Shown: positions 1 to 64,000 of the stretch, piece after piece | Layout of the letters: each line of letters starts with the position of its first letter | Numbering within the stretch: the stretch's first letter is position 1 | DNA from: Hyphomicrobiales bacterium | GTDB taxonomy: Bacteria > Pseudomonadota > Alphaproteobacteria > Rhizobiales > HXMU1428-3 | DNA: 64,000 nucleotides | NCBI GenBank assembly: GCA_021775425.1 | Contig: JAJFHX010000004.1 | Location: 62,001-126,000, forward strand | Direction: 5' to 3' | Made by a program: the position numbers and the translations under genes | The notes under the pieces: model-generated | What the model saw: only the letters and a program-made list of their open reading frames with translations | Told to the model about the DNA's origin: nothing | Databases searched by the model: none

Positions 1-1022
1 AGATGCTTTCCAGTCAGGAAATCGGCACGCTGATTACAGCGCTTGGCACTGGTATTGGCCGGGACGATTTTAATATTGAAAAACTGCGGTATCACAAAAT
101 CATCATCATGACTGATGCGGATGTTGATGGCGCACATATTCGCACCCTGTTGCTGACTTTCTTTTACCGGCAAATGCCAGAGCTGATTGAAGGCGGTTAT
201 CTCTACATCGCCCAGCCTCCGCTTTATAAGGTGAAACGGGGTAATTCAGAACAATATCTGAAGGACCAGAGTGCATTTGAAGCTTATCTGATTGAATCCG
301 GCCTTGATGAAGCGAGTCTTAAGCTCGCCAATGGTGAAGTCAGGGCTTCAGAAGATTTGCGCCAGGTGGTTTATGCCGCCCGTGATTTTGAGCAAACTTT
401 AAAAGGTTTGCATAGCCGGTATACCCGTTCAGTGGTTGAGCAGGCGGCAATAGAAGGGGCGCTTGATCCTGCGCTTCTCAACACCCCGGAAAAGGCTGAG
501 AAACTCACGCAAAAAATTGCTGAGCGGCTTAATGCCATCTCTGATGAAACCGAGAAAGGCTGGGAGGGGAAAGTTCGTGACGATAAAGGGCTTAGCTTTT
601 CACGCCGTCTTCGCGGTGTGAAAGAAGTTCATGTGCTTGATGAAGCGCTGATTAACTCGGCCGATGCCAGAAAATTAAATGGCTATGCTGCGGGCCTTCA
701 TGAGGTTTATGACGGTATGGCGAAACTGGTTCGCCGCGAGGACAGCCAGGAGATTTCCGGGCCTGTTGCTTTATTGAATGCGGTTTATGAGATTGGCCGC
801 AAGGGGCTGACCATGCAGCGTTATAAGGGCCTTGGCGAGATGAATGCGGACCAGCTTTGGGACACGACGCTTGACGCTTCCGTTCGGACCTTGTTGCAAG
901 TGAAAATCGGTGAGCTGGATGAAGCGGATGACATCTTCTCTAAATTAATGGGTGATGTTGTGGAACCGCGGCGCGAGTTTATTCAGGACAATGCGCTGAG
1001 TGTTGATAACCTTGACGTTTAG
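1..1022 (+). CDS. gyrB: DNA gyrase subunit B, C-terminal part (5' end outside window)
   Basis: This is the C-terminal 340 or so residues of the ATPase subunit of DNA gyrase, which with GyrA introduces negative supercoils into DNA. The reading frame is open at the window edge, so the GHKL ATPase and transducer domains lie upstream. The Toprim metal-binding signature TDADVDGAHIRTL is near the start, and the C-terminal motif MQRYKGLGEMN, which packs against GyrA, is near residue 275. The tail FIQDNALSVDNLDV is typical of alphaproteobacterial GyrB. ParE is the main alternative, but the tail and the insert between Toprim and the C-terminal motif fit GyrB better. Confidence 0.93.
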   Translation, partial: MLSSQEIGTLITALGTGIGRDDFNIEKLRYHKIIIMTDADVDGAHIRTLLLTFFYRQMPELIEGGYLYIAQPPLYKVKRGNSEQYLKDQSAFEAYLIESGLDEASLKLANGEVRASEDLRQVVYAARDFEQTLKGLHSRYTRSVVEQAAIEGALDPALLNTPEKAEKLTQKIAERLNAISDETEKGWEGKVRDDKGLSFSRRLRGVKEVHVLDEALINSADARKLNGYAAGLHEVYDGMAKLVRREDSQEISGPVALLNAVYEIGRKGLTMQRYKGLGEMNADQLWDTTLDASVRTLLQVKIGELDEADDIFSKLMGDVVEPRREFIQDNALSVDNLDV

Positions 1023-1063
1023 CAGTTTTGAACCTGAATGAAACGAAACGCATTGGCTTCATT

Positions 1064-1792
1064 TCAGACGTTGTAAATCAGCACGACCAGCTCTAGTGGC
1101 CCGTGGGCGCCGAGGGTTAGTGTTTGTTCGATGTCTGCTGTTCTTGAAGGGCCGCTGATGAGGTTTAGTGACCGTTTAGGAAACAGCGGTTCATTGCTAA
1201 CTCCTTGTTTTTCTACTGATATTTCCTCACCAAACTGATAGGCCTGTTCGTATGTCTGGTGAATGGTTTGAGCGTCCAGCAATGCGATGTGACAGGTCGG
1301 CAGATAATTTAACGGTGTCGGGTTTTCTGGTCCTGATGTGAAAAACAGAGTGCCTGTCTCAGCAGCCGCGGCAAAGGCATGGGTCATGGCGAGGTTGAGA
1401 TCGCTGACTTTCTGGCCATTGTTACTTACCAGCTTCAGCTCAGGTGCCAGCTGCCAGTTTAGTGACTGAATAAACGGATTTTCACCAATCATAATTTCTG
1501 TGCCGTAATTTTTTGTGGCCAGAACCTCTGAAAGCTTTTGCGGAATTAGCTCTGCATTCGCGAGATCATAAAGTTCGGTGTTTTGCGCTTTTAAGAATTC
1601 TCTTAGCCTTTCAAGGCACGCGTCTTTATCAAGCACGTCTGGCTGGTAAGGACTGATCTCGCGCACAGTTTCTAGCTGCTCAACAGAAGCTGCCCGTTTT
1701 CCGGTCGGGTCCGCTTGGCTAACGGCTTTTGATAGATTTTTCATGAAACGGTTGCGGCGTTCTTCAGACTTTTGCTGCTGTGACAGGCTCAT
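1064..1792 (-). CDS. lutC: LutC-like LUD-domain protein (lactate utilisation)
   Basis: A 242-residue LUD-domain protein of the LutC/YkgG family, a component of the LutABC L-lactate dehydrogenase (iron-sulfur) complex in the cytoplasm. The C-terminal half carries the family pattern, including AAAETGTLFFTSGPENP and LISGPSRTADIEQTLTLGAHGP; the phrase ISGPSRTADIE is diagnostic. The start codon overlaps the lutB stop by 4 nt, so the two are translationally coupled. The gene converges on gyrB, with about 40 nt between the stops. No lutA (cysteine-rich CCG protein) is adjacent. Confidence 0.88.
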   Translation of the reverse strand: MSLSQQQKSEERRNRFMKNLSKAVSQADPTGKRAASVEQLETVREISPYQPDVLDKDACLERLREFLKAQNTELYDLANAELIPQKLSEVLATKNYGTEIMIGENPFIQSLNWQLAPELKLVSNNGQKVSDLNLAMTHAFAAAAETGTLFFTSGPENPTPLNYLPTCHIALLDAQTIHQTYEQAYQFGEEISVEKQGVSNEPLFPKRSLNLISGPSRTADIEQTLTLGAHGPLELVVLIYNV

Positions 1793-3219
1793 TGTTGTTG
1801 CTCATTTTTGTTTTTTGACATTTTTTCTCTCCATTCAGACTGGAAACTTCTGGTGGCTAATCTTGGGAGGGTTCTGTGTTTCAGCCAGGATTTTGCACCG
1901 GGTGCATATCGCATCAGTGCATTCTGCCTTCCGGCCCATGAGGCGATGGGAAGTGAAACCCTTAAAGCAAAGTTATATAATCTGGGTCGCTTGGCGAGAC
2001 CTGCCCAGAGTTTCATGATGATGTTTGATACAGCCCCCTGATCATGTGCGCCGCGTTCGCGCCAATGGCGCATCATTTTGGTGAGTGGTATTTGCATGGG
2101 GCATACTTCATTGCAGCGCCCGCAAAAGCTTGAAGCAAAGGGCAGTTCTTTTGCGTGGGCACCGAAAAACTGGGGTGAAAGGACAGCCCCCATTGGCCCC
2201 GGATATACTGTGCCATAGGCATGGCCACCTAAATTCTGATAGACGGGGCAATGGTTCAGGCACGCGCCGCAACGAATGCAGCGTAGCATTTCCTTGAATT
2301 TTGAACCAAGCAGTTCCGTTCTTCCATTATCCAGTATCACAACGTGAAACTGCTCTGGCCCGTGATTATCGCCAGCTCGTTTCGGCCCGGTTGAAAAGGT
2401 TGTATATGTGGTGATGGGCTGTCCTGTCGCGGAACGGGCGAGCAAGCGCAACAAGACGGTGGTGTCTTCAAAATTCGGGACAAGTTTTTCAAGACTTGTT
2501 ATGACAATATGGGTTTTGGGCAAATTCTGGCTGAGGTCACCATTGCCTTCATTGGTGACGATGATGCTGGTACCGGTTTCTGCGATCAGAAAATTTGCGC
2601 CGGTGATGCCAACATCCGCATTGAGGAATTTTTCACGCAAGATCTGTCTTGCTTCCCGAACAAAGTCTTCTGGTGTATCGAGATCGCGTTCTTTAGAGAG
2701 GTTGGTGTGTGCTTTATAAAAATCCTTGCGGATGTCTTCTCTTGTTAAGTGAACGGCGGGGGCGATGATGTGGCTTGGCATTTCGTTTCTTAACTGGATG
2801 AGATATTCGCCAAGGTCTGTTTCAACGGCCTCATAGCCTTCCCGCTCGAGAAAATGTGTGAGGTCAATTTCCTCGCCAACCATGGATTTACCCTTGGCGA
2901 TCAGTTTTGCGTTGTTGGCTTTGCAGATCTCATCAATAATCTCAAGGGCATCATTTGGTTTTTCAGCAAAATGGACCTGACCGCCGGAAGCCTTGACGGC
3001 AGTTTCAAACTTTTCGAGATAATGATCCAGATTGGCAAGGGTGTGATTTTTGATTTCAACCGCGCGGTCTGATAATTGCTGGAAGTCAGGCAGGGCCGCT
3101 TTGGCGTTACTGCGTTTTGTAACAAATCCTGTTGGAATGACAGATAATGCCTGCTGCAGATTTTGATCCTCTAACGCATGATGAACGCGTTCTCTGAAGT
3201 CCTCAGATTCGTTTTTCAT
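1789..3219 (-). CDS. lutB: LutB-like iron-sulfur protein (lactate utilisation)
   Basis: A 476-residue protein with an N-terminal LUD domain (about residues 70-300) followed by a ferredoxin-like region with two 4Fe-4S motifs, CIRCGACLNHCP and CGRCNEVCPMQIP (about residues 310-380). The middle holds the conserved ITGANFLIAETGTSIIVTNE. This is the LutB/YkgF subunit of the L-lactate oxidation complex, which passes electrons through its clusters. The C-terminal 100 residues are basic and lack a recognised motif. It is the first gene of a two-gene operon with lutC. An ATG near 3219 heads the ORF. Confidence 0.9.
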   Translation of the reverse strand: MKNESEDFRERVHHALEDQNLQQALSVIPTGFVTKRSNAKAALPDFQQLSDRAVEIKNHTLANLDHYLEKFETAVKASGGQVHFAEKPNDALEIIDEICKANNAKLIAKGKSMVGEEIDLTHFLEREGYEAVETDLGEYLIQLRNEMPSHIIAPAVHLTREDIRKDFYKAHTNLSKERDLDTPEDFVREARQILREKFLNADVGITGANFLIAETGTSIIVTNEGNGDLSQNLPKTHIVITSLEKLVPNFEDTTVLLRLLARSATGQPITTYTTFSTGPKRAGDNHGPEQFHVVILDNGRTELLGSKFKEMLRCIRCGACLNHCPVYQNLGGHAYGTVYPGPMGAVLSPQFFGAHAKELPFASSFCGRCNEVCPMQIPLTKMMRHWRERGAHDQGAVSNIIMKLWAGLAKRPRLYNFALRVSLPIASWAGRQNALMRYAPGAKSWLKHRTLPRLATRSFQSEWREKMSKNKNEQQQ

Positions 3220-3411
3220 TTTTGCCTGTATTTGTTAAGTTATTATTTTAATGAAGCTATTTTTGTTGATTTTAAATTTAAACAGCAGAACGACTATGCT
3301 TGAATACAAAGTAATGGTTTTGGTATTTTCTGTTTTATCACGAAATTGTCTTTTGTTGTCAGGCTATATTATATGTTATTGAACCTTAGTTTCAAATAAA
3401 GGTTTCACTCT

Positions 3412-5226
3412 ATGAAGCGTCTTCCTCCTTTTATACTTCTGGCTTTGATTGTTGCCATTTGTGGCACTCTTTTCTGGACTGCGCCGTATTTTTTAGAAAG
3501 GAGCGATCAAAACGTGCTTCGTGCCCCTGCCCAGCAAAGCCGGGCTGCGCCTGAAGCGGCGACGGGCTATCATAAACGTGAAGAAGTGGAAACCAGAAAA
3601 TTTATGGTGGCTGCGGCAAATCCACTGGCAACAAAAGCCGGGGTTGAGATGATTAACCAGGGCGGCAATGCGATTGACGCCGCCATTGCCGTGCAAATGG
3701 TGTTAACGCTGGTTGAGCCGCAATCTTCCGGCATTGGTGGCGGTGCGTTTTTGTTGTTCTTTGATGCGAAAACACGGCAACTGAAAAATTATGACGGTCG
3801 AGAAGTTGCACCTTCCGCGGTGACAGAGCAGCATTTTTTACGCGATGATGGTTCAGCGCTCGGTTTTGGTGAAGCGGTGCGCTCTGGCCGGTCTATTGGA
3901 GTGCCAGGCGTTATCCGGATGATGTACATGGCACACAAAGCACATGGTAAGCTCCCATGGAAAACTTTATTTCAACCGGCGATAAAACTGGCTACAACTG
4001 GTTTTGCTGTTTCACCCCGCTTGCATAAAATGCTGAATGGTAAGGGGGCTGATTTTTTTAATTCTGAAGCCCGGCAGCTGTTTTTTGACAAGAACGAGCA
4101 GGCGCTGGCGGTGGGTAGCATTTTAAAGAACCCGGCACTTGCTGAAAGCCTGACGACAATTGCCGATAAAGGTGCTGATGGATTTTACCTCGGGGAACTG
4201 GCTGAAAAAATTGTTCTCGCTACGGCTAAAGCCCCCAAGACCCCCAGCCTGATGACGGGTGAAGATTTAATGGCTTATCAGGCAAGAGAGCGCCCTTCTC
4301 TGTGTGGTACTTATAAAACATACAAGATTTGCGGAATGGGGGCGCCCTCATCTGGTGGCACTACAGTTGCTATGATTTTGAAACTGATTGAGCCGCTTTC
4401 ACTTGGGAAAAGTTTCAATGTTGATGCCATGCATCTGATTGCCGAGGCGGAAAAGCTCGCCTTTGCTGACCGCAACCGCTATATGGCTGACCCGGATTTT
4501 GTTCCGCAACCGCTTGGGTTTTTATCAGATGACTATCTGGCCCAGCGCCGGGAATTAATTGATACGGAAGCGGCGATAGAAAAGGCCAAAGCGGGTGATG
4601 TACCACTGGCAGAAAAAGCGCAATATGGAGAGGACGCTACTGTTGAACTCGGCGGCACATCACATGTTTCAATCATAGATAAAGACGGCAATGCTTTATC
4701 TATGACCAGTTCGATTGAAGGGGCTTTTGGGTCTGGTCAGATGGTGGGTGGGTTTCTGCTGAATAATCAACTGACTGATTTTTCTTTTAAAGCTAAGGAT
4801 AAAAACGGCAAAGCTATTGCCAACAGGGTTGCGCCTTTTAAGCGGCCCCGGTCTTCTATGTCGCCGACAATTGTGTTTGATGAAAAGGGAGATGTTAAGA
4901 TTGTTGTTGGATCACCTGGTGGATCTCGCATTATTCTGTTTGTTGTTAAAGCTCTTGTTGCTCATTTTAACTGGGGTCTTGGACCGCAAGACGCTGTATC
5001 ACTGATTAATTTTGGCTCTCGCAATGGCCCCTTTGAGCTTGAAGATATGTCTGATGTGAGTGAAAAACCTGATGGTTATGATACATTTGCCTCTGAGCTA
5101 ATCAGCACTGGTCATAAAGTGCGGCTTTCCCGGATGACATCTGGCACACAGATGATTGTGGTTGAGGAGGACACGTTAAGAGGCGGCGCTGACCCACGGC
5201 GCGAAGGGGCAGTGATGGGAGAATAA
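3412..5226 (+). CDS. ggt: Gamma-glutamyltransferase
   Basis: A 604-residue gamma-glutamyltranspeptidase, an N-terminal nucleophile hydrolase that cleaves glutathione and other gamma-glutamyl compounds in the periplasm. An N-terminal hydrophobic stretch (about residues 5-28) serves as signal peptide or anchor. The proenzyme is expected to cut itself before the catalytic threonine in ELGGTSHVS, which I place at residue 416. The downstream SMTSSIEGAFGSG and SPTIVFDE are also family signatures, as is GGNAIDAAIAVQ near the N-terminus. Length fits the family (about 580 in E. coli). The gene is divergent from lutB across a 190-nt spacer and appears monocistronic. Confidence 0.93.
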   Translation: MKRLPPFILLALIVAICGTLFWTAPYFLERSDQNVLRAPAQQSRAAPEAATGYHKREEVETRKFMVAAANPLATKAGVEMINQGGNAIDAAIAVQMVLTLVEPQSSGIGGGAFLLFFDAKTRQLKNYDGREVAPSAVTEQHFLRDDGSALGFGEAVRSGRSIGVPGVIRMMYMAHKAHGKLPWKTLFQPAIKLATTGFAVSPRLHKMLNGKGADFFNSEARQLFFDKNEQALAVGSILKNPALAESLTTIADKGADGFYLGELAEKIVLATAKAPKTPSLMTGEDLMAYQARERPSLCGTYKTYKICGMGAPSSGGTTVAMILKLIEPLSLGKSFNVDAMHLIAEAEKLAFADRNRYMADPDFVPQPLGFLSDDYLAQRRELIDTEAAIEKAKAGDVPLAEKAQYGEDATVELGGTSHVSIIDKDGNALSMTSSIEGAFGSGQMVGGFLLNNQLTDFSFKAKDKNGKAIANRVAPFKRPRSSMSPTIVFDEKGDVKIVVGSPGGSRIILFVVKALVAHFNWGLGPQDAVSLINFGSRNGPFELEDMSDVSEKPDGYDTFASELISTGHKVRLSRMTSGTQMIVVEEDTLRGGADPRREGAVMGE

Positions 5227-5416
5227 ACAGCGAGTATTTTTTCAACCTGCAGATTAATTCAGAAAGTTTCCTGAAAATTTTTGGAACATAAACATGTGTT
5301 GAAGCGTTTGTTCTTATTGGACCTGTTTTGTGAGGAAATAAATCCGCTCTTCAGATACCTGTTATGCCTGTTGCACTTTCAAACAATCATACTGATTTTA
5401 TCTATTATGGGGTGAT

Positions 5417-6415
5417 ATGAGTTTAGGAACGATCAATATTGTTGGTGCTGGCATTCTTGGCTTATGGCAGGCTTACACTTTATCAAAGGCGGGATTTTTT
5501 ATCCGGCTGTTTGAGCGGAGTGATGAACCTTTTCAAACGGCTTCAAGCCGGCTGGCCGGGGCGATGCTGGCGCCTTATTGTGAATCAGAAGCCAGCCAGA
5601 AAGACTTTATTCCTTTTGCGGAGCGGTCAATGGTCCTTTGGCAGGATAGCCCGTTTGAAATTAGCCAGAATGGCACTCTGGTTGTTGCCCCGCAGCGCGA
5701 CAAGGCTGAACTGACCGCCTTTGCCAAACGCACTATTTCACATCGTCTTATTCAATCAGATGAGATTGCTGAACTTGAACCCGACCTTAAAGGGCAATTT
5801 CAACAAGCGCTTTATTTTGAAGGAGAAGGCCACCTTGCCCCCCGGCCGTTGATGGCTAAAATGCTGGCTCAAATTCAAAAGGCAGGGGCTGAAATTCAAT
5901 TTGGCTGGGATGCTGAACTGCCTGAAGCTGATGTGACGATTGACACCAGCGGCATGGCTGCTGCCAAGCGATTGCAAAAGTTACAGAGAAATTTAAGGCC
6001 CGTTCGGGGTGAGATGGCGGTTGTGCGGTTGGAAGAGGTTCAATTAAAACGCCCTGTTCGTATGCTTCACCCCCGCATGCCCTGCTATATTGTACCATGG
6101 CCTGATCATCATTATATGATAGGGGCAACGGTGATTGAATCTGATGATAGCGGGCCGGTTTCCGTCAGGGCCGGTCTGGAACTATTGGGCGCGGCTTATA
6201 CAGTGCATCCGGCATTTGGAGAAGCCAAAATCATTGAACTCAATGCCGGGGTGCGGCCTTCGCTTAGTGACAATCTGCCGAAAGTGATTGTTGACGAGGG
6301 GACGATTTATGTAAACGGTGCCTTCCGGCACGGGTTTTTAATGGCGCCGCTTCTTGCGCAAATTGTTGCTGACTATGTTAAAGGCGGGCAGGAAATTGAG
6401 GACTATTTTCAATGA
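5417..6415 (+). CDS. thiO: Glycine oxidase ThiO (FAD-dependent)
   Basis: A 332-residue FAD-dependent amine oxidase of the DAO family. It begins with the dinucleotide-binding GAGILGLWQAYTLSKAG and ends with the typical NGAFRHGFLMAPLLAQ. In thiamin synthesis ThiO oxidises glycine to dehydroglycine (iminoacetate), which ThiG uses to build the thiazole ring. The context confirms the role: it overlaps thiS by 4 nt (ATGA) and is followed by thiG and thiE. A GGGGTGAT stretch just upstream may act as ribosome binding site. I found no TPP riboswitch in the 190 nt before it. Confidence 0.9.
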   Translation: MSLGTINIVGAGILGLWQAYTLSKAGFFIRLFERSDEPFQTASSRLAGAMLAPYCESEASQKDFIPFAERSMVLWQDSPFEISQNGTLVVAPQRDKAELTAFAKRTISHRLIQSDEIAELEPDLKGQFQQALYFEGEGHLAPRPLMAKMLAQIQKAGAEIQFGWDAELPEADVTIDTSGMAAAKRLQKLQRNLRPVRGEMAVVRLEEVQLKRPVRMLHPRMPCYIVPWPDHHYMIGATVIESDDSGPVSVRAGLELLGAAYTVHPAFGEAKIIELNAGVRPSLSDNLPKVIVDEGTIYVNGAFRHGFLMAPLLAQIVADYVKGGQEIEDYFQ

Positions 6416-6609
6416 ATGTGATTTTAAACGGCCAGAGTGAAACTATCAAAGCGCTGACCCTTTCTGAACTTTGTAAAACCTTTCAGGATGACCCGATGAC
6501 GATCGCCACTGCAGTGAATGGGAACTTTGTCTCTGTGGGCGAGCGAGACGCCTTAAAATTAAAAGAAGGCGACCGGATTGAGATTCTCTCTCCGCGACAG
6601 GGTGGGTAA
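6412..6609 (+). CDS. thiS: Sulfur carrier protein ThiS
   Basis: A 65-residue ubiquitin-like (beta-grasp) sulfur carrier. The C-terminus RQGG carries the di-glycine that is adenylated and thiocarboxylated before donating sulfur to ThiG. The EGDRIEILSPRQGG tail matches the family. It overlaps the thiO stop by 4 nt. A 225-nt gap follows before thiG, which is unusually large for this operon and suggests a second promoter or a processing site. Confidence 0.93.
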   Translation: MNVILNGQSETIKALTLSELCKTFQDDPMTIATAVNGNFVSVGERDALKLKEGDRIEILSPRQGG

Positions 6610-6843
6610 TGGTAGCTGGTGGTTTAGCTTTCGAATTACGTAAGTTATCCTTGTTTCTCGCGAGCAAGACCGGCAAATTTTGAGACTGCCCGCCGTTGCG
6701 CCTTCATTCAACTGATTGTTTATTGAGTTATTCCGGAGTTGTGCTTGACAGACCCTCCTTAGAAAGCACACATATGAGGTGTCTTCTTATGCGCGGCTTA
6801 GGCTAGACAGACTAGTATGATTTCAAAGTTTTAAGTGACATTC

Positions 6844-7668
6844 ATGACCATTGAAACACCAGACAAACAGCAGTCCTCCCGTTTTCAGCTTTATGATACG
6901 AACCTTCATTCACGGTTGATACTTGGTTCTGCGCTTTATCCATCTCCGGATAGTTTATCAGGTGCCGTGAAGGCATCGGGTGCTGAAATCGTGACGATTT
7001 CTCTGCGGCGGGAAACTGCTGGCAGAAGTGCTGCCAAAGATTTCTGGCAGCATATTCAAAAACTAGGTGTAAAATTATTACCAAACACGGCCGGGTGCAG
7101 AACGGCGAAAGAAGCGATCACCACCGCACAAATGGCGCGTGAATTATTTGGTACGAGCTGGGTCAAACTCGAGGTGATTGCCAATGATGATACCTTGCAG
7201 CCTGATCTGTTTGGTCTGGTTGAGGCGACGAAAGAACTTTCTGAGCAGGGATTTCAGGTTTTTCCCTACACTACAGAAGACCTTGGGGCAGCTGAAAAGT
7301 TACTGACCGCCGGGGCTGAGGTTTTAATGCCCTGGGGGGCACCGATTGGCACGGGCCGGGGGTTGATGAACCCATATGCGCTAAAGACCATGAGATCTTA
7401 TTTTCCTGATACTGCGCTGATTGTCGATGCCGGGATCGGCGCGCCATCCCATGCAGCGCAGGCGATGGAAATGGGGTATGATGCGATATTGCTGAATACG
7501 GCTGTTGCCAAAGCGGGTGACCCAGTTGCGATGGCGCGGGCATTTAAGCTTGCTGTTGAAGCCGGGCATCTGGCATTTCAGGCTTTGATGATTGAAGAAC
7601 GGGACATGGCGAGCCCATCTACACCTGTTGCTGGCACACCTTTTTTTGATTTGGAAAAACTCGATTGA
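6844..7668 (+). CDS. thiG: Thiazole synthase ThiG
   Basis: A 274-residue TIM-barrel enzyme that condenses deoxyxylulose 5-phosphate, dehydroglycine and the ThiS thiocarboxylate into the thiazole phosphate. Family signatures are [11 protein letters not shown], the Schiff-base lysine in [26 protein letters not shown] and [18 protein letters not shown] chose the ATG at 6844; a GTG at 6835 is in frame. The stop overlaps the thiE TTG start (sequence ATTGA), so the genes are translationally coupled. Confidence 0.94.
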
Positions 7669-8288
7669 AACCTTCATTTGAAACATTCTACCCGGTTTTG
7701 CCGGACCTTGACTGGATCGAAAAGCTGGCACCTTCTGGCATGAAAGTGGTGCAGCTGAGATTAAAGGACGCCGGGGTGGAAGAAATCGAGAGGCAGATTG
7801 CTGGCGCGCTTGAAGTTTGCCGGGCGCACCATATTCAGTTGATTGTGAATGATTACTGGGAGGCAGCCATTCGGCTTGGTGCGGATTATATCCATCTCGG
7901 TCAGGAAGATCTTGCTACCGCTGACATCGCCCGGATTAAGCAAAGCGGCATGAAACTTGGCATCAGCACCCATTCACTTGAAGAGCTGGAAATTGCCCTT
8001 GCTGCTGAGCCTGATTATGTGGCGCTTGGCCCGGTTTATGAAACCATTTTGAAAAAGATGAAATGGCAGCCGCAGGGGCTTGAAAAAGTAAGCCGCTGGC
8101 GGGTTGTTCTTGATAGCGACCCCAAAACGGCCCACTTGCCGCTGATTGCCATTGGCGGCATCACGCCTGAGCGGGCACCGGGCGTTCTTGCAGCCGGTGC
8201 TGACAGCACGGCTGTTGTCACTGACCTGATTATGGCAGATGATCCACTTGAGAGAGCCAGGCACTGGGTTCAGGTTTGTTCTGGCTGA
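7665..8288 (+). CDS. thiE: Thiamin-phosphate synthase ThiE (TTG start)
   Basis: A 207-residue ThiE/TenI-type TIM barrel that joins the pyrimidine and thiazole moieties to give thiamin phosphate. Signatures are VVQLRLKD, the metal-site [43 protein letters not shown] and AIGGITPE. The only start consistent with the N-terminus is TTG at 7665, which overlaps the thiG stop; GGAAAA lies 6-12 nt upstream. The weak start presumably relies on coupling to thiG. It is slightly divergent from E. coli ThiE and could be TenI-like, but the operon supports ThiE. Confidence 0.88.
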
Positions 8289-8296
8289 TTAGCTCA

Positions 8297-8352
8297 GACT
8301 GAATGGCTGAGACTGAATGGTTGAGAATGAAGGGTTGAGAATGGTTAACCCA
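8297..8352 (+). repeat. 14-bp tandem repeat
   Basis: A 14-bp unit is repeated in tandem between thiE and the CHAD gene: GACTGAATGGCTGA, GACTGAATGGTTGA, GAATGAAGGGTTGA, then a degenerate fourth copy beginning GAATGGTTAA. Copies start at 8297, 8311, 8325 and 8339. There is no coding potential. It looks like a small replication-slippage array. Confidence 0.85.
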
Positions 8353-8445
8353 CTCAGGATTAATCATAGATTGGTCTTGCCTCTGTTCAGACACAGGTTT
8401 TGATATTACTATTCCGCTGGTTTTGATTGCAGGGAATGGTTTTAC

Positions 8446-9663
8446 ATGCCGTATAAGTTATTACTCAGTGAAGAAATATCACCGGCTATCAAACGGATTG
8501 CCATAGAACAGCTGACCAAAGCCCGCAAAGAATTAAGCGCGGCTGATAATATTCATGCCGGCGTTCATAAAACCCGAACCGCACTGAAACGGACACGCGC
8601 GCTGCTACGATTAGCACGCCCTGTTATTGGTGAAGAGATTTTTAAATCTGAAAACCGGACTTATCGCGACCTGGCGCGCTCGCTCGCGCGGCCACGGGAT
8701 GCCGGAGCGATGCTGGAAACGATTGTTAAATTTGAGGCCCGAGAAGATTTGCAGCATTATGCTCCTCTCTTTTTGCAACTAAAATCCATGATCGAGCTGG
8801 AAAAAAACGAGATTGAGTCTGAGCTTGAAGTTGTCTCGCTTGCGGCATTGCTGGAAACACTTGATGGCTCCTTAAAAAAATGGCACTCGATGACTTTGGA
8901 GCCAGCCAGTTTTGAGCGATTGGCACATGGGTTTGGTCTGACCTATGAACGGGGCCGCAGAGACCTTGAAATTGCGCTTGGGCATTCTGATAGTTATTAC
9001 CTGCATGAATGGCGCAAGACTGTGCAGCAAACGTGGCGCCATTTGCAAATCCTGACATTGATCTGGCCTGAAGATGTGATGCCACGCATCACGTTAGCGC
9101 GTGAGATTTCTAAGCTCCTTGGGGCAGAGCATGACATCACTGAACTTCTTAACTACATGAAACTACATAAAAAACATCTTTGTAAAAAAGCCAGACAGAG
9201 GCGGCAATATAAAAGCTTTCGCCAGACGGCAAAGGCCATACAGAGAGATTTGTGTCTGCATGCCATAGAGCGCGGGCGGCGGCTTTATGCCTTTGACTCG
9301 ATTGCCATTTCTAAAGCGATGACGGTTTACTGGAAAAGTTCAAGAGCGATGCAGCCTATGCCGTCTATGGTGTTAGAAATTGCGCAGATCGGGGTGGAAA
9401 AAATCCCGGCATTGATGAAAATGCGGGGGCAAAGGGCACAGTCTGGAAAATCATCCCCGCCCCGTCGCAACAAAGACGATTTTGATCACACTCTTCCGGC
9501 TAAAACAGCGGCTTCTGATCATTGTGACGCGGTGCACAAAAAGAGCTCTAAAAAAGGTGACCAAAACAGAGATGAATTGCTGCGTTCACTTCGCTCGCTG
9601 AATGAAACCATGTTACCTTCTTCTCGCCAGCCTGACCGCCCTGATGACGACGAAAAATCATAA
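8446..9663 (+). CDS. CHAD domain-containing protein
   Basis: A 405-residue protein whose first 300 residues are a CHAD domain: helical, with conserved histidines and basic residues, for example GVHKTRTALKRTRALLRLARP and LHEWRKTVQQTWRHLQIL. CHAD domains bind inorganic polyphosphate and are often fused to or next to CYTH triphosphatases; no CYTH gene is seen here. The C-terminal 90 residues are charged and low in complexity, likely disordered. The gene stands alone between thiE and the alpha-2-macroglobulin gene. Its function beyond polyphosphate binding cannot be read from the sequence. Confidence 0.85.
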   Translation: MPYKLLLSEEISPAIKRIAIEQLTKARKELSAADNIHAGVHKTRTALKRTRALLRLARPVIGEEIFKSENRTYRDLARSLARPRDAGAMLETIVKFEAREDLQHYAPLFLQLKSMIELEKNEIESELEVVSLAALLETLDGSLKKWHSMTLEPASFERLAHGFGLTYERGRRDLEIALGHSDSYYLHEWRKTVQQTWRHLQILTLIWPEDVMPRITLAREISKLLGAEHDITELLNYMKLHKKHLCKKARQRRQYKSFRQTAKAIQRDLCLHAIERGRRLYAFDSIAISKAMTVYWKSSRAMQPMPSMVLEIAQIGVEKIPALMKMRGQRAQSGKSSPPRRNKDDFDHTLPAKTAASDHCDAVHKKSSKKGDQNRDELLRSLRSLNETMLPSSRQPDRPDDDEKS

Positions 9664-9878
9664 ACCGGAAATTAACTGATATTGCCTTCAAAGGCCGGTT
9701 TCGGATTAAAAATTTGTAATATTGGCTATTTATAGTTGACCTGCCATTGTTTGGACATTCTGATAGGGAGAATGTTTATTGCTACCCAGGTCCCGTTCAT
9801 GCACAGCAACTTTCTTTTTCGGACAAATTCTTGAGATAAGTCATTTGATGTGCAGATAAACTAAACGAGGTTTAATTC

Positions 9879-12800
9879 ATGCGCTTCCCCGTTCAGACGA
9901 TTTCATCATCCCTTCTTTTTTCTTTGGTGTTTTTTTTCCTCTTTTCACTTCAGGCCAGTTTGCCTTCAAGAGCTGTTGCTGAGAATACTGAGTTCCAACA
10001 TCAGAATTCTATCTATGAAGCCAACCGATATAAACGGCAGGTGATTTTAAAACGTCAGGGGAAAGACCTAAAAATAGAACAATGGATCATGCAGGCGATT
10101 ATGGATCTTGAAAAAAATCCTGAAGCCTCGCAGCGCCATTATGAAGCGGCATTGAAGATTGCCCCTGAGCGCCCTACCCTCTGGCTGGAACTGGCTAAGA
10201 CCATTCAACGTGTTTCTCTTGAAAAGCCAAAGAATTTTAACCGCAGTTATCTTTACCGGCTGGGAACCGGGGCGAGCTACAACGCTTACAGATACGCCAA
10301 AGCGGATGATGATGAAGTGAAAGCCGATGCGCTTGCGGTTCTGGCGGGATTTTTAAAAGCGCGGTCATATTGGCGGCCAGCGTTGGACGCTTATAAAACC
10401 TCGCTTGAAATGGCACCGAATGAGGAAATTGCTGAAATCTATAAAGCTTTGCGGGCTGAAAAGGGATTTCGCATCACAAATTATAAAATGAATTCAGACC
10501 TGTTGAACCCGCGGCTGTGTGTTCAGTTTTCTGAAAATCTTTTTGCGCGCGGGACTGATTATTCAACCTTTATTAAGGTCAACAATGAAGACCCGGATGG
10601 GGTGAGGGTTGAGCGCCGTCAGATCTGTATTGATGGGTTTAAACATGGCGATACTTACAAGGTCACTTTGCGGCAGGGGTTGCCATCCATCGTCAATGAG
10701 CAATTGTTGAAATCGACTGATCTTGATATTTATGTTCGTGACAGGAGTTCTTCTGTCCGTTTTTCTTCAAAATCATTTGTGCTACCCAAATTTGGCCAGC
10801 GGGGCTTGCCGCTTGTCAGTGTGAATACCAAAGTTGCTTCCATGGCGCTCTACAGAGTGGGTGACCGGAACCTTGTTTCGGCTGTGATGGATGGGCAGTT
10901 TCAATCTGAGCTGAATTCTTATGAAACTGAAACGCTGAAAAATAAATTTGGTGCTGAAATCTGGCAGGGCAAGGTTGATATTGAAACCAAGCTCAATCAG
11001 GACATCACCACGGCTGTTCCGATTGAAAAGGCTGTTCCTGAAATGAAGCCGGGGCTTTATGTCATCAGAGCCTGGCCAGAAAACAGCAAATACGGATCTG
11101 ACCGTGGTTCAACGCAATGGTTCATCGTTTCTGACATTGGCCTTTCAACCCTGAAAGCGCAAAACGGACTTTATGGATTTGTGCGCAGTATTACCAGCGC
11201 GAAGCCTTTGGCAGATGTGAACGTGCGGCTGATGGCGCATAATAATGAAGTGCTTGGCACCGTTAAAAGTGATGACAAGGGCATGGTGCATTTTGAAGGT
11301 GGGTTGCTGCGTGGTAAGGGCGGCAACCGGCCAGCTATTCTGGTGGCTGACAGCACTGAAGGTGACTATGGGTTTGTGGACCTGACCAAGGCCGCCTTTG
11401 ACCTGACGGACAGAGGTGTTGCCGGGCGGGAAGCTCCATCACAGCTTGACGCGTTTTTGTTCGCTGAAAGAGGTGTTTACAGGCCTGGCGAAGAGGTGTT
11501 CCTGACAGCACTGCTGCGTGATAATCACGCCAAAGCGGTGGCAAATTTGCCATTAACGCTGGTGATCACACGGCCTGATGGCAAAGAACACCGCCGTGTG
11601 ACATTACCTGATCAGGGTGCTGGTGGGCGAAGCTATAGTTTGCCGCTCATTCAATCTGCAATGACGGGCACGTGGCGCATTAAAGCTTTTGGCGACGTGA
11701 AGGCTGACCCGATTGGCTCGACTTCATTTCTGGTTGAAGATTATGTGCCTGAGCGGATGGAACTTAGCCTCAAGAAAGAAAGCGAAGTCTGGGCAACTGA
11801 CAAAAATGCTGAGGTGAAAGTTTCAGGGCAGTATTTATATGGCGCACCGGCGGCCAAACACCAGTTAAAGGGTGATGTTACCATTTCGAAAACCACTGAT
11901 CTTAAGGGTTTTGAAGGTTTTGAATTTGGTCTTTATGACGAAAAATTCCTTAATGTATTTAAGCCGCTGAATAATATTGGTCTTCTAAACGAAAAAGGTA
12001 AAACATCGCTTGATCTGGAACTGCCTGATTTTGACAGGCCTTCCAAGCCCATACAGGCGCGGATGAACATTCGCCTCTTAGAACCGGGCGGAAGACAAGT
12101 TGTCAGGGCGGTGACGTTTCCTGTTGCTAATGAAAAGCCGATGATTGGTATTAAGAAGCTCTTTAAACCGGCTGACCTTAAAGCCAATGGCCTGGCTGAG
12201 TTTGAAATTGTCCGGCTTGATAAAAAAGGTCGCCGTACTGCCGAAGACTTAAGCTGGGAACTGCTGGATGTGCAGAAAAGCTACCAGTGGTATAGTCAGA
12301 ACGGCCGCTGGCGTTCTGAGCCGGTTGTTTACACCAACCGCGTGGCCAAGGGTGAGCTTACCACATCTGAAGATGGGTCCGTTCGTATTCAGGTGCCGGT
12401 TGAGCGCGGTAATTACCGGCTTGAGGTTGTTTCTCACACCTTTAACGAGCTGGCGGCAAGCAGCCGTTTTTCAGTTGACTGGTATGCAGCAAGAGATGCC
12501 GACACGCCAGATGTTCTTGAACTTGCTTCTGGTAAATCCGTTTACAGCACGGGTGAAACAGTCAAACTCAGCGTAAAACCGAGGGCGGCTGGCAAAACCC
12601 TGATTGCGATTATGAATGAAGATGTGCTTGATGTGCGCGAAATTGAAGTGGGCAATGAAGGGGCTGATGTTGAGTTTCAGGTTGATGAGAAGTGGGGTGT
12701 CGGGGCTTATGCCATTGCCATGCATTATCACACGCTTGATGAAGCCAACGCACAAATGCCGGGCCGCGCCATTGGTGTGAAATGGCTGAAGACAGATGAA

Positions 12801-15146
12801 ACACCGCGCAAGCTTGAGCTGGCGCTTAAACTTCCTGAAGTTCAGAAAGCCAACCAGACACTGACCATTCCTGTTGCTCTGAAGGGCCTTGCTGTTGGTG
12901 AAAAAGCTTATGTCACCATTGCCGCTGTCGACGAAGGCATTTTAAGCCTGACTGATTATCAGACACCGAAACCGGGTGATTATTATTATGGTCAAAGACG
13001 GCTTTCGGGTGAGATCAGGGATATATATGGCCATCTAATCAATGGCATGAATGGTACGATCGGGCGCATTCGCTCTGGTGGTGATGCGGCTGGCCTTGCG
13101 CTGCAGGGTAAGCCGAACAGCATTAAACCGGTTGCGCTTTATTCAGGCATTGTTGAAGTGGATGAAAACGGGTTGGGCGAAATTAAGCTCGATGTGCCAC
13201 AATTCAATGGCAAATTACGGGTGATGGGTTTTGCCTGGAGTGAAACCAAGCTTGGCCAGAGCGAGCAAAACCTGACAGTGCGCGACCCGATTGTGGTGCT
13301 TGCCAGTTCTCCGTTGTTTTTAACCAAGGGCGACAGTGCGAAGCTGTTTTTGTCGATTGATAATGTTGAAGCGGTTGAAGGTGATTATAAACTTCAAGTG
13401 ACGGGCGGCGACAAGCTGGCCTTTGAAGAAAGTGAGATGGAAAAACCGCTCACGCTTGAAAAAGGCAGCCGGGTGAATGTTGCGCTTTCCATGAAAGCTT
13501 TAAAACTCGGCACTGCGCCAATTAAAATTAAACTCAGCAATGATGCCGGGTTTGAAATTGCGCAGGATCATGACCTGAACATCAACCCACCGCAACCCGA
13601 TGCTTCTTGGCGTACGGTTAAGATGCTATCAGCAAATGGCGGTAAACTTTCACTTACCAGTGATATATTTGCGGATTTAATTCCTGAATCTGCTGTCGCT
13701 TCGCTGACGATTGGTAACAGAGCCGGGCTTGATGTGACGGGTATTTTTGAATCTCTCAAACGATACCCCTATGGCTGTGCTGAGCAGACAACCAGCCGGG
13801 CGATGCCACTGCTTTATGTGTCTCGTATTGCGCCGCTCTATGGTGAGAGCATTGCAAAAGACATTCCTGAACAAATTGAAAAAGCGGTGCAGCGGCTGGC
13901 TGCCCTGCAAAACAGCCAGGGTGGATTTGGGCTCTGGTCACCGCATAGTGCTGATATGTGGCTTACGGCTTATATTACTGACTTTTTAACCAGAGCACGT
14001 GAGCTTAAATACAGCGTGCCACCAGAAATGATCACCACCGCGCTCAGCCGTTTGAAAAACACTGTGAATTTTGCCAGTGATTTTTCAAAAGGCGGGGAAG
14101 ACATTGCTTATGCGCTTTATGTCCTCGCCAGAAATGGTGAAGCAAATATTGGTGACCTCAGATATTATGCAGACACCAAGATCAGGAACTTTTCAACACC
14201 GCTGGCGCAATCACAGATCGCTTCCAGTCTTGCTATGTATGGTGATCAGGCTCGCTCTGAAGCCGCGTTTAAAGTCGCCTTTGCCAATCTGACACAGATG
14301 GAAGATGACCTTGGCACCAGCTATTACCGGCGTGATTATGGAACGGAGCTGCGTGACAGGGCGGCTATTCTCGCTTTAACAGCTGAGGCGAAATCAACCG
14401 CGCTTCCACAGGCTGAGCTGATTAAAGCCGTGTTGCAGGCAAGACAGAAGAAGACTTACACTTCAACTCAAGAAAATGCATGGATGCTTTTAGCAGCCAA
14501 TGCTTTGGAAGAGAATGACCGCTCTATTCTGCTTGATATTAATGGTGAGGAAAAACAAGGTGAGCAGCGTTATAAGTTCACACCTGCTGACCTTGATAAA
14601 ACGCCATTTCTTGCGACGAACCAAAGTGCTGAAGATGTGAGTGCCATTCTTACCATTCACGGGGCTTCTGAAAATGCCTTGCCTGCTCTTGCCAATGGCA
14701 TTGATATCAAGCGCCAATTTTATGACCTTGAGGGCAAGGAAATTTCGCTGATTAAAGCGAAGCAAAACGACCGTGTTGTGGTTGTTCTTACCCTTAATGA
14801 CGAAGACTATAAAGGCGGGCGGTTATTGGTGACTGACCATTTGCCAGCCGGATTTATGATCGAAAACCCGAAACTGGTTCAGGGCAGCTCGCTGAAAAAC
14901 TTTAAGTGGCTGAAGACAAAATTCTACCCCACTCATCAGAGTTTTAAAGATGATAAGTTTGTGGCGGCGTTTAACCTTTCCAGCAAGCAAAGGAGCGGGC
15001 AAACGCGGATGATCCAGGTGGCTTATATTATGCGGGCTGCTTACATTGGCCAATACCTGCATCCGGCGGCCAATGTTGAGGATATGTACCGTCCGAACAG
15101 ATTTGCCCGGACGGGTGCGCAAAACGTGATTATTGAGAAGCCTTGA
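9879..15146 (+). CDS. Bacterial alpha-2-macroglobulin
   Basis: A 1755-residue periplasmic protease-trapping protein. It opens with a signal peptide (hydrophobic core about residues 11-29), followed by a TPR-like helical stretch (about 60-190), macroglobulin domains, and the thioester domain. The thioester motif CAEQ is intact with its cysteine at residue 1300, in YPYGCAEQTTSRAMPLL. The MG-domain phrase FLFAERGVYRPGEEVFLTALLRD is typical. I see no lipobox cysteine after the signal peptide, unlike E. coli YfhM. The PBP1C gene starts 16 nt downstream, the standard pairing, which links this trap to repair of a breached envelope. Confidence 0.94.
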   Translation: MRFPVQTISSSLLFSLVFFFLFSLQASLPSRAVAENTEFQHQNSIYEANRYKRQVILKRQGKDLKIEQWIMQAIMDLEKNPEASQRHYEAALKIAPERPTLWLELAKTIQRVSLEKPKNFNRSYLYRLGTGASYNAYRYAKADDDEVKADALAVLAGFLKARSYWRPALDAYKTSLEMAPNEEIAEIYKALRAEKGFRITNYKMNSDLLNPRLCVQFSENLFARGTDYSTFIKVNNEDPDGVRVERRQICIDGFKHGDTYKVTLRQGLPSIVNEQLLKSTDLDIYVRDRSSSVRFSSKSFVLPKFGQRGLPLVSVNTKVASMALYRVGDRNLVSAVMDGQFQSELNSYETETLKNKFGAEIWQGKVDIETKLNQDITTAVPIEKAVPEMKPGLYVIRAWPENSKYGSDRGSTQWFIVSDIGLSTLKAQNGLYGFVRSITSAKPLADVNVRLMAHNNEVLGTVKSDDKGMVHFEGGLLRGKGGNRPAILVADSTEGDYGFVDLTKAAFDLTDRGVAGREAPSQLDAFLFAERGVYRPGEEVFLTALLRDNHAKAVANLPLTLVITRPDGKEHRRVTLPDQGAGGRSYSLPLIQSAMTGTWRIKAFGDVKADPIGSTSFLVEDYVPERMELSLKKESEVWATDKNAEVKVSGQYLYGAPAAKHQLKGDVTISKTTDLKGFEGFEFGLYDEKFLNVFKPLNNIGLLNEKGKTSLDLELPDFDRPSKPIQARMNIRLLEPGGRQVVRAVTFPVANEKPMIGIKKLFKPADLKANGLAEFEIVRLDKKGRRTAEDLSWELLDVQKSYQWYSQNGRWRSEPVVYTNRVAKGELTTSEDGSVRIQVPVERGNYRLEVVSHTFNELAASSRFSVDWYAARDADTPDVLELASGKSVYSTGETVKLSVKPRAAGKTLIAIMNEDVLDVREIEVGNEGADVEFQVDEKWGVGAYAIAMHYHTLDEANAQMPGRAIGVKWLKTDETPRKLELALKLPEVQKANQTLTIPVALKGLAVGEKAYVTIAAVDEGILSLTDYQTPKPGDYYYGQRRLSGEIRDIYGHLINGMNGTIGRIRSGGDAAGLALQGKPNSIKPVALYSGIVEVDENGLGEIKLDVPQFNGKLRVMGFAWSETKLGQSEQNLTVRDPIVVLASSPLFLTKGDSAKLFLSIDNVEAVEGDYKLQVTGGDKLAFEESEMEKPLTLEKGSRVNVALSMKALKLGTAPIKIKLSNDAGFEIAQDHDLNINPPQPDASWRTVKMLSANGGKLSLTSDIFADLIPESAVASLTIGNRAGLDVTGIFESLKRYPYGCAEQTTSRAMPLLYVSRIAPLYGESIAKDIPEQIEKAVQRLAALQNSQGGFGLWSPHSADMWLTAYITDFLTRARELKYSVPPEMITTALSRLKNTVNFASDFSKGGEDIAYALYVLARNGEANIGDLRYYADTKIRNFSTPLAQSQIASSLAMYGDQARSEAAFKVAFANLTQMEDDLGTSYYRRDYGTELRDRAAILALTAEAKSTALPQAELIKAVLQARQKKTYTSTQENAWMLLAANALEENDRSILLDINGEEKQGEQRYKFTPADLDKTPFLATNQSAEDVSAILTIHGASENALPALANGIDIKRQFYDLEGKEISLIKAKQNDRVVVVLTLNDEDYKGGRLLVTDHLPAGFMIENPKLVQGSSLKNFKWLKTKFYPTHQSFKDDKFVAAFNLSSKQRSGQTRMIQVAYIMRAAYIGQYLHPAANVEDMYRPNRFARTGAQNVIIEKP

Positions 15147-15162
15147 TTAGCGAAAGCCCTTT

Positions 15163-17451
15163 ATGATGACTGGTGCCGCAGAAAAGTTACGCTCTATAAT
15201 TCACCGGGTCGCTTCCCTTGTTATTAAAAAGGGGAAGGGCCCCGGTTTAAGTGCCGTAGTTTTTCCATTTTTCACCAGAGTATTTTCCCATATTTCAAAC
15301 AGCATTGGTCATTTTCCGAAAAGCTATGTTGTTGGGTTTCTGGCACTGTTGAGTTTGCCTGCCGGATATTTTGGGTGGGGTTTGTTTCTAGTCAGCACCG
15401 GCTCTTTCTTCGGACCTGTTGATCTTTCAGCTTCTTTTCATAACTCGCAGATTGTGGTTGACCGTCAAGAGCGGTTATTGCGTGCCTTTACGACCAATGA
15501 AGGCCGCTGGCGTTTGCCTGTTGAACCTGAAGATGTGAGCCCGCATTATTATAAGCTGCTGCTCAACTTTGAAGATAAAGGCTTTTACCAGCATAAAGGC
15601 ATTGAGCCACTTGCTTTATTGCGGGCCGCCATGCAGTGGGCTCAAAATGGCCGGATTATATCTGGCGGATCCACACTCACCATGCAGGTCGCAAGGCTTT
15701 TGGCCTCATTAAGAGACAATGAGAGCGAAGACGGCACGCTTAGGGACCATCATTTTCAACAGCGTTCCATTGCCACAAAACTCCTGCAGATGAAACTGGC
15801 TTTGCAACTTGAACATCAATTGAGCAAGCGTGAGATTTTAAAGCTCTATCTGCAACTTGCGCCTTTTGGCGGCAACCTTGAAGGTGTGCGGGCAGCTTCT
15901 CTGGCTTATTTTGGCAAAGAGCCGAAATCGCTTTCACTTGCTGAGGCGGCGACACTGGTTGCCATTCCGCAATCACCTGAAGTGAGGCGGCCTGACCGTT
16001 TTAGCAAACGGACTTTGTCAGCACGGAACAGGGTGTTAAAACGGGCCTTTGATAATGGGGTGATTGATAAAGGTGATTATCTTTATGCGCTACGGCAAAA
16101 AATGATTACCAAACGCCAGCGTTTCCCGATGATTGCGCCGCACCTTGCTGAACAGGTTGTGAAGCAAAAACCTGATGGCGCCATTCTCAAGACAACGATC
16201 AACCGGCCTTTACAGGAGAAGCTCGAGGTTCTGGCGAAGTCTCATTCATACAGGCTTGGTAAAGGTATTTCGGCTGCTATTCTTGTGATCAACCATAAAA
16301 CGGGTGAAGTGCTGGCGCATGTGGGGGCTGCTGATTATCATGACCATGAGCGTTTTGGGCCAATTGATATGACGCATGGCATCCGTTCGCCGGGTTCAAC
16401 TTTAAAACCCTTTATATATGGCATGGGGTTTGATGCCGGACTAGCGCACCCTGAAACGCTGATTGAAGATGCGCCTGTTCGTTATGGGCTTTATACGCCT
16501 GAAAATTTTGACGGTAAATTTCACGGCACAGTCACTATCCGTAAAGCGCTGCAAAAATCACTTAACATTCCAGCGGTTAAAATGCTGGCGTCTATAAAGC
16601 CATCTCGTTTTGCTGCCAGGTTCCGTTATGCGGGATTGCATAAATCAATGCCGAATAATCTGACTATTGCGCTTGGCGGGGTTGGTTTTAGTCTGTTTGA
16701 TTTAAGCAAAGCCTATCTGCATATTGCAAACCCGGGGCAGGCGATTGAGGTGCATGAGCAGCCTCTGAAAAAGCTCGTTTCACAGCAGACAATCTTTCGC
16801 CACCGGCCATTGCTGAGCGAAAAGGCCGCTTTTTATGTGAGCCATATTTTGCGCGGTGCCGCACCGCCCAAAAATGCCAAGCCAGGTGAACTGGCTTATA
16901 AAACCGGGACGTCTTATGGATATAGAGATGGCTGGGCGATTGGTTTTGACGGGCAGCATCTGGTTGCTGTCTGGATTGGGCGACCTGATGGCGGGCCGAC
17001 AACCAACCTCACCGGCATTGGTTCTGCCGGACCATTATTGTTTGATGCCTTTCAGCATATGGGGGAAAGGCGCGTTGCTTTTGCGCCGGGGCCAAAAGGT
17101 GTTTTGCGTGCCAGCGGTGATGATTTGCCACCGCCATTGAGATATTTTGACCGCAAGAAACGTTTGCTGGTCGCGAATACCGGCAGTGCAATTGCTGACA
17201 AAGTGCAAATCGCTTTTCCGCCGAAGGATGCTGAATTTCACATGCCGTCACAGCTTAAGGGCAAATACCAGATTGCGCTAAAGGCTGAAGGCGGGAAACT
17301 GCCTTTAACCTGGCTGGTTGATGGGAAGATGATAAAGTCAAAACCTTTTCTCAGGGAAAGCCTTTACAAGCCGGATGAAAAAGGTTTTGTCGAATTTTCT
17401 GTTATTGATGCGTTGGGAAAAACCGACCGGGTTCAGATCAGGGTTCGGTAA
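15163..17451 (+). CDS. pbpC: Penicillin-binding protein 1C
   Basis: A 762-residue bifunctional peptidoglycan synthase anchored in the inner membrane (transmembrane segment about residues 55-80). The glycosyltransferase family 51 domain carries FEDKGFYQHKGIEP and GGSTLTMQVARLL. The transpeptidase domain carries the catalytic SxxK in SPGSTLKPFIYG and the KTGTSYGYRDGWAIG box. A BiPBP_C domain forms the last 100 residues (VQIAFPPKDAEF onward). The N-terminus has about 50 extra residues compared with E. coli PBP1C. It follows the alpha-2-macroglobulin gene with 16 nt between, surely the same operon. Confidence 0.94.
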   Translation: MMTGAAEKLRSIIHRVASLVIKKGKGPGLSAVVFPFFTRVFSHISNSIGHFPKSYVVGFLALLSLPAGYFGWGLFLVSTGSFFGPVDLSASFHNSQIVVDRQERLLRAFTTNEGRWRLPVEPEDVSPHYYKLLLNFEDKGFYQHKGIEPLALLRAAMQWAQNGRIISGGSTLTMQVARLLASLRDNESEDGTLRDHHFQQRSIATKLLQMKLALQLEHQLSKREILKLYLQLAPFGGNLEGVRAASLAYFGKEPKSLSLAEAATLVAIPQSPEVRRPDRFSKRTLSARNRVLKRAFDNGVIDKGDYLYALRQKMITKRQRFPMIAPHLAEQVVKQKPDGAILKTTINRPLQEKLEVLAKSHSYRLGKGISAAILVINHKTGEVLAHVGAADYHDHERFGPIDMTHGIRSPGSTLKPFIYGMGFDAGLAHPETLIEDAPVRYGLYTPENFDGKFHGTVTIRKALQKSLNIPAVKMLASIKPSRFAARFRYAGLHKSMPNNLTIALGGVGFSLFDLSKAYLHIANPGQAIEVHEQPLKKLVSQQTIFRHRPLLSEKAAFYVSHILRGAAPPKNAKPGELAYKTGTSYGYRDGWAIGFDGQHLVAVWIGRPDGGPTTNLTGIGSAGPLLFDAFQHMGERRVAFAPGPKGVLRASGDDLPPPLRYFDRKKRLLVANTGSAIADKVQIAFPPKDAEFHMPSQLKGKYQIALKAEGGKLPLTWLVDGKMIKSKPFLRESLYKPDEKGFVEFSVIDALGKTDRVQIRVR

Positions 17452-17569
17452 ATTTATCCGGTTATCACGTGTTGTTGAGAATTCGTTATTGAAAATATGT
17501 TGAGTGGTTGCCTGCTGCATATTATTGATAAAGCTTATTTTTCTAAAGCCTTTAATCCATAGAGATTTC

Positions 17570-19159
17570 ATGACCAAGCCGGACTATCTGTCTAATCACA
17601 CTGCTGTTTATTTGTTCTGGTTTGTTGGTGCGCTGATTTGTTGCTGGGCTTTGGGGCTGAGTTTATTTTCGCACAGGTTTTCTTATGATTTTCTGGTCAG
17701 AGAGATGCCGGTCTTTTCTCTAGTCGGGTTATTGTTTGCTGGCGGGTTAATATTTGTCTTATTGTTTTTTGTTGTTCATCAGATTGAGAAGACCAGTACT
17801 GACGGCTATCCGTTATCTTCATTGCCCAAGCCCATTCAAATTCTTATTCACCCGCTTTTGTTGATATTTCTGATCGGCCTTCTGGCGCGTTTATTATTGT
17901 TGTTCAGTGAGCCGATGCTTGAAGATGATTATCAGCGCTATTTATGGGATGGTGGGGTGCTGGCACATGGAGAGAACCCTTATCGCCATAGCCCTCAAGA
18001 TGTTCTTACCGGCCGGGCGGGTAGTGCTTTAGAGGAACTTGCACAAGAGGCGGCACCCATTCCTGAGCGAATTAATCATCAACATTTGCGTACCATTTAC
18101 CCTATCGGTGCGGAGCTGATGTTTGGGCTTTCTCATGTTCTTGCGCCCTGGTCTTTAACCGGCTTGCGCCTGATGATGCTTGTTGCGGAAGTTGTTGGCT
18201 TTGGCCTTCTGGCACTATGCCTTTTGCAGCTTGGCCGCTCACCATTCTGGCTTTCGCTTTACTGGTGGAACCCGCTGGTGATTAAGGAGCTCATTAATTC
18301 GCTTCACATGGAAGCCTTGATGTTTCCATTTTTAGTGGGCGGCTTTTATCTGGCCCTTAAGGGGAGGCTCATTGCATCTGGTTTGCTGATTAGTCTGGCG
18401 GCGAGTTTTAAATTCTGGCCGGCATTGCTGTTGCCGCTGATCTGGCGGCACTTGTATGATCAGTGCTCGGATAAAAAAGGCCTGCTTAACCGGTCCGGGG
18501 TTGTGGTTGCATCCATTTTCCTTTCGCTGATCATTGGCGGGGCGATCATCTGGCCATATCTCGCGACAGGCCTTGATGAAAGTTCGGGGTTGCTGGCTTA
18601 TGGGCTTAAATGGAAAACGAACTCAGCTTTTTTTCCGCAATTTGAACAATTCATTCATTCGTTGTTCTCATTTTTGCAAACGCTCACTTCCGGTACGCTG
18701 TTTTTAAATGGGAAAGAACCATTGATCGCACGGTTGATAATCGGGTTGGTTCTGATTGGCGTTGTTTTTCGATATGTGTGCATGCCTCAAACCGCTCCTT
18801 TGACGGAGCGGGGACAACAAGCAAAGATCTTGCAACAGATGTTCGTTGTGTCACTTGCGGTATTTCTTTTCAGCCCGGCACAATTCCCATGGTATTTTGT
18901 CTGGGTAGCGCCGTTTCTTGTGTTCTATCCTTTGTGGGGTCTGGTGGCACTTGTGCCGCTCATGTCGTTCTATTACGTAGGTTTTTATTTCCACGCGAAT
19001 GATTTATACCAGAATTACGGATATCTGATTGCCTGGTTTATCTGGGTGCCGGTATGGTGTCTGTTCATTTTTGAATATTATACCAAGTGCCACGCTTCCT
19101 CTTTATTCCGCACTGATGTCGGTAAGGAAGCTAAGACTGTACATCAGTTCAAGGAGTGA
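17570..19159 (+). CDS. GT-C type membrane glycosyltransferase (probable)
   Basis: A 529-residue polytopic inner-membrane protein with about ten or more hydrophobic segments. The motif EDDYQRYLWDGGVLAHGENPY just after the second or third segment is the acidic catalytic loop seen in DUF2029/GT87 and PMT-like polyprenyl-phosphate-dependent glycosyltransferases. The ATG at 17570 gives a conventional N-terminus; the ORF extends upstream to 17504. The next gene is a polyprenyl-phosphate sugar synthase-like GT2, which would supply the lipid-linked sugar donor. The sugar and acceptor are not evident. Confidence 0.78.
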   Translation: MTKPDYLSNHTAVYLFWFVGALICCWALGLSLFSHRFSYDFLVREMPVFSLVGLLFAGGLIFVLLFFVVHQIEKTSTDGYPLSSLPKPIQILIHPLLLIFLIGLLARLLLLFSEPMLEDDYQRYLWDGGVLAHGENPYRHSPQDVLTGRAGSALEELAQEAAPIPERINHQHLRTIYPIGAELMFGLSHVLAPWSLTGLRLMMLVAEVVGFGLLALCLLQLGRSPFWLSLYWWNPLVIKELINSLHMEALMFPFLVGGFYLALKGRLIASGLLISLAASFKFWPALLLPLIWRHLYDQCSDKKGLLNRSGVVVASIFLSLIIGGAIIWPYLATGLDESSGLLAYGLKWKTNSAFFPQFEQFIHSLFSFLQTLTSGTLFLNGKEPLIARLIIGLVLIGVVFRYVCMPQTAPLTERGQQAKILQQMFVVSLAVFLFSPAQFPWYFVWVAPFLVFYPLWGLVALVPLMSFYYVGFYFHANDLYQNYGYLIAWFIWVPVWCLFIFEYYTKCHASSLFRTDVGKEAKTVHQFKE

Positions 19160-19881
19160 TGCCATTGGGCGAAACTAAAACAGAAGCGATGCCGAAAAAG
19201 ATCTGTGTTGTCATTCCTGCGCTCAATGAGGAAAATGCAATCGGCGATGTGATTCAGGATCTTCCTGAAATTGTTGATCAGATTATTGTGGCGGATAATG
19301 GCTCTAAGGATGACACCGCACCGATTGCGCAAAGCCTTGGCGCTGATGTTGTTTATGAGCTTGAGCCGGGTTATGGGGCGGCGTGCCTTAAAGGGCTTAG
19401 TGCGGTGCGTGATGCTGATATCATCTGTTTTCTTGATGGTGATTATTCTGACTTTCCTGAAGATTTGCCAATGCTGGTTGATCCTATCATTGAAGGTAAA
19501 GCTGATTTTGTGCTGGGCTCTCGTAGTATGGGCCAGGTCGAAAAAGGGGCACTTACTTTGCAGCAGAGGCTTGGCAACTGGCTGGCCTGCTATCTGATGA
19601 AGAAAATATGGGGCACAAGCTATACGGACCTTGGGCCGTTTCGCGCGATTGACGCTGGTGTGCTTGAAAAGCTTGAAATGCAGGACCGTAATTTTGGCTG
19701 GACGATCGAGATGCAGATTAAGGCTCATTTACTGGGAGCGAGAACCATTGAAGTGCCGGTTCGATACAGGAAGCGGGTTGGTGTTTCTAAAATTTCCGGC
19801 ACGATCAGTGGCACGGTGCGGGCGGGTTATAAAATCCTTGCGACAATTTATAAATACCGCAAACTTACGCGAGCTGGCTAA
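19159..19881 (+). CDS. Family 2 glycosyltransferase (DPM1/polyprenyl-phosphate type)
   Basis: A 240-residue GT-A fold glycosyltransferase without membrane segments. It has CVVIPALNEENAIGDVI, a nucleotide-sugar-binding ADNGSKDDT, and the DXD-like metal site FLDGDYSDFPED. The family transfers a sugar from a nucleotide to a polyprenyl phosphate or similar acceptor. The ATG at 19159 overlaps the last base of the preceding GT-C stop; a GTG at 19156 and an ATG at 19189 (directly before PKKICVV) are alternatives. AAGGAG lies only 2 nt before 19159, so the start is uncertain. It converges on the rhodanese gene with a 4-nt overlap. Confidence 0.85.
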   Translation: MPLGETKTEAMPKKICVVIPALNEENAIGDVIQDLPEIVDQIIVADNGSKDDTAPIAQSLGADVVYELEPGYGAACLKGLSAVRDADIICFLDGDYSDFPEDLPMLVDPIIEGKADFVLGSRSMGQVEKGALTLQQRLGNWLACYLMKKIWGTSYTDLGPFRAIDAGVLEKLEMQDRNFGWTIEMQIKAHLLGARTIEVPVRYRKRVGVSKISGTISGTVRAGYKILATIYKYRKLTRAG

Positions 19882-20456
19882 TTGGGCTGGTAACTGCGGA
19901 TGCTTTCATTATTGATCAACTGGCCCCATTTTTCATTATAGGGATGAACCAGTTTCGTCTCACCGTTCTGGTTCTGCATTTTCATGCCTTGATTGGCCCA
20001 GCCAAATATACCTTCTTCCAGATTGTAGACATTCCTGACCCCGGCTTTGATTAAATCCTCTTTTAAGGCACTGGCCATTGTGGATGAGCGCACACCAACG
20101 GAGCAGTAAAACACAACCGTTTTTCCCTCCAGTTGCCCTGCGTAGTTATTCATAAAACTGCTGCGCCAGCTATTTGGTGACAGACGCCTGGCACCACTGA
20201 TGTGGCTGACAGTGAATTCGTCCTTTTCTCTTACATCAATCAACAATAACTGGTTCTTATCATTCGCGTTGAGCAAGTTCGCTAACGTTTGCCGATTGAT
20301 GTGGTTCAGGTTTTTATGGTCTCTGATAATATCCTGATGCACAGAGTTTAGGGTGAATTCTGACGCATTCGAGGCACCACCTAAGAAAACACTAGCCAAG
20401 ATGAAAGCGGTGGAAAAAGCAAAGACTAAAAATTTTAATCGCCTGAATTTAAACAT
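19878..20456 (-). CDS. Exported rhodanese-like protein
   Basis: A 192-residue single rhodanese domain protein preceded by a signal peptide or anchor (hydrophobic stretch about residues 7-29, then GGASNASEF). The active-site loop CSVGVRS has the expected catalytic cysteine. VREKDEFTVSHISGARRLS is the conserved CH2A-like region. I chose the ATG at 20456 over a TTG at 20477 because it gives a normal signal peptide. Rhodaneses transfer sulfane sulfur, but the periplasmic substrate is unknown. The 3' end overlaps that of the glycosyltransferase. Confidence 0.83.
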   Translation of the reverse strand: MFKFRRLKFLVFAFSTAFILASVFLGGASNASEFTLNSVHQDIIRDHKNLNHINRQTLANLLNANDKNQLLLIDVREKDEFTVSHISGARRLSPNSWRSSFMNNYAGQLEGKTVVFYCSVGVRSSTMASALKEDLIKAGVRNVYNLEEGIFGWANQGMKMQNQNGETKLVHPYNEKWGQLINNESIRSYQPN

Positions 20457-20552
20457 GTGGTTTATCCAAAAATACAAACCCTTCAGTTGCCGGGTTTCTT
20501 GCCTGTGCTCTGATGACTTAAAGGATTATCACCAATATCCTTTACACACATA

Positions 20553-21074
20553 TCAGGCAGACAATTCTGCGAAAGCCGCGGGATAGATAAGTTTTCCGGA
20601 TTGAGGGATATCATCCGACCATTTGCAGCCCAGTAAGTATGGGCCTGAATAGGGACTTTTATATGAACTGGCCAGATCAGCAGAAAAACCAAAGCGGGCA
20701 TAATATTCCTCTTCACCAAGGACGAATGCCAGGCATTCCTGTTCCTGCCGGATTTTATGATGGGCGTGGGCTATCAGTTTGCTGCCAATCCCTTTGCCCT
20801 GCCAGATGGTATCAACGATGATTGGGCCGAGAACAACTGCGTTTTCTATAAAGCTTTCGTCTTGTTCATCGACGATTTTAACACGCGAATAAAGAATGAA
20901 TGCGTTGATTTCGCCATTTCTTTCAAGCACGTAACAGGCGGCAACGTCACCATCCTGTTTGATTTTTTTTAAAAAATGGGTTTCATCTTTGCGAAGCAAT
21001 ACGCGCTCACAAAGTGAATATAGCTGAGGCCAGTCTTCTTCTCTGACTTTTCTAAAACTGCCGATTTGGTCCAT
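20553..21074 (-). CDS. GNAT family N-acetyltransferase
   Basis: A 173-residue GNAT acetyltransferase. The acetyl-CoA binding motif A is VLGPIIVDTIWQGKGIGSKL with the Q/R-x-x-G-x-G/A pyrophosphate loop QGKGIG. The following FVLGEEEYYARFGF resembles the YhbS/PA4866-like subgroup. The substrate is unknown. It lies 39 nt downstream of fmt on the same strand, where truA is often found in related bacteria. Confidence 0.85.
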   Translation of the reverse strand: MDQIGSFRKVREEDWPQLYSLCERVLLRKDETHFLKKIKQDGDVAACYVLERNGEINAFILYSRVKIVDEQDESFIENAVVLGPIIVDTIWQGKGIGSKLIAHAHHKIRQEQECLAFVLGEEEYYARFGFSADLASSYKSPYSGPYLLGCKWSDDIPQSGKLIYPAAFAELSA

Positions 21075-21113
21075 ATATGCCCTGAACTCTTGACCTGAAT
21101 TTTATCCCGCCTG

Positions 21114-22052
21114 CTAATCCAGCTGGACGATATTAAACTCTGCTTGCAACCCATTTAGAAAATCACTGGTTTTTACCGGTTTTTTTCCTTCTCTCTGCAA
21201 TTCCAGCAACTCTAATGAATTTTTCTTACATTTAACATAAATCTTACTACCATCATTTTTAAATGTTGTGGATAGTTCGCTGGCAACTCTGGCGCGTAAA
21301 ACTTTGATGCGTTCTTTTTTTCCCTTCTGATTGAGCATTTCAAACCAGGCACCGGGAAACGGGCTGAGACCTCGTATGTGATTATGTACGTCCTCAGCGT
21401 CTTTTTGCCATTCTATTTTTGATTCTGTTTTGGATATTTTTTCAGCGTAGGTCACACCTTCCTCCGGTTGCGGGGTTGGTGTGAGGGAGCCTCTTATTTT
21501 TGCGTCAAGACAGCGACCCAACAGATCTGCGCCTCTGATCATCATTTCATCATGCAAGTCTCCGGCGGTCATGTTTTCTGTAATGGGAATATGTTCACTT
21601 AACAGAATATCTCCCGTATCCAGGCCTTCATCCATTTGCATGATCATGACGCCGGTTTCCTGATCACCCGCCATGATGGCCCGCTGTATGGGTGCAGCTC
21701 CGCGCCATCTTGGCAGCAATGAGCCATGCACATTGAGGCACCCAAGGGGACAGGCTTGCAAGATCGCTTTTGGCAGGATGAGGCCATAGGCAACGACGAT
21801 AGCGATATCGGCGTTCAGCTCTTTAAAGATGGCTTGCTGCTCTGTTTTTTTCAGGCTTTTGGGTGTGAATACTTTTAAGCCGGCGGTTTCGGCAAATTTA
21901 TGGACCGGGGTTTTGTTGATCTTACCGCCGCGGCCGGCTTTTCGTGGTGGCTGGCAATATACACCAACAACTTCGTGTCCTTTGTTGAGAATTTCAGCCA
22001 GGGTGGGAATGGAAAATTCCGGTGTACCCATAAAGATGACACGCAGGGTCAT
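21114..22052 (-). CDS. fmt: Methionyl-tRNA formyltransferase
   Basis: A 312-residue enzyme that formylates initiator Met-tRNA using 10-formyltetrahydrofolate. Signatures are VIFMGTPEFSIPTL, the catalytic NVHGSLLPRWRGAAPIQRAI, and the aspartate of TGDILL. The C-terminal tRNA-binding domain begins around residue 205 (LSPFPGAWF). I chose the ATG at 22052 because GGAG is 10 nt upstream; the ORF runs in frame to 22070. It follows def in the usual def-fmt operon. Confidence 0.95.
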   Translation of the reverse strand: MTLRVIFMGTPEFSIPTLAEILNKGHEVVGVYCQPPRKAGRGGKINKTPVHKFAETAGLKVFTPKSLKKTEQQAIFKELNADIAIVVAYGLILPKAILQACPLGCLNVHGSLLPRWRGAAPIQRAIMAGDQETGVMIMQMDEGLDTGDILLSEHIPITENMTAGDLHDEMMIRGADLLGRCLDAKIRGSLTPTPQPEEGVTYAEKISKTESKIEWQKDAEDVHNHIRGLSPFPGAWFEMLNQKGKKERIKVLRARVASELSTTFKNDGSKIYVKCKKNSLELLELQREGKKPVKTSDFLNGLQAEFNIVQLD

Positions 22053-22129
22053 GTTGTCACGTCTCCTCATTCCTAATATGGCCTTTAATACGGCCTAAAA
22101 CTGGCGTGGTAGTGAAGTGCTTTCAGCCA

Positions 22130-22672
22130 TTAAATTGAAACTGCTTTTTTGGCCTTGGCGAATTTTTTAATGACCCTGTCACGGCGCAATTTAGAAAGAT
22201 AATCAATAAACAAAACTCCATTGAGATGGTCGATTTCATGCTGGACGACGGTACCGAGGAGCCCTTCGCAGTTTTTTTCCTGCGGGTTGCCGTCTTTATC
22301 CCGGTATGAAACAAGGACATTGGCCGGGCGTTCAACTTCAGCGAAGAATTCCGGGATGGATAGGCAGCCTTCTTCGTAAGTTGAGACTTCATCTGAGCTT
22401 TTTAGAATGACCGGGTTGATCATGATGATCGGGTCTGGTTCCTGCTCTTCTTCTTTGTTAGCGGCATCCATGACAATGAGGCGAATGGGAATGTTGATCT
22501 GGGGTGCCGCAAGGCCGATGCCTGGTGCGTCATACATTGTCTCCAGCATATCATCCATGAGCTTTTTCAGCTCTGGCGTGATTGTTTCAACAGGATCGCA
22601 TTTGGTGCGCAGGACCGGATCGGGAATTTTGATAATTTCTTTTAAAGACATCGTTTCGTTCTGGACTTTCAT
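22130..22672 (-). CDS. def: Peptide deformylase
   Basis: A roughly 180-residue metalloenzyme that removes the N-formyl group from nascent proteins. The three family motifs are present: [15 protein letters not shown] (metal cysteine), and QHEIDHLNG (HExxH). Two starts are plausible: ATG 22672, with a weak GAG upstream, and ATG 22651 ([12 protein letters not shown]), which matches the family N-terminus better. The ORF extends to 22741 but that start is unlikely. It is the first gene of the def-fmt pair. In many alphaproteobacteria recR lies nearby; here the ParA-like island and a DUF2238 gene separate them. Confidence 0.94.
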
Positions 22673-23056
22673 TCTGTTCACTCGGCAGCAAATTCGGCCT
22701 CTACATCGTCTTTGCTCTGGCTGAGTTTGAACCCCTAGCATGATATATAATGTTTATTGTTTGAATAATCAAAATTAGCGATGGCCCGGTGCCGCATTTT
22801 ATTCATCAATTCAGTTTCTGCCTCATACTATATTTCGAAGATTGTTCAAGCTTTAATGGGAGATATTCTCTCTTGTTAGCTGATTTTGCTTTAGAACTGA
22901 ATTATAGGGCAGATTTCTGTGTCTTTAAAACACGGGTGGCGGGTAATTCTGACATTGTGTGCTTTATGCTGGCTTGAGCTTTATGAATGTTCGCTGCTAT
23001 TGTGGGCTGCTTCCATATTTAAACTGAGTGATTGTAAGCATTAAAGGAATTGAGAT
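22673..23056. other. Divergent intergenic region
   Basis: About 380 nt between def (minus) and the DUF2238 gene (plus). It must hold the two divergent promoters. A 62-codon ORF (22789-22977, plus) has no recognisable sequence or ribosome binding site and I do not call it. AAAGGAATTGAG just before 23057 is the binding site for the next gene. I saw no convincing repeat or hairpin. Confidence 0.5.
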
Positions 23057-23659
23057 ATGAATTTTGCCCGCCATTGTTTTCCGCTTTTGTTACTGGTGCT
23101 TTATCTTGGCCTGATGGTGTGGCTGGGGATTGAGCCTTATGACCGGGCGACATGGTTTGCGGAGAATTTGCCAGTCTGGATTGTGGTTGGCGCGCTCGTC
23201 CTTACATATCGCTCATTTCAGTTTTCTAACCTTTCCTATTTTCTGATGTTTTTCTTTCTCTGTTATCACACGGTTGGCGGGCATTATAGTTTTTCGCGGG
23301 TGCCGTTTGATTTCTTTAATGATCTGATCGGTTCTGAGCGAAACAATTTTGACAGGGTCGGGCATTTTCTTGTTGGTGTGTTTGCCTACCCGGCGGCTGA
23401 GCTTTTTGTTCGCAAGGGCTGGTCAACAACGAAGTTTATAGCCGCACTTGTTGGGTTTCTGGCGGTGAGTACATGGGCCGGGCTTTATGAAGTGATTGAG
23501 ATGATTTATGCGGTGAACTATGGCGGTGAACAGGCGGATGATTTTCTTGGTAGCCAGGGTGACATCTGGGACGCCCAAAAAGACATCGCTATGGACATGC
23601 TAGGCGGGCTTGTGTTTGCCGGGAAATATCTGATGGTCGGGACGGCTGAGAAAGATTGA
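23057..23659 (+). CDS. DUF2238 (YjdF-like) membrane protein
   Basis: A 200-residue polytopic membrane protein with about five or six helices. It matches the DUF2238/YjdF family through YHTVGGHYSFSRVPFD, NNFDRVGHFLVG, and the C-terminal LGSQGDIWDAQKDIAMDMLG. The family's function is unknown. AAAGGA sits 9 nt before the ATG. It is the last gene before the ATPase island and reads in the same direction as its first module. Confidence 0.87.
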   Translation: MNFARHCFPLLLLVLYLGLMVWLGIEPYDRATWFAENLPVWIVVGALVLTYRSFQFSNLSYFLMFFFLCYHTVGGHYSFSRVPFDFFNDLIGSERNNFDRVGHFLVGVFAYPAAELFVRKGWSTTKFIAALVGFLAVSTWAGLYEVIEMIYAVNYGGEQADDFLGSQGDIWDAQKDIAMDMLGGLVFAGKYLMVGTAEKD

Positions 23660-23816
23660 GGAAGGGTGGCAGCTTTAGTAGCCTTTTTCCACTTTCAGGT
23701 GAGCTTCAATGATCTGACATCGTCATTCCAATGACTAATTTTGACTTGTTAATTTTTGTGAACCATTGCACTATTCAGGCACGTTTAAGTTGTGTGTGCG
23801 GGGAGTTTTTAGTGCG

Positions 23817-24995
23817 ATGGAGTTTCTTGAAGCATTTGATTTGAACAATCTGAAGATTGTGTTTTCTTTAGCAGCGAGCATTTGCACCATTCTTGTTTTC
23901 GGGTTTGGTATTGGGCGGTGGTTCGGCAATAAGAGCGATAAGAAGCTGATTGAGACTTTACAGCAGGAAAAAGAAAAAGCCCTATCTGAAAACGCTCAAC
24001 TTGAAAAAGATAAGGAAAAGCAATCAGAAGAGCTTACGGCGATTGGTAATATCTGGAGCAAGCCAACGCATCACGATATTAAAAAGCATTATGACGAGAT
24101 CAAAAAAAGCAACCCGATAATAACCATAGCGAACTTTAAGGGCGGTGTTGGTAAAACCACTCTTGCTGTTAACCTGGCGGCTTATTTTGACAGCATTGGC
24201 AAGCGGGTTCTGCTGATTGATTTTGATTATCAGGGCACGCTAACTGACAGCATCCATAATTCTATGCAGGCCAGTGATCCATTTTTGTCAGCGAATGTTT
24301 TATTATCTGATGAATTATCAGCTGAAGATGCTTTGATCAGGTCAGAACCATTGCATGGTCTCTTTAAATCTTCCCGTTTATTTCCCGCCTTTTATGAATT
24401 GAATGATGCAGAGACCATCATGCTTCTCAAATGGTTCCGGGGTGATAAAAAAGAGATCAGGTATAATTTACATAAATATCTTTCATCAGAAGAATTTCAA
24501 AGTTCGTTTGATATTGCCATCGTCGACGCGCCGCCAAGGCCGGGCACCTCAGTGATGAATGCTTTGTGTGCCAGCACGCATTTATTAATCCCGACCATTC
24601 TGGATCACTTTTCAGTCGAAGCGACGATGAACACAGCGCATGTGTTTGGTGAGTTGAAAGAAGACCTGAACCCTAGGCTCAAATTATTAGGCATCGTCCC
24701 CTGTAAGGTGCCGACAAAAAAATATTCTGACTATGAAACAAGAGAACTGCAAAAGCTCAAACAATTCTGTGCCAGAGGCTGGCTTGGTGAAGATGTTATC
24801 AAACTGTTTGATAAAACGCCGATCTACAATCGAACGGATATCGCACGACATTCCGGTTTGAGCATTCCCTATCTTGTTCAATCAAACCATGATGTCAGAG
24901 ACATTTTTAAAACGCTTGGTGACAATATTTTGCTTCGCTTGGAAAATAAGAACCTCAGTCACGCTGATAGTAATTTCCAATTGGCAGGAGAATAA
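23817..24995 (+). CDS. Membrane-anchored ParA-like ATPase (module 1)
   Basis: A 392-residue protein: N-terminal transmembrane helix (about residues 14-35), a Lys/Glu-rich coiled coil (about 40-75), a short NIWSKP linker, then a ParA/MinD-type P-loop ATPase. The deviant Walker A KGGVGKTT has its signature lysine at residue 108. Walker A' is DFDYQGTL, not the usual DPQ. VDAPPRPG is Walker B-like and is followed by ALCASTHLLIPTILD. GGGGAG 11 nt upstream favours ATG 23817 over 23766. The family is broadly a spatial organiser, but anchored members are unusual. The partner gene starts 3 nt after the stop. Confidence 0.85.
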   Translation: MEFLEAFDLNNLKIVFSLAASICTILVFGFGIGRWFGNKSDKKLIETLQQEKEKALSENAQLEKDKEKQSEELTAIGNIWSKPTHHDIKKHYDEIKKSNPIITIANFKGGVGKTTLAVNLAAYFDSIGKRVLLIDFDYQGTLTDSIHNSMQASDPFLSANVLLSDELSAEDALIRSEPLHGLFKSSRLFPAFYELNDAETIMLLKWFRGDKKEIRYNLHKYLSSEEFQSSFDIAIVDAPPRPGTSVMNALCASTHLLIPTILDHFSVEATMNTAHVFGELKEDLNPRLKLLGIVPCKVPTKKYSDYETRELQKLKQFCARGWLGEDVIKLFDKTPIYNRTDIARHSGLSIPYLVQSNHDVRDIFKTLGDNILLRLENKNLSHADSNFQLAGE

Positions 24996-24998
24996 GTC

Positions 24999-25463
24999 AT
25001 GAAGGTTGGAAGTATTAAATCTGGTCTGGAGAAATTGTTACCGGTTCTGGAAGAATGGGAAGCGGGAAAAGCTGCCAAAGACTTTCATAAGCTTGTTGAA
25101 TTGATGGACGGTTATGAAGACATGACCGTTGATGCTTTTTGCAAAAAAGCGCGAGAAGGGTTAGAGGGCAGGAAAACCGCAGCAAAGTCAGCCGTTAAGT
25201 CAACTTTACGGCAGGATGTGGTTGATCGTTATGTGGCGACGTTAAAGGACAAAATAAAAGACGAAGCTGCGTTTGATCAGGCACTTGATGAAGTGAATTC
25301 TGATAAACAAGTTCGCGTTGCTGAAATGAAAGCCATTGCGCAAGGGGTGATGGGCTTAACGCCGCTGAAGAAGAGCAAAAAAGCATTGATCGAAGAGATT
25401 AAAACCGACCGGGCGCAAAATATCAGAACGGAAAATAAATTTAAAATTCTCTCGAAATGGTAG
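24999..25463 (+). CDS. Small helical partner protein (module 1)
   Basis: A 154-residue, highly charged, mostly helical protein with no hydrophobic segment. I do not recognise a named family. The region RYVATLKDKIKDEAAF aligns with SYVSKLEDALGDENRF of the module 2 partner, and both share an N-terminal helix pattern (LEKLLPVLEE against IKALAEFLEN). The C-terminal VAEMKAIAQGVMG, then KKSKKALIEEI, resembles a helix-loop-helix of the SAP or Rho-N type, which can bind nucleic acid; this is inference. GGAGAATAAGTC precedes the ATG. Its start is 3 nt after the ATPase stop, so the two are co-translated. Confidence 0.75.
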   Translation: MKVGSIKSGLEKLLPVLEEWEAGKAAKDFHKLVELMDGYEDMTVDAFCKKAREGLEGRKTAAKSAVKSTLRQDVVDRYVATLKDKIKDEAAFDQALDEVNSDKQVRVAEMKAIAQGVMGLTPLKKSKKALIEEIKTDRAQNIRTENKFKILSKW

Positions 25464-25484
25464 AGCGCCTCTATATAGGCAAGC

Positions 25485-26165
25485 TTATGCTGCGGTCCTA
25501 TTGCCAGTAGCCTCTGATTTTGCGCGTCCAATCATTAGAGCTTCGTGGCGGCGTTGAATTGCTGTAATAGCGTCTTTTTTGTTTTGGATTTCCCGAGCAG
25601 CCCTTTTTGAGAATTGCAAAGCAATTTTTTTAATTATTCCTACTGATAATTTTGGCTTCTTGGTTTCCATTTCCTTGAGGATTTCAGGAAAACGATTTTC
25701 ATCACCGAGCGCATCTTCTAATTTAGACACATAGCTATATACCAGCTCTGCTTCGAGTTTTTCTTTTTCTTCTTTTGCATGTCTGGCTTGTTGTTTTTTC
25801 TGCTCAACTTGATCAATGAGTTCAATCACTGACCGAATAACTTCAGAAATAGCTTTTGAGGAATATGGTTTTAATGCGTCTCTAAATTTTTCAGTATCGC
25901 TGATAAGTGCTTTTGACTTTTGTACTTTAAGCAATGAAAGTAAATACGGCATCTGAGATATAATCACCCTTACCTCTGTGCCATGTACATTCGTATTTGG
26001 GGTGATTTTTGAAAAATTCTTTGCCAGCTGAGCCATTGTGGCGTCTGGCTGTTTTTCAAACAAAGGCATGGTTTCATGTAATGCTTTAGCGATATTCTCT
26101 GCTCCTGCATTTTCCAAGAATTCAGCAAGAGCTTTAATGAAATTACTAAATTCTTTTGCTTTCAT
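25485..26165 (-). CDS. Helical partner protein (module 2)
   Basis: A 226-residue helical protein, related by eye to the module 1 partner in both its N-terminal helices and its C-terminal third. An insertion of about 70 residues in the middle includes a Lys/Glu/Gln coiled coil (QVEQKKQQARHAKEEKEKLE). The end IQRRHEALMIGRAKSEATGN is basic. It lies 51 nt downstream of its ATPase on the minus strand and converges on module 1 with 21 nt between stops. No membrane segment. AT-rich codon use compared with module 1. Function unknown. Confidence 0.75.
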   Translation of the reverse strand: MKAKEFSNFIKALAEFLENAGAENIAKALHETMPLFEKQPDATMAQLAKNFSKITPNTNVHGTEVRVIISQMPYLLSLLKVQKSKALISDTEKFRDALKPYSSKAISEVIRSVIELIDQVEQKKQQARHAKEEKEKLEAELVYSYVSKLEDALGDENRFPEILKEMETKKPKLSVGIIKKIALQFSKRAAREIQNKKDAITAIQRRHEALMIGRAKSEATGNRTAA

Positions 26166-26216
26166 TTTAATTGTCCTAAAAAAACTTAGCTAATTGAATA
26201 ATATGACTTAGGTTAG

Positions 26217-27413
26217 CTATCCTAATTGAAGACCCATTCTACTTATTATTTTGCGACTTAAGTCTTCAAAAGCAGTATTAATATTGTTAGCGATATCACC
26301 ATCGTCATCCCTAATAGGGTAAATGATTCCTTTACTGTACGCATTTGCGATTGCTGTGTATCTGGGGATAAATGCATCCTCTATCAACGAAGTTGCTCCA
26401 CCTGCACCGCCAGCATCTCGACTCAAATTAAGCAGGTCTTTAAGTTCTTGCTTAATTGCTTCATAATTTTGTGTCTGCAGCAACATTGAACCTACTACAC
26501 CAATGTGTTGAATATGGGGACAAATATTACTGTCTCTGAGATTCTCAATTTGATTCACAAAACTTGCAACAGCATTTGAAGATGCAGGATCAAGTATTGT
26601 AGGAATAAGCAAATGTGTACTTGCGCACAGAGCCTGCATAGCGGCTGTAGTGAGCCTTGGTGGGCAATCAATTATAATTAAACTGTATTTGTTCTGTACC
26701 AAAGGATCGTGGAGAATTTCAGCTAAGTTATATCTCAAATCTTTTTTACGATCTCCAAGTAACCATTCAATCATCAATCTGTTTTCAGCCTGAGCTAGCT
26801 CATAATAGGCTGGTATAATTTCTACAAGCTCACGTTCTTTGGCTGGAAAATGAAGATCTACCAAATGATGTGCCGTTAAATCACCACTGATTAACTTGGT
26901 CGCATGAGAAGAATGAAATTTTTTGGGGGGCCAGATACGTTTATTGGTTTTTGCCATGCCAGCTAACGTCCCCTGGAAATCCAGATCAATCAAAAGGACA
27001 GGTTTTTTATCAGCCTCATTATTCCCCTCGTTCAACAATTCAGAGAGGCAGGACGCTATATTTGCTGAAATAGTTGTTTTCCCGACCCCGCCTTTTAAAT
27101 TGGCTACACTTAAAATTTTACTCCCGTTCATATTGGGTTGATAGTTGTTTAGATGATTAATAGGTTCGGCAACCCATATTCCATCACCTTCACTTAAAAG
27201 TCCGTTGTTATTTTTTCTCTCTATTTCTTTTGAAACTTTATCTATTCTCTTGAAATATTGTCTGATCCAGGAAATTAATTTCCAAATCTTAGTTCCTAAA
27301 TAAACTGCTAAAGTAATCAAAATGGCAGTAATTGTACTTGCGACAATGTCCACACCGTGATGCTTTAATGTGCCGATAAATGGCAGATCTAAATTACTCA
27401 ACCACTCAATCAT
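26217..27413 (-). CDS. Membrane-anchored ParA-like ATPase (module 2)
   Basis: A 398-residue paralogue of the module 1 ATPase. An N-terminal transmembrane helix (about residues 20-45) is followed by a basic stretch, GIWVAEP, and the ATPase domain with KGGVGKTT, signature lysine at residue 107. Shared with module 1 are DLDFQGTL, a W-LLGDRKKDLRYNL segment, and CPPRLTTAAMQALCASTHLLIPTILD. The ATG at 27413 is preceded by GGAGGGG, a strong binding site, which decides the start. The gene is more AT-rich than its surroundings, and there is no ParB. Confidence 0.85.
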   Translation of the reverse strand: MIEWLSNLDLPFIGTLKHHGVDIVASTITAILITLAVYLGTKIWKLISWIRQYFKRIDKVSKEIERKNNNGLLSEGDGIWVAEPINHLNNYQPNMNGSKILSVANLKGGVGKTTISANIASCLSELLNEGNNEADKKPVLLIDLDFQGTLAGMAKTNKRIWPPKKFHSSHATKLISGDLTAHHLVDLHFPAKERELVEIIPAYYELAQAENRLMIEWLLGDRKKDLRYNLAEILHDPLVQNKYSLIIIDCPPRLTTAAMQALCASTHLLIPTILDPASSNAVASFVNQIENLRDSNICPHIQHIGVVGSMLLQTQNYEAIKQELKDLLNLSRDAGGAGGATSLIEDAFIPRYTAIANAYSKGIIYPIRDDDGDIANNINTAFEDLSRKIISRMGLQLG

Positions 27414-27529
27414 AATCCCCTCCACGCATTACTATTGAGCGAATGATAAATATTATGGTTAATAAATCAATTATTTAGTGTAGTTAAAATATTCCTTACA
27501 AAGAATTTCTCGCCACCCTACCCTCTTTT

Positions 27530-28000
27530 TTACCCAGCTGCGCCTTTTCTTTGGGTGTCGTAGGCTTTGGCGAAGGTGATGAGGGCTTTGATGAGGTCTG
27601 GTTTGGTGGGGGATTTTTTATCAATCAGTTTGGCAAGCTTTAGCTGGAAGGCGCGGTCGATTTTTTTCAGGTTCGCTGCTGTCAATTTATTCAAGCGCAC
27701 ACGCATCAGATCTTCACCCAGATTGCGATAGAGCACCACGGGGTTGTAGGCTTTTGGGTCGAAACTGTCAGCTTGGCGGCCTGTTTTGGCTTTTGTGTTT
27801 TCCTTCGGACCGGTTGTTTTTGCTGGCTGGTTTTCTGGCTGTTTTTCTGGCTCGGTTGATTGAGGTTGCTCAATTTTGGCGATCAGATTTTCTGGAAAGG
27901 CGCTCAGCATATGTTTGGCAAAGGCCGGGTTGGTCTTTGCTTCCTCGACAATGGTCTGGAAAAACTTTTCCAGAATTTCATGGGCGGGGACTTCTTTCAT
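27530..28000 (-). CDS. Partner protein with disordered middle (module 3)
   Basis: A 156-residue protein: a helical N-terminus (about residues 1-45), a Gln/Pro/Lys/Glu-rich segment (about 47-80) that is probably disordered, and a helical C-terminus containing LTAANLKKIDRAFQL and KKSPTKPDLIKAL, a pattern like the C-terminus of the module 1 partner. It does not share the N-terminal pattern of partners 1 and 2. It follows its ATPase by 41 nt, keeping the ATPase-then-partner order. No function can be assigned. McdB-like small cargo adaptors are a functional analogy only. Confidence 0.68.
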   Translation of the reverse strand: MKEVPAHEILEKFFQTIVEEAKTNPAFAKHMLSAFPENLIAKIEQPQSTEPEKQPENQPAKTTGPKENTKAKTGRQADSFDPKAYNPVVLYRNLGEDLMRVRLNKLTAANLKKIDRAFQLKLAKLIDKKSPTKPDLIKALITFAKAYDTQRKGAAG

Positions 28001-28041
28001 ATTACATCTCTGTTGATCGATATGCAGATCGTTCCATCACA

Positions 28042-28992
28042 CTAGTCATCAAAATGAAATTGCTGCTCATAACTCATTTCTACCAAGGGGTCATCATACT
28101 CTTCAAAATGGTGAGACGCACTATCTGAATAGTCATTTTCCATAGTTTCTCCCTGCATCCAGCACAGGGTTGCCTCATGGAGATTTTCAATCAGCGCCCG
28201 GGCGGTGCCGAATTTCACCGAAGGGGTGACCGTTTCTTCGCTGAACTGGTTGGCGTTCACCAGAGCCTGTTTGGCCGGGATGCGGATGCCAAAAGCGCCG
28301 AACTCATCCTCAATTGCTGACATGACAAGCTCATTACTGCCGGCATTTGTCACTCTGTTGGCAAGTGGGCAAAGCTTTGCTTTGATGTCTCTTAAGGTGA
28401 TGTTGCGCATCAGCGCGCGGATGTTATCTTCTGCGGTCGGGTCGGGTGTGTAGGGGATGACGGCATAGTCTGCCGCGCGGAGGCCGCCCCATGCGGCTGA
28501 AGAAAGGCCCGGCGGGCAATCCAGCAAAACAATGTCATATTTACCTTTGGCGGTGCGAATGATATTCGCGACTTTTTGCTCAATTTCGAAAAAGACATCC
28601 TCTAAAGTCGGCTTTGAATTGGACATCATATAAAGCATGCCGCGCTCGGTATCATCAAGATCAGAAGAGCTTGGGATAATGTCGATGTCTGGGGTTTCTG
28701 TGCCACGCATATAAACATCGCCTGCGCCTTCGATGATGAAATTGGAAATGTTGATGTTGTCATTATCACCAAAGGCATTGATGAACATATCAGCCGCGTG
28801 GCGACCTTTTTCTTTTGCGGCCAGCCAGCGAGCAGCGCCTAAAAAACAGAGCGAGGAACTGGCCTGTGCATCCAGATCAATCACCAGAACTTTTTTCTCA
28901 CCATATAACGCAAAACCATAAGCCAGCATCATCGTGACCGTGGTTTTACCAACGCCGCCTTTGCGGTTTGAAACAGCTATGAATTTTGTCAA
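28042..28992 (-). CDS. Soluble ParA-like ATPase (module 3)
   Basis: A 316-residue ParA/Soj-type ATPase without an N-terminal membrane segment. SNRKGGVGKTT starts at residue 8, followed by LVIDLDAQASSSL (the DxDxQ Walker A' motif) and IVLLDCPPGLSSAAWGG (Walker B region). The C-terminal 30 residues are acidic. It differs from ATPases 1 and 2 in the Walker A' and post-Walker B segments and is closer to ordinary ParA. No parB or parS-like repeat is nearby, so a chromosome partition role is unlikely. It is the first gene of the module, with its partner 41 nt downstream. Confidence 0.87.
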   Translation of the reverse strand: MTKFIAVSNRKGGVGKTTVTMMLAYGFALYGEKKVLVIDLDAQASSSLCFLGAARWLAAKEKGRHAADMFINAFGDNDNINISNFIIEGAGDVYMRGTETPDIDIIPSSSDLDDTERGMLYMMSNSKPTLEDVFFEIEQKVANIIRTAKGKYDIVLLDCPPGLSSAAWGGLRAADYAVIPYTPDPTAEDNIRALMRNITLRDIKAKLCPLANRVTNAGSNELVMSAIEDEFGAFGIRIPAKQALVNANQFSEETVTPSVKFGTARALIENLHEATLCWMQGETMENDYSDSASHHFEEYDDPLVEMSYEQQFHFDD

Positions 28993-29159
28993 GATTTTCC
29001 CTATCGCGTTTTAATGCTCTATCCCGTTGTAATTGTTATTTTTTCTTTTTGGTTTTGATACGTCTTTTTGATTGGGTGGTATTATATAGATTTTTAAGCC
29101 ATTTGCATGTCCTGATATATCAACCGGTCTATATCTGTGGATTGCTTTGAATTGCGGAG

Positions 29160-29765
29160 CTACATTTCTTTGCGGGATTTGATGGCTGCGGCAAGGGTAC
29201 CTTCGTCAAGGTAATCCAGTTCACCACCAACCGGGACACCATGGGCAAGGCGGGAGATTTTCACATCTGTTTCTTCAAGCATATCGGTGATGTAATGGGC
29301 GGTAGACTGGCCTTCAACTGTCGCATTCAGCGCGATGAGGACTTCACTGACTTCCTCGCCCTTTGCCCGCTCAATAAGCGTGTTGATGTTCAGGTCATCC
29401 GGGCCGATGCCATCAAGAGGGGAGAGAGTGCCACCCAGCACGTGATACTGCCCTTTGATGACCTCTGCCCGTTCCAGCGCCCAGAGATCACCGACCGTTT
29501 CAACGAGGCAGATTAGGCTTTTGTCGCGTTTCTCATCGCGGCAAATCATACATGGGCTGAGGGTGTCTATATTCCCGCAATTGCCACATTCAACGATGAT
29601 GTCTGCGGCAACTGACATGGCATTGGCCAGTGGTTTCATCAACTGGTCTTTCTTACGGATGAGATGCAGGGCAGCGCGCCGGGCCGAACGGGGGCCAAGG
29701 CCGGGTAACTTACTCAAGAGCTGAATAAGCTCAGCGATTTCTGGACCGGTGACGTTTCTTGACAT
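29160..29765 (-). CDS. recR: Recombination protein RecR
   Basis: A 201-residue DNA repair protein that acts with RecO and RecF to load RecA at gaps. The helix-hairpin-helix [20 protein letters not shown] leads, then a zinc site ([18 protein letters not shown]), then a Toprim domain with [17 protein letters not shown]. Length and motif order are normal. It belongs to the ffs-dnaX-ybaB-recR cluster; a 150-nt gap separates it from ybaB. Confidence 0.96.
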
Positions 29766-29828
29766 TTATTCCGAATGCTCTGCTTGTGGCTTAGATTTCT
29801 GCTGGCAGTATTAACTGAGTCGGCTCAA

Positions 29829-29858
29829 GGAAAACAGACCTGGGGAAAACAGACCTGG
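29829..29858 (+). repeat. 15-bp perfect tandem duplication
   Basis: GGAAAACAGACCTGG occurs twice in direct tandem in the recR-ybaB spacer (29829-29843 and 29844-29858). There is no coding potential. Confidence 0.9.
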
Positions 29859-29914
29859 GAACAATAGCCACAAGGTTAATACTCGGCTCAGGTTGCCGGA
29901 AGTGATCAGCTTCC

Positions 29915-30226
29915 TCAGAACAGTTTCATGCCAGGAGGAATTGGCAAATCGCCGGTAGCTTCTTTCATTTTTTCAGCAGAGAGTTGCTCGGCTTTGGTGC
30001 GGGCATCCTGATGGGCGGCGATGATCAGGTCTTCAAGCACATCAGCTTCTTCAGCTGTAAACAGGCTTGGGTCAATTGAAAGGCCTTTCATGTCACCTTT
30101 GCCATTCAATGTGACTTTGACCATGCCTGCGCCGCTGACGCCTTCAACTTCTGCGCTGGCTAGTTCTTCCTGCATTTCAGCCATTTTGGATTGCAGCTCT
30201 TTGGCTTTTTTCATGATGTCAAACAT
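29915..30226 (-). CDS. YbaB/EbfC family nucleoid-associated protein
   Basis: A 103-residue DNA-binding protein of the YbaB/EbfC family (MFDIMKKAKELQSKMAEMQ, then GMVKVTLNGKGDMKGLSIDP). The ORF is open upstream to 30289, but the start at 30226 has GGAGAA 5 nt upstream and matches the family N-terminus. It lies between dnaX and recR, the normal place. It probably contributes to nucleoid structure. Confidence 0.93.
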   Translation of the reverse strand: MFDIMKKAKELQSKMAEMQEELASAEVEGVSGAGMVKVTLNGKGDMKGLSIDPSLFTAEEADVLEDLIIAAHQDARTKAEQLSAEKMKEATGDLPIPPGMKLF

Positions 30227-30272
30227 ATTGGTTTTCTCCAGCTCTGGCTGGCTCCTTTTTAAAATAGATTTG

Positions 30273-32051
30273 CTATGACTTATCGTCATTCTCAGGTTTG
30301 ATTGGCTTTATAGCCGTGATTTCAGCACCTGGAAACTGTTCAATTGCCCCTTTGATGGCCGGGTGGGCTTTTATCTGCTCGAGTTCTTTTTGTTCTTCGC
30401 GGCGGCGGCGGTCACCTATTGTTTCCTCGCCCCGTTGATGGGAAATGGCGACGATCCAGCGAGTGCCTGTCCAGCGGCCTAATTTGTTGGTCAGATCACC
30501 AGCGAGGCCATCATCGGCACCTTCCAGCAAATGAAGCTCAATGCTGCCGGGCGCAAAGCGAACCAGCTCGGCATATTCTTCAAGCTGGAGTTTCAGTTTT
30601 ACGTCTCGTTGCTCACCAATCAGATCGAGTACATCCTCAAAACTGTTGAGGGTGGGCAGTGAATTCGTTTTTAATTCGGTTTCTGGAACGAGACTGACTT
30701 GTGGTTCGGTTTGCTGATCTGGCTGATGGTTGCCTCTGTTGTTCTGACCGTTGACGGTTCTGGCTGTTGCGCTGCCATGCTGGCTGCTATGCGCATCTGT
30801 ATGGCTGGTTGGCTGGTTGTTGTCAGGTGTTTTTTTTTGATCTTGTGTTTCCGGGCGTTCACCTGCGGTTGCTTTTTGCAATGCGCTGATGACGTCAGCC
30901 GGGCTGGGAAGGTCCGTCATATAAAGCAGGCGCATGATGATCATTTCTGCCGCGGTGAGCTGATTGGGGGCTTTGCCAACTTCATCATAGCCTTTCAGAA
31001 GGGCTTGCCAACCGCGGTTGAGCACAGCCATTGAAAGAGCCTCTGACATTTCATTGACCTGTTCACGGGCCGCTTCGGGGAGGTCTTCATCATTATTCAT
31101 CGTGCCACTTGCACCACCAAGCGCCTTGGTGCGGGTGATGAGGTGGGTGGCTTCAGCCAATTCACCGATGATCTGCTGTGGGTCGCCGCCATTTTTATAA
31201 AACTGCTGAAAAGCGGAGAGTGCTTCCGGCGCTTTGCCGGAAAGAATGAGGTGCAGAAGATTTAAAATTTCGGCCTGATCTGCGAGGCCGAGCATCTGGC
31301 GAATATTTTCCGCCGTGATGGCCGATTTTTCCGCGCGGGCAAATGCCTGATCAAGCAAGGAAAGCCCATCACGTACCGAACCTTCAGCGGCGCGGGCGAT
31401 GAGGCTGATGGCATCATCCTCGATTTTGACTTTTTCTTTTTTGGCAATGCCCGCGAAATGTGTTTCGAGCGCGCGGATATCAATTCGGCGCAGATCAAAG
31501 CGCTGGCAACGCGAGAGAACCGTGACCGGCACTTTTCTGAGTTCCGTTGTGGCGAAGATGAATTTGACGTGAGCGGGGGGCTCTTCCAGAGTTTTCAGCA
31601 GACCGTTAAAGGCTGATTTTGAGAGCATGTGCACTTCGTCGATGATGTAAACTTTATATCTCGCGGAGACCGGCTTATAGCGGGCCGCTTCAATAATTTC
31701 GCGAATGTCATCAATGCCTGTATGGGAGGCGGCGTCCATTTCCATCACATCAACATGGGTACCAGCCATGATGGCGGCGCAGTGGCTGCCCTGCTGTTGC
31801 ATATCAATGGTGGGGTTGTTTATCTCATCAGTTTCATAGTTCAGAGCTCTTGCTAAAATTCGGGCGGTGGTGGTTTTGCCGACACCGCGCACACCTGACA
31901 GCATGAAGCCCTGAGCAATCCGGTTGCTTTCAAAAGCATTGCGCAGGGTTTGCACCATTGGTTCCTGGCCGATGAGATCTTTAAAATCTGCCGGGCGGTA
32001 TTTTCTGGCCAGTACCAGGTAGGCTTCTTTTGCTGCCGCTTTTTCTGCCAC
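30273..32051 (-). CDS. dnaX: DNA polymerase III subunits gamma/tau
   Basis: A 592-residue clamp-loader ATPase. Domain I/II holds the Walker A GVRGVGKTTTARIL, the DEVH box (IIDEVHMLSKSAFNGLLKTLEEPP), and the sensor 1 region. Domain III follows to about residue 385. After a Pro/Gln/His-rich linker (about 390-450) comes the tau-specific C-terminal part. The usual zinc-binding cysteines between Walker A and B are not conserved (only one, in GSHCAAIM), which is odd though known in some alphaproteobacteria. A run of nine A at codons 405-408 may produce a short gamma form; see the separate entry. ffs is upstream, ybaB 46 nt downstream. Confidence 0.95.
   Translation of the reverse strand: MAEKAAAKEAYLVLARKYRPADFKDLIGQEPMVQTLRNAFESNRIAQGFMLSGVRGVGKTTTARILARALNYETDEINNPTIDMQQQGSHCAAIMAGTHVDVMEMDAASHTGIDDIREIIEAARYKPVSARYKVYIIDEVHMLSKSAFNGLLKTLEEPPAHVKFIFATTELRKVPVTVLSRCQRFDLRRIDIRALETHFAGIAKKEKVKIEDDAISLIARAAEGSVRDGLSLLDQAFARAEKSAITAENIRQMLGLADQAEILNLLHLILSGKAPEALSAFQQFYKNGGDPQQIIGELAEATHLITRTKALGGASGTMNNDEDLPEAAREQVNEMSEALSMAVLNRGWQALLKGYDEVGKAPNQLTAAEMIIMRLLYMTDLPSPADVISALQKATAGERPETQDQKKTPDNNQPTSHTDAHSSQHGSATARTVNGQNNRGNHQPDQQTEPQVSLVPETELKTNSLPTLNSFEDVLDLIGEQRDVKLKLQLEEYAELVRFAPGSIELHLLEGADDGLAGDLTNKLGRWTGTRWIVAISHQRGEETIGDRRRREEQKELEQIKAHPAIKGAIEQFPGAEITAIKPIKPENDDKS
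30823..30838 (-). promoter_or_regulatory. Candidate dnaX frameshift or slippage site
   Basis: On the coding strand nine A residues (30838-30830) follow a C, in zero frame CAA AAA AAA ACA. A -1 shift after the second lysine codon reads AAC ACC TGA, stopping at 30825-30823 and giving a product of about 409 residues that ends just after domain III. In E. coli dnaX (ribosomal frameshift) and Thermus dnaX (transcriptional slippage on a run of A), such a site yields the gamma subunit. I see no obvious stimulatory hairpin, so slippage is at least as likely. Confidence 0.6.
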
Positions 32052-32140
32052 TTTTGCTTCCCTGTTTGCTTCCTGTAGTGATTTTTTTCGATAGGAAACG
32101 AGCTTTACTTTACGATTCTGATTTTATGGCATTTTACATG

Positions 32141-32184
32141 ACAAAACACATTACATCACAAAACACATTTCTTCACAAAACACA
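32141..32184 (+). repeat. 17-bp tandem repeat upstream of dnaX
   Basis: ACAAAACACA recurs three times at 17-bp spacing (32141, 32158, 32175), as part of units ACAAAACACATTACATC and ACAAAACACATTTCTTC plus a partial third. It sits in the 310-nt spacer between ffs and dnaX, in which I otherwise find nothing. It may lie in the dnaX promoter region; a role is not shown. Confidence 0.8.
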
Positions 32185-32361
32185 GTCAAAAAATATAATT
32201 TGGCTTTATCACAGTGTTGTAAGCCATGAATTGACTATGGGGAAGTCAGCCGTGTTGATTTATTGAGGATAGTTTTTTGAACCTGTATCAATGAGGTTGC
32301 AATGCCATGTTCACTTAGGAATATTTTATACGTGTGAGTGTCTAAAGGCGTGAATGGCTAA

Positions 32362-32459
32362 AAGGAGGTTGGACGGCAACCCGATTCCAGTTCGTTAGGG
32401 CTGCTTCCTTCCGGACCTGACCCGGTTGGCGAAGGACTCGTCCACCGCCAACCTCCCGG
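32362..32459 (-). ncRNA. ffs: Signal recognition particle RNA (4.5S, small bacterial type)
   Basis: The minus strand holds the universal SRP RNA core GGTCAGGTCCGGAAGGAAGC followed by AGCC, containing the GGAA tetraloop and the Ffh-binding asymmetric loops. The flanks pair: GGGAGGTTGG at the 5' end (about 32457-32448) with CCAACCTCC at the 3' end (about 32372-32364), closing a hairpin of about 98 nt. With Ffh it targets membrane proteins. Its position upstream of dnaX is common in alphaproteobacteria. Ends are estimated from the closing stem. Confidence 0.94.
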
Positions 32460-32523
32460 CAGCAATTTTCCACAATTTATCACGAAATTGCAAGTTGTTT
32501 TCCTAACCCAAATGCGCCTTTTC

Positions 32524-33363
32524 TCAGATTGCGCGGTATTTATGCGCTTTGTACGTGCCAAGTATACGCACCGTTGAGGAGAAAAAGCTTAATTCTTCCA
32601 ATGCCAACTGGACTGAACGCTCCGCCGGATGGCCTTCAATATCGGCGTAAAACATGGTTGCATTAAAAGATCCTTCCAGTTGATAACTTTCTAGCTTGGT
32701 CATATTGACGGAGTTGGTCGCGAAACCTCCCAGCGCTTTATAAAGAGCGGCTGGTACATTTCGCACACGAAAGATAAAAGAAGTCATCACCGGGCCATCC
32801 TCTGGCAAAGCGTCATTTGGCTCTTTTGAGAGGATGAGAAAGCGGGTTGTGTTGTGGTCCGCATCTTCAATATCACCCCTGATAATCTCTAAATCGTGGA
32901 TTTGAGCGGCGAGATCAGAAGCTATAGCAGCTTGCGATTTATCGCCCGCTTCTTTGATAATGCGCGCTGAACCGGCTGTATCAGCTTCTATCACCGGCCT
33001 GAGGCCAAGTTCCCTGATAACATTGCGGCACTGGCCAAGAGCCATTGTGTGACTGTGAACCGTTTTTATATTCTCAATTTTGCTGCCCTTTATGACCAGC
33101 AACTGGTGGCGCACCCGCTCGAAATGCTCGCCAATGACATAGAGGCCAGATTCCGGCAACAAATGGTGGATATCAGCCACACGGCCGGCGACTGAATTTT
33201 CAATCGGGATCATCGCGAGATCGACACTGCCTTCTGAGACAGCAGCAAAGGCGCCTTCAAAAGTGGCGGAGGGGATGGCTTCCGCTTCCGGATAGGCATC
33301 GTTGCAGGCGAGGTGAGAATTTGCGCCCGGTTCACCCTGATATATAATTTTCAGTTTTTTCAT
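32524..33363 (-). CDS. pheA: Prephenate dehydratase
   Basis: A 279-residue monofunctional prephenate dehydratase, converting prephenate to phenylpyruvate in phenylalanine synthesis. The catalytic domain starts IIYQGEPGANSHLACNDAYP and includes the active-site region DHNTTRFLIL (TRF motif). The ACT regulatory domain (about residues 195-275) contains the ESYQLEGSFNATMFYADIEG region that binds phenylalanine (ESRP-like). No chorismate mutase domain is fused. It follows kdsB by 12 nt on the same strand, so they are probably one transcript. Confidence 0.95.
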   Translation of the reverse strand: MKKLKIIYQGEPGANSHLACNDAYPEAEAIPSATFEGAFAAVSEGSVDLAMIPIENSVAGRVADIHHLLPESGLYVIGEHFERVRHQLLVIKGSKIENIKTVHSHTMALGQCRNVIRELGLRPVIEADTAGSARIIKEAGDKSQAAIASDLAAQIHDLEIIRGDIEDADHNTTRFLILSKEPNDALPEDGPVMTSFIFRVRNVPAALYKALGGFATNSVNMTKLESYQLEGSFNATMFYADIEGHPAERSVQLALEELSFFSSTVRILGTYKAHKYRAI

Positions 33364-33375
33364 TGTTGTCTCTTA

Positions 33376-34131
33376 TTAGCACGTGTGTTTTTGCCCCAGA
33401 ATTTGCCGGGCCTTTTCTAAATCTTCTTGTGTATCAACACCTAACGGGTGGGTCTCGACGATGGCGACATCTATACGCATGCCCGCTTCCAGTGCTCTTA
33501 ACTGCTCAAGCTTCTCTCTTATTTCCAGTTTTGAGGGTGGAAGGCTGATAAATCGTTTCAGGCTCTGACGCTGAAATCCGTAAATACCGATATGATGATA
33601 AAGCGGGCCTTCACCATAGGGGGCCGTTGCCCTGGTGAAATAAAGTGCGCGCTGACGGTCTGCGCTCATTTTGGTGCCGACCATTTTGACTACATTCGGG
33701 TTCGTTTTTTCTGTTTCATCTATAATTTCTACGGCAAGGGTGGACATATCAACCTGCTCATCAGCCAGAAGGCTGGCGACATTTAGCACCAGATCAGGGT
33801 CCAATACTGGCAAATCTCCCTGGAGATTGATGATTTTCTTATACTTTTCTGCTTCATCAAATTTGTTGATGGCCTCGAATATCCGATCAGACCCGCTTGC
33901 ATGGTCGGGGCTGGTCATAATGGCATGACCACCGTTATTCGTTATCACATCGGCGACGGCGTGATCATCTGTCGCAACCAGAACCGGGCCGCAATCAGCC
34001 TCCATAGCCCGTTTCCAGACGTGAATGATCATTGGTTCGCCGCAAATGTCTTTTAATGGCTTGCCCGGCAGTCTTGTTGCCTGCAAACGGGCTGGTATAA
34101 CGATTAGATTTGTGGTATTGGCCGCACCCAT
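33376..34131 (-). CDS. kdsB: CMP-KDO synthetase (3-deoxy-manno-octulosonate cytidylyltransferase)
   Basis: A 251-residue nucleotidyltransferase that activates KDO for lipopolysaccharide core synthesis. Signatures are VIPARLQATRLPGKPLKDI, CGPVLVATDDHAVAD, SDRIFEAI, and NLQGDLPVLDP. The ORF runs upstream to 34251, but the ATG at 34131 gives the family N-terminus with a GGAG about 11 nt upstream. It lies upstream of pheA and is divergent from the cytochrome c gene. It fits with the lpt genes elsewhere in the window in supporting an LPS-bearing outer membrane. Confidence 0.95.
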   Translation of the reverse strand: MGAANTTNLIVIPARLQATRLPGKPLKDICGEPMIIHVWKRAMEADCGPVLVATDDHAVADVITNNGGHAIMTSPDHASGSDRIFEAINKFDEAEKYKKIINLQGDLPVLDPDLVLNVASLLADEQVDMSTLAVEIIDETEKTNPNVVKMVGTKMSADRQRALYFTRATAPYGEGPLYHHIGIYGFQRQSLKRFISLPPSKLEIREKLEQLRALEAGMRIDVAIVETHPLGVDTQEDLEKARQILGQKHTC

Positions 34132-34312
34132 AGTGGTGGAAACTCCAGATGATGTTTGTTTTGCCCTGTTTTTATCATTTTTTTCCGGATTTACCCGTTT
34201 TAGCGGATTTGACCAGTTGAAAGGTGAAACAGACAAGGCTAGTTTGCACAAATAGACACCTCTATCAATGACAAGATTTTAATACAGGACCTGTTTCAAA
34301 GGATACTGCTTC

Positions 34313-34858
34313 ATGGATGCATTTGAATTAAATAAAATAATTGGCTGGGTTCTTGCCGCCGTACTCGTTGTGGTTGGTGGGCAGACGTTTATGGAGATTT
34401 ACTCTTCAGGTCACGGAACCGGCCAGGAAGAAAAAACAGCCTATGCCATTGAAGTGGAAGAAAGCGCGGATAAAGCACCGGCTGAAAAAGTCGAGGAAAA
34501 ACCGCTTGATATCAAACCACTTCTTGCAACTGCCAGCATTGAACTCGGTGAAAAAATCGGCAAAAAATGTAAAGCCTGTCACACGTTTGAACAAGGCGGC
34601 AAAGATAAAGTTGGCCCGGCGCTATATGATGTCGTCAACAGAGATTTAGCGGCCAGGGACGAATTTGCTTATTCTGACGCCATGAAAGCCAAAGGCGGCA
34701 AGTGGGATAATGAAGCGCTTGCGGCATTCTTAAAAGACCCGAAAGGTTATGTTTCAGGCACGAAAATGGCCTTTTCAGGCATTCGTAAGGATGATCAACT
34801 GGCCAGCCTTATTCTTTATCTGAGAAGCCTCAGCAATAATCCTGCGGCGTTGCCTTAA
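34313..34858 (+). CDS. Membrane-anchored cytochrome c (CycM-like)
   Basis: A 181-residue class I cytochrome c held to the inner membrane by an N-terminal signal-anchor (about residues 9-27), with a charged linker and a haem domain from about residue 75. The haem motif is CKACH and the distal ligand is the methionine of GTKMAFSGI. It resembles CycM of rhizobia, which carries electrons from the bc1 complex to aa3-type oxidase. It appears monocistronic; a GC-rich hairpin follows the stop. Confidence 0.9.
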   Translation: MDAFELNKIIGWVLAAVLVVVGGQTFMEIYSSGHGTGQEEKTAYAIEVEESADKAPAEKVEEKPLDIKPLLATASIELGEKIGKKCKACHTFEQGGKDKVGPALYDVVNRDLAARDEFAYSDAMKAKGGKWDNEALAAFLKDPKGYVSGTKMAFSGIRKDDQLASLILYLRSLSNNPAALP

Positions 34859-34871
34859 ATTAAATCTCACG

Positions 34872-34899
34872 GGCTATGGTTGTGCAGAGCACAACCGCC
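34872..34899 (+). terminator. Hairpin after cytochrome c gene
   Basis: GGTTGTGC and GCACAACC form a perfect 8-bp stem around an AGA loop (34878-34896), with flanking GGC/GCC. It lies 14 nt after the cytochrome stop. There is no T-run, so it is a possible transcript end or stability element rather than a classic terminator. Confidence 0.4.
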
Positions 34900-34927
34900 C
34901 TCCGATGGGGTGCTCTCTCTCTTAATG

Positions 34928-35045
34928 CTCCTTCGGTTGCCCACTCTTTTAATGCTCCTTCGGTTGCCCACTAGCAACCGTCGCTGGGCGTTCCTTCGGT
35001 TGCCCGCTCTCTTAATGGCCCTTCGGTTGCCCACCAGCAACCGGG
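34928..35045 (+). repeat. REP-like palindromic repeats in two tandem 63-bp units
   Basis: The core CCTTCGGTTGCCC occurs four times, with copies beginning near 34928, 34955, 34991 and 35018, at alternating 27- and 36-bp spacing: a 63-bp unit duplicated in tandem. In the second and fourth copies it forms the palindromes CGGTTGCccactaGCAACCG (34961-34980) and CGGTTGCccaccaGCAACCG (35024-35043), which fold as hairpins. This resembles REP/BIME-type extragenic elements. The rest of the 530-nt spacer, to about 35390, holds no gene I can support. Confidence 0.75.
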
Positions 35046-35392
35046 CCTGAAATCTTCGCTGATTTGTTGATTTGCTCTGTTGGAATTGTATGGTCGGTTC
35101 TGAGGGGTAGGCTGGCTCTATATTGGCAATTTTTTGCCTGATAATTTTTCAGATTACATAATTTTAACAAAAATCGTCTGATTAGCCGCAATTTGGGCAA
35201 GGTTTTTTGTTGTTCAGTTATAAGTATTTAATGCTTTGAGTTGAAAACAGAAGATTATGTTCGCTGACAGGCTGGCTTTGGGTGTGCCTGACAGCATTCC
35301 CGTTGCTTATACCGGCCACTCAGGATAGTCTTTCTTTAAAAATTTTGCTGCTGCTACTCTTAAAGAATAAATAAACACAGAAGGTGACAGTT

Positions 35393-37465
35393 TTGACCAG
35401 AATTCAGGCCCCGCAGAATTATTTTTCACATTCCTTCTCCCTATTTATAGCGCTTTTTAGTTTCCTCCTTTTTACCGGCCCCTTTGGCGCTGCTGCGCTG
35501 TTGGTTCAGGAGCAAGGTCAGCCGGAAGTGCAGGAGAAAACGGACCAGCCCGCTGAAGCTGAAAAGGCTGATAGCCAGCAACCGTCAGCTGTTCGCCATC
35601 AGGCGCTTTCACTGACAGAAAAACCGAAATATTCAGCGGATACCAAACATTTTGATTATGTAAACCCGAATGCGCCCAAAGGCGGCACGATGCGTTTGCC
35701 AAGCATTGGCACATTTGACAGCCTTAACCCTTTTTCTATCAAAGGCAGCCCGGCTGGCGGCGTGATGATGACGTATGACCAGTTGATGGTGAATTCCCTT
35801 GATGAAGGCTCGACCCAGTATTGTCATCTTTGTGAGTGGGTCAGTTACCCTGATGATTATTCTTCTGTGACCTTCAAACTGCGCGAGGGTCCGAAATTTC
35901 ATGATGGTCAGGCTATCACTGTTGAAGATGTTATCTTCTCTATGACAGAGCTGAAAAAAGCCAACCCGCGCTATGCTCAGTATTATAAAAATGTGAGCCG
36001 TGCGGAAAAGACCGGCGAGCGGCAAGTTACCTTTTATTTTGATGTCACCGGAAACCGTGAACTGCCCTTTATTGTTGGTGAACTGACTATTTTGCCCAGG
36101 CATTACTGGACCGGCAAGGATGATGAAGGCGAGACCAGAGACCTTAGCAAAACCACGCTTGAGCCACCACTTGGCTCGGGGCCGTATAAGGTTGGTAAGT
36201 TTTCAGCGGGCCAGCGGCTCAGCCTTATCAGGGTGAAGGACTATTGGGGTGAAGATCTTTACACCCATGTCGGGACCAATAATTTTGATGAACTGAAATT
36301 TGAATATTTCAGGGACAGCTCCGTTTCGTTTGAAGCCTTTAAAGCGGATGCATTTGATTTTTATTATGAAAGTTCATCCATTAACTGGGCGCGCAATTAT
36401 GACTTTAATGCGCTGAAAGCCGGCAAGGTGGTTCGGCGGGATGATTATGTCCTCAGAAATCCACACGGTATGCAGGGCTTTGTGTTCAACACACGGCGCA
36501 GCAAATTTTCTGACCGGCGCGTTCGTGCCGCGCTTTCAAAAGCTTTTAATTTTGAATGGGCCGCAAAAAACCTGTTCTACAATCAATATGAGCGGACAAC
36601 CAGCTATTATGAAAACTCGAAACTGGCCAGCTCAGGCAAACCCAGCGCCGCTGAACTTGCTTTGCTTGAGCCATTAAAAGATGACATCCCCCCAGAAGCA
36701 CTGACTGATGAATTTAAACCGTTTGTACATGAAGGTAATAAAGGCACGCGTAAACAATTGCGGGAGGCTTTAAAGCTGCTTGAAGACGCCGGGTGGACGG
36801 TTCGTTCTGAAACCCAGGAAGATAAAAACTGTGGCTTTTTCTGCAAGATGATGATCACCATAGGGCTGCAATCGCAAAAGCAAAGTCTGGTGCTGCGCAA
36901 TGAAGCCGGTGAGCCGCTTGAAGTTGAATTTTTGATTGTTGCGCCTGCGTTCCAGCGGGTCATTCAGGGCTATGTGAAGAACCTTGAACAGCTTGGTGTT
37001 CGGGCCTCTATCCGGCTGGTAGATAGCCCGCAATATCAAAAGAGGTTAGAACTTTATGATTTTGATATGATCATCACCACATTTGGTCAATCTGAAAGCC
37101 CGGGCAATGAACAACGGTTTTTCTGGGGCTCTGAGGCTGCTGACAAGCCTGGCAACCGGAATTATGCCGGCATTAAAAATAAAGCCATTGATGCGCTGAT
37201 TGACAAGATTATCTTTGCGAAAAACCGTGAAGAGCTAGTCACCGCGACCAAAGCACTTGATCGGGTTTTGCTATTTAGCCACTATGTGGTGCCAAACTGG
37301 CATGTTGCTTATGAACGGTTTGCCTATTGGGACCGCTTTGGGCAACCCGAGACCAAGCCGTCGCGCTCTATCGGTTATTTTCAAACCTGGTGGTGGGATG
37401 ATAAGAAAGCCGCTGCTGTCGCGGCTGGTGGTACAGCCCCTGAAAAAACACCGGCCAAGGAATAA
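35393..37465 (+). CDS. Oligopeptide ABC transporter substrate-binding protein (YejA-like, copy 1)
   Basis: A roughly 690-residue periplasmic solute-binding protein of family 5 (SBP_bac_5). A signal peptide (about residues 15-35) is followed by a Glu/Gln/Ala-rich linker and then the binding domain starting KHFDYVNPNAPKGGTMRLPS. The family's RAALSKAFNFEWAAKNLFYNQYERTTSYYENS is near the middle. The start may be TTG 35393, with AGAAGG 8 nt upstream, or GTG 35384. Such proteins deliver peptides, and in YejA-type systems microcin C-like peptides, to the inner-membrane permease. Confidence 0.88.
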   Translation: MTRIQAPQNYFSHSFSLFIALFSFLLFTGPFGAAALLVQEQGQPEVQEKTDQPAEAEKADSQQPSAVRHQALSLTEKPKYSADTKHFDYVNPNAPKGGTMRLPSIGTFDSLNPFSIKGSPAGGVMMTYDQLMVNSLDEGSTQYCHLCEWVSYPDDYSSVTFKLREGPKFHDGQAITVEDVIFSMTELKKANPRYAQYYKNVSRAEKTGERQVTFYFDVTGNRELPFIVGELTILPRHYWTGKDDEGETRDLSKTTLEPPLGSGPYKVGKFSAGQRLSLIRVKDYWGEDLYTHVGTNNFDELKFEYFRDSSVSFEAFKADAFDFYYESSSINWARNYDFNALKAGKVVRRDDYVLRNPHGMQGFVFNTRRSKFSDRRVRAALSKAFNFEWAAKNLFYNQYERTTSYYENSKLASSGKPSAAELALLEPLKDDIPPEALTDEFKPFVHEGNKGTRKQLREALKLLEDAGWTVRSETQEDKNCGFFCKMMITIGLQSQKQSLVLRNEAGEPLEVEFLIVAPAFQRVIQGYVKNLEQLGVRASIRLVDSPQYQKRLELYDFDMIITTFGQSESPGNEQRFFWGSEAADKPGNRNYAGIKNKAIDALIDKIIFAKNREELVTATKALDRVLLFSHYVVPNWHVAYERFAYWDRFGQPETKPSRSIGYFQTWWWDDKKAAAVAAGGTAPEKTPAKE

Positions 37466-37501
37466 TTAACAAATTCAACAAATGGCAAAGGGTAGTTTTC
37501 T

Positions 37502-39430
37502 GTGCGATTGAAAAAACTTAACGGGGCTCATAATTTAACATCTCAAAGCGGGAATGCACCCGGCGAAAATTGTAGAGCCGCCATTTACCTTCTTGACAAT
37601 AGATTTATGTCCTCTTGGGTACTGGCGCTTTGCCTTGGTGTTTTTTTCCTGTTTTCTTCGTCTCTTCATGTAATGGCGGGGGAAAAGCGGCACGGTCTTT
37701 CTACCTTTGGTGCCCTTAAATATGGTTCTGATTTTAAGCATTTTGAATATGCCAACCCGGATGCACCAAAGGGAGGTAAACTCTCTCTCATCGGCACGGC
37801 TGCAAAAGTCACATTTGACAGTTTCAATATGTTTGTTCGCAAAGGTGATAGTGCGCAAGGTCTTGAATATTTATATGACAGCCTGATGGTGCGGGCGTTT
37901 GATGAACCCGATGCGGTCTATGGCCTGCTGGCGAAAACGGCAGAACTTCATGATGACAAAAAGGGTGTGACCTTTGTGCTTAGAGATGAGGCCCGGTTCG
38001 CTGATGGAAGCCGGGTGAAAGCCTCTGATGTTGTTTTCACGATCAACATTCTTAAAACTGAAGGACACCCGCGGTTTCGTGTTGCTTTAAGAGATGTTGA
38101 GCTTGTTGAAGCTATTGATGATTTAACAGTGCGGTTTCGTTTCAAAGGTGACCAGACCAGAGACTTGCCGCAGCGAGTGGCGGAACTGCCGATATTGCCT
38201 GAAGCCTTTTATAAAACCGTGCCGTTTGAAAAATCTGGTTTAGATCGCTCCTATGGTTCAGGCCCTTATAAAATCGGTGAATTTCAACAAGGGCGTTATG
38301 TGCGCTTTATGCGGCGGGATGATTACTGGGCAAAAGACCTGCCGGTGAATAAGGGCCGGTATAATTTTGATGAGCTGCGCTATGAATATTTCAAGGACCG
38401 GGGGGCTGAGTTTGAGGCCTTAAAGGCTGGTGTGTTTGACCTTCGTGAGGAGTTCACATCTAAGGACTGGGCCACAAAATATGATTTTGACGCCGTTCAA
38501 AAAGGCAAGGTGATTGTTGACACGATTGCCGATAACAACCCATCTGGCACGCAAGGATTTTTTATCAACACGCGTCGGGAAAAGTTTAAAGATGTGCGGG
38601 TGAGAGAAGCGATTGGTCTCGCCTTTGATTTTGAGTGGACCAATAAAAATCTTTTTTACAAACTCTATACTCGGACAGGCAGCTATTTTGAGAACTCACC
38701 TTTAAAAGCGACCGGCAAGCCTTCAGAGGCTGAGCTGAAATTGCTGTTGCCGTTTAAAGACAAATTACCGCCAGCCGTTTTCGAGCCTGTTGCGCTGCCG
38801 CCCAAAAGTGATGGCTCGGGCCAGGACAGACGAAATTTACGAAAGGCTTCAATGCTGCTCAAAGCTGCCGGGTGGGGCATGAAAAACGGTGTCCGCACCA
38901 ATGCTGCTGGCGAGACTTTTCAGCTTGAGTTTCTGACCTTTAGCCCGAGTTTTTCACGCATTATATTGCCGATGGTGCGCAACCTTAAAACCATTGGCAT
39001 TGATGCGACCCTGCGGAATGTGGACCCGGCACAATATCAGGAACGGTTAAAAGGGTTTGATTATGACCTCACCACATCAAGGTTCACCATGCGGTTAACA
39101 CCTGGGGTGGAACTTCGAAACATGTTTGGCTCTGCTGCTGCTGATCAGCTTGCCAGTTATAATCTTTCTGGGATTAAAGACCCGGTTGTGGACCATCTGA
39201 TAGACCAGATTGCAGCAGCTCAGAGCCGGGAGGAAATTGAAACTGCGGCGCGTGCGCTTGATCGGGTATTAATCGCTTCGTTTTACTGGGTGCCACACTG
39301 GTACAAGGCGAAACATAACATTGCTTACTGGGATAAATTTTCGAGGCCTTCTGTAAAACCTCTCTATCACCGGGGGATTATTGATCTCTGGTGGTATGAC
39401 AATGATAAAGCGGCCAAATTTGTTAAGTGA
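37502..39430 (+). CDS. Oligopeptide ABC transporter substrate-binding protein (YejA-like, copy 2)
   Basis: A 642-residue paralogue of the preceding gene, separated by 36 nt. The binding domain begins KHFEYANPDAPKGGKLSLIG, and the block RVREAIGLAFDFEWTNKNLFYKLYTRTGSYFENS matches copy 1. GTG 37502 has AAGGG 9 nt upstream, but ATG 37607 begins directly at a typical signal peptide (WVLALCLGVFFLFSSSLHVMA), so the true start is uncertain. Two binding proteins feeding one permease would widen the range of peptides taken up. Confidence 0.87.
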   Translation: MRLKKLNGAHNLTSQSGNAPGENCRAAIYLLDNRFMSSWVLALCLGVFFLFSSSLHVMAGEKRHGLSTFGALKYGSDFKHFEYANPDAPKGGKLSLIGTAAKVTFDSFNMFVRKGDSAQGLEYLYDSLMVRAFDEPDAVYGLLAKTAELHDDKKGVTFVLRDEARFADGSRVKASDVVFTINILKTEGHPRFRVALRDVELVEAIDDLTVRFRFKGDQTRDLPQRVAELPILPEAFYKTVPFEKSGLDRSYGSGPYKIGEFQQGRYVRFMRRDDYWAKDLPVNKGRYNFDELRYEYFKDRGAEFEALKAGVFDLREEFTSKDWATKYDFDAVQKGKVIVDTIADNNPSGTQGFFINTRREKFKDVRVREAIGLAFDFEWTNKNLFYKLYTRTGSYFENSPLKATGKPSEAELKLLLPFKDKLPPAVFEPVALPPKSDGSGQDRRNLRKASMLLKAAGWGMKNGVRTNAAGETFQLEFLTFSPSFSRIILPMVRNLKTIGIDATLRNVDPAQYQERLKGFDYDLTTSRFTMRLTPGVELRNMFGSAAADQLASYNLSGIKDPVVDHLIDQIAAAQSREEIETAARALDRVLIASFYWVPHWYKAKHNIAYWDKFSRPSVKPLYHRGIIDLWWYDNDKAAKFVK

Positions 39431-39607
39431 TTTACCTTTTTGTCATGTTCTCTTATGTTGGCATTTGCTAATGTCTGACGGGCTGTTGAATGGTATCCAT
39501 GTTTGACATGTGACAATAAACTGATTGAGAATTAAAGGCTTAAAGGACAGGCCATAATTGACTGCATTTAAGATGAAAAGAATGACTACAGGGAGCAAAC
39601 CAACTAT

Positions 39608-40723
39608 ATGACCGCCTATATAATCAGACGGCTTCTGCTCATATTTCCTACTCTTTTTGGTATTATGGCACTTACCTTCATCATCATTCAATTTGCGCCT
39701 GGTGGCCCTGTTGAGCAGGTGATTGCCCAGCTTTCTGGCACGGATGTGGATGCTTCAACCCGTGTGGGCGGTGGTTCGGGCGGGGATTTTGGCGGCGCGA
39801 ACCCGGCGACACAGGCGGGTGATGCTTCACAGGTCAATTCAAAATACCGCGGTGCGCAGGGGCTGGATCCTGAATTTATCAAAGAGATTGAGAAGCAGTT
39901 TGGTTTTGATAAGCCGCCGCTTGAACGTTTCTGGCTGATGATATGGAATTATGCGCGGTTTGATTTTGGCAATAGTTATTTTCAGGACAAGGCGGTTGTA
40001 GACCTGATTATTGAAAAAATGCCGGTTTCGATTTCGCTTGGTCTCTGGATAACGCTGCTATCTTACGGCATTTCTATTCCGCTTGGCATTCGAAAAGCTG
40101 TCAGTGATGGTTCTCGGTTTGATTTATGGACCAGCGGGGTGATTGTTGTTGGTTATGCGATTCCGGGGTTCTTGCTGGCCGTATTGCTGATTGTGCTTTT
40201 TGCCAGTGATAATTTTCTCAATATATTCCCGCTTCGTGGGCTTTATTCTGAAAATTTTGACGAGTTAAGCTGGTATGAAAAAATCGGTGACTATTTCTGG
40301 CACCTGACACTGCCGTTAATCGCGATGTCTGTTTCAGCCTTTGCGACGACGACATTTCTGACCAAGAACTCGTTTCTTGATGAGATTAAAAAGCAATATG
40401 TAATGACGGCCCGGGCTAAGGGCCTTAGTGAGCGCAGTGTGCTTTATGGCCATGTGTTTCGCAATGCGATGCTGATTATTATTGCCGGTTTTCCGGCTGC
40501 GATCCTGACTGTTTTATTTACTGGTTCGATTTTGATCGAGACGATCTTCTCGCTCGATGGATTGGGGCAACTTTCATTCAGGGCGATTTTCCAGCGTGAT
40601 TACCCGGTGATATTCGCTAACCTTTATATCTTCTCTCTGCTTGGTTTATTTGTGAACCTTATCTCTGACATTGTTTATTCTCTGGTGGATCCGAGAATCG
40701 ACTTTGAAAGCCGGGAGGTTTAG
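39608..40723 (+). CDS. ABC transporter permease (YejB-like)
   Basis: A 371-residue inner-membrane permease with six helices. The N-terminal MTAYIIRRLLLIFPTLFGIM and the EAA-like loop TARAKGLSERSVLYGHVFRNAM are family hallmarks. A Gly/Ala-rich insert (about residues 50-85) separates helix 1 from the remaining helices, as in other YejB proteins. It is the third gene of the transporter operon; 4 nt separate it from the YejE start. Confidence 0.92.
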   Translation: MTAYIIRRLLLIFPTLFGIMALTFIIIQFAPGGPVEQVIAQLSGTDVDASTRVGGGSGGDFGGANPATQAGDASQVNSKYRGAQGLDPEFIKEIEKQFGFDKPPLERFWLMIWNYARFDFGNSYFQDKAVVDLIIEKMPVSISLGLWITLLSYGISIPLGIRKAVSDGSRFDLWTSGVIVVGYAIPGFLLAVLLIVLFASDNFLNIFPLRGLYSENFDELSWYEKIGDYFWHLTLPLIAMSVSAFATTTFLTKNSFLDEIKKQYVMTARAKGLSERSVLYGHVFRNAMLIIIAGFPAAILTVLFTGSILIETIFSLDGLGQLSFRAIFQRDYPVIFANLYIFSLLGLFVNLISDIVYSLVDPRIDFESREV

Positions 40724-40727
40724 ATTT

Positions 40728-41972
40728 ATGGATATCCGGCAGATATTATTGCGCATCTGGTCTTTTGTGGCGGCTCCGTTTAAGTGGCTATTTCGGATGG
40801 TCTTTTTCTGGACAAGGACTGACCTGACGCCCATTAACGCGCGCAGACTTCAGAACTTTAAAGCCAACAAGCGTGGTTTCTGGAGCCTGATCATATTCAC
40901 GATCCTGTTTTTTCTCACATTGTTTTCTGAGTTTATCGCCAATGATAAGCCGCTCATTGTGCAATATAAAGGGGGGTACTATTTTCCTGTTGTGAAGTTT
41001 TATCCCGAAACTGCATTTGGCGGTGAATTTGAAACCGAGGCAATTTATCGCCGGCATGATGTGGCCTGCCTTATCAGGACGGGCGGCAATGAGGACTGTT
41101 ATGACAAGCCTTCTCTTAAAGCGGCACCGGGTGTGGACGCCGGGTGGATGTTATGGCCGGTTATTCGCTATTCCTATTCAACGGTAAACGATTATATCCC
41201 GACAGCGGCTCCCTCCGCGCCGTGGTGGACATTTGAAAAGGAAAACCTTTGTAAGGTTTATGATGAAGGCGTGAACAGCCCGCACTGTACGCTTGGTAAT
41301 TTTCACTGGCTTGGCACGGATGATAATGGGCGGGATGTATTGGCCCGGGTGTTTTATGGTTTCAGGATATCGGTACTGTTTGGCTTGATTCTGACGATTA
41401 TTTCGTCAATCGTTGGTGTTTCAGCCGGCGCTGTTCAGGGGTATTTTGGTGGCTGGATTGACCTTATCTTTCAGAGGATTATTGAGCTTTGGTCGTCTAT
41501 CCCGCAATTATTCGTATTGCTGATTGTCGCGGCGGCGCTGGTGCCTGGGTTCTGGACTTTGCTTGGTATTATGCTGATTTTCAGCTGGGTGGCTTTGGTC
41601 GGTGTGGTCAGGGCGGAATTTTTGCGGGCGAGGAATTTTGAATATGTCAAAGCGGCGCGCTCGCTTGGGCTCAGTAATTTCAAGATCATGTTCCGACATC
41701 TTTTGCCCAATGCAATGGTCGCGACCATTACGATGATGCCGTTTATTCTTTCCGGCGCTTTGACCACCCTCACCTCGCTGGATTTCCTCGGCCTTGGTTT
41801 GCCGCCGGGTGATCCGTCCCTTGGTGAGCTCCTCAAACAGGGGAAGGAAAACATTGAAGCGCCCTGGCTGACGATCACGGCATTTGTGGTCATCGCGCTG
41901 ATGCTCAGCCTGTTAATTTTCATCGGGGAGGCTGTTCGTGATGCCTTTGACCCGCGCAAGACATTTAAGTGA
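40728..41972 (+). CDS. ABC transporter permease (YejE-like)
   Basis: A 414-residue permease. After the first helix (about residues 50-70) comes a large periplasmic loop of about 150 residues carrying FHWLGTDDNGRDVLARVFYG, then the BPD_transp_1 domain with the coupling loop AARSLGLSNFKIMFRHLLPNA. GGAGG 8-12 nt before ATG 40728 sets the start; the ORF extends 57 nt upstream. It pairs with YejB. Confidence 0.93.
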   Translation: MDIRQILLRIWSFVAAPFKWLFRMVFFWTRTDLTPINARRLQNFKANKRGFWSLIIFTILFFLTLFSEFIANDKPLIVQYKGGYYFPVVKFYPETAFGGEFETEAIYRRHDVACLIRTGGNEDCYDKPSLKAAPGVDAGWMLWPVIRYSYSTVNDYIPTAAPSAPWWTFEKENLCKVYDEGVNSPHCTLGNFHWLGTDDNGRDVLARVFYGFRISVLFGLILTIISSIVGVSAGAVQGYFGGWIDLIFQRIIELWSSIPQLFVLLIVAAALVPGFWTLLGIMLIFSWVALVGVVRAEFLRARNFEYVKAARSLGLSNFKIMFRHLLPNAMVATITMMPFILSGALTTLTSLDFLGLGLPPGDPSLGELLKQGKENIEAPWLTITAFVVIALMLSLLIFIGEAVRDAFDPRKTFK

Positions 41973-41989
41973 GGCGGGAGATGAGTGAT

Positions 41990-43624
41990 ATGACAAATAA
42001 TAATGAAACTCTGATTGAGGTCAAAAACCTTTCCGTCGCTTTTCAATCAGGCGATATGGTGCAAACTGTTGTGAAAGGCGTAGACTTTGACATTAAGCGC
42101 GGGGAAACCGTGGCGCTTGTTGGTGAAAGTGGCTCAGGCAAAACGGTATCAGCACTGTCCATCATACGGCTGCTTCCTGGATCTGCTTCGCACCCAACGG
42201 GAGAGATTATTTATAACGGCAAGGATATTCTTAAATTATCAGAAAATGAAATTCGGGGGCTGCGCGGTGATCAGATCTCAATTATTTTTCAGGAACCGAT
42301 GACCTCACTGAACCCGCTGCACAGTATAGAAAAACAGGTCGGTGAAGTTCTGAAATTGCACCGCGGAATGGAAGGCCCGGCACTTCGGAAACGGGTACTT
42401 GAGCTTTTGGATAAAGTCGGCATTCCAAATGCTGAAAATCGGCTTAAGGCCTACCCACATGAGCTTTCCGGCGGGCAGCGGCAGCGGGTAATGATTGCCA
42501 TGGCGCTTGCGTGTGAGCCTGACCTTTTAATTGCTGATGAGCCGACGACCGCGCTTGATGTGACCATTCAGGCGCAAATTCTGGAGCTGCTGCTTTCTCT
42601 TAAAGATGAGTTTGGCATGGCGTTGCTATTGATAACCCATGACCTTGGCATAGTGCGCAAAATGGCGGACAGGATTTCTGTTATGAACCAGGGGGAGATT
42701 GTTGAGCGGGGGGCTTGTGAAGATATATTCAACAATCCGCAACATGACTATACCAAACACCTTCTTTCCGCTGAACCTTCCGGCTTACCGCCAACCGAAG
42801 ACCTTTCCGCCCCTGTTATTATGGAAACGAAAGACCTTAAAGTCTGGTTCCCGATTAAGGCCGGGGTGCTGCGCAAAACGATTGACCATGTGAAGGCCGT
42901 AAACGGGGTTTCGCTTATGGTGCGGGAGGGGCAGACGGTTGGCGTAGTTGGTGAAAGTGGCTCGGGTAAAACAACGCTGGGGCTGGCTTTGATGCGGCTG
43001 ATTTCTTCTGATGGGCCGATTGTTTATCTTGGAAATCCAATTTCTGAAATGAATTTTAAAGAACTCAGACCCTTGCGACGTGATTTACAGATTGTGTTTC
43101 AGGATCCTTATGGATCGCTCAGCCCGAGGATGTCGATTGTTGAGATTATTGGTGAAGGGCTTGAAATTCAGAACCCTGAACTTTCAACCCTTGAGCGGCG
43201 AGCACGGGTTGCGACGGCGCTTGAGGAAGTCGGGCTTTCTACTGACATGCTTGACCGGTACCCGCATGAGTTTTCAGGCGGGCAACGCCAGCGGATTGCG
43301 ATCGCCAGAGCGATGGTGCTGGAGCCGAAGTTTGTTATGCTGGATGAGCCGACAAGTGCGCTTGATATGTCCGTTCAGGCGCAGATTGTTGACTTGCTTC
43401 GTGAATTGCAAAAGAAACATAAGCTGGCGTTTTTGTTTATCAGCCACGACCTGAAGGTTGTCAGGGCACTTTCAAATCATGTATTGGTGATGAAGAACGG
43501 CAAGGTGGTTGAAGAGGGGTCTGGTCAGCAGATTTTTGAAGCGCCACAACATGACTATACCAAGGCTTTGCTTGCTTCTGCATTTGATGTTTCGGTTAAG
43601 CATCAGGAAAGTCTTGAGGGGTAA
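41990..43624 (+). CDS. ABC transporter ATP-binding protein (YejF-like, two ATPase domains)
   Basis: A roughly 544-residue protein with two fused nucleotide-binding domains. Walker A motifs are [12 protein letters not shown] and [14 protein letters not shown]; signature motifs are [15 protein letters not shown] and [15 protein letters not shown]; Walker B segments are [12 protein letters not shown] and [11 protein letters not shown]. Each domain ends with the oligopeptide-type ABC_tran C-terminal extension. The start is ATG 41990 or 41981; GGGAG is best placed for 41990. It powers the YejABE-type importer. Confidence 0.94.
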
Positions 43625-43628
43625 TGGA

Positions 43629-44267
43629 ATGAATGAAACCACTGATCAATATGACCTCACATCAGGAGCTGCGGATTTTCTCAATGAAGAAGAACCTTAT
43701 CAGCTGTTTACGAACTGGCTAAGCGATGCGGAGCGGGCTGAACCGAATGACCCGAATGCGATGGCTCTTGCAACAGTGGATGAAAGCGGGTTGCCAAATG
43801 TGCGGATGGTTTTGCTCAAAGGGTTTGAAAAGGACAGTTTTGTTTTTTACACCAACCTTGAAAGCACTAAGGGCAATGAGATTAAATCTGCACCTAAAGC
43901 GGCACTTTGTTTTCACTGGAAGAGTTTGCGCCGGCAGATCAGGGTGCGGGGGATATTGAGCCCGGTTAGTGAACAAGAGGCTGATGAGTATTACCATTCA
44001 CGGCCACGGGGAAGCCAGATCGGGGCCTGGGCTTCGAAACAATCCCGCCCGCTTGAAGGCCGTTTTGCGCTCGAAAAAGCGGTGGCGTCGATGACTTTGA
44101 AATATGGCGTGCTGGAAATTCCGCGCCCGGATTACTGGTCAGGTTTTAAGTTAAAACCGCTCGAGATAGAATTCTGGCATGACAGGCCATTTCGCCTACA
44201 TGACAGATTGCAATTTAAACGCGCTTCTGTTGATGACCCGTTTGAGCGTTCTCAACTTTACCCATAA
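43629..44267 (+). CDS. pdxH: Pyridoxamine 5'-phosphate oxidase
   Basis: A 212-residue FMN-dependent oxidase that makes pyridoxal 5'-phosphate. Signatures are [68 protein letters not shown] and the C-terminal [18 protein letters not shown] 43629 starts 4 nt after the YejF stop. The ORF continues upstream in frame inside yejF but this is not the gene. Transcription from the transporter operon is likely. Confidence 0.95.
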
Positions 44268-44535
44268 TCATCTCCCTTTAAATCTTTTTTGATTTTTGCC
44301 GTAATTGGGTGATTTCCTTTCTTTTTTTCAGTGAGAATAAAAAGTTTTCCTCACCTGCGGAATTAGTTGTTAGCTCGCTGTTGAGCAATGACTGAGCGTT
44401 CGAATTTTGGGTAGGGCTTTTCAATTCTGGCTGGTATAAAGGCTATGTTTTTGGCTCTGGCATTTCTTTAGATAATATTTCGCTGGTGCAGGCATTGATC
44501 AGTTAAACGGTGAACTACAGGATTTCTAACCCGGC

Positions 44536-45390
44536 ATGAATTACAGGCAATCGTTTCGAAAATCGCGTCTGGCTGAATGGGGCTTTAAACTCGCTGTTAT
44601 CAGTGCGCATATCGTTGTGTTTACCGTGTTGCTGCATCGTTATGCATCGCAATCAACAGCGGTGTCACTCAATCTCCTGCAAATTGGGTTTGTGGGGGCG
44701 CTGGTGGCGTTTGTAGTCTCTATTGTCGCGGCGTTTCAGATATGGAATAAACTGCTTTCCGGGTTTGCCAAGTCAATTTTTGGGGCTGTGATTGCGTTGC
44801 TGGTTCTGGTCTGGCCGATAATGATGCTGCCGGTTTATTTCGCCACGCCTAAGATTTATGATGTTTCAACAGACATCAAAACACCGCCGGAATTTGATGA
44901 GCTGAAAAAATTCCGCGCCTTTGGCAGCAACCCGACGGATTTTCGATACAGAGTGCCGTTCGACCCGGATGTGAGGCCGCTTCGGATATTGGTGCCGGGG
45001 CAGGATGCGTTTGACTTTGTCAGGCAGCTTGTTATTAAGCGCAAATGGGAGCTGGTCGAAGCCAAACCACCTGGAGAAGATGGGAATGTTTCTTATATCG
45101 AAGCGGTTGATCGCTCGTTAATTCTGGCGATGGCTGATGACATCGTGATCCGCATTCGCTCAAAGGGGGCACAAAGCGTGCTCGATATTCGATCCGCTGC
45201 CAGATATGGCTCTTATGATCTGGGCCGCAATCAGGATCGTATCATTGAGTTTCTTGATGATTTTATCTCTCAGAGTGAAAAGGTGAGCCGGATTGCTGAG
45301 GGTGAGCCTTTGTTTCTTGACCCGCGCAACAGAAAGCGGATCAGGCGGGTGCCGAATAAACAACCCATTGAAGAACCGGCAGAACAGTAA
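44536..45390 (+). CDS. DUF1499 membrane protein
   Basis: A 284-residue protein with about three N-terminal helices (residues 15-105), then a soluble domain with SYIEAVDRSLILAMADDIVIRIR and LDIRSAARYGSYDLGRN, matching DUF1499. The function is unknown. It stands alone after pdxH, and its C-terminus is acidic. Confidence 0.87.
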   Translation: MNYRQSFRKSRLAEWGFKLAVISAHIVVFTVLLHRYASQSTAVSLNLLQIGFVGALVAFVVSIVAAFQIWNKLLSGFAKSIFGAVIALLVLVWPIMMLPVYFATPKIYDVSTDIKTPPEFDELKKFRAFGSNPTDFRYRVPFDPDVRPLRILVPGQDAFDFVRQLVIKRKWELVEAKPPGEDGNVSYIEAVDRSLILAMADDIVIRIRSKGAQSVLDIRSAARYGSYDLGRNQDRIIEFLDDFISQSEKVSRIAEGEPLFLDPRNRKRIRRVPNKQPIEEPAEQ

Positions 45391-45434
45391 TGGCCTGATT
45401 TTGCAATCAGATCCATTTTGCCGACCTACTATCC

Positions 45435-46364
45435 TCAGCTTTTCACTATTTTAAATTTTGAATTGAGCGCTGGTTTTGTCTCTGTTTCAATCAGGCCCTG
45501 TTCGCATAAATGTTCAGCATGAGCGAGGATTGAGAGGGCTGCGGCGGGAAGCACTTCTGGCTTTACATTGGGGTACATCAGCGGCACGAGCTCTTCAATG
45601 GTTGAAAGGCCAGTTTTGATATGGTCGTGAATGGCAGTTTCGCGCCACTTACGGTGCATTAAAAATGCTTTGACCAACCGCTCTGGTGTGCGGGCCTGGC
45701 CGCCATGGCCGGGTAGAAATCTTTCATAATTTCCGCCCAGTAATTTTTTTAATGAACTGAGATAAGCGGCCATGTTGCCCTCAGGCGGGATGATGACGCT
45801 GGTGTTCCAGGCCATGACATGATCACCGCTAAACAGCAGTGGCTCAGTAAGATGCGCGAAGCAGAAATGATCTGGTGCATGGCCGGGGGTATGAATAGCG
45901 CGAAGTCCCCAGCTTTCTCCTTTGATTTCGTCACCGTCATGGAGGGTATGATCTGGTGCAAAAGAGGTATCGACAAAGCCTTCATCGGGCGGAGTTTCAC
46001 TGAGGCGCCGCGCGCCGCGATTTTCTGTAATCGCCGCATGCGCATAAACCGGGGCCCCAGTTTTTTGCTTTAACTCATTGATTGCCCCCGAATGGTCTTT
46101 ATGGGTGTGGGTAAGGAAGATGTGGGTAAGCTGCTCGCCTTTGATGGCAGATAAAATTGCTTCTACATGGGCGCTGTCATCAGGGCCCGGGTCAATCAGT
46201 GCGACGTTTCCTTTGCCCAGCAGATAGGTATTGGTGCCGTTATGGGTCATGGGCCCTGTATTGCCCGCAACGATCCGCCGCACACCCGGCCAGATTTCCC
46301 GCGCGATGCCATGGGTGAAGGTCATTTCCATATGAAACGGAATTTGCGGTTTCTGGATGGTCAT
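45435..46364 (-). CDS. Metallo-beta-lactamase-fold hydrolase
   Basis: A 309-residue hydrolase with the zinc-binding THTHKDHSG motif (HxHxDH), downstream metal ligands in HTPGHAPDHFCF and LLFSGDHVMAW, and a C-terminal helical domain. The N-terminal GPMTHNGTNTYLLGKGNVALIDPGP resembles the LACTB2 or glyoxalase II-like RNase branch. The start is ATG 46364; the ORF extends 57 nt upstream. The substrate is not evident. It lies downstream of thiC on the same strand but with 150 nt between. Confidence 0.86.
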   Translation of the reverse strand: MTIQKPQIPFHMEMTFTHGIAREIWPGVRRIVAGNTGPMTHNGTNTYLLGKGNVALIDPGPDDSAHVEAILSAIKGEQLTHIFLTHTHKDHSGAINELKQKTGAPVYAHAAITENRGARRLSETPPDEGFVDTSFAPDHTLHDGDEIKGESWGLRAIHTPGHAPDHFCFAHLTEPLLFSGDHVMAWNTSVIIPPEGNMAAYLSSLKKLLGGNYERFLPGHGGQARTPERLVKAFLMHRKWRETAIHDHIKTGLSTIEELVPLMYPNVKPEVLPAAALSILAHAEHLCEQGLIETETKPALNSKFKIVKS

Positions 46365-46515
46365 GTGGGTTTTGTGTTTCCTTTGATCATTTAGCGGGCG
46401 CTCGACGGATAATTTAATCACGTTTGATGCTAAAGAGAGGCACCCGCAGTCTGAGATTTACTCACTTAGCGAATGCCTCTTATGTTTTTGTTATTGCTGT
46501 AATAATTCTGGCGAA

Positions 46516-48863
<2,348 letters not shown>

Positions 48864-49030
48864 TTCATCTCCTCTTCTTTAGCAGTCGCTTGTTATCCTG
48901 CTTTGGGCATTGGAGAAGAAGTTGAGAGAGGTTTGAATTAAACTGACCTGCCGTTTGGTTTCTTGTTGCTGATGGGCGAAATGTTCTATTTTAATGCCGC
49001 ATTGCAAATGAATAACAAAGACTTAGCTCT

Positions 49031-49245
49031 CAAACTCCGTCCCTACGCCGGTATGAGCCGGATCAGGTTTAAAGGGTTAAGTCGAATGACTCTCTCAGCT
49101 CTTTGATATTCAGCAGCGTAATGATGTCGATTTATTGTATCGATTTATTGTTTTTATTATTTTTTTTCAGCACGTTTCGCCTGATTGGCGTGATCGGCTG
49201 TTGTTTTGCTGCGGGTTATTCAAAATTGAGCACCCCTCGGATTTG
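49031..49245 (-). promoter_or_regulatory. TPP riboswitch with long P3 insertion
   Basis: The 3' half is textbook: CTGAGA (49098-49093), then ACCTGATCCGG, CATACCGGCGTAGGGA. The expected 5' half GAGGGGTGCTC lies far upstream at 49238-49228. P1 forms from CAAATCCG (49245-49238) with CGGAGTTTG (49039-49031, one bulged G). The P3 base forms from GCTC (49231-49228) with GAGC (49101-49098), then TTTGA with TCAAA and GCAGC with GCTGC. About 126 nt lie inside P3, including a second hairpin. A normal switch is about 100 nt. It precedes the small membrane gene and thiC. Confidence 0.85.
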
Positions 49246-49336
49246 CTTACATTGGGCCTTTTCAGGGAGAATTTCAAGTCCAATCAGATTAATAAATTTA
49301 AAGCGGGGTATAAATATAACTTCACTGAAAATAATT

Positions 49337-50296
49337 TCAGTGCCGTGTCATTGCGTGTTTGGATGTTTCGAACCGATCAAGATATGTCGGGACAATGGCC
49401 ATAACTGAGCGGGGTTTTTCTGTCGATAATGCTGCTAAAGTGCGGTGCTGCTCACTGGCTTCATCACTGACAATGTTCGGTTTCCTGAGCAATTTGATCT
49501 GGTCGCCGGTGATGGGTGGATTTGGCAGAAAGCAGGTGGCCAGCGCGATGATATTGGCAACCCATAAAGGCAGCGGTAATAATGCCGGATTAAGGCCAGT
49601 GATCTTTTTAATCTGCTGGTGAATGTCTCTCATTGTTAGAATTTCGGGGCCACCCAGTTCGTAGATGTTGCCCTGTTCGGCTTTGCCCTCAATGGCGGCT
49701 GCAACCGCTTTCACAACATCACCTACATATACCGGTTGAAACTGCGTCTTGCCGGCAAATAGCGGCACGACCGGTGCGATCGACATCAGTGAGGCGAAAC
49801 GATTGAAGAATTCATCTTCCGGGCCAAAGACCACTGAAGGGCGAAGGATGATGGCGTTTGGCTCCATATTCAAAACGGCATCTTCGCCATGAGCTTTGGT
49901 GCGGGCATATCTTGATGAACTTTTTTCATCCGCACCCAGCGCAGACATCTGCACCAGTTGCTTAACGCCCTCTTCTCTCGCGGCGATGGCAATCATTCTG
50001 GCGCCCTGCACATGAATGGCATTGAAATTCTGCTGTCCAGATGAAATGAGCAGGCCGACCAGATTGACGACATAGTCAGCCCCTTTAACCGCATTTTCAA
50101 TGGATTGTTCATCGCGAATGTTGGCTTTGACCAGCTCTATTTGACTGAGTCCGCCAAGTGGCTGGAGAAAGCCGGCGAGATGGGGATGGCGCACGGCAAC
50201 GCGAATTTGGTAGCCTTCTCTGGCCAGATGGCCAACCAGATGCCGACCGATAAAACCAGAGCCACCAAATATTGTGACCAATCCCTTTTGTTTCAT
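49337..50296 (-). CDS. NDUFA9-like NAD(P)-dependent epimerase family protein
   Basis: A 319-residue short-chain dehydrogenase-like protein of the complex I NDUFA9 subunit branch. The nucleotide-binding motif TIFGGSGFIGRHLVGHLAREG is at the N-terminus, followed by VRHPHLAGFLQPLG, DYVVNLVGLL and YARTKAHGEDAVL (YxxxK). Alphaproteobacterial homologues are linked to NADH dehydrogenase assembly or quinone metabolism. The gene ends about 90 nt upstream of the TPP riboswitch. Confidence 0.88.
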   Translation of the reverse strand: MKQKGLVTIFGGSGFIGRHLVGHLAREGYQIRVAVRHPHLAGFLQPLGGLSQIELVKANIRDEQSIENAVKGADYVVNLVGLLISSGQQNFNAIHVQGARMIAIAAREEGVKQLVQMSALGADEKSSSRYARTKAHGEDAVLNMEPNAIILRPSVVFGPEDEFFNRFASLMSIAPVVPLFAGKTQFQPVYVGDVVKAVAAAIEGKAEQGNIYELGGPEILTMRDIHQQIKKITGLNPALLPLPLWVANIIALATCFLPNPPITGDQIKLLRKPNIVSDEASEQHRTLAALSTEKPRSVMAIVPTYLDRFETSKHAMTRH

Positions 50297-50489
50297 TATT
50301 ATTGCTCCTCAGCGAATCTCTTTAAAATACTGCTTGTTCATCAAAATGTGAAGCATTTCCAATGGTTCATAAACCGGTTTATTGTTTTGGCACCGGGCTT
50401 GCCTTGCAAGGGAGAACGCGGTTATGTGATAGAACTGGTGATAGACTGTATGCCAGCTGACACAGGATAAGAGGACACGGGACCAGAGA

Positions 50490-51104
50490 ATGACAATTAC
50501 GCTTCATGATAATGATTTACCGGATGGCTTCACGATTGATGGTGCCGTTGCCATTGACAGTGAAACAATGGGGCTGAACCCGCTTCGGGACAGATTATGT
50601 GTGGTGCAGCTATCATCTGGTGATGGAACGGCTCATCTGGTCAAGTTTGATGGTAAGGATTATTCCGCACCAAACCTGAAAGCCCTGCTTGGGCGTCGGG
50701 ACCTGGTTAAAATCTATCACTTTGCCCGCTTTGATCTGGCTGCGCTCTATCATTACCTTAACATCTGGGCTGCGCCGGTGTTTTGCACCAAGATCGCATC
50801 AAAACTGACCCGCACTTATACTGACCGGCACGGGCTGAAAGACCTGACGCGTGAAATGCTTGAAATTGACCTATCTAAACAACAGCAAAGTTCTGACTGG
50901 GGCGCAGAGACATTGACAGAGGCGCAAATGGCTTATGCTGCCTCTGATGTGCTGCATCTTCATCAATTGCGGGAAAAGCTGATTGACCGCCTGGAACGTG
51001 AAGGCCGGATGGAGATTGCCAATAAAGCGTTTGAATTTTTACCAACACGGGCTGAGCTTGACCTGATAGGATGGGAAGAGACTGATATTTTTGCGCACTC
51101 ATGA
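50490..51104 (+). CDS. rnd: Ribonuclease D (short form)
   Basis: A 204-residue 3'-5' exoribonuclease of the DEDD family. The catalytic acidic residues appear in AIDSETMGLNP, FARFDLAALYHYL, and AYAASDVLHLHQL. It lacks the C-terminal HRDC domains of E. coli RNase D, as is usual in the short alphaproteobacterial form. It is divergent from the NDUFA9-like gene and about 180 nt before lptC. Confidence 0.93.
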   Translation: MTITLHDNDLPDGFTIDGAVAIDSETMGLNPLRDRLCVVQLSSGDGTAHLVKFDGKDYSAPNLKALLGRRDLVKIYHFARFDLAALYHYLNIWAAPVFCTKIASKLTRTYTDRHGLKDLTREMLEIDLSKQQQSSDWGAETLTEAQMAYAASDVLHLHQLREKLIDRLEREGRMEIANKAFEFLPTRAELDLIGWEETDIFAHS

Positions 51105-51283
51105 GGGAGTATGTCTCTGATATGTTCAATTCGACTGAATTAGCGCATTAAAAAAGCCCCATTGTGATCATATTGTTTTGCAATTCATATTGGCTGGAAA
51201 AAGCCCACACGATAACTCAGAAATTTGATGAACGATTTTATATTCAGTGCATAACAGATTAACCCATCAAGTCAGATAATCTA

Positions 51284-52045
51284 ATGGAAGTAACTTCAGC
51301 ACAAAGCTACCCTGTTCCGGCGTTGACCGGGGCAGCGGCTAGGGCAAATGCCGAAATTTCTGAGCGGCGTCAGAAAGCTTTTAAACGGGCGCAACAGCAT
51401 AGCCGCGTGGTATTTTTTCTTCGGCGGGTTTTTCCTGTCATGGCAATCTTGTGTGTCGGTGCTTATTTTGTCACGGGTGAATTTGCTGTCCAGTATGGGG
51501 ATTTAAAAGCCAGTGTTAAGAAGGTTGAAATTACGAAAAACGAATTGAAAATGACGAACCCGCGGCTTGAAGGGCATGATGCTAAGGCAGGTTCCTATTT
51601 GGTAACGGCCGATACGGCGACACAAAAAGCCTCTTCGCCATATGTCATCAACCTCAAGGTGATCAACGGCAAACTCGATCATCCGCAAAATGGCGTTGTC
51701 AATCTGAAGGCCAATGACGGGGTGTTTGACACAAAAAAAGAAGAGCTTAGCCTTAAAGGTGATCTTGTGGTTACTGCTGAAAACGGAATGGTTGCGAGGC
51801 TGGAGCAAGCCTATATAATTTTTAAAAAGCAGGAAATCAGTTCTGACAAGCCTGTATTTGTAGAGATGAACTCAAGCACGATCAGAGCTGAAAGAATGCA
51901 TATGAACGGGCTCACCAAAGAGCTGACCTTTACTGACCGGGTCCGGGTGAAACTGATTAAAACTCCTGATCAGCCTGTCGGGAAAAAAGCTGGTGATACG
52001 GATGCATCCACTGAAGCTTCAGGAGATGTGGTTAAGAGAAATTAG
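51284..52045 (+). CDS. lptC: LPS export protein LptC
   Basis: A 253-residue single-pass inner-membrane protein (helix about residues 47-66) with a periplasmic beta-jellyroll that receives LPS from LptB2FG and passes it to LptA. Features such as GDLKASVKKVEITKNELKMTNPRLEG and VFDTKKEELSLKGDLVV match LptC/YrbK. The basic N-terminal 45 residues are cytoplasmic. It is the first of the lptC-lptA-lptB series. Confidence 0.88.
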   Translation: MEVTSAQSYPVPALTGAAARANAEISERRQKAFKRAQQHSRVVFFLRRVFPVMAILCVGAYFVTGEFAVQYGDLKASVKKVEITKNELKMTNPRLEGHDAKAGSYLVTADTATQKASSPYVINLKVINGKLDHPQNGVVNLKANDGVFDTKKEELSLKGDLVVTAENGMVARLEQAYIIFKKQEISSDKPVFVEMNSSTIRAERMHMNGLTKELTFTDRVRVKLIKTPDQPVGKKAGDTDASTEASGDVVKRN

Positions 52046-52201
52046 AGGTATCTCTTTTTGTAGGTACACTTTCGTTTTCGAGCTCGGGTTTGGTTCATAA
52101 CGGAATTTTTATTAATTGCCGGTTGCGCTGTTTGCCGGAATGCTTTTACAAGTTGCTTTATGATCACTATCGAACCAAAAGAAGCTGCAAGGAAATATGG
52201 A

Positions 52202-52816
52202 ATGACATCTGCATTAAGACCAACTCTGGAAAACCGTCTAAGCTTTGCTGCGCGTTTTTTTTCAGCTTTGCTGATAGCTGGTGTGCTGGTTGTTTCTTCT
52301 GGCAATTTGAAGACATTGAATGCGCAATCGCTTGCTGAAAAATTTGGCGGGTTTTCCACTGACTCGAACGAACCCATTGACATTGAGGCTGACCAGTTGA
52401 AGGTCAATGATGTGCGTAAAACCGCCATCTTTACCGGCAATGTCAAAGCGGCGCAGGGCAAGTTTGTGCTGCGTTCCAAATTTCTTGAAGTTTTTTATAC
52501 CGGGAATGCTGCTGGCGGCGCAAAATCCGGCGCGAATGGAAAAGTCAAAAAACTGGCCGCCAGAGGTAAAGTGCTGATTACTACGGTTGATCAGCAATCG
52601 GCGACGAGTGAGTGGGCGGAATTTGATGTCCTGAAGCAGACAATTGTGCTTGGGGATGAGGTTGTTTTAACGCAGGGCGGCAACATCATCAAAGGCGGGC
52701 GGCTGATTATTGACTTGAAAACCAGACAAAGCCGTTTTGAAAATAAAACGAAGAAGAACAAGGGACGCATTCAGATGAAAGTTGATGTCAGCCCGAAAAA
52801 GCAAAAGAAGAATTAA
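52202..52816 (+). CDS. lptA: LPS transport periplasmic protein LptA
   Basis: A 204-residue periplasmic OstA-like protein with a signal peptide (hydrophobic core about residues 13-38). The family motif PIDIEADQLKVNDVRKTAIFTGNVKAAQG starts near residue 60, followed by a beta-jellyroll to a lysine-rich tail. It forms the bridge that carries LPS across the periplasm. AAGGA 8 nt before ATG 52202 favours that start over 52160. Confidence 0.92.
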   Translation: MTSALRPTLENRLSFAARFFSALLIAGVLVVSSGNLKTLNAQSLAEKFGGFSTDSNEPIDIEADQLKVNDVRKTAIFTGNVKAAQGKFVLRSKFLEVFYTGNAAGGAKSGANGKVKKLAARGKVLITTVDQQSATSEWAEFDVLKQTIVLGDEVVLTQGGNIIKGGRLIIDLKTRQSRFENKTKKNKGRIQMKVDVSPKKQKKN

Positions 52817-52861
52817 CTGTCAGGTCTTAACAAACCGGTCTTTACAGACAAGGTTGCGCAC

Positions 52862-52900
52862 AAAGGCTACACAAAAAGGCTATATAAAAAGCTATATAAA
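52862..52900 (+). repeat. 13-bp tandem repeat between lptA and lptB
   Basis: Three tandem copies of a unit like AAAGGCTATATAA: AAAGGCTACACAA (52862), AAAGGCTATATAA (52875), AAAGCTATATAAA (52888). It is AT-rich and non-coding. Confidence 0.8.
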
Positions 52901-53035
52901 CTAAGGCAAGCGATGAGTTGTTAAGTGACTGAATTCTATTTCCCATTATGATCTGCTCTGCTAGATTTAAAAGAAATTATATTGTGAAGCCACATTTAAT
53001 CAGCGCCCAAACCCTATGAAAGTAGTTTCTATCTG

Positions 53036-54283
53036 ATGATAGGTATATTAAAATCGATCTGGCAAAAGCCCAAAGATGAGCAGATTGAGCCTGAGTTTGC
53101 GGTTCCGCGTGAACATTCTCCGCTAATCAACAGCGCCAAGGGGCGCAATGTACCGATACCGCATCCGTTTGAAGGGGGCGGTCAATTTGTGCCGCCGCCG
53201 CAGGGTGAATTCCAGCCTGATCAGCAACAAGGGCTGCACTTGGACCAGCACCTGGACCCCCACTTTCACCAACACCCGGGCGCTTTCGAAAGGCCCCACA
53301 ATCAGTTGCCGCCAAGTTTTCATAATTCAGATGGATTCCAGACAGCGCAGGGCTTTCAACACACTGAATTTGCGGTGAATGAATTTAACCCGGCCAATCA
53401 GATGCAGATTGATGTGCGCCATGATGCCCCGCGCGAGGGGCAAATTCAGGCGCGGCATCTTCATGGTGACCTCAGCCAGGACCTGCCGCTGAATGACCCT
53501 AATCTGGCTGGTCGTTTGCCGCAAAACAGCATGTTGGGCGGTGCGCAGCTTGTCACCCCTCAAACCGGATGGCTGACAGCTGATAAAATCTGCAAAACCT
53601 ATGGCAAACGGCAGGTTGTACGAGACGCCAGCCTTAAGGTGAGGCGGGGTGAATCTGTTGGTTTGCTTGGCCCGAATGGCGCGGGTAAGACCACCATTTT
53701 CTATATGATCACCGGCCTTGTTGGTGCGGATCAGGGCAACATTCATATTGATGGCTATGATGTCACCCGCCTGCCGATGTATCGGCGAGCAAGACTTGGG
53801 ATTGGTTATCTGCCGCAGGAGGCTTCTATTTTCAGGGGGCTGACGGTTGAGCAGAACATTATGGCTGTGCTTGAGGTGACGCAAAAGAACCGGGACAAGC
53901 GGCATGAAAAACTTGAGAGCCTGTTGAATGAATTTAACATCACCCGGCTCAGAAAATCACCTTCGATTGCACTATCTGGTGGTGAGCGGCGGCGGTGTGA
54001 AATCGCCCGTGCATTGGCAAGTGATCCCTCTTATATTTTGCTGGATGAACCCTTTGCCGGGATTGACCCGATTGCCATTGGTGACATTCGAGACCTTGTG
54101 CGGCACCTCACCGACAGGGGGATTGGTGTGTTGATTACCGACCACAATGTCAGAGAAACGCTGGAGATGATTGACCGGGCTTATATTATCCATGATGGCA
54201 AAGTGCTCACAGAAGGCACTCCGACTGAGATTGTTTCGAATGATGATGTCCGCCGTGTCTATCTTGGTGATATGTTTGGATAA
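53036..54283 (+). CDS. lptB: LPS export ATPase LptB with long N-terminal extension
   Basis: A 415-residue protein whose residues from about 175 are a standard LptB ATPase: LLGPNGAGKTTIFYMITGL (Walker A), LSGGERRRCEIARAL (signature) and ILLDEPFAGIDPIA (Walker B). Residues 1-165 are an unusual His/Gln/Pro/Phe-rich extension, probably disordered. An internal ATG at 53531 would give a normal-length LptB but has no ribosome binding site. The open frame and codon use upstream argue that the extension is translated. A six-codon ORF (ATG 53016, stop overlapping the lptB start) could couple translation. LptB2FG extracts LPS from the inner membrane. Confidence 0.92.
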   Translation: MIGILKSIWQKPKDEQIEPEFAVPREHSPLINSAKGRNVPIPHPFEGGGQFVPPPQGEFQPDQQQGLHLDQHLDPHFHQHPGAFERPHNQLPPSFHNSDGFQTAQGFQHTEFAVNEFNPANQMQIDVRHDAPREGQIQARHLHGDLSQDLPLNDPNLAGRLPQNSMLGGAQLVTPQTGWLTADKICKTYGKRQVVRDASLKVRRGESVGLLGPNGAGKTTIFYMITGLVGADQGNIHIDGYDVTRLPMYRRARLGIGYLPQEASIFRGLTVEQNIMAVLEVTQKNRDKRHEKLESLLNEFNITRLRKSPSIALSGGERRRCEIARALASDPSYILLDEPFAGIDPIAIGDIRDLVRHLTDRGIGVLITDHNVRETLEMIDRAYIIHDGKVLTEGTPTEIVSNDDVRRVYLGDMFG

Positions 54284-54523
54284 TTCAGCACTCTGATAAA
54301 GACTGTTCCGGTCAATATTCGTTTATTTTCCTCTTTCTTCACATGGCGAGCTGCATATTATTTGTGCAGAAAAGCGTTTGCGTGTATCTTTGCTTCATAC
54401 AACACTGTCACTGAATATAAGTAGATTGCATTTAATTAAATGTTTGTCTTTCTTGTTAAGGCTCGCTAAATTCAAATTTGGTATGAATATTGCTGGTAAC
54501 AGTTAGTTGAGGTTTTTTCAAAG

Positions 54524-56083
54524 ATGGCGCTGTCGCACCGACTAGAACTCAGACAATCTCAGTCCCTTGTGATGACACCTCAATTGCAGCAGGCAATCAA
54601 GCTGTTGCAACTCTCCAATATTGATCTAAATGAATTTGTAGAGGGGGAATTAGAGCGCAATCCCCTGCTTGAAGCGCGCGACCCAAATGCTGATGTGGTG
54701 CCACAGGCTAATTATGAGCCTGAACAGGTTTCTGAAAATCTGGAGCCGCAACGGCGCGACTCTTCAGATGACTGGCTATCAAAATCTTCTGACAAGACCA
54801 GCGAAGACCCGTCTGCCAATCTCGATATGCGGGCAGAGGATATGTATCCGGATTTAGCCGGATCTGATAAATCCAGCCTTGCTGATCAGGGCTGGAATTC
54901 CGTGAAACAGGGCAGTACTTCCAGCTCTGGCGGCTCATTTAACGGCAGTTCTTCTGACTATAACCTTGAAAGCTTTGTGCAGAGTGAAGTGACGCTGCAT
55001 GGACATCTTGAAGAACAGCTTTCACTTAGCAAGCTCAACCCTGTGCAACGTCTTATTGCTTCTCACATGATTGATATGGTTGATGAGCTTGGTTACATGC
55101 GCGGCTCATTAGAAACCATTGCTATGCAGCTTGGGACTTCTATTGAAGCGATTGAAACGGTGCTGACAGAATTGCAGCGGTTTGAGCCCACTGGCATATT
55201 TGCCAGAGACCTGAGTGAGTGCCTCAGGCTGCAACTGATTGAACTCAACCGGTTTGACCCGGCGATGGAAGCACTGCTGGATAATATTCATTTGCTGGGG
55301 GCGCATAATTTTTCAGGGTTGAAGAAAGTCTGTCAGGTTGATGATGATGACCTCACAGATATGATTTCCGAAATTAAGATGCTGAACCCGAAACCCGGGC
55401 TTAAATTTGGCAGCGAATCCGTTCAGACAGTTGTGCCAGATGTTTTTGTCAGCCAGCGTAATGACGGCAGCTGGCATATTGAGCTGAATACGGAAACATT
55501 GCCTAAGGTGCTGGTTAATAAGAGCTATTACACAAGCGTGAGTGATAAAGCCAGGCATGGTAAGGATAAAGAATACATTCAGGATTGTTTGCAGACCGCG
55601 AACTGGCTAGTGAAAAGCCTTGATCAGCGGGCCCGCACAATTCTCAAAGTTTCACAAGAAATTGTACGCCAGCAGGATGCTTTTTTCAGCCACGGGGTTG
55701 AGCACCTGCGCCCCTTAAATTTGCGTGTGGTGGCTGACGCCATTGATATGCATGAATCAACCGTTAGCCGAGTGACCTCGAATAAATATATGGGTACTTC
55801 TCGGGGTGTGTTTGAATTGAAATATTTCTTCACCTCAGCGATTTCATCCTCAGATTCTGATGATATGGTTTCGTCTGAAGCAGTGCGGCATCATATTCGC
55901 CAACTGATTGAAGCAGAAACCGCTGATAATATTTTGTCTGATGACAAGCTTGTAGCCAGCCTTAAAGGCAAGGGCGTTGATATTGCGCGGCGAACGGTTG
56001 CGAAATACAGAGAAGCAATGGGTATTCCTTCTTCTGTGCAGCGGCGGCGGCAAAAGCGCATGGCACAGCACATGGCTGTATAA
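54524..56083 (+). CDS. rpoN: RNA polymerase sigma-54 factor RpoN
   Basis: A 519-residue sigma factor. The N-terminal glutamine-rich activator region begins LRQSQSLVMTPQLQQAIKLLQLSN. The core-binding domain is in the middle (DLSECLRLQL), and the C-terminal DNA-binding part holds the helix-turn-helix and the RpoN box ARRTVAKYREAMGIPSS. It directs enhancer-dependent transcription. The lptB-rpoN-hpf-ptsN order is conserved in proteobacteria. Confidence 0.97.
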   Translation: MALSHRLELRQSQSLVMTPQLQQAIKLLQLSNIDLNEFVEGELERNPLLEARDPNADVVPQANYEPEQVSENLEPQRRDSSDDWLSKSSDKTSEDPSANLDMRAEDMYPDLAGSDKSSLADQGWNSVKQGSTSSSGGSFNGSSSDYNLESFVQSEVTLHGHLEEQLSLSKLNPVQRLIASHMIDMVDELGYMRGSLETIAMQLGTSIEAIETVLTELQRFEPTGIFARDLSECLRLQLIELNRFDPAMEALLDNIHLLGAHNFSGLKKVCQVDDDDLTDMISEIKMLNPKPGLKFGSESVQTVVPDVFVSQRNDGSWHIELNTETLPKVLVNKSYYTSVSDKARHGKDKEYIQDCLQTANWLVKSLDQRARTILKVSQEIVRQQDAFFSHGVEHLRPLNLRVVADAIDMHESTVSRVTSNKYMGTSRGVFELKYFFTSAISSSDSDDMVSSEAVRHHIRQLIEAETADNILSDDKLVASLKGKGVDIARRTVAKYREAMGIPSSVQRRRQKRMAQHMAV

Positions 56084-56588
56084 AGTTATATTTTGCAGAA
56101 CTTAAGGCTCAAGCTGAACGGCTATGTGGAACTCAGAAATGAAGTACTACAGGTAAGAGAACCGGCCAGCAGAAGCCCGGCAAGGTTAATTGCTCACAAT
56201 AAGTGCAAATCCAGCCTGCAGGTAATTGAAATTTAAGCAATAAATCAATTTTCAGCGGATCTACTTTGCTTGACGGCAGGCTTGAAAGTATGATTGCAAG
56301 CATTATTTTAGCTTTATGCTCTTTTTCAACAGGTTTTCAGGCTAAATTGAGTTCTTAATCGTAAATTGGTGCAAATTGTGCATAGTATCCACGGTAATTC
56401 TGCCCGATTTTGTGTTATAATGGGGATGGTGGATCCACTGAAAACGACACGATTAAAAGTTTGTTTTTTTCGCAAAGGATATGATTTCTGAAACATTTGT
56501 TTATTTCCAGATTTGAAATTCCCGGTTAAAATTTTAGTCGTATGATCCGTTTTTAACCCCACTGGATGCAATAAGAAGGGAAAACTAT
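56084..56588. other. Non-coding region between rpoN and hpf
   Basis: About 500 nt with no gene I can support. A TATAAT-like hexamer at 56416-56421 lacks a good -35 partner. The length suggests a separate promoter and leader for hpf rather than read-through from rpoN. Confidence 0.4.
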
Positions 56589-57155
56589 ATGTCCGTACAA
56601 ATAACTGGAAAAAACCTCGATATTGGCGATGCATTACGATTTTATATTGAAGATCGTATTGACCAGACATTAGATAAGTTTATAGGTAATGCCACCTCTG
56701 GTCATGTTCGTATTGAAAAAGACGGTAAGCAGTTTCGTACGGATTGTTCGTTGCATCTTGGATCAGGGCTTGATTTACAGGCTAAAGGTGAAAGTCATGA
56801 TGTTTATGCCAGTGCTGATGCAGCGCTGGAGCGGCTGGAAAAACGGTTACGCCGTTATAAACGCCGCCTGAAAAACCACCACCAGAAGGTGAACACCGGG
56901 GCGATTTCGACTGTTACACCTGCACAGGATTATGTGATCCAGGCGCAGGAAGAGGAAGAAGAGCCGGAAGATGACACACCAATTATTATTGCAGAACAAG
57001 CGACTAACATAAATGAAATACCAGTTAGTGATGCTGTGATGCAGATGGACCTGGCGGAAAGTTCGGTTCTAGTTTTTCGAAATGCTAGCCACGGGCGGAT
57101 CAATATTGTATACCGCCGGAACGATGGCAACATTGGATGGATTGACCCTTCTTAA
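56589..57155 (+). CDS. hpf: Ribosome hibernation promoting factor (long form)
   Basis: A 188-residue long HPF. The N-terminal domain (about 1-100) has the YfiA/RaiA fold (VQITGKNLDIGDALRFYIEDRI) that binds the 30S decoding region. A linker rich in acidic residues leads to the C-terminal dimerisation domain (LVFRNASHGRINIVYRRNDGNIGWIDP) that drives 100S ribosome formation. GAAGGGAAAACTAT precedes the ATG. Confidence 0.93.
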   Translation: MSVQITGKNLDIGDALRFYIEDRIDQTLDKFIGNATSGHVRIEKDGKQFRTDCSLHLGSGLDLQAKGESHDVYASADAALERLEKRLRRYKRRLKNHHQKVNTGAISTVTPAQDYVIQAQEEEEEPEDDTPIIIAEQATNINEIPVSDAVMQMDLAESSVLVFRNASHGRINIVYRRNDGNIGWIDPS

Positions 57156-57284
57156 ATAGGGCAAATTTATACATTTAGAGTTTTGTTGACATAAAGTCGT
57201 CAATTAGCCGCTTTAAGAGTGGCGTGCTTGAAAAGATTTATTAGTTAACGCGTAGCTTTAGGAAGTTAAGCGGAAGGTATTGGA

Positions 57285-57749
57285 ATGGATTTGGGTGATT
57301 TGTTGTCTGTTGAGGATGTGATCCCAACACTGAAGGCAAAAAGCAAGAAGCATGTGCTGCAGGAAATTGCGCATATTGCGGCTGGTAAAACCGGACTTGA
57401 TGAAAGAGACATCTTTGATGTTCTCTTACAGCGTGAGCGGCTTGGCTCGACTGGCGTTGGCCACGGCGTTGCCATTCCACATGGCAGATTGCCCTCTGTT
57501 GACAAGATCGTCTGTATATTTGCGCGCCTTGACGAGCCGATTAATTTTGATGCGCTGGATGATGAGCCTGTGGATCTTGTTTTTCTGCTGCTTGCCCCGG
57601 AAACGGCAGGTGCTGACCATCTGAAAGCTCTGGCGCGGATTTCACGGTTGATCCGTGAATCACAGACGCTTGATAAGCTGCGTGGCTCCCGTGAGCAGTC
57701 AGCGCTTTATTCAGTGTTAACGGAAGCCTCCGCATCTCACGCTGCCTGA
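57285..57749 (+). CDS. ptsN: Nitrogen regulatory EIIA protein PtsN
   Basis: A 154-residue EIIA-Ntr. The phosphorylatable histidine is in HGVAIPHGRLP, and LDEPVDLVFLLLAPE is the family continuation. With PtsP (present at the end of this window) and NPr it forms the nitrogen phosphotransferase chain, linking nitrogen, carbon and potassium status to regulation. It follows hpf. A strong terminator lies 50 nt after its stop. Confidence 0.95.
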   Translation: MDLGDLLSVEDVIPTLKAKSKKHVLQEIAHIAAGKTGLDERDIFDVLLQRERLGSTGVGHGVAIPHGRLPSVDKIVCIFARLDEPINFDALDDEPVDLVFLLLAPETAGADHLKALARISRLIRESQTLDKLRGSREQSALYSVLTEASASHAA

Positions 57750-57801
57750 TAAGCATCTCAAGTCAATCAGGCATTCGTTTATTTTAAAATTCAACTCATA
57801 A

Positions 57802-57829
57802 AAAAAGGCGCTGATTTCAGCGCCTTTTT
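57802..57829 (+). terminator. Bidirectional intrinsic terminator
   Basis: AAAAAGGCGCTGA and TCAGCGCCTTTTT form a perfect 13-bp inverted repeat with a 2-base loop, giving a GC-rich stem with a T-run on each strand. It lies between the convergent ptsN and DUF1150 genes and should stop both transcripts. Confidence 0.93.
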
Positions 57830-57902
57830 GTTTTGATCAAATTCATATATTACTTTTTGAAGGGTAGTTCAACTGCCTACCATACATTCAGTTCTTGCCG
57901 TA

Positions 57903-58181
57903 TTAATGTACTTTCTGAACGGTCAGTTTATTGCTTTCAGCAGCTTCCAGTGCTGAATACAGATCTTCAGCAAGCAAAACCGGGGTGCCATTTGCCGCAT
58001 GTACCGCATAGAGCGTGGTCAGTTCTGGCAATTCTTCAATTTCAGGGAACAGCATGTGGGCTTCATTGGCGGTCACTTCATGGACATAGACCACATTCTG
58101 CATGCCAAGATCTGCAAAGTCTTCCTCTGTCATTGGCTCAACTGAACTTGCAAGGACTTCCGGGTTGTTTGTTTCTAACAT
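57903..58181 (-). CDS. DUF1150 family protein
   Basis: A 92-residue acidic protein of the DUF1150 family (FADLGMQNVVYVHEV, YAVHAANGTPVLLAED). The family is restricted largely to alphaproteobacteria and is usually next to a small heat-shock gene, as here. Its function is unknown. Confidence 0.87.
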   Translation of the reverse strand: MLETNNPEVLASSVEPMTEEDFADLGMQNVVYVHEVTANEAHMLFPEIEELPELTTLYAVHAANGTPVLLAEDLYSALEAAESNKLTVQKVH

Positions 58182-58351
58182 GATGTAACCCTTTTCTGTT
58201 TACGGCTATGCGTTACTAAATTTTGCCCCATATAAGAGGCTTACATATTCTGGTTAAAGTTTCTGTTATTTTTTTATTATTGGTACGTTTTGGTGCCAAT
58301 TTTTGTGTCACTGGTGGTTTTCTGCTTAATCTGAAGTTCAGATACTCATAT

Positions 58352-58807
58352 TTAATCAGTGGCAATTTTTATTTCTCGGCGGCTGTTGTCTGGTGCAGGC
58401 TTGTGTAATTCGATAATCAATAATCCATCTTTTAAAATGGCTTTGGTGACGTCGATCGTATCAGCCAGAATGAATGTTCTTTGAAATTCTCTGGTGGCTA
58501 TTCCTTTGTGCAGATAGTCTGACTGCTGGTTTTTTCCCTGCAAGTTATCTGCCATATCAGGTTCATTCTTATGACCTTTAACAATTAACTGGCGTCCTTC
58601 CTGTATCACTTCAAGCAATTCGGCACTTAGTCCTGCAACGGCAAGAGTGACCCGCAGTGTCTCTGCCCCTTCTTTTTGGTTCAGGTCTCTTTCAATATTG
58701 TAGGGTGGATAATTATTTCCCTGGATTTTGGCGACACTTTCCAGGGCTCGCTCAATTTCTTCAAAACCCAGCGCATGGGCACTATTTATCGGGAATAAGG
58801 CTGGCAT
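58352..58807 (-). CDS. Small heat-shock protein (Hsp20/IbpA family)
   Basis: A 151-residue alpha-crystallin-type chaperone that holds unfolding proteins. The core runs from YPPYNIERDL to AILKDGLLIIELHK, with the IATREFQRTFILAD pattern typical of class A rhizobial Hsp20. The C-terminus lacks an obvious IxI motif. ATG 58807 is used. The leader contains a short palindrome (58849-58864), but I could not identify a ROSE thermometer. Confidence 0.9.
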   Translation of the reverse strand: MPALFPINSAHALGFEEIERALESVAKIQGNNYPPYNIERDLNQKEGAETLRVTLAVAGLSAELLEVIQEGRQLIVKGHKNEPDMADNLQGKNQQSDYLHKGIATREFQRTFILADTIDVTKAILKDGLLIIELHKPAPDNSRREIKIATD

Positions 58808-59070
58808 GGGCTGGCGTATCTTTTCTGACTTGTTTGCGTTCTGTTTTAATTGAATAAATTCAATCTTTTATAAGTTATTATTCAAACTCCTTATCACATG
58901 CAAATTTGTCATTCATACGACCTTTCGACTGGTTCAAGATATGATGAACTGTTCTGCCTGTTCGTCTTAACTCTTCTGTTTATATGGCCTTTTTTGAAGT
59001 TAGTTCAAGGCTAGAAAGATAAAGTTTTAGATATATTGAAAACGGAACAGTAAGGAATAACTGTTAGATT

Positions 59071-59388
59071 ATGGCTTCATTCAACATTATAAATATGGCG
59101 AAGAAAATGTCAGAAGACACTACAGAAGCAACAATTGAACATCGCAGAGCTCCGCGTAGCAGAACGTTGCAGGGAGCTAAAATCATTGTCGATAATACAT
59201 CCATCTATGATTGTGTGATTAAATCACGCAGTGATACCGGATTTGGCCTGAAACTTGGCTCATCACTGGGCATTCCGGATGAATTTGTGTTGGTTGATGC
59301 CAAACAGGGTGAGAAGTATGATGTAAAAGTCGTTTGGCGGCGGCGGACCATGCTTGGTGTGCAAAAAAGACTTTCGGATGCGGCCTGA
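59071..59388 (+). CDS. PilZ-domain protein
   Basis: A 105-residue PilZ-like protein, a fold that binds cyclic di-GMP. The arginine-rich EHRRAPRSRTLQGAKI fits the RxxxR motif. The second motif, normally [DN]xSxxG, is SRSDTG here, with serine in the first position, which may weaken ligand binding. VVWRRRTMLGVQ is the typical end. The start may be 59071, 59095 or 59107. It stands alone. Confidence 0.8.
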   Translation: MASFNIINMAKKMSEDTTEATIEHRRAPRSRTLQGAKIIVDNTSIYDCVIKSRSDTGFGLKLGSSLGIPDEFVLVDAKQGEKYDVKVVWRRRTMLGVQKRLSDAA

Positions 59389-59460
59389 GTTATCTGATCA
59401 TTCCTGATATGAAAACTATTTGCTCCTCATCTGCGCTATGGGTTCGTGACCCGGTCCTGC

Positions 59461-60213
59461 TTAATCGCGGCTGGCAGTCAGGAAATAATTCACTTCGCAA
59501 TCAGAAGAAACACTCCAGCTGTCTTTAAAAGGATTGTAGACCAGTCCTCTGGTTTCTCTTACGGACAATCCTGTTTGACTGACCATTGCGGAGAGCTCTT
59601 CAGGCCGAACAAAGCGATTCCATTGATGGGTGCCTTTCGGGAGCCAGTTGAGGATATATTCCGCACCAACGATGGCAAGTGCGAAGGATTTCGTGGTGCG
59701 ATTAATGGTGGAAAGAATGAGCAGACCGCCCGGGGCCACCAGTTTTGAAACCAGGCCAACGAAATCCGCCACTGAAGGCACATGCTCGACCACTTCCAGC
59801 ACCAGCACAACATCGAAGGTTTCCTTTTTTTCGAGGATTTCTTCTGCCCGGCAGGCACGGTAATCAATACTGACATTTTGTGCGGCGGCATGATGGCGCG
59901 CGGCTTCAATATTGTTGATTGAAGGGTCAATCGCTGTGACTGTTGCCCCCTGATGGGCCAGTGGTTCAGCGACCAGGCCGCCGCCGCAACCGATATCAAT
60001 CAGGCTAAGGCCTTTCAGAGCTTTATTGCTGGTGCTGTCTTTTCCAAAATGACGACAAATCTGATCCCGCAGATAAGAGAGGCGGGCCGGGCTGATTTTA
60101 TGCAGCGGGCGAAATTTTCCTGAAGCATCCCACCATTCATCGGCGATGGCACCAAAACGTGCGATTTCTTCCGGATCAAGTGTTGATGATTTTTGATGGG
60201 TTTCTGGCTGCAT
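59461..60213 (-). CDS. ubiG: Ubiquinone biosynthesis O-methyltransferase UbiG
   Basis: A 250-residue SAM-dependent methyltransferase that methylates two hydroxyl positions during ubiquinone synthesis. Signatures are FGAIADEWWDASGKFRPLHKI, the SAM loop LIDIGCGGGLVAEPLA, and VLEVVEHVPSVADFV. It is divergent from lysC, an arrangement common in alphaproteobacteria. Confidence 0.95.
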   Translation of the reverse strand: MQPETHQKSSTLDPEEIARFGAIADEWWDASGKFRPLHKISPARLSYLRDQICRHFGKDSTSNKALKGLSLIDIGCGGGLVAEPLAHQGATVTAIDPSINNIEAARHHAAAQNVSIDYRACRAEEILEKKETFDVVLVLEVVEHVPSVADFVGLVSKLVAPGGLLILSTINRTTKSFALAIVGAEYILNWLPKGTHQWNRFVRPEELSAMVSQTGLSVRETRGLVYNPFKDSWSVSSDCEVNYFLTASRD

Positions 60214-60475
60214 TCAGGGATTAAGTTCTCAATTCGATGGTTTGTCAAGCATTAGGCGATTAAGCATAAAGTTTTGATGTTTTGCCCGCATCAGGTTGAT
60301 CAGTTCCACTGTTACGAGTATGTATATGCTGTATTGAAGGGCGTGCCCTTCTTCCTTATTGAATATTGTTCTGGATGAACCTCAGTTTTCGTGACTTCAG
60401 ACGCTTTTTTTGCCTTTTAAGCGTTTGCGGCCCTTTGTGAGGTATTGTCTGCTTTTTGATGTCTGGATTATCTAA

Positions 60476-61741
60476 ATGGCACTTATAGTTATGAAATTCG
60501 GGGGCACCTCGGTTGCGGATATGGACAGGATCCGCAATGTGGCAGCCCATGTGAAGCGGGAAGTTACAGCCGGAAATAAAGTGGCTGTGGTTGTTTCTGC
60601 TATGGCAGGGCGCACCAATGAGCTGGTTGATTTTGTCAACGATGCCACTGACACGCCTGATCAGCGCGAGTATGATGCTGTGGTTTCATCTGGCGAGCAG
60701 GTGACATCAGGTTTGCTGGCCTTGTGCCTGCAAAACGAAGGTGTTGCTGCGCGCTCCTGGCAGGGATGGCAGATCCCGTTATTAACTGATGATGCACATG
60801 GTAAAGCGCGGATCAATGATATTAATGGAGACGAACTGCGCCAATCGATTGAAGCTGGTGTTGTTGCTGTGATTGCCGGATTTCAGGGCATATCTCCTCT
60901 GGGGCGCATCGCAACACTTGGGCGGGGTGGCTCAGACACCAGTGCCGTTGCCATTGCGGCGGCTCTTGACGCTGATCTTTGTGATATATACACGGATGTG
61001 GACGGGGTTTATACAACCGACCCGCGCATCGTCGCGAAAGCAAGGCGGCTGCAAAAAGTCTCTTATGAAGAAATGCTCGAGATGGCAAGCCTTGGGGCTA
61101 AGGTTTTGCAGACCCGTTCTGTTGAACTGGCGATGCTTAAAAATGTACGACTGGCGGTTCGCTCCAGTTTTGATGACCCGGTAACAACACCGGCTGTAAA
61201 TATGGATGGTACAAGCACCATAGGGACGCTTGTTTGTAGTGAGGAAGAGATCGTGGAACAGCAAGTTGTAAGCGGCATAGCCTATGCCAAAGATGAAGCA
61301 AAAGTGACGTTGATCAGCATTGCCGATAAACCTGGCATCGCTGCTGCCGTTTTTGGCCCGCTGGCCGAAGCAAATATCAATGTGGATATGATTGTGCAGA
61401 ATGTTTCTGCTGATGGTCTTACAACCGACATGACGTTTACTGTGCCTGAAGCTGACCTGCCAAGTGCCTTAGCGGTACTTGAGGGGCATAAGGATGTGCT
61501 GAATTACAAAGAGCTGCTTGGTGCCACCAATATTGTGAAAGTCTCGATTATTGGTGTTGGTATGCGCAGCCATGCCGGTGTCGCAGCTGAAATGTTTAAA
61601 GAGCTGGCGGCCAAGGGAATTAATATTCAGGCAATTACCACTTCAGAGATCAAAATCAGCATACTGATTGATGCGGCTTATCAGGAGCTTGCGGTCCGAA
61701 CATTGCATAGTTTGTTTGGACTGGACCAGGAACCGGAATAA
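60476..61741 (+). CDS. lysC: Aspartokinase
   Basis: A 421-residue kinase that phosphorylates aspartate at the start of lysine, threonine and methionine synthesis. The N-terminal VMKFGGTSVADMDRIRNVA and TLGRGGSDTSAVAIAAALDAD belong to the kinase domain. Two ACT domains follow (IADKPGIAAAVFGPLAEANI and IIGVGMRSHAGVAAEMF), giving lysine/threonine feedback. It is upstream of ptsP by about 65 nt. Confidence 0.96.
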   Translation: MALIVMKFGGTSVADMDRIRNVAAHVKREVTAGNKVAVVVSAMAGRTNELVDFVNDATDTPDQREYDAVVSSGEQVTSGLLALCLQNEGVAARSWQGWQIPLLTDDAHGKARINDINGDELRQSIEAGVVAVIAGFQGISPLGRIATLGRGGSDTSAVAIAAALDADLCDIYTDVDGVYTTDPRIVAKARRLQKVSYEEMLEMASLGAKVLQTRSVELAMLKNVRLAVRSSFDDPVTTPAVNMDGTSTIGTLVCSEEEIVEQQVVSGIAYAKDEAKVTLISIADKPGIAAAVFGPLAEANINVDMIVQNVSADGLTTDMTFTVPEADLPSALAVLEGHKDVLNYKELLGATNIVKVSIIGVGMRSHAGVAAEMFKELAAKGINIQAITTSEIKISILIDAAYQELAVRTLHSLFGLDQEPE

Positions 61742-61807
61742 TATCAATGATCCTGTTATTCAGCTGAAGACCGGCTGAAGCCGGATCAACCATTTGAGGC
61801 AATTGTG

Positions 61808-64000
61808 ATGTCATCAACCAGTGCCGCACCACGCATTTTAATGCGTCGTTTGCGGGAAATTATGGCAAGACCTGGCGAGCCGCAAGCGCGGCTTGACGCC
61901 ATCGTCACGCAAATTGCCCTGATTATGGTTGCTGAGGTGTGCTCACTTTATCTCAGGCGGCCTGATGGATCGCTTGAATTATTCGCCACTGAAGGGCTGA
62001 ACAAAGAAGCCGTGCATAACACCCATCTGGCCAGAGGTGAAGGGCTGGTTGGACTGATTGCTGAGCGGGCTGAGCTGATTAACATTCATGAAGCGCAGGA
62101 CCACCCTTCTTTCTCCTACAGGCCGGAAACCGGTGAAGAGGTTTATCACTCATTTCTTGGCATGCCGATTATGCGCGGTGGGCGCACGCTTGGGGTTATC
62201 ACCGTGCAGAACCAGGCGCGAAAGGTTTATGCTGATGAAGAGATTGAAGCTTTAGAGACCACATCTATGCTGGTTGCCGAGCTGATTACATCCGGCGAAC
62301 TCGATGACGGCGTTGCAGGCATGGCTGACCGGACGCAGAGCCGGCATTTTTCTGGCACGAATATCAGTAACGGAATTGCGCTTGGTCATGTTGTGCTCCA
62401 TGAACCAAGAGTGATGATTTCTGAATTTTTATCTGATGACCCGGCAAATGAAAACGAGCGGCTTGATGCCGGCCTTGAAACATTGAGAACCTCAATTGAC
62501 CAAATGCTTGCTAAAGCTGAACTGCAACGCGCAGGCGAGCACAAAGAGGTGCTTGAAGCCTACCGGTTATTTGCCCATGACCAGGGCTGGGTGAACCGGC
62601 TGAGGCAAGCGATTGCCTCAGGCCTTACAGCTGAGGCCGCAGTCGAGCGGGTGCAAAACGATATGCGGGCGCGGATGCTACCGAATAAGGACCGCTACTG
62701 GGCTGAGCGGATGAAGGACATCGAAGACCTCGGTAATCGTTTGTTGCGCATTCTGGTTGGCGGGGTGGAGACGGCGGCACTTTCCAGCCTGCCGGATGAT
62801 ACTATCCTGATTGCCAGGACCATGGGTGCAGCTGAATTGCTGGATTATGCGCCGGAAAAACTGCGCGGGCTGGTGCTTGAAGAATCTGGTGCGGCCAGCC
62901 ATGTGGCGATTGTTGCAAGGGCGCTTGGTATTGCTGCGATTGGTGAAGTTGATAACCTTGTCAATCGGGCTGATACCGGTGATGACATTGTTGTTGACGC
63001 AACTGCCGGTGAAGTTTTCCTGCGGCCGACCAGTGATGTTATTGATGCTTATTCTGATAAGGTGCGGTTTCATGCGGCGAAACAAAAACAATATTTCAAG
63101 CTGCGCAACAAAGACGCTGTCAGCCTTGACGGTGAGCAGATTTCGTTAAAGATTAATGCCGGGTTGCTGGTTGATCTGCCGCACCTCGCGCAATCTGGCG
63201 CCGATGGTGTTGGACTTTACCGCACCGAATTGCAGTTTATGATTGCTGCTAAATTTCCACGAATGTCAGAGCAGAAAGAGATTTATCAGGCTGTGCTTGA
63301 TGCGGCGGGGGATCTGCCGATTGTGTTTCGCACCCTTGATGTTGGCGGTGATAAAATCCTTCCTTATATGCGGATGTCAGGAGAGCAAAACCCGGCGCTT
63401 GGCTGGCGGGCTGTGCGCATGACCCTGGACAGGCCTGGTTTGTTCCGGACCCAGGTCAGGGCTTTGCTGCAAGCTTCAAAGGGGAAAACCTTATACCTGA
63501 TGCTGCCGATGGTGACCCAGCTTTCAGAGCTGATTGAAGCCAGAAAACTCATCCGTCTTGAAGAAAACTTTCTTGCAAAACATGGGCATGAGGGGCCAAA
63601 ACAGCTCAAAATCGGGATCATGATCGAAGTTCCGGCGATAATTTACCAATTAGATGAAATTTTGCCACTGGTCGATTTTGTGTCGATTGGCAGTAATGAT
63701 CTGATGCAGTTTCTGTTTGCCGCTGACCGGACAAACACTAATGTGGCGGATCGATACGACTCGCTTCACCGCGTGTTTCTACAGGTTTTACAAAAGGTTA
63801 TCACCAAAGCTGAAGCTCATAATGTGCCGGTTACACTTTGCGGAGAAATGGCAGGTAAGCCATTGGAATCTATGGCCTTATTAGGGCTTGGCCTGCGTTC
63901 AATCTCGATGTCTCCGGCTTCGATCGGGCCGGTTAAATCTATGATCCTCTCACTTGATGTTAAAAAACTCAGTGATTTTATGGTTGAGATTATGGCCACA
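61808..64000 (+). CDS. ptsP: Nitrogen PTS enzyme I PtsP (3' end outside window)
   Basis: The frame is open for 731 codons from ATG 61808 to the window edge; relatives are about 750 residues, so only a short tail is missing. An N-terminal GAF domain (about 15-155, with ARGEGLVGLIAERAELINI) is followed by the PEP-utilising enzyme I domains: the phosphohistidine loop in ESGAASHVAIVARALG, the PEP-binding LYRTELQFM and the VSIGSNDLMQF signature. It takes phosphate from PEP and passes it through NPr to PtsN. A GTG at 61805 is in frame as well. Confidence 0.94.
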   Translation, partial: MSSTSAAPRILMRRLREIMARPGEPQARLDAIVTQIALIMVAEVCSLYLRRPDGSLELFATEGLNKEAVHNTHLARGEGLVGLIAERAELINIHEAQDHPSFSYRPETGEEVYHSFLGMPIMRGGRTLGVITVQNQARKVYADEEIEALETTSMLVAELITSGELDDGVAGMADRTQSRHFSGTNISNGIALGHVVLHEPRVMISEFLSDDPANENERLDAGLETLRTSIDQMLAKAELQRAGEHKEVLEAYRLFAHDQGWVNRLRQAIASGLTAEAAVERVQNDMRARMLPNKDRYWAERMKDIEDLGNRLLRILVGGVETAALSSLPDDTILIARTMGAAELLDYAPEKLRGLVLEESGAASHVAIVARALGIAAIGEVDNLVNRADTGDDIVVDATAGEVFLRPTSDVIDAYSDKVRFHAAKQKQYFKLRNKDAVSLDGEQISLKINAGLLVDLPHLAQSGADGVGLYRTELQFMIAAKFPRMSEQKEIYQAVLDAAGDLPIVFRTLDVGGDKILPYMRMSGEQNPALGWRAVRMTLDRPGLFRTQVRALLQASKGKTLYLMLPMVTQLSELIEARKLIRLEENFLAKHGHEGPKQLKIGIMIEVPAIIYQLDEILPLVDFVSIGSNDLMQFLFAADRTNTNVADRYDSLHRVFLQVLQKVITKAEAHNVPVTLCGEMAGKPLESMALLGLGLRSISMSPASIGPVKSMILSLDVKKLSDFMVEIMAT

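Follow-up and report, generated by a model that had tools for sequence, protein, structure and literature searches.

Three ParA-type ATPase–partner gene pairs, two of them with a probable N-terminal transmembrane segment, in a Hyphomicrobiales genome

The analysed DNA (the window; 64,000 nucleotides of a Hyphomicrobiales bacterium) carries an island of six open frames (positions 23817–28992), which we interpret, with a probability of roughly 60%, as three positioning modules of ParA/MinD type, each made of two genes; across these modules and their relatives, the anchor would differ (presumed to be the nucleoid, DNA or the membrane). The island is bounded on one side by def and the gene of a DUF2238 membrane protein (23057–23659, plus strand; Pfam PF09997, 156.9 bits), a flank also seen in genomes G001, G004 and G005, and on the other by recR (29160–29765, minus strand; Pfam RecR/Toprim), a flank common to genomes of the genus. 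An earlier note on this DNA described three deviant Walker A ATPase genes and, behind each of them on the same strand, a gene for a small, charged, helical protein; the open frames, the AAA_31 matches and the KGGVGKT motif bear this out. The note also saw neither parB nor a recognised defence, phage or transposition gene, and Pfam, NCBIfam and PHROGs identified no ParB, phage structural protein or transposase among the six products. The first pair, on the plus strand, comprises TM-ParA1 (23817–24995; 392 aa), in which a putative transmembrane (TM) segment (residues 14–32) is followed by a linker and a ParA-type ATPase domain, and partner 1 (24999–25463; 154 aa), which starts 3 bp further on and consists, judging from the alignment, of one N-terminal helical unit and a basic C-terminal domain. 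Both other pairs are on the minus strand. TM-ParA2 (26217–27425; 402 aa from a GTG codon, with an ATG possible at 27413; putative TM segment at residues 25–43) is separated by 51 bp from partner 2 (25485–26165; 226 aa), apparently built of two N-terminal helical units and a basic C-terminal domain. ParA3 (28042–28992; 316 aa, TTG start), a ParA-type ATPase without a TM segment, lies 41 bp from partner 3 (27530–28000; 156 aa), for which N-terminal helices with an EA..NP.FA motif, a low-confidence linker and a C-terminal helical domain are predicted. The window holds no tRNA gene; promoter and terminator scans, as well as an alignment of the DNA 5' of ParA3, were uninformative.

All three ATPases belong to the ParA/MinD group of deviant Walker A ATPases, as they contain KGGxGKT with its signature lysine (KGGVGKT in the alignments) and exceed the Pfam AAA_31 cut-off of 27 bits (104.9, 93 and 107 bits for TM-ParA1, TM-ParA2 and ParA3, respectively). 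In an alignment of 13 rows, neither the two Walker A lysines nor the residues of DxD varied, and a PHROGs search placed each ATPase with phrog_164, a ParA-like partition protein. The MinD equivalog model TIGR01968 gave 30.0, 26 and 46.2 against a cut-off of 212.9, and the RepA model TIGR03453 gave 51–69 against 348. The proteins had been taken for plain ParA-like ATPases; the ParA type stands, but two of the three start with a hydrophobic 19-residue segment that had been missed and are therefore not plain ParAs. The Kyte-Doolittle value of this segment is 2.39 in TM-ParA1 and 2.09 in TM-ParA2, and a net positive charge is found just past it in both. The same features were counted in 27 of the 30 TM-group proteins, the N-terminus of the other 3 being unreadable: a segment of at least 1.5 was present in 23 and fell under this threshold in four, while the 15 residues that follow were net positive in 25. 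Judged by hydropathy, the N-terminal segment of TM-ParA1 and TM-ParA2 is probably transmembrane.

Bacterial tyrosine kinases (Wzc, CpsD) are P-loop ATPases of the same superfamily that also have TM segments. The position of the TM segment ahead of the ATPase domain, together with weak matches to the eps_fam tyrosine kinases and, for TM-ParA1, to Pfam ArsA_ATPase (26.1 bits; cut-off 24.3), could indicate that the TM-type proteins do not serve positioning but share the fold as membrane kinases (BY-kinase type) or as ATPases of transport (ArsA/Get3 type). We consider this highly improbable. Unlike Wzc and CpsD, the island ATPases have no Wzz domain (Pfam, E 0.01), their eps_fam scores (29.7 for TM-ParA1 and 18.3 for TM-ParA2) stay under the cut-off of 108.05, the AAA_31 score is four times that of ArsA, and no curated NCBIfam cut-off was reached by the models shown.

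The order ATPase, then partner, is conserved. A survey of 397 genomes of the order yielded 32 matches to the partner-1/2 type, two of which share one locus (G032) and were counted once. Upstream of 24 of the resulting 31 genes, on the same strand, lay a TM-group ParA as assigned by profile (its frame is broken in G581, and a small second frame intervenes in G032); no ParA was found beside the other seven. Among partner-3-type genes (38 matches), a ParA was upstream of all 30 examined. Because relatives of the pairs elsewhere share both gene order and strand, the pairs are not a product of chance, and they show the adjacent conserved partner expected of ParA/MinD positioning systems. This supports the view that each partner is dedicated to its ATPase: the partners are not rarely adjacent to ATPases elsewhere, and the pairs matched no characterised system of known function in our searches. 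Within the genus, TM-ParA1 has orthologues in G001, G003, G004 and G006 (cut in G001 and G006), with partner 1 behind it in G003, G004 and G006; partner 2 follows TM-ParA2 also in G005 and G006. Relatives of TM-ParA2 at E≤1e-15, some of the TM1 type, occur in 12 other genomes of 101, and ParA3 relatives of 69–79% identity adjoin recR in G002, G003, G004, G005 and G007. The best 80 of 152 relatives on genome contigs include at least four in which hydropathy indicates a TM segment (L089, L090, L103, L165) and at least four with a partner match (L088, L089, L090, L142); L088, the Hydrogenophilaceae relative, has an unreadable N-terminus. A Gemmataceae MAG also carries the TM pair.

This distribution bears on the possibility that the modules act against plasmids or phages, the extra ParAs disturbing or sensing incoming replicons and the membrane ATPase serving as a trap; an orphan ParI reportedly interferes with the partition system of IncP-7. 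Such a role would fit the patchy presence of the modules (the partner-1/2 type in 25 and the TM-group pair in 21 of the 397 genomes), the gain and loss of TM modules inside one genus, the AT-richness of these modules (GC of 0.37–0.38 for TM2 vs 0.43–0.53 in the flanks), the carriage of partner-3 relatives by plasmids and viral contigs, and a serine-recombinase-like frame, recognised by eye, 3.4 kb away in locus L197. At 1e-10, PADLOC also matched scattered neighbours, in 35 families, each with at most two of 77 members among the best 25 of the 35. We nevertheless judge this role unlikely. The PADLOC matches of the six island proteins themselves are weak (best E 1.2e-7, for the ATPases, around the Walker A region and not over the whole protein). 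The Pfam families of the 77 neighbours (best 25 of 92) are largely of housekeeping type, with no defence family in more than two members, and the ParA3–partner 3 pair, more constant in the genus than the TM modules, adjoins recR in five of the seven other genus genomes. The neighbours vary between loci and include no recurring cargo gene; they were called longest-first by a script, which may produce false frames in GC-rich DNA.

None of the partners matched Pfam or NCBIfam at E 0.01, which applies equally to models of ParB/RepB-type partners. Partner 1 aligns with partner 2 at 21% identity. AlphaFold2 models from shallow alignments show helical partners throughout: that of partner 2 (5 sequences) has a pLDDT of 69.9, and that of partner 3 (2 sequences) one of 68.6, with values of mostly 86–90 and a dip to 71 in the C-terminal domain. 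A clearly basic N-terminus is said to be the rule for partners of such ATPases; it is absent from the partners here. The mean net charge is +0.55 in the first and +2.38 in the last 20 residues of the partner-1/2 type, and +1.35 and +1.68, respectively, in the partner-3 type. Pfam scans of family members to E 1 gave scattered matches, each in one member (the best to SelO, E 0.0013), and partner 2 had one weak match in PHROGs (E 0.0038) and one, to CARF_HEPN, in PADLOC (E 2.1e-4, 18.6 bits). Foldseek found nothing in the PDB at E≤0.001 for the models of partners 2 and 3, while a sequence search of the PDB gave a designed helical repeat as the best match for partner 1/2 (E 0.005) and no match for partner 3. 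A structural second look reached Z values of up to 4.7, under the level that the tool deems telling. Judged by these models, no solved structure resembles the partners of the window convincingly.

Whether all three partners might form a single superfamily was examined by hhalign, using alignments of 29 and 31 rows (near-identical rows removed). In the C-terminal domain, partner 1/2 scored above 100 of 100 column shuffles against partner 3, with a probability of 1.4–3.8 that is not significant alone; the N-terminal parts failed to align (32 of 100 shuffles scored equally well). Plasmids, viral contigs and G372 contributed seven examined partner-3-like genes, all of them preceded by a ParA gene, and this set matched the chromosomal partner-3 family with a probability of 97.2 (E 4e-11; none of 50 column shuffles did as well). 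Against this mobile set, partner 1/2 exceeded 50 of 50 shuffles, with a probability of 2.4, again not significant alone; one row (L243) was left out of the comparisons that involve the set. The partner-3 family was found on four plasmids and three viral contigs, in most cases with an upstream ParA whose start looks HTH-like by eye. No TM-type ParA was present among the best 80 of 327 viral-contig relatives, and the plasmids gave no match at 1e-15 to TM-ParA2 or ParA3. Searched against phages, TM-ParA2 gave four weak ParA matches and the HTH-type ParA of L248 gave none at 1e-30. A mobile origin of the TM pairs was considered and rejected, on the grounds that the viral loci examined held no TM-type ParA and the plasmids no match at 1e-15 to TM-ParA2.

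Carriage of HTH-type ParAs with partner-3-like genes on plasmids recalls type I plasmid partition (parAB, repAB), where a ParA also precedes its partner, and the modules might anchor DNA in a partition-like manner, the partners binding it through a SAP/Rho_N-like C-terminal domain and placing a chromosomal site or element, in the TM types at the membrane. In this direction point the score of the partner-3 C-terminal domain against Rho_N, above 100 of 100 column shuffles at an hhalign probability of just 6.3 (alignment of the 14 of 30 loci that passed a motif filter), and the third rank, in the structural second look, of DEK (Z 4.0), a SAP-containing DNA-binding protein. Older work also reports that the plasmid ParAs SopA (of F) and QSopA associate with the membrane (an excerpt of PMC9178275). 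The comparison with Rho_N, however, does not stand above shuffles for the C-terminal domain of partner 1/2 (9 of 100 as good) or for the mobile set of partners (4 of 50), and DEK ranks below two clamp-loader rows. Unlike in parAB and repAB loci, no ParB/RepB-type partner was found in the island and no parS-like repeat set was seen (no multi-copy inverted motif in 23600–29200, a scan that a single or diverged site would escape), and the parAB of this genome sits elsewhere (ParB recognised by eye). One plasmid that carries such a ParA–partner pair, of Methylocystis, is already equipped with repABC. We regard partition-like anchoring as rather unlikely.

The reading as positioning modules draws on the conserved gene order, the Walker A motifs, the hydrophobic N-terminal segments with their positive flank and the predicted helical partners. 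Against it stand the neighbours, among which no cargo gene recurs, the seven partner-1/2-type genes with no ParA found beside them, and partner N-termini that are not clearly basic. The modules resemble systems in which a ParA-type ATPase works with a dedicated, sequence-diverse partner and without parB, such as McdA/McdB and PpfA/TlpT; ParC/ParP is a further ParA/partner pair for non-DNA cargo. The island departs from McdA/McdB and PpfA/TlpT in having no recognised cargo gene nearby, a TM segment in two of its ATPases and, in the TM-type partners, a C-terminal charge. We infer that each ATPase would dimerise, with ATP bound, on a matrix that is fixed, and that the adjacent helical partner would bind the dimer, stimulate ATP hydrolysis and tie the cargo (DNA or a protein cluster) to the ATPase. 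ParA3 may, as soluble ParAs do, have the nucleoid as its matrix, and its plasmid and viral relatives, mostly with the HTH-like stretch, may bind specific DNA. TM-ParA1 and TM-ParA2 would stay anchored in the inner membrane at all times, their ATPase domain facing the cytoplasm. Since such proteins could not be released by hydrolysis, this step would instead release partner or cargo, or reset a two-dimensional membrane pattern. An ATPase at the inner membrane with a small adjacent partner resembles MinD/MinE. MinD binds the membrane by a reversible C-terminal amphipathic helix (an excerpt of PMC9178275), whereas the putative TM segment of the island proteins is N-terminal, and their MinD-model scores are 26–46 vs 212.9.

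According to an excerpt of PMC10241942, ATPases of this kind use the nucleoid or the membrane and operate via very diverse partners, and many in bacteria are called orphans, their partner being unknown. To this the island contributes two partner families not described before, both in stable genetic linkage, and, provided that the TM segment is real, an ATPase type unable to leave its matrix. If working, such a protein would show that the usual diffusion-ratchet model can do without its release step, and would offer a simple two-gene system for testing this point in a harmless bacterium. No TM-anchored ParA was found in the literature searched (bioRxiv and most subscription journals were outside its scope); PMC3189178 has both terms, in an excerpt that does not link TM to ParA. 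More speculatively, and with little likelihood in our view, a permanently membrane-built ParA with SAP-like DNA-binding partners might form an ATP-controlled DNA–membrane tether, relatives with a soluble or HTH-carrying ATPase using related partners on other matrices. If true, this would be a working example of membrane attachment, a model put forward in the past to explain how bacteria segregate their DNA.

The earlier suggestion that the modules arose by local duplication and divergence was not upheld. AU tests rejected a local triplication at the island: trees in which TM1 and TM2 of the genus were held together gave a p-AU of 0.00017, and those in which all TM ATPases were held with the ParA3 group gave 0.0012 (groups chosen after the tree had been seen). 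In this tree, in which long branches were flagged, the TM group formed one clade for 29 of 30 rows (99/94), with TM_L165 outside, while S3_G372 fell outside the ParA3 clade and joined two ParAs of viral contigs.

The genome carrying the window (3.19 Mb, 50 contigs) is that of an alphaproteobacterium: it gave a match for alpha-type tmRNA at E 4e-82, a tmRNA detected in Caulobacter alone among 14 control genomes. The window harbours an island of six genes, bounded by def/DUF2238 on one side and recR-ybaB-dnaX on the other. It consists of TM-ParA1 (23817-24995) and partner 1 (24999-25463) on the plus strand, followed on the minus strand by partner 2 (25485-26165) with its TM-ParA2 (26217-27425), and partner 3 (27530-28000) with its ParA3 (28042-28992). 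All three ATPases contain the motif KGGVGKT and gave a passing AAA_31 match. At E 0.01, neither Pfam nor NCBIfam gave a match to any of the three partners; partner 2 gave one weak PADLOC and one weak PHROGs match. The ordinary parA of the same genome is located elsewhere, flanked by rsmG-like and parB-like genes (read by eye).

Analysis of the ATPases revealed a hydrophobic N-terminal segment, not noted previously, in TM-ParA1 and TM-ParA2 (Kyte-Doolittle hydropathy, KD, 2.39 and 2.09, respectively), which is separated from the ATPase domain by a linker of 67-75 residues. Among the 27 TM-group proteins with a readable N-terminus (30 in all), KD was at least 1.5 in 23, and the 15 residues past the segment carried a net positive charge in 25. 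Under the positive-inside rule a positively charged flank lies on the cytoplasmic side, which predicts a cytoplasmic ATPase domain for the TM-type proteins.

The distribution of the pairs was investigated with profiles built from the partner alignments (all genome counts include the window's own genome). Of the 397 genomes searched in the order, 25 encode the type shared by partners 1 and 2, as do 2 of the 385 in the class sample; the partner-3 type was detected in 35 and 3 genomes, respectively, although the third class-sample row (G271) was not reproduced on re-examination. The ATPase-partner order pointed out in the earlier note proved to be conserved across genomes: a TM-group ParA lies upstream on the same strand of 24 of the 31 partner-1/2 genes of the order (21 genomes; one ATPase is broken, and in G032 a small frame intervenes), and a ParA is so placed in all 30 partner-3 matches examined, out of 38. 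No ParA was found beside the remaining seven partner-1/2 genes (L184, L187, L189, L191, L193, L194, L195). In the class sample, G216 carries a TM pair; in G372 a partner-3-like gene follows a ParA whose start is HTH-like (by eye). Within genome_contigs (80 of 152 loci), a TM-ParA with partner occurs in a Gemmataceae MAG (L089) and a bacterium (L090), and a TM-group ATPase of unreadable N-terminus plus partner in a Hydrogenophilaceae MAG (L088). The TM-ParA of a Planctomycetota MAG (L165) precedes a 297-aa gene lacking a partner-model match. A cyanobacterial ParA of Chrysosporum bergii (L103, 4400-5767) has a TM-like N-terminus (KD 1.67) and precedes a 239-aa gene, also without such a match.

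HTH-like ParAs followed by a partner-3-like gene were also identified in two Methylocystis plasmids, R. leguminosarum pRL1 and three IMG/VR contigs (L246, L248, L266); in a Caballeronia plasmid the ParA lacks the HTH-like start. Seven of these partners (three viral, three plasmid and that of G372) matched the chromosomal partner-3 family with a probability of 97.2 (E 4e-11), and none of 50 column shuffles did as well. The 80 kb Methylocystis plasmid also bears repABC and a ParB-family gene, thus the HTH-ParA/partner pair is not its sole partition candidate. In both Methylocystis plasmids (L384, L385) the pair has a Fic gene on one side and a type IV secretion cluster on the other, and a set of E2/UBC, ThiF and multiubiquitin genes is close by. 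A short ParA-like frame in G005 (L073, 6888-7556), whose neighbours are a relaxase-like mobilisation gene and a gene for a small protein, resembles the remains of an ordinary mobile element (by eye).

AlphaFold2 models of partner 2 (pLDDT 69.9, 5 sequences) and partner 3 (68.6, 2 sequences) are all helical and of moderate quality. The alignment revealed a C-terminal domain common to partners 1 and 2, preceded by one N-terminal helical unit in the former and apparently two in the latter. A basic residue near AA/AG at the protein end is present in 28 of 31 partner-3 and 12 of 29 partner-1/2 rows; a possible SAP/Rho_N-like nature of the C-terminal domain is no more than a lead.

On gene-order grounds, the pairing of ATPase and partner is well supported. 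The modules are best read as ParA/partner positioning units with a changeable anchor, presumably the nucleoid for ParA3, specific DNA for the HTH type and the membrane for the TM type. Since hydrolysis would be unable to free a TM ATPase, the cycle would act on partner and cargo instead. Membrane association of plasmid ParAs is reported in older work (according to PMC9178275); no TM-anchored ParA was found in the literature searched, the coverage of which excludes preprints and most subscription journals.

The duplication of modules suggested in the earlier note was not borne out. In a tree of 66 ParAs, one clade (99/94) takes 29 of 30 TM ATPases, with TM1 and TM2 of the genus in separate subclades. 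Holding genus TM1 and TM2 together was rejected (p-AU 0.00017), as was a union of the TM ATPases with the ParA3 group (p-AU 0.0012), both groupings having been chosen after the tree had been seen. Judged from these sequences, the island is an assembly of distinct lineages and no triplication.

Among the seven other genus genomes, ParA3-partner3 adjoins recR in five (G002, G003, G004, G005, G007), and a ParA3 match is absent from G001 and G006. TM1-partner1 is intact in G003 and G004; a contig end cuts the ATPase of the pair in G006, and TM1 itself in G001. TM2-partner2 was found in G005 and G006, and neither TM pair in G002 or G007. GC content is 0.37-0.38 for TM2-partner2, about 0.415 for TM1 and 0.485-0.50 for ParA3-partner3 (flanks 0.43-0.53). 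Given this patchy distribution and these GC differences, the TM modules appear to have arrived later, and ParA3-partner3 to be the more constant resident.

The 77 neighbours of 21 TM loci included dnaX, recR, aconitase, lysyl- and methionyl-tRNA synthetase and other housekeeping types (Pfam, 1e-8; 25 of 92 families listed), and matched 35 PADLOC families at 1e-10, with at most two members each among the 25 listed; among the matches listed, no third gene recurred that would hint at cargo. TM pairs adjoin recR in three families of the order (the genus f1, window 22000-32000; G032, L066; G539, L198), as if this were a favoured site. In two other families (L076, L077) ParA3-partner3 lies near paired VWA-domain genes, and thrS-like genes (by eye) flank a TM or ParA3 pair, depending on the genome, at L205 (G653), L077 (G016) and L079 (G025).
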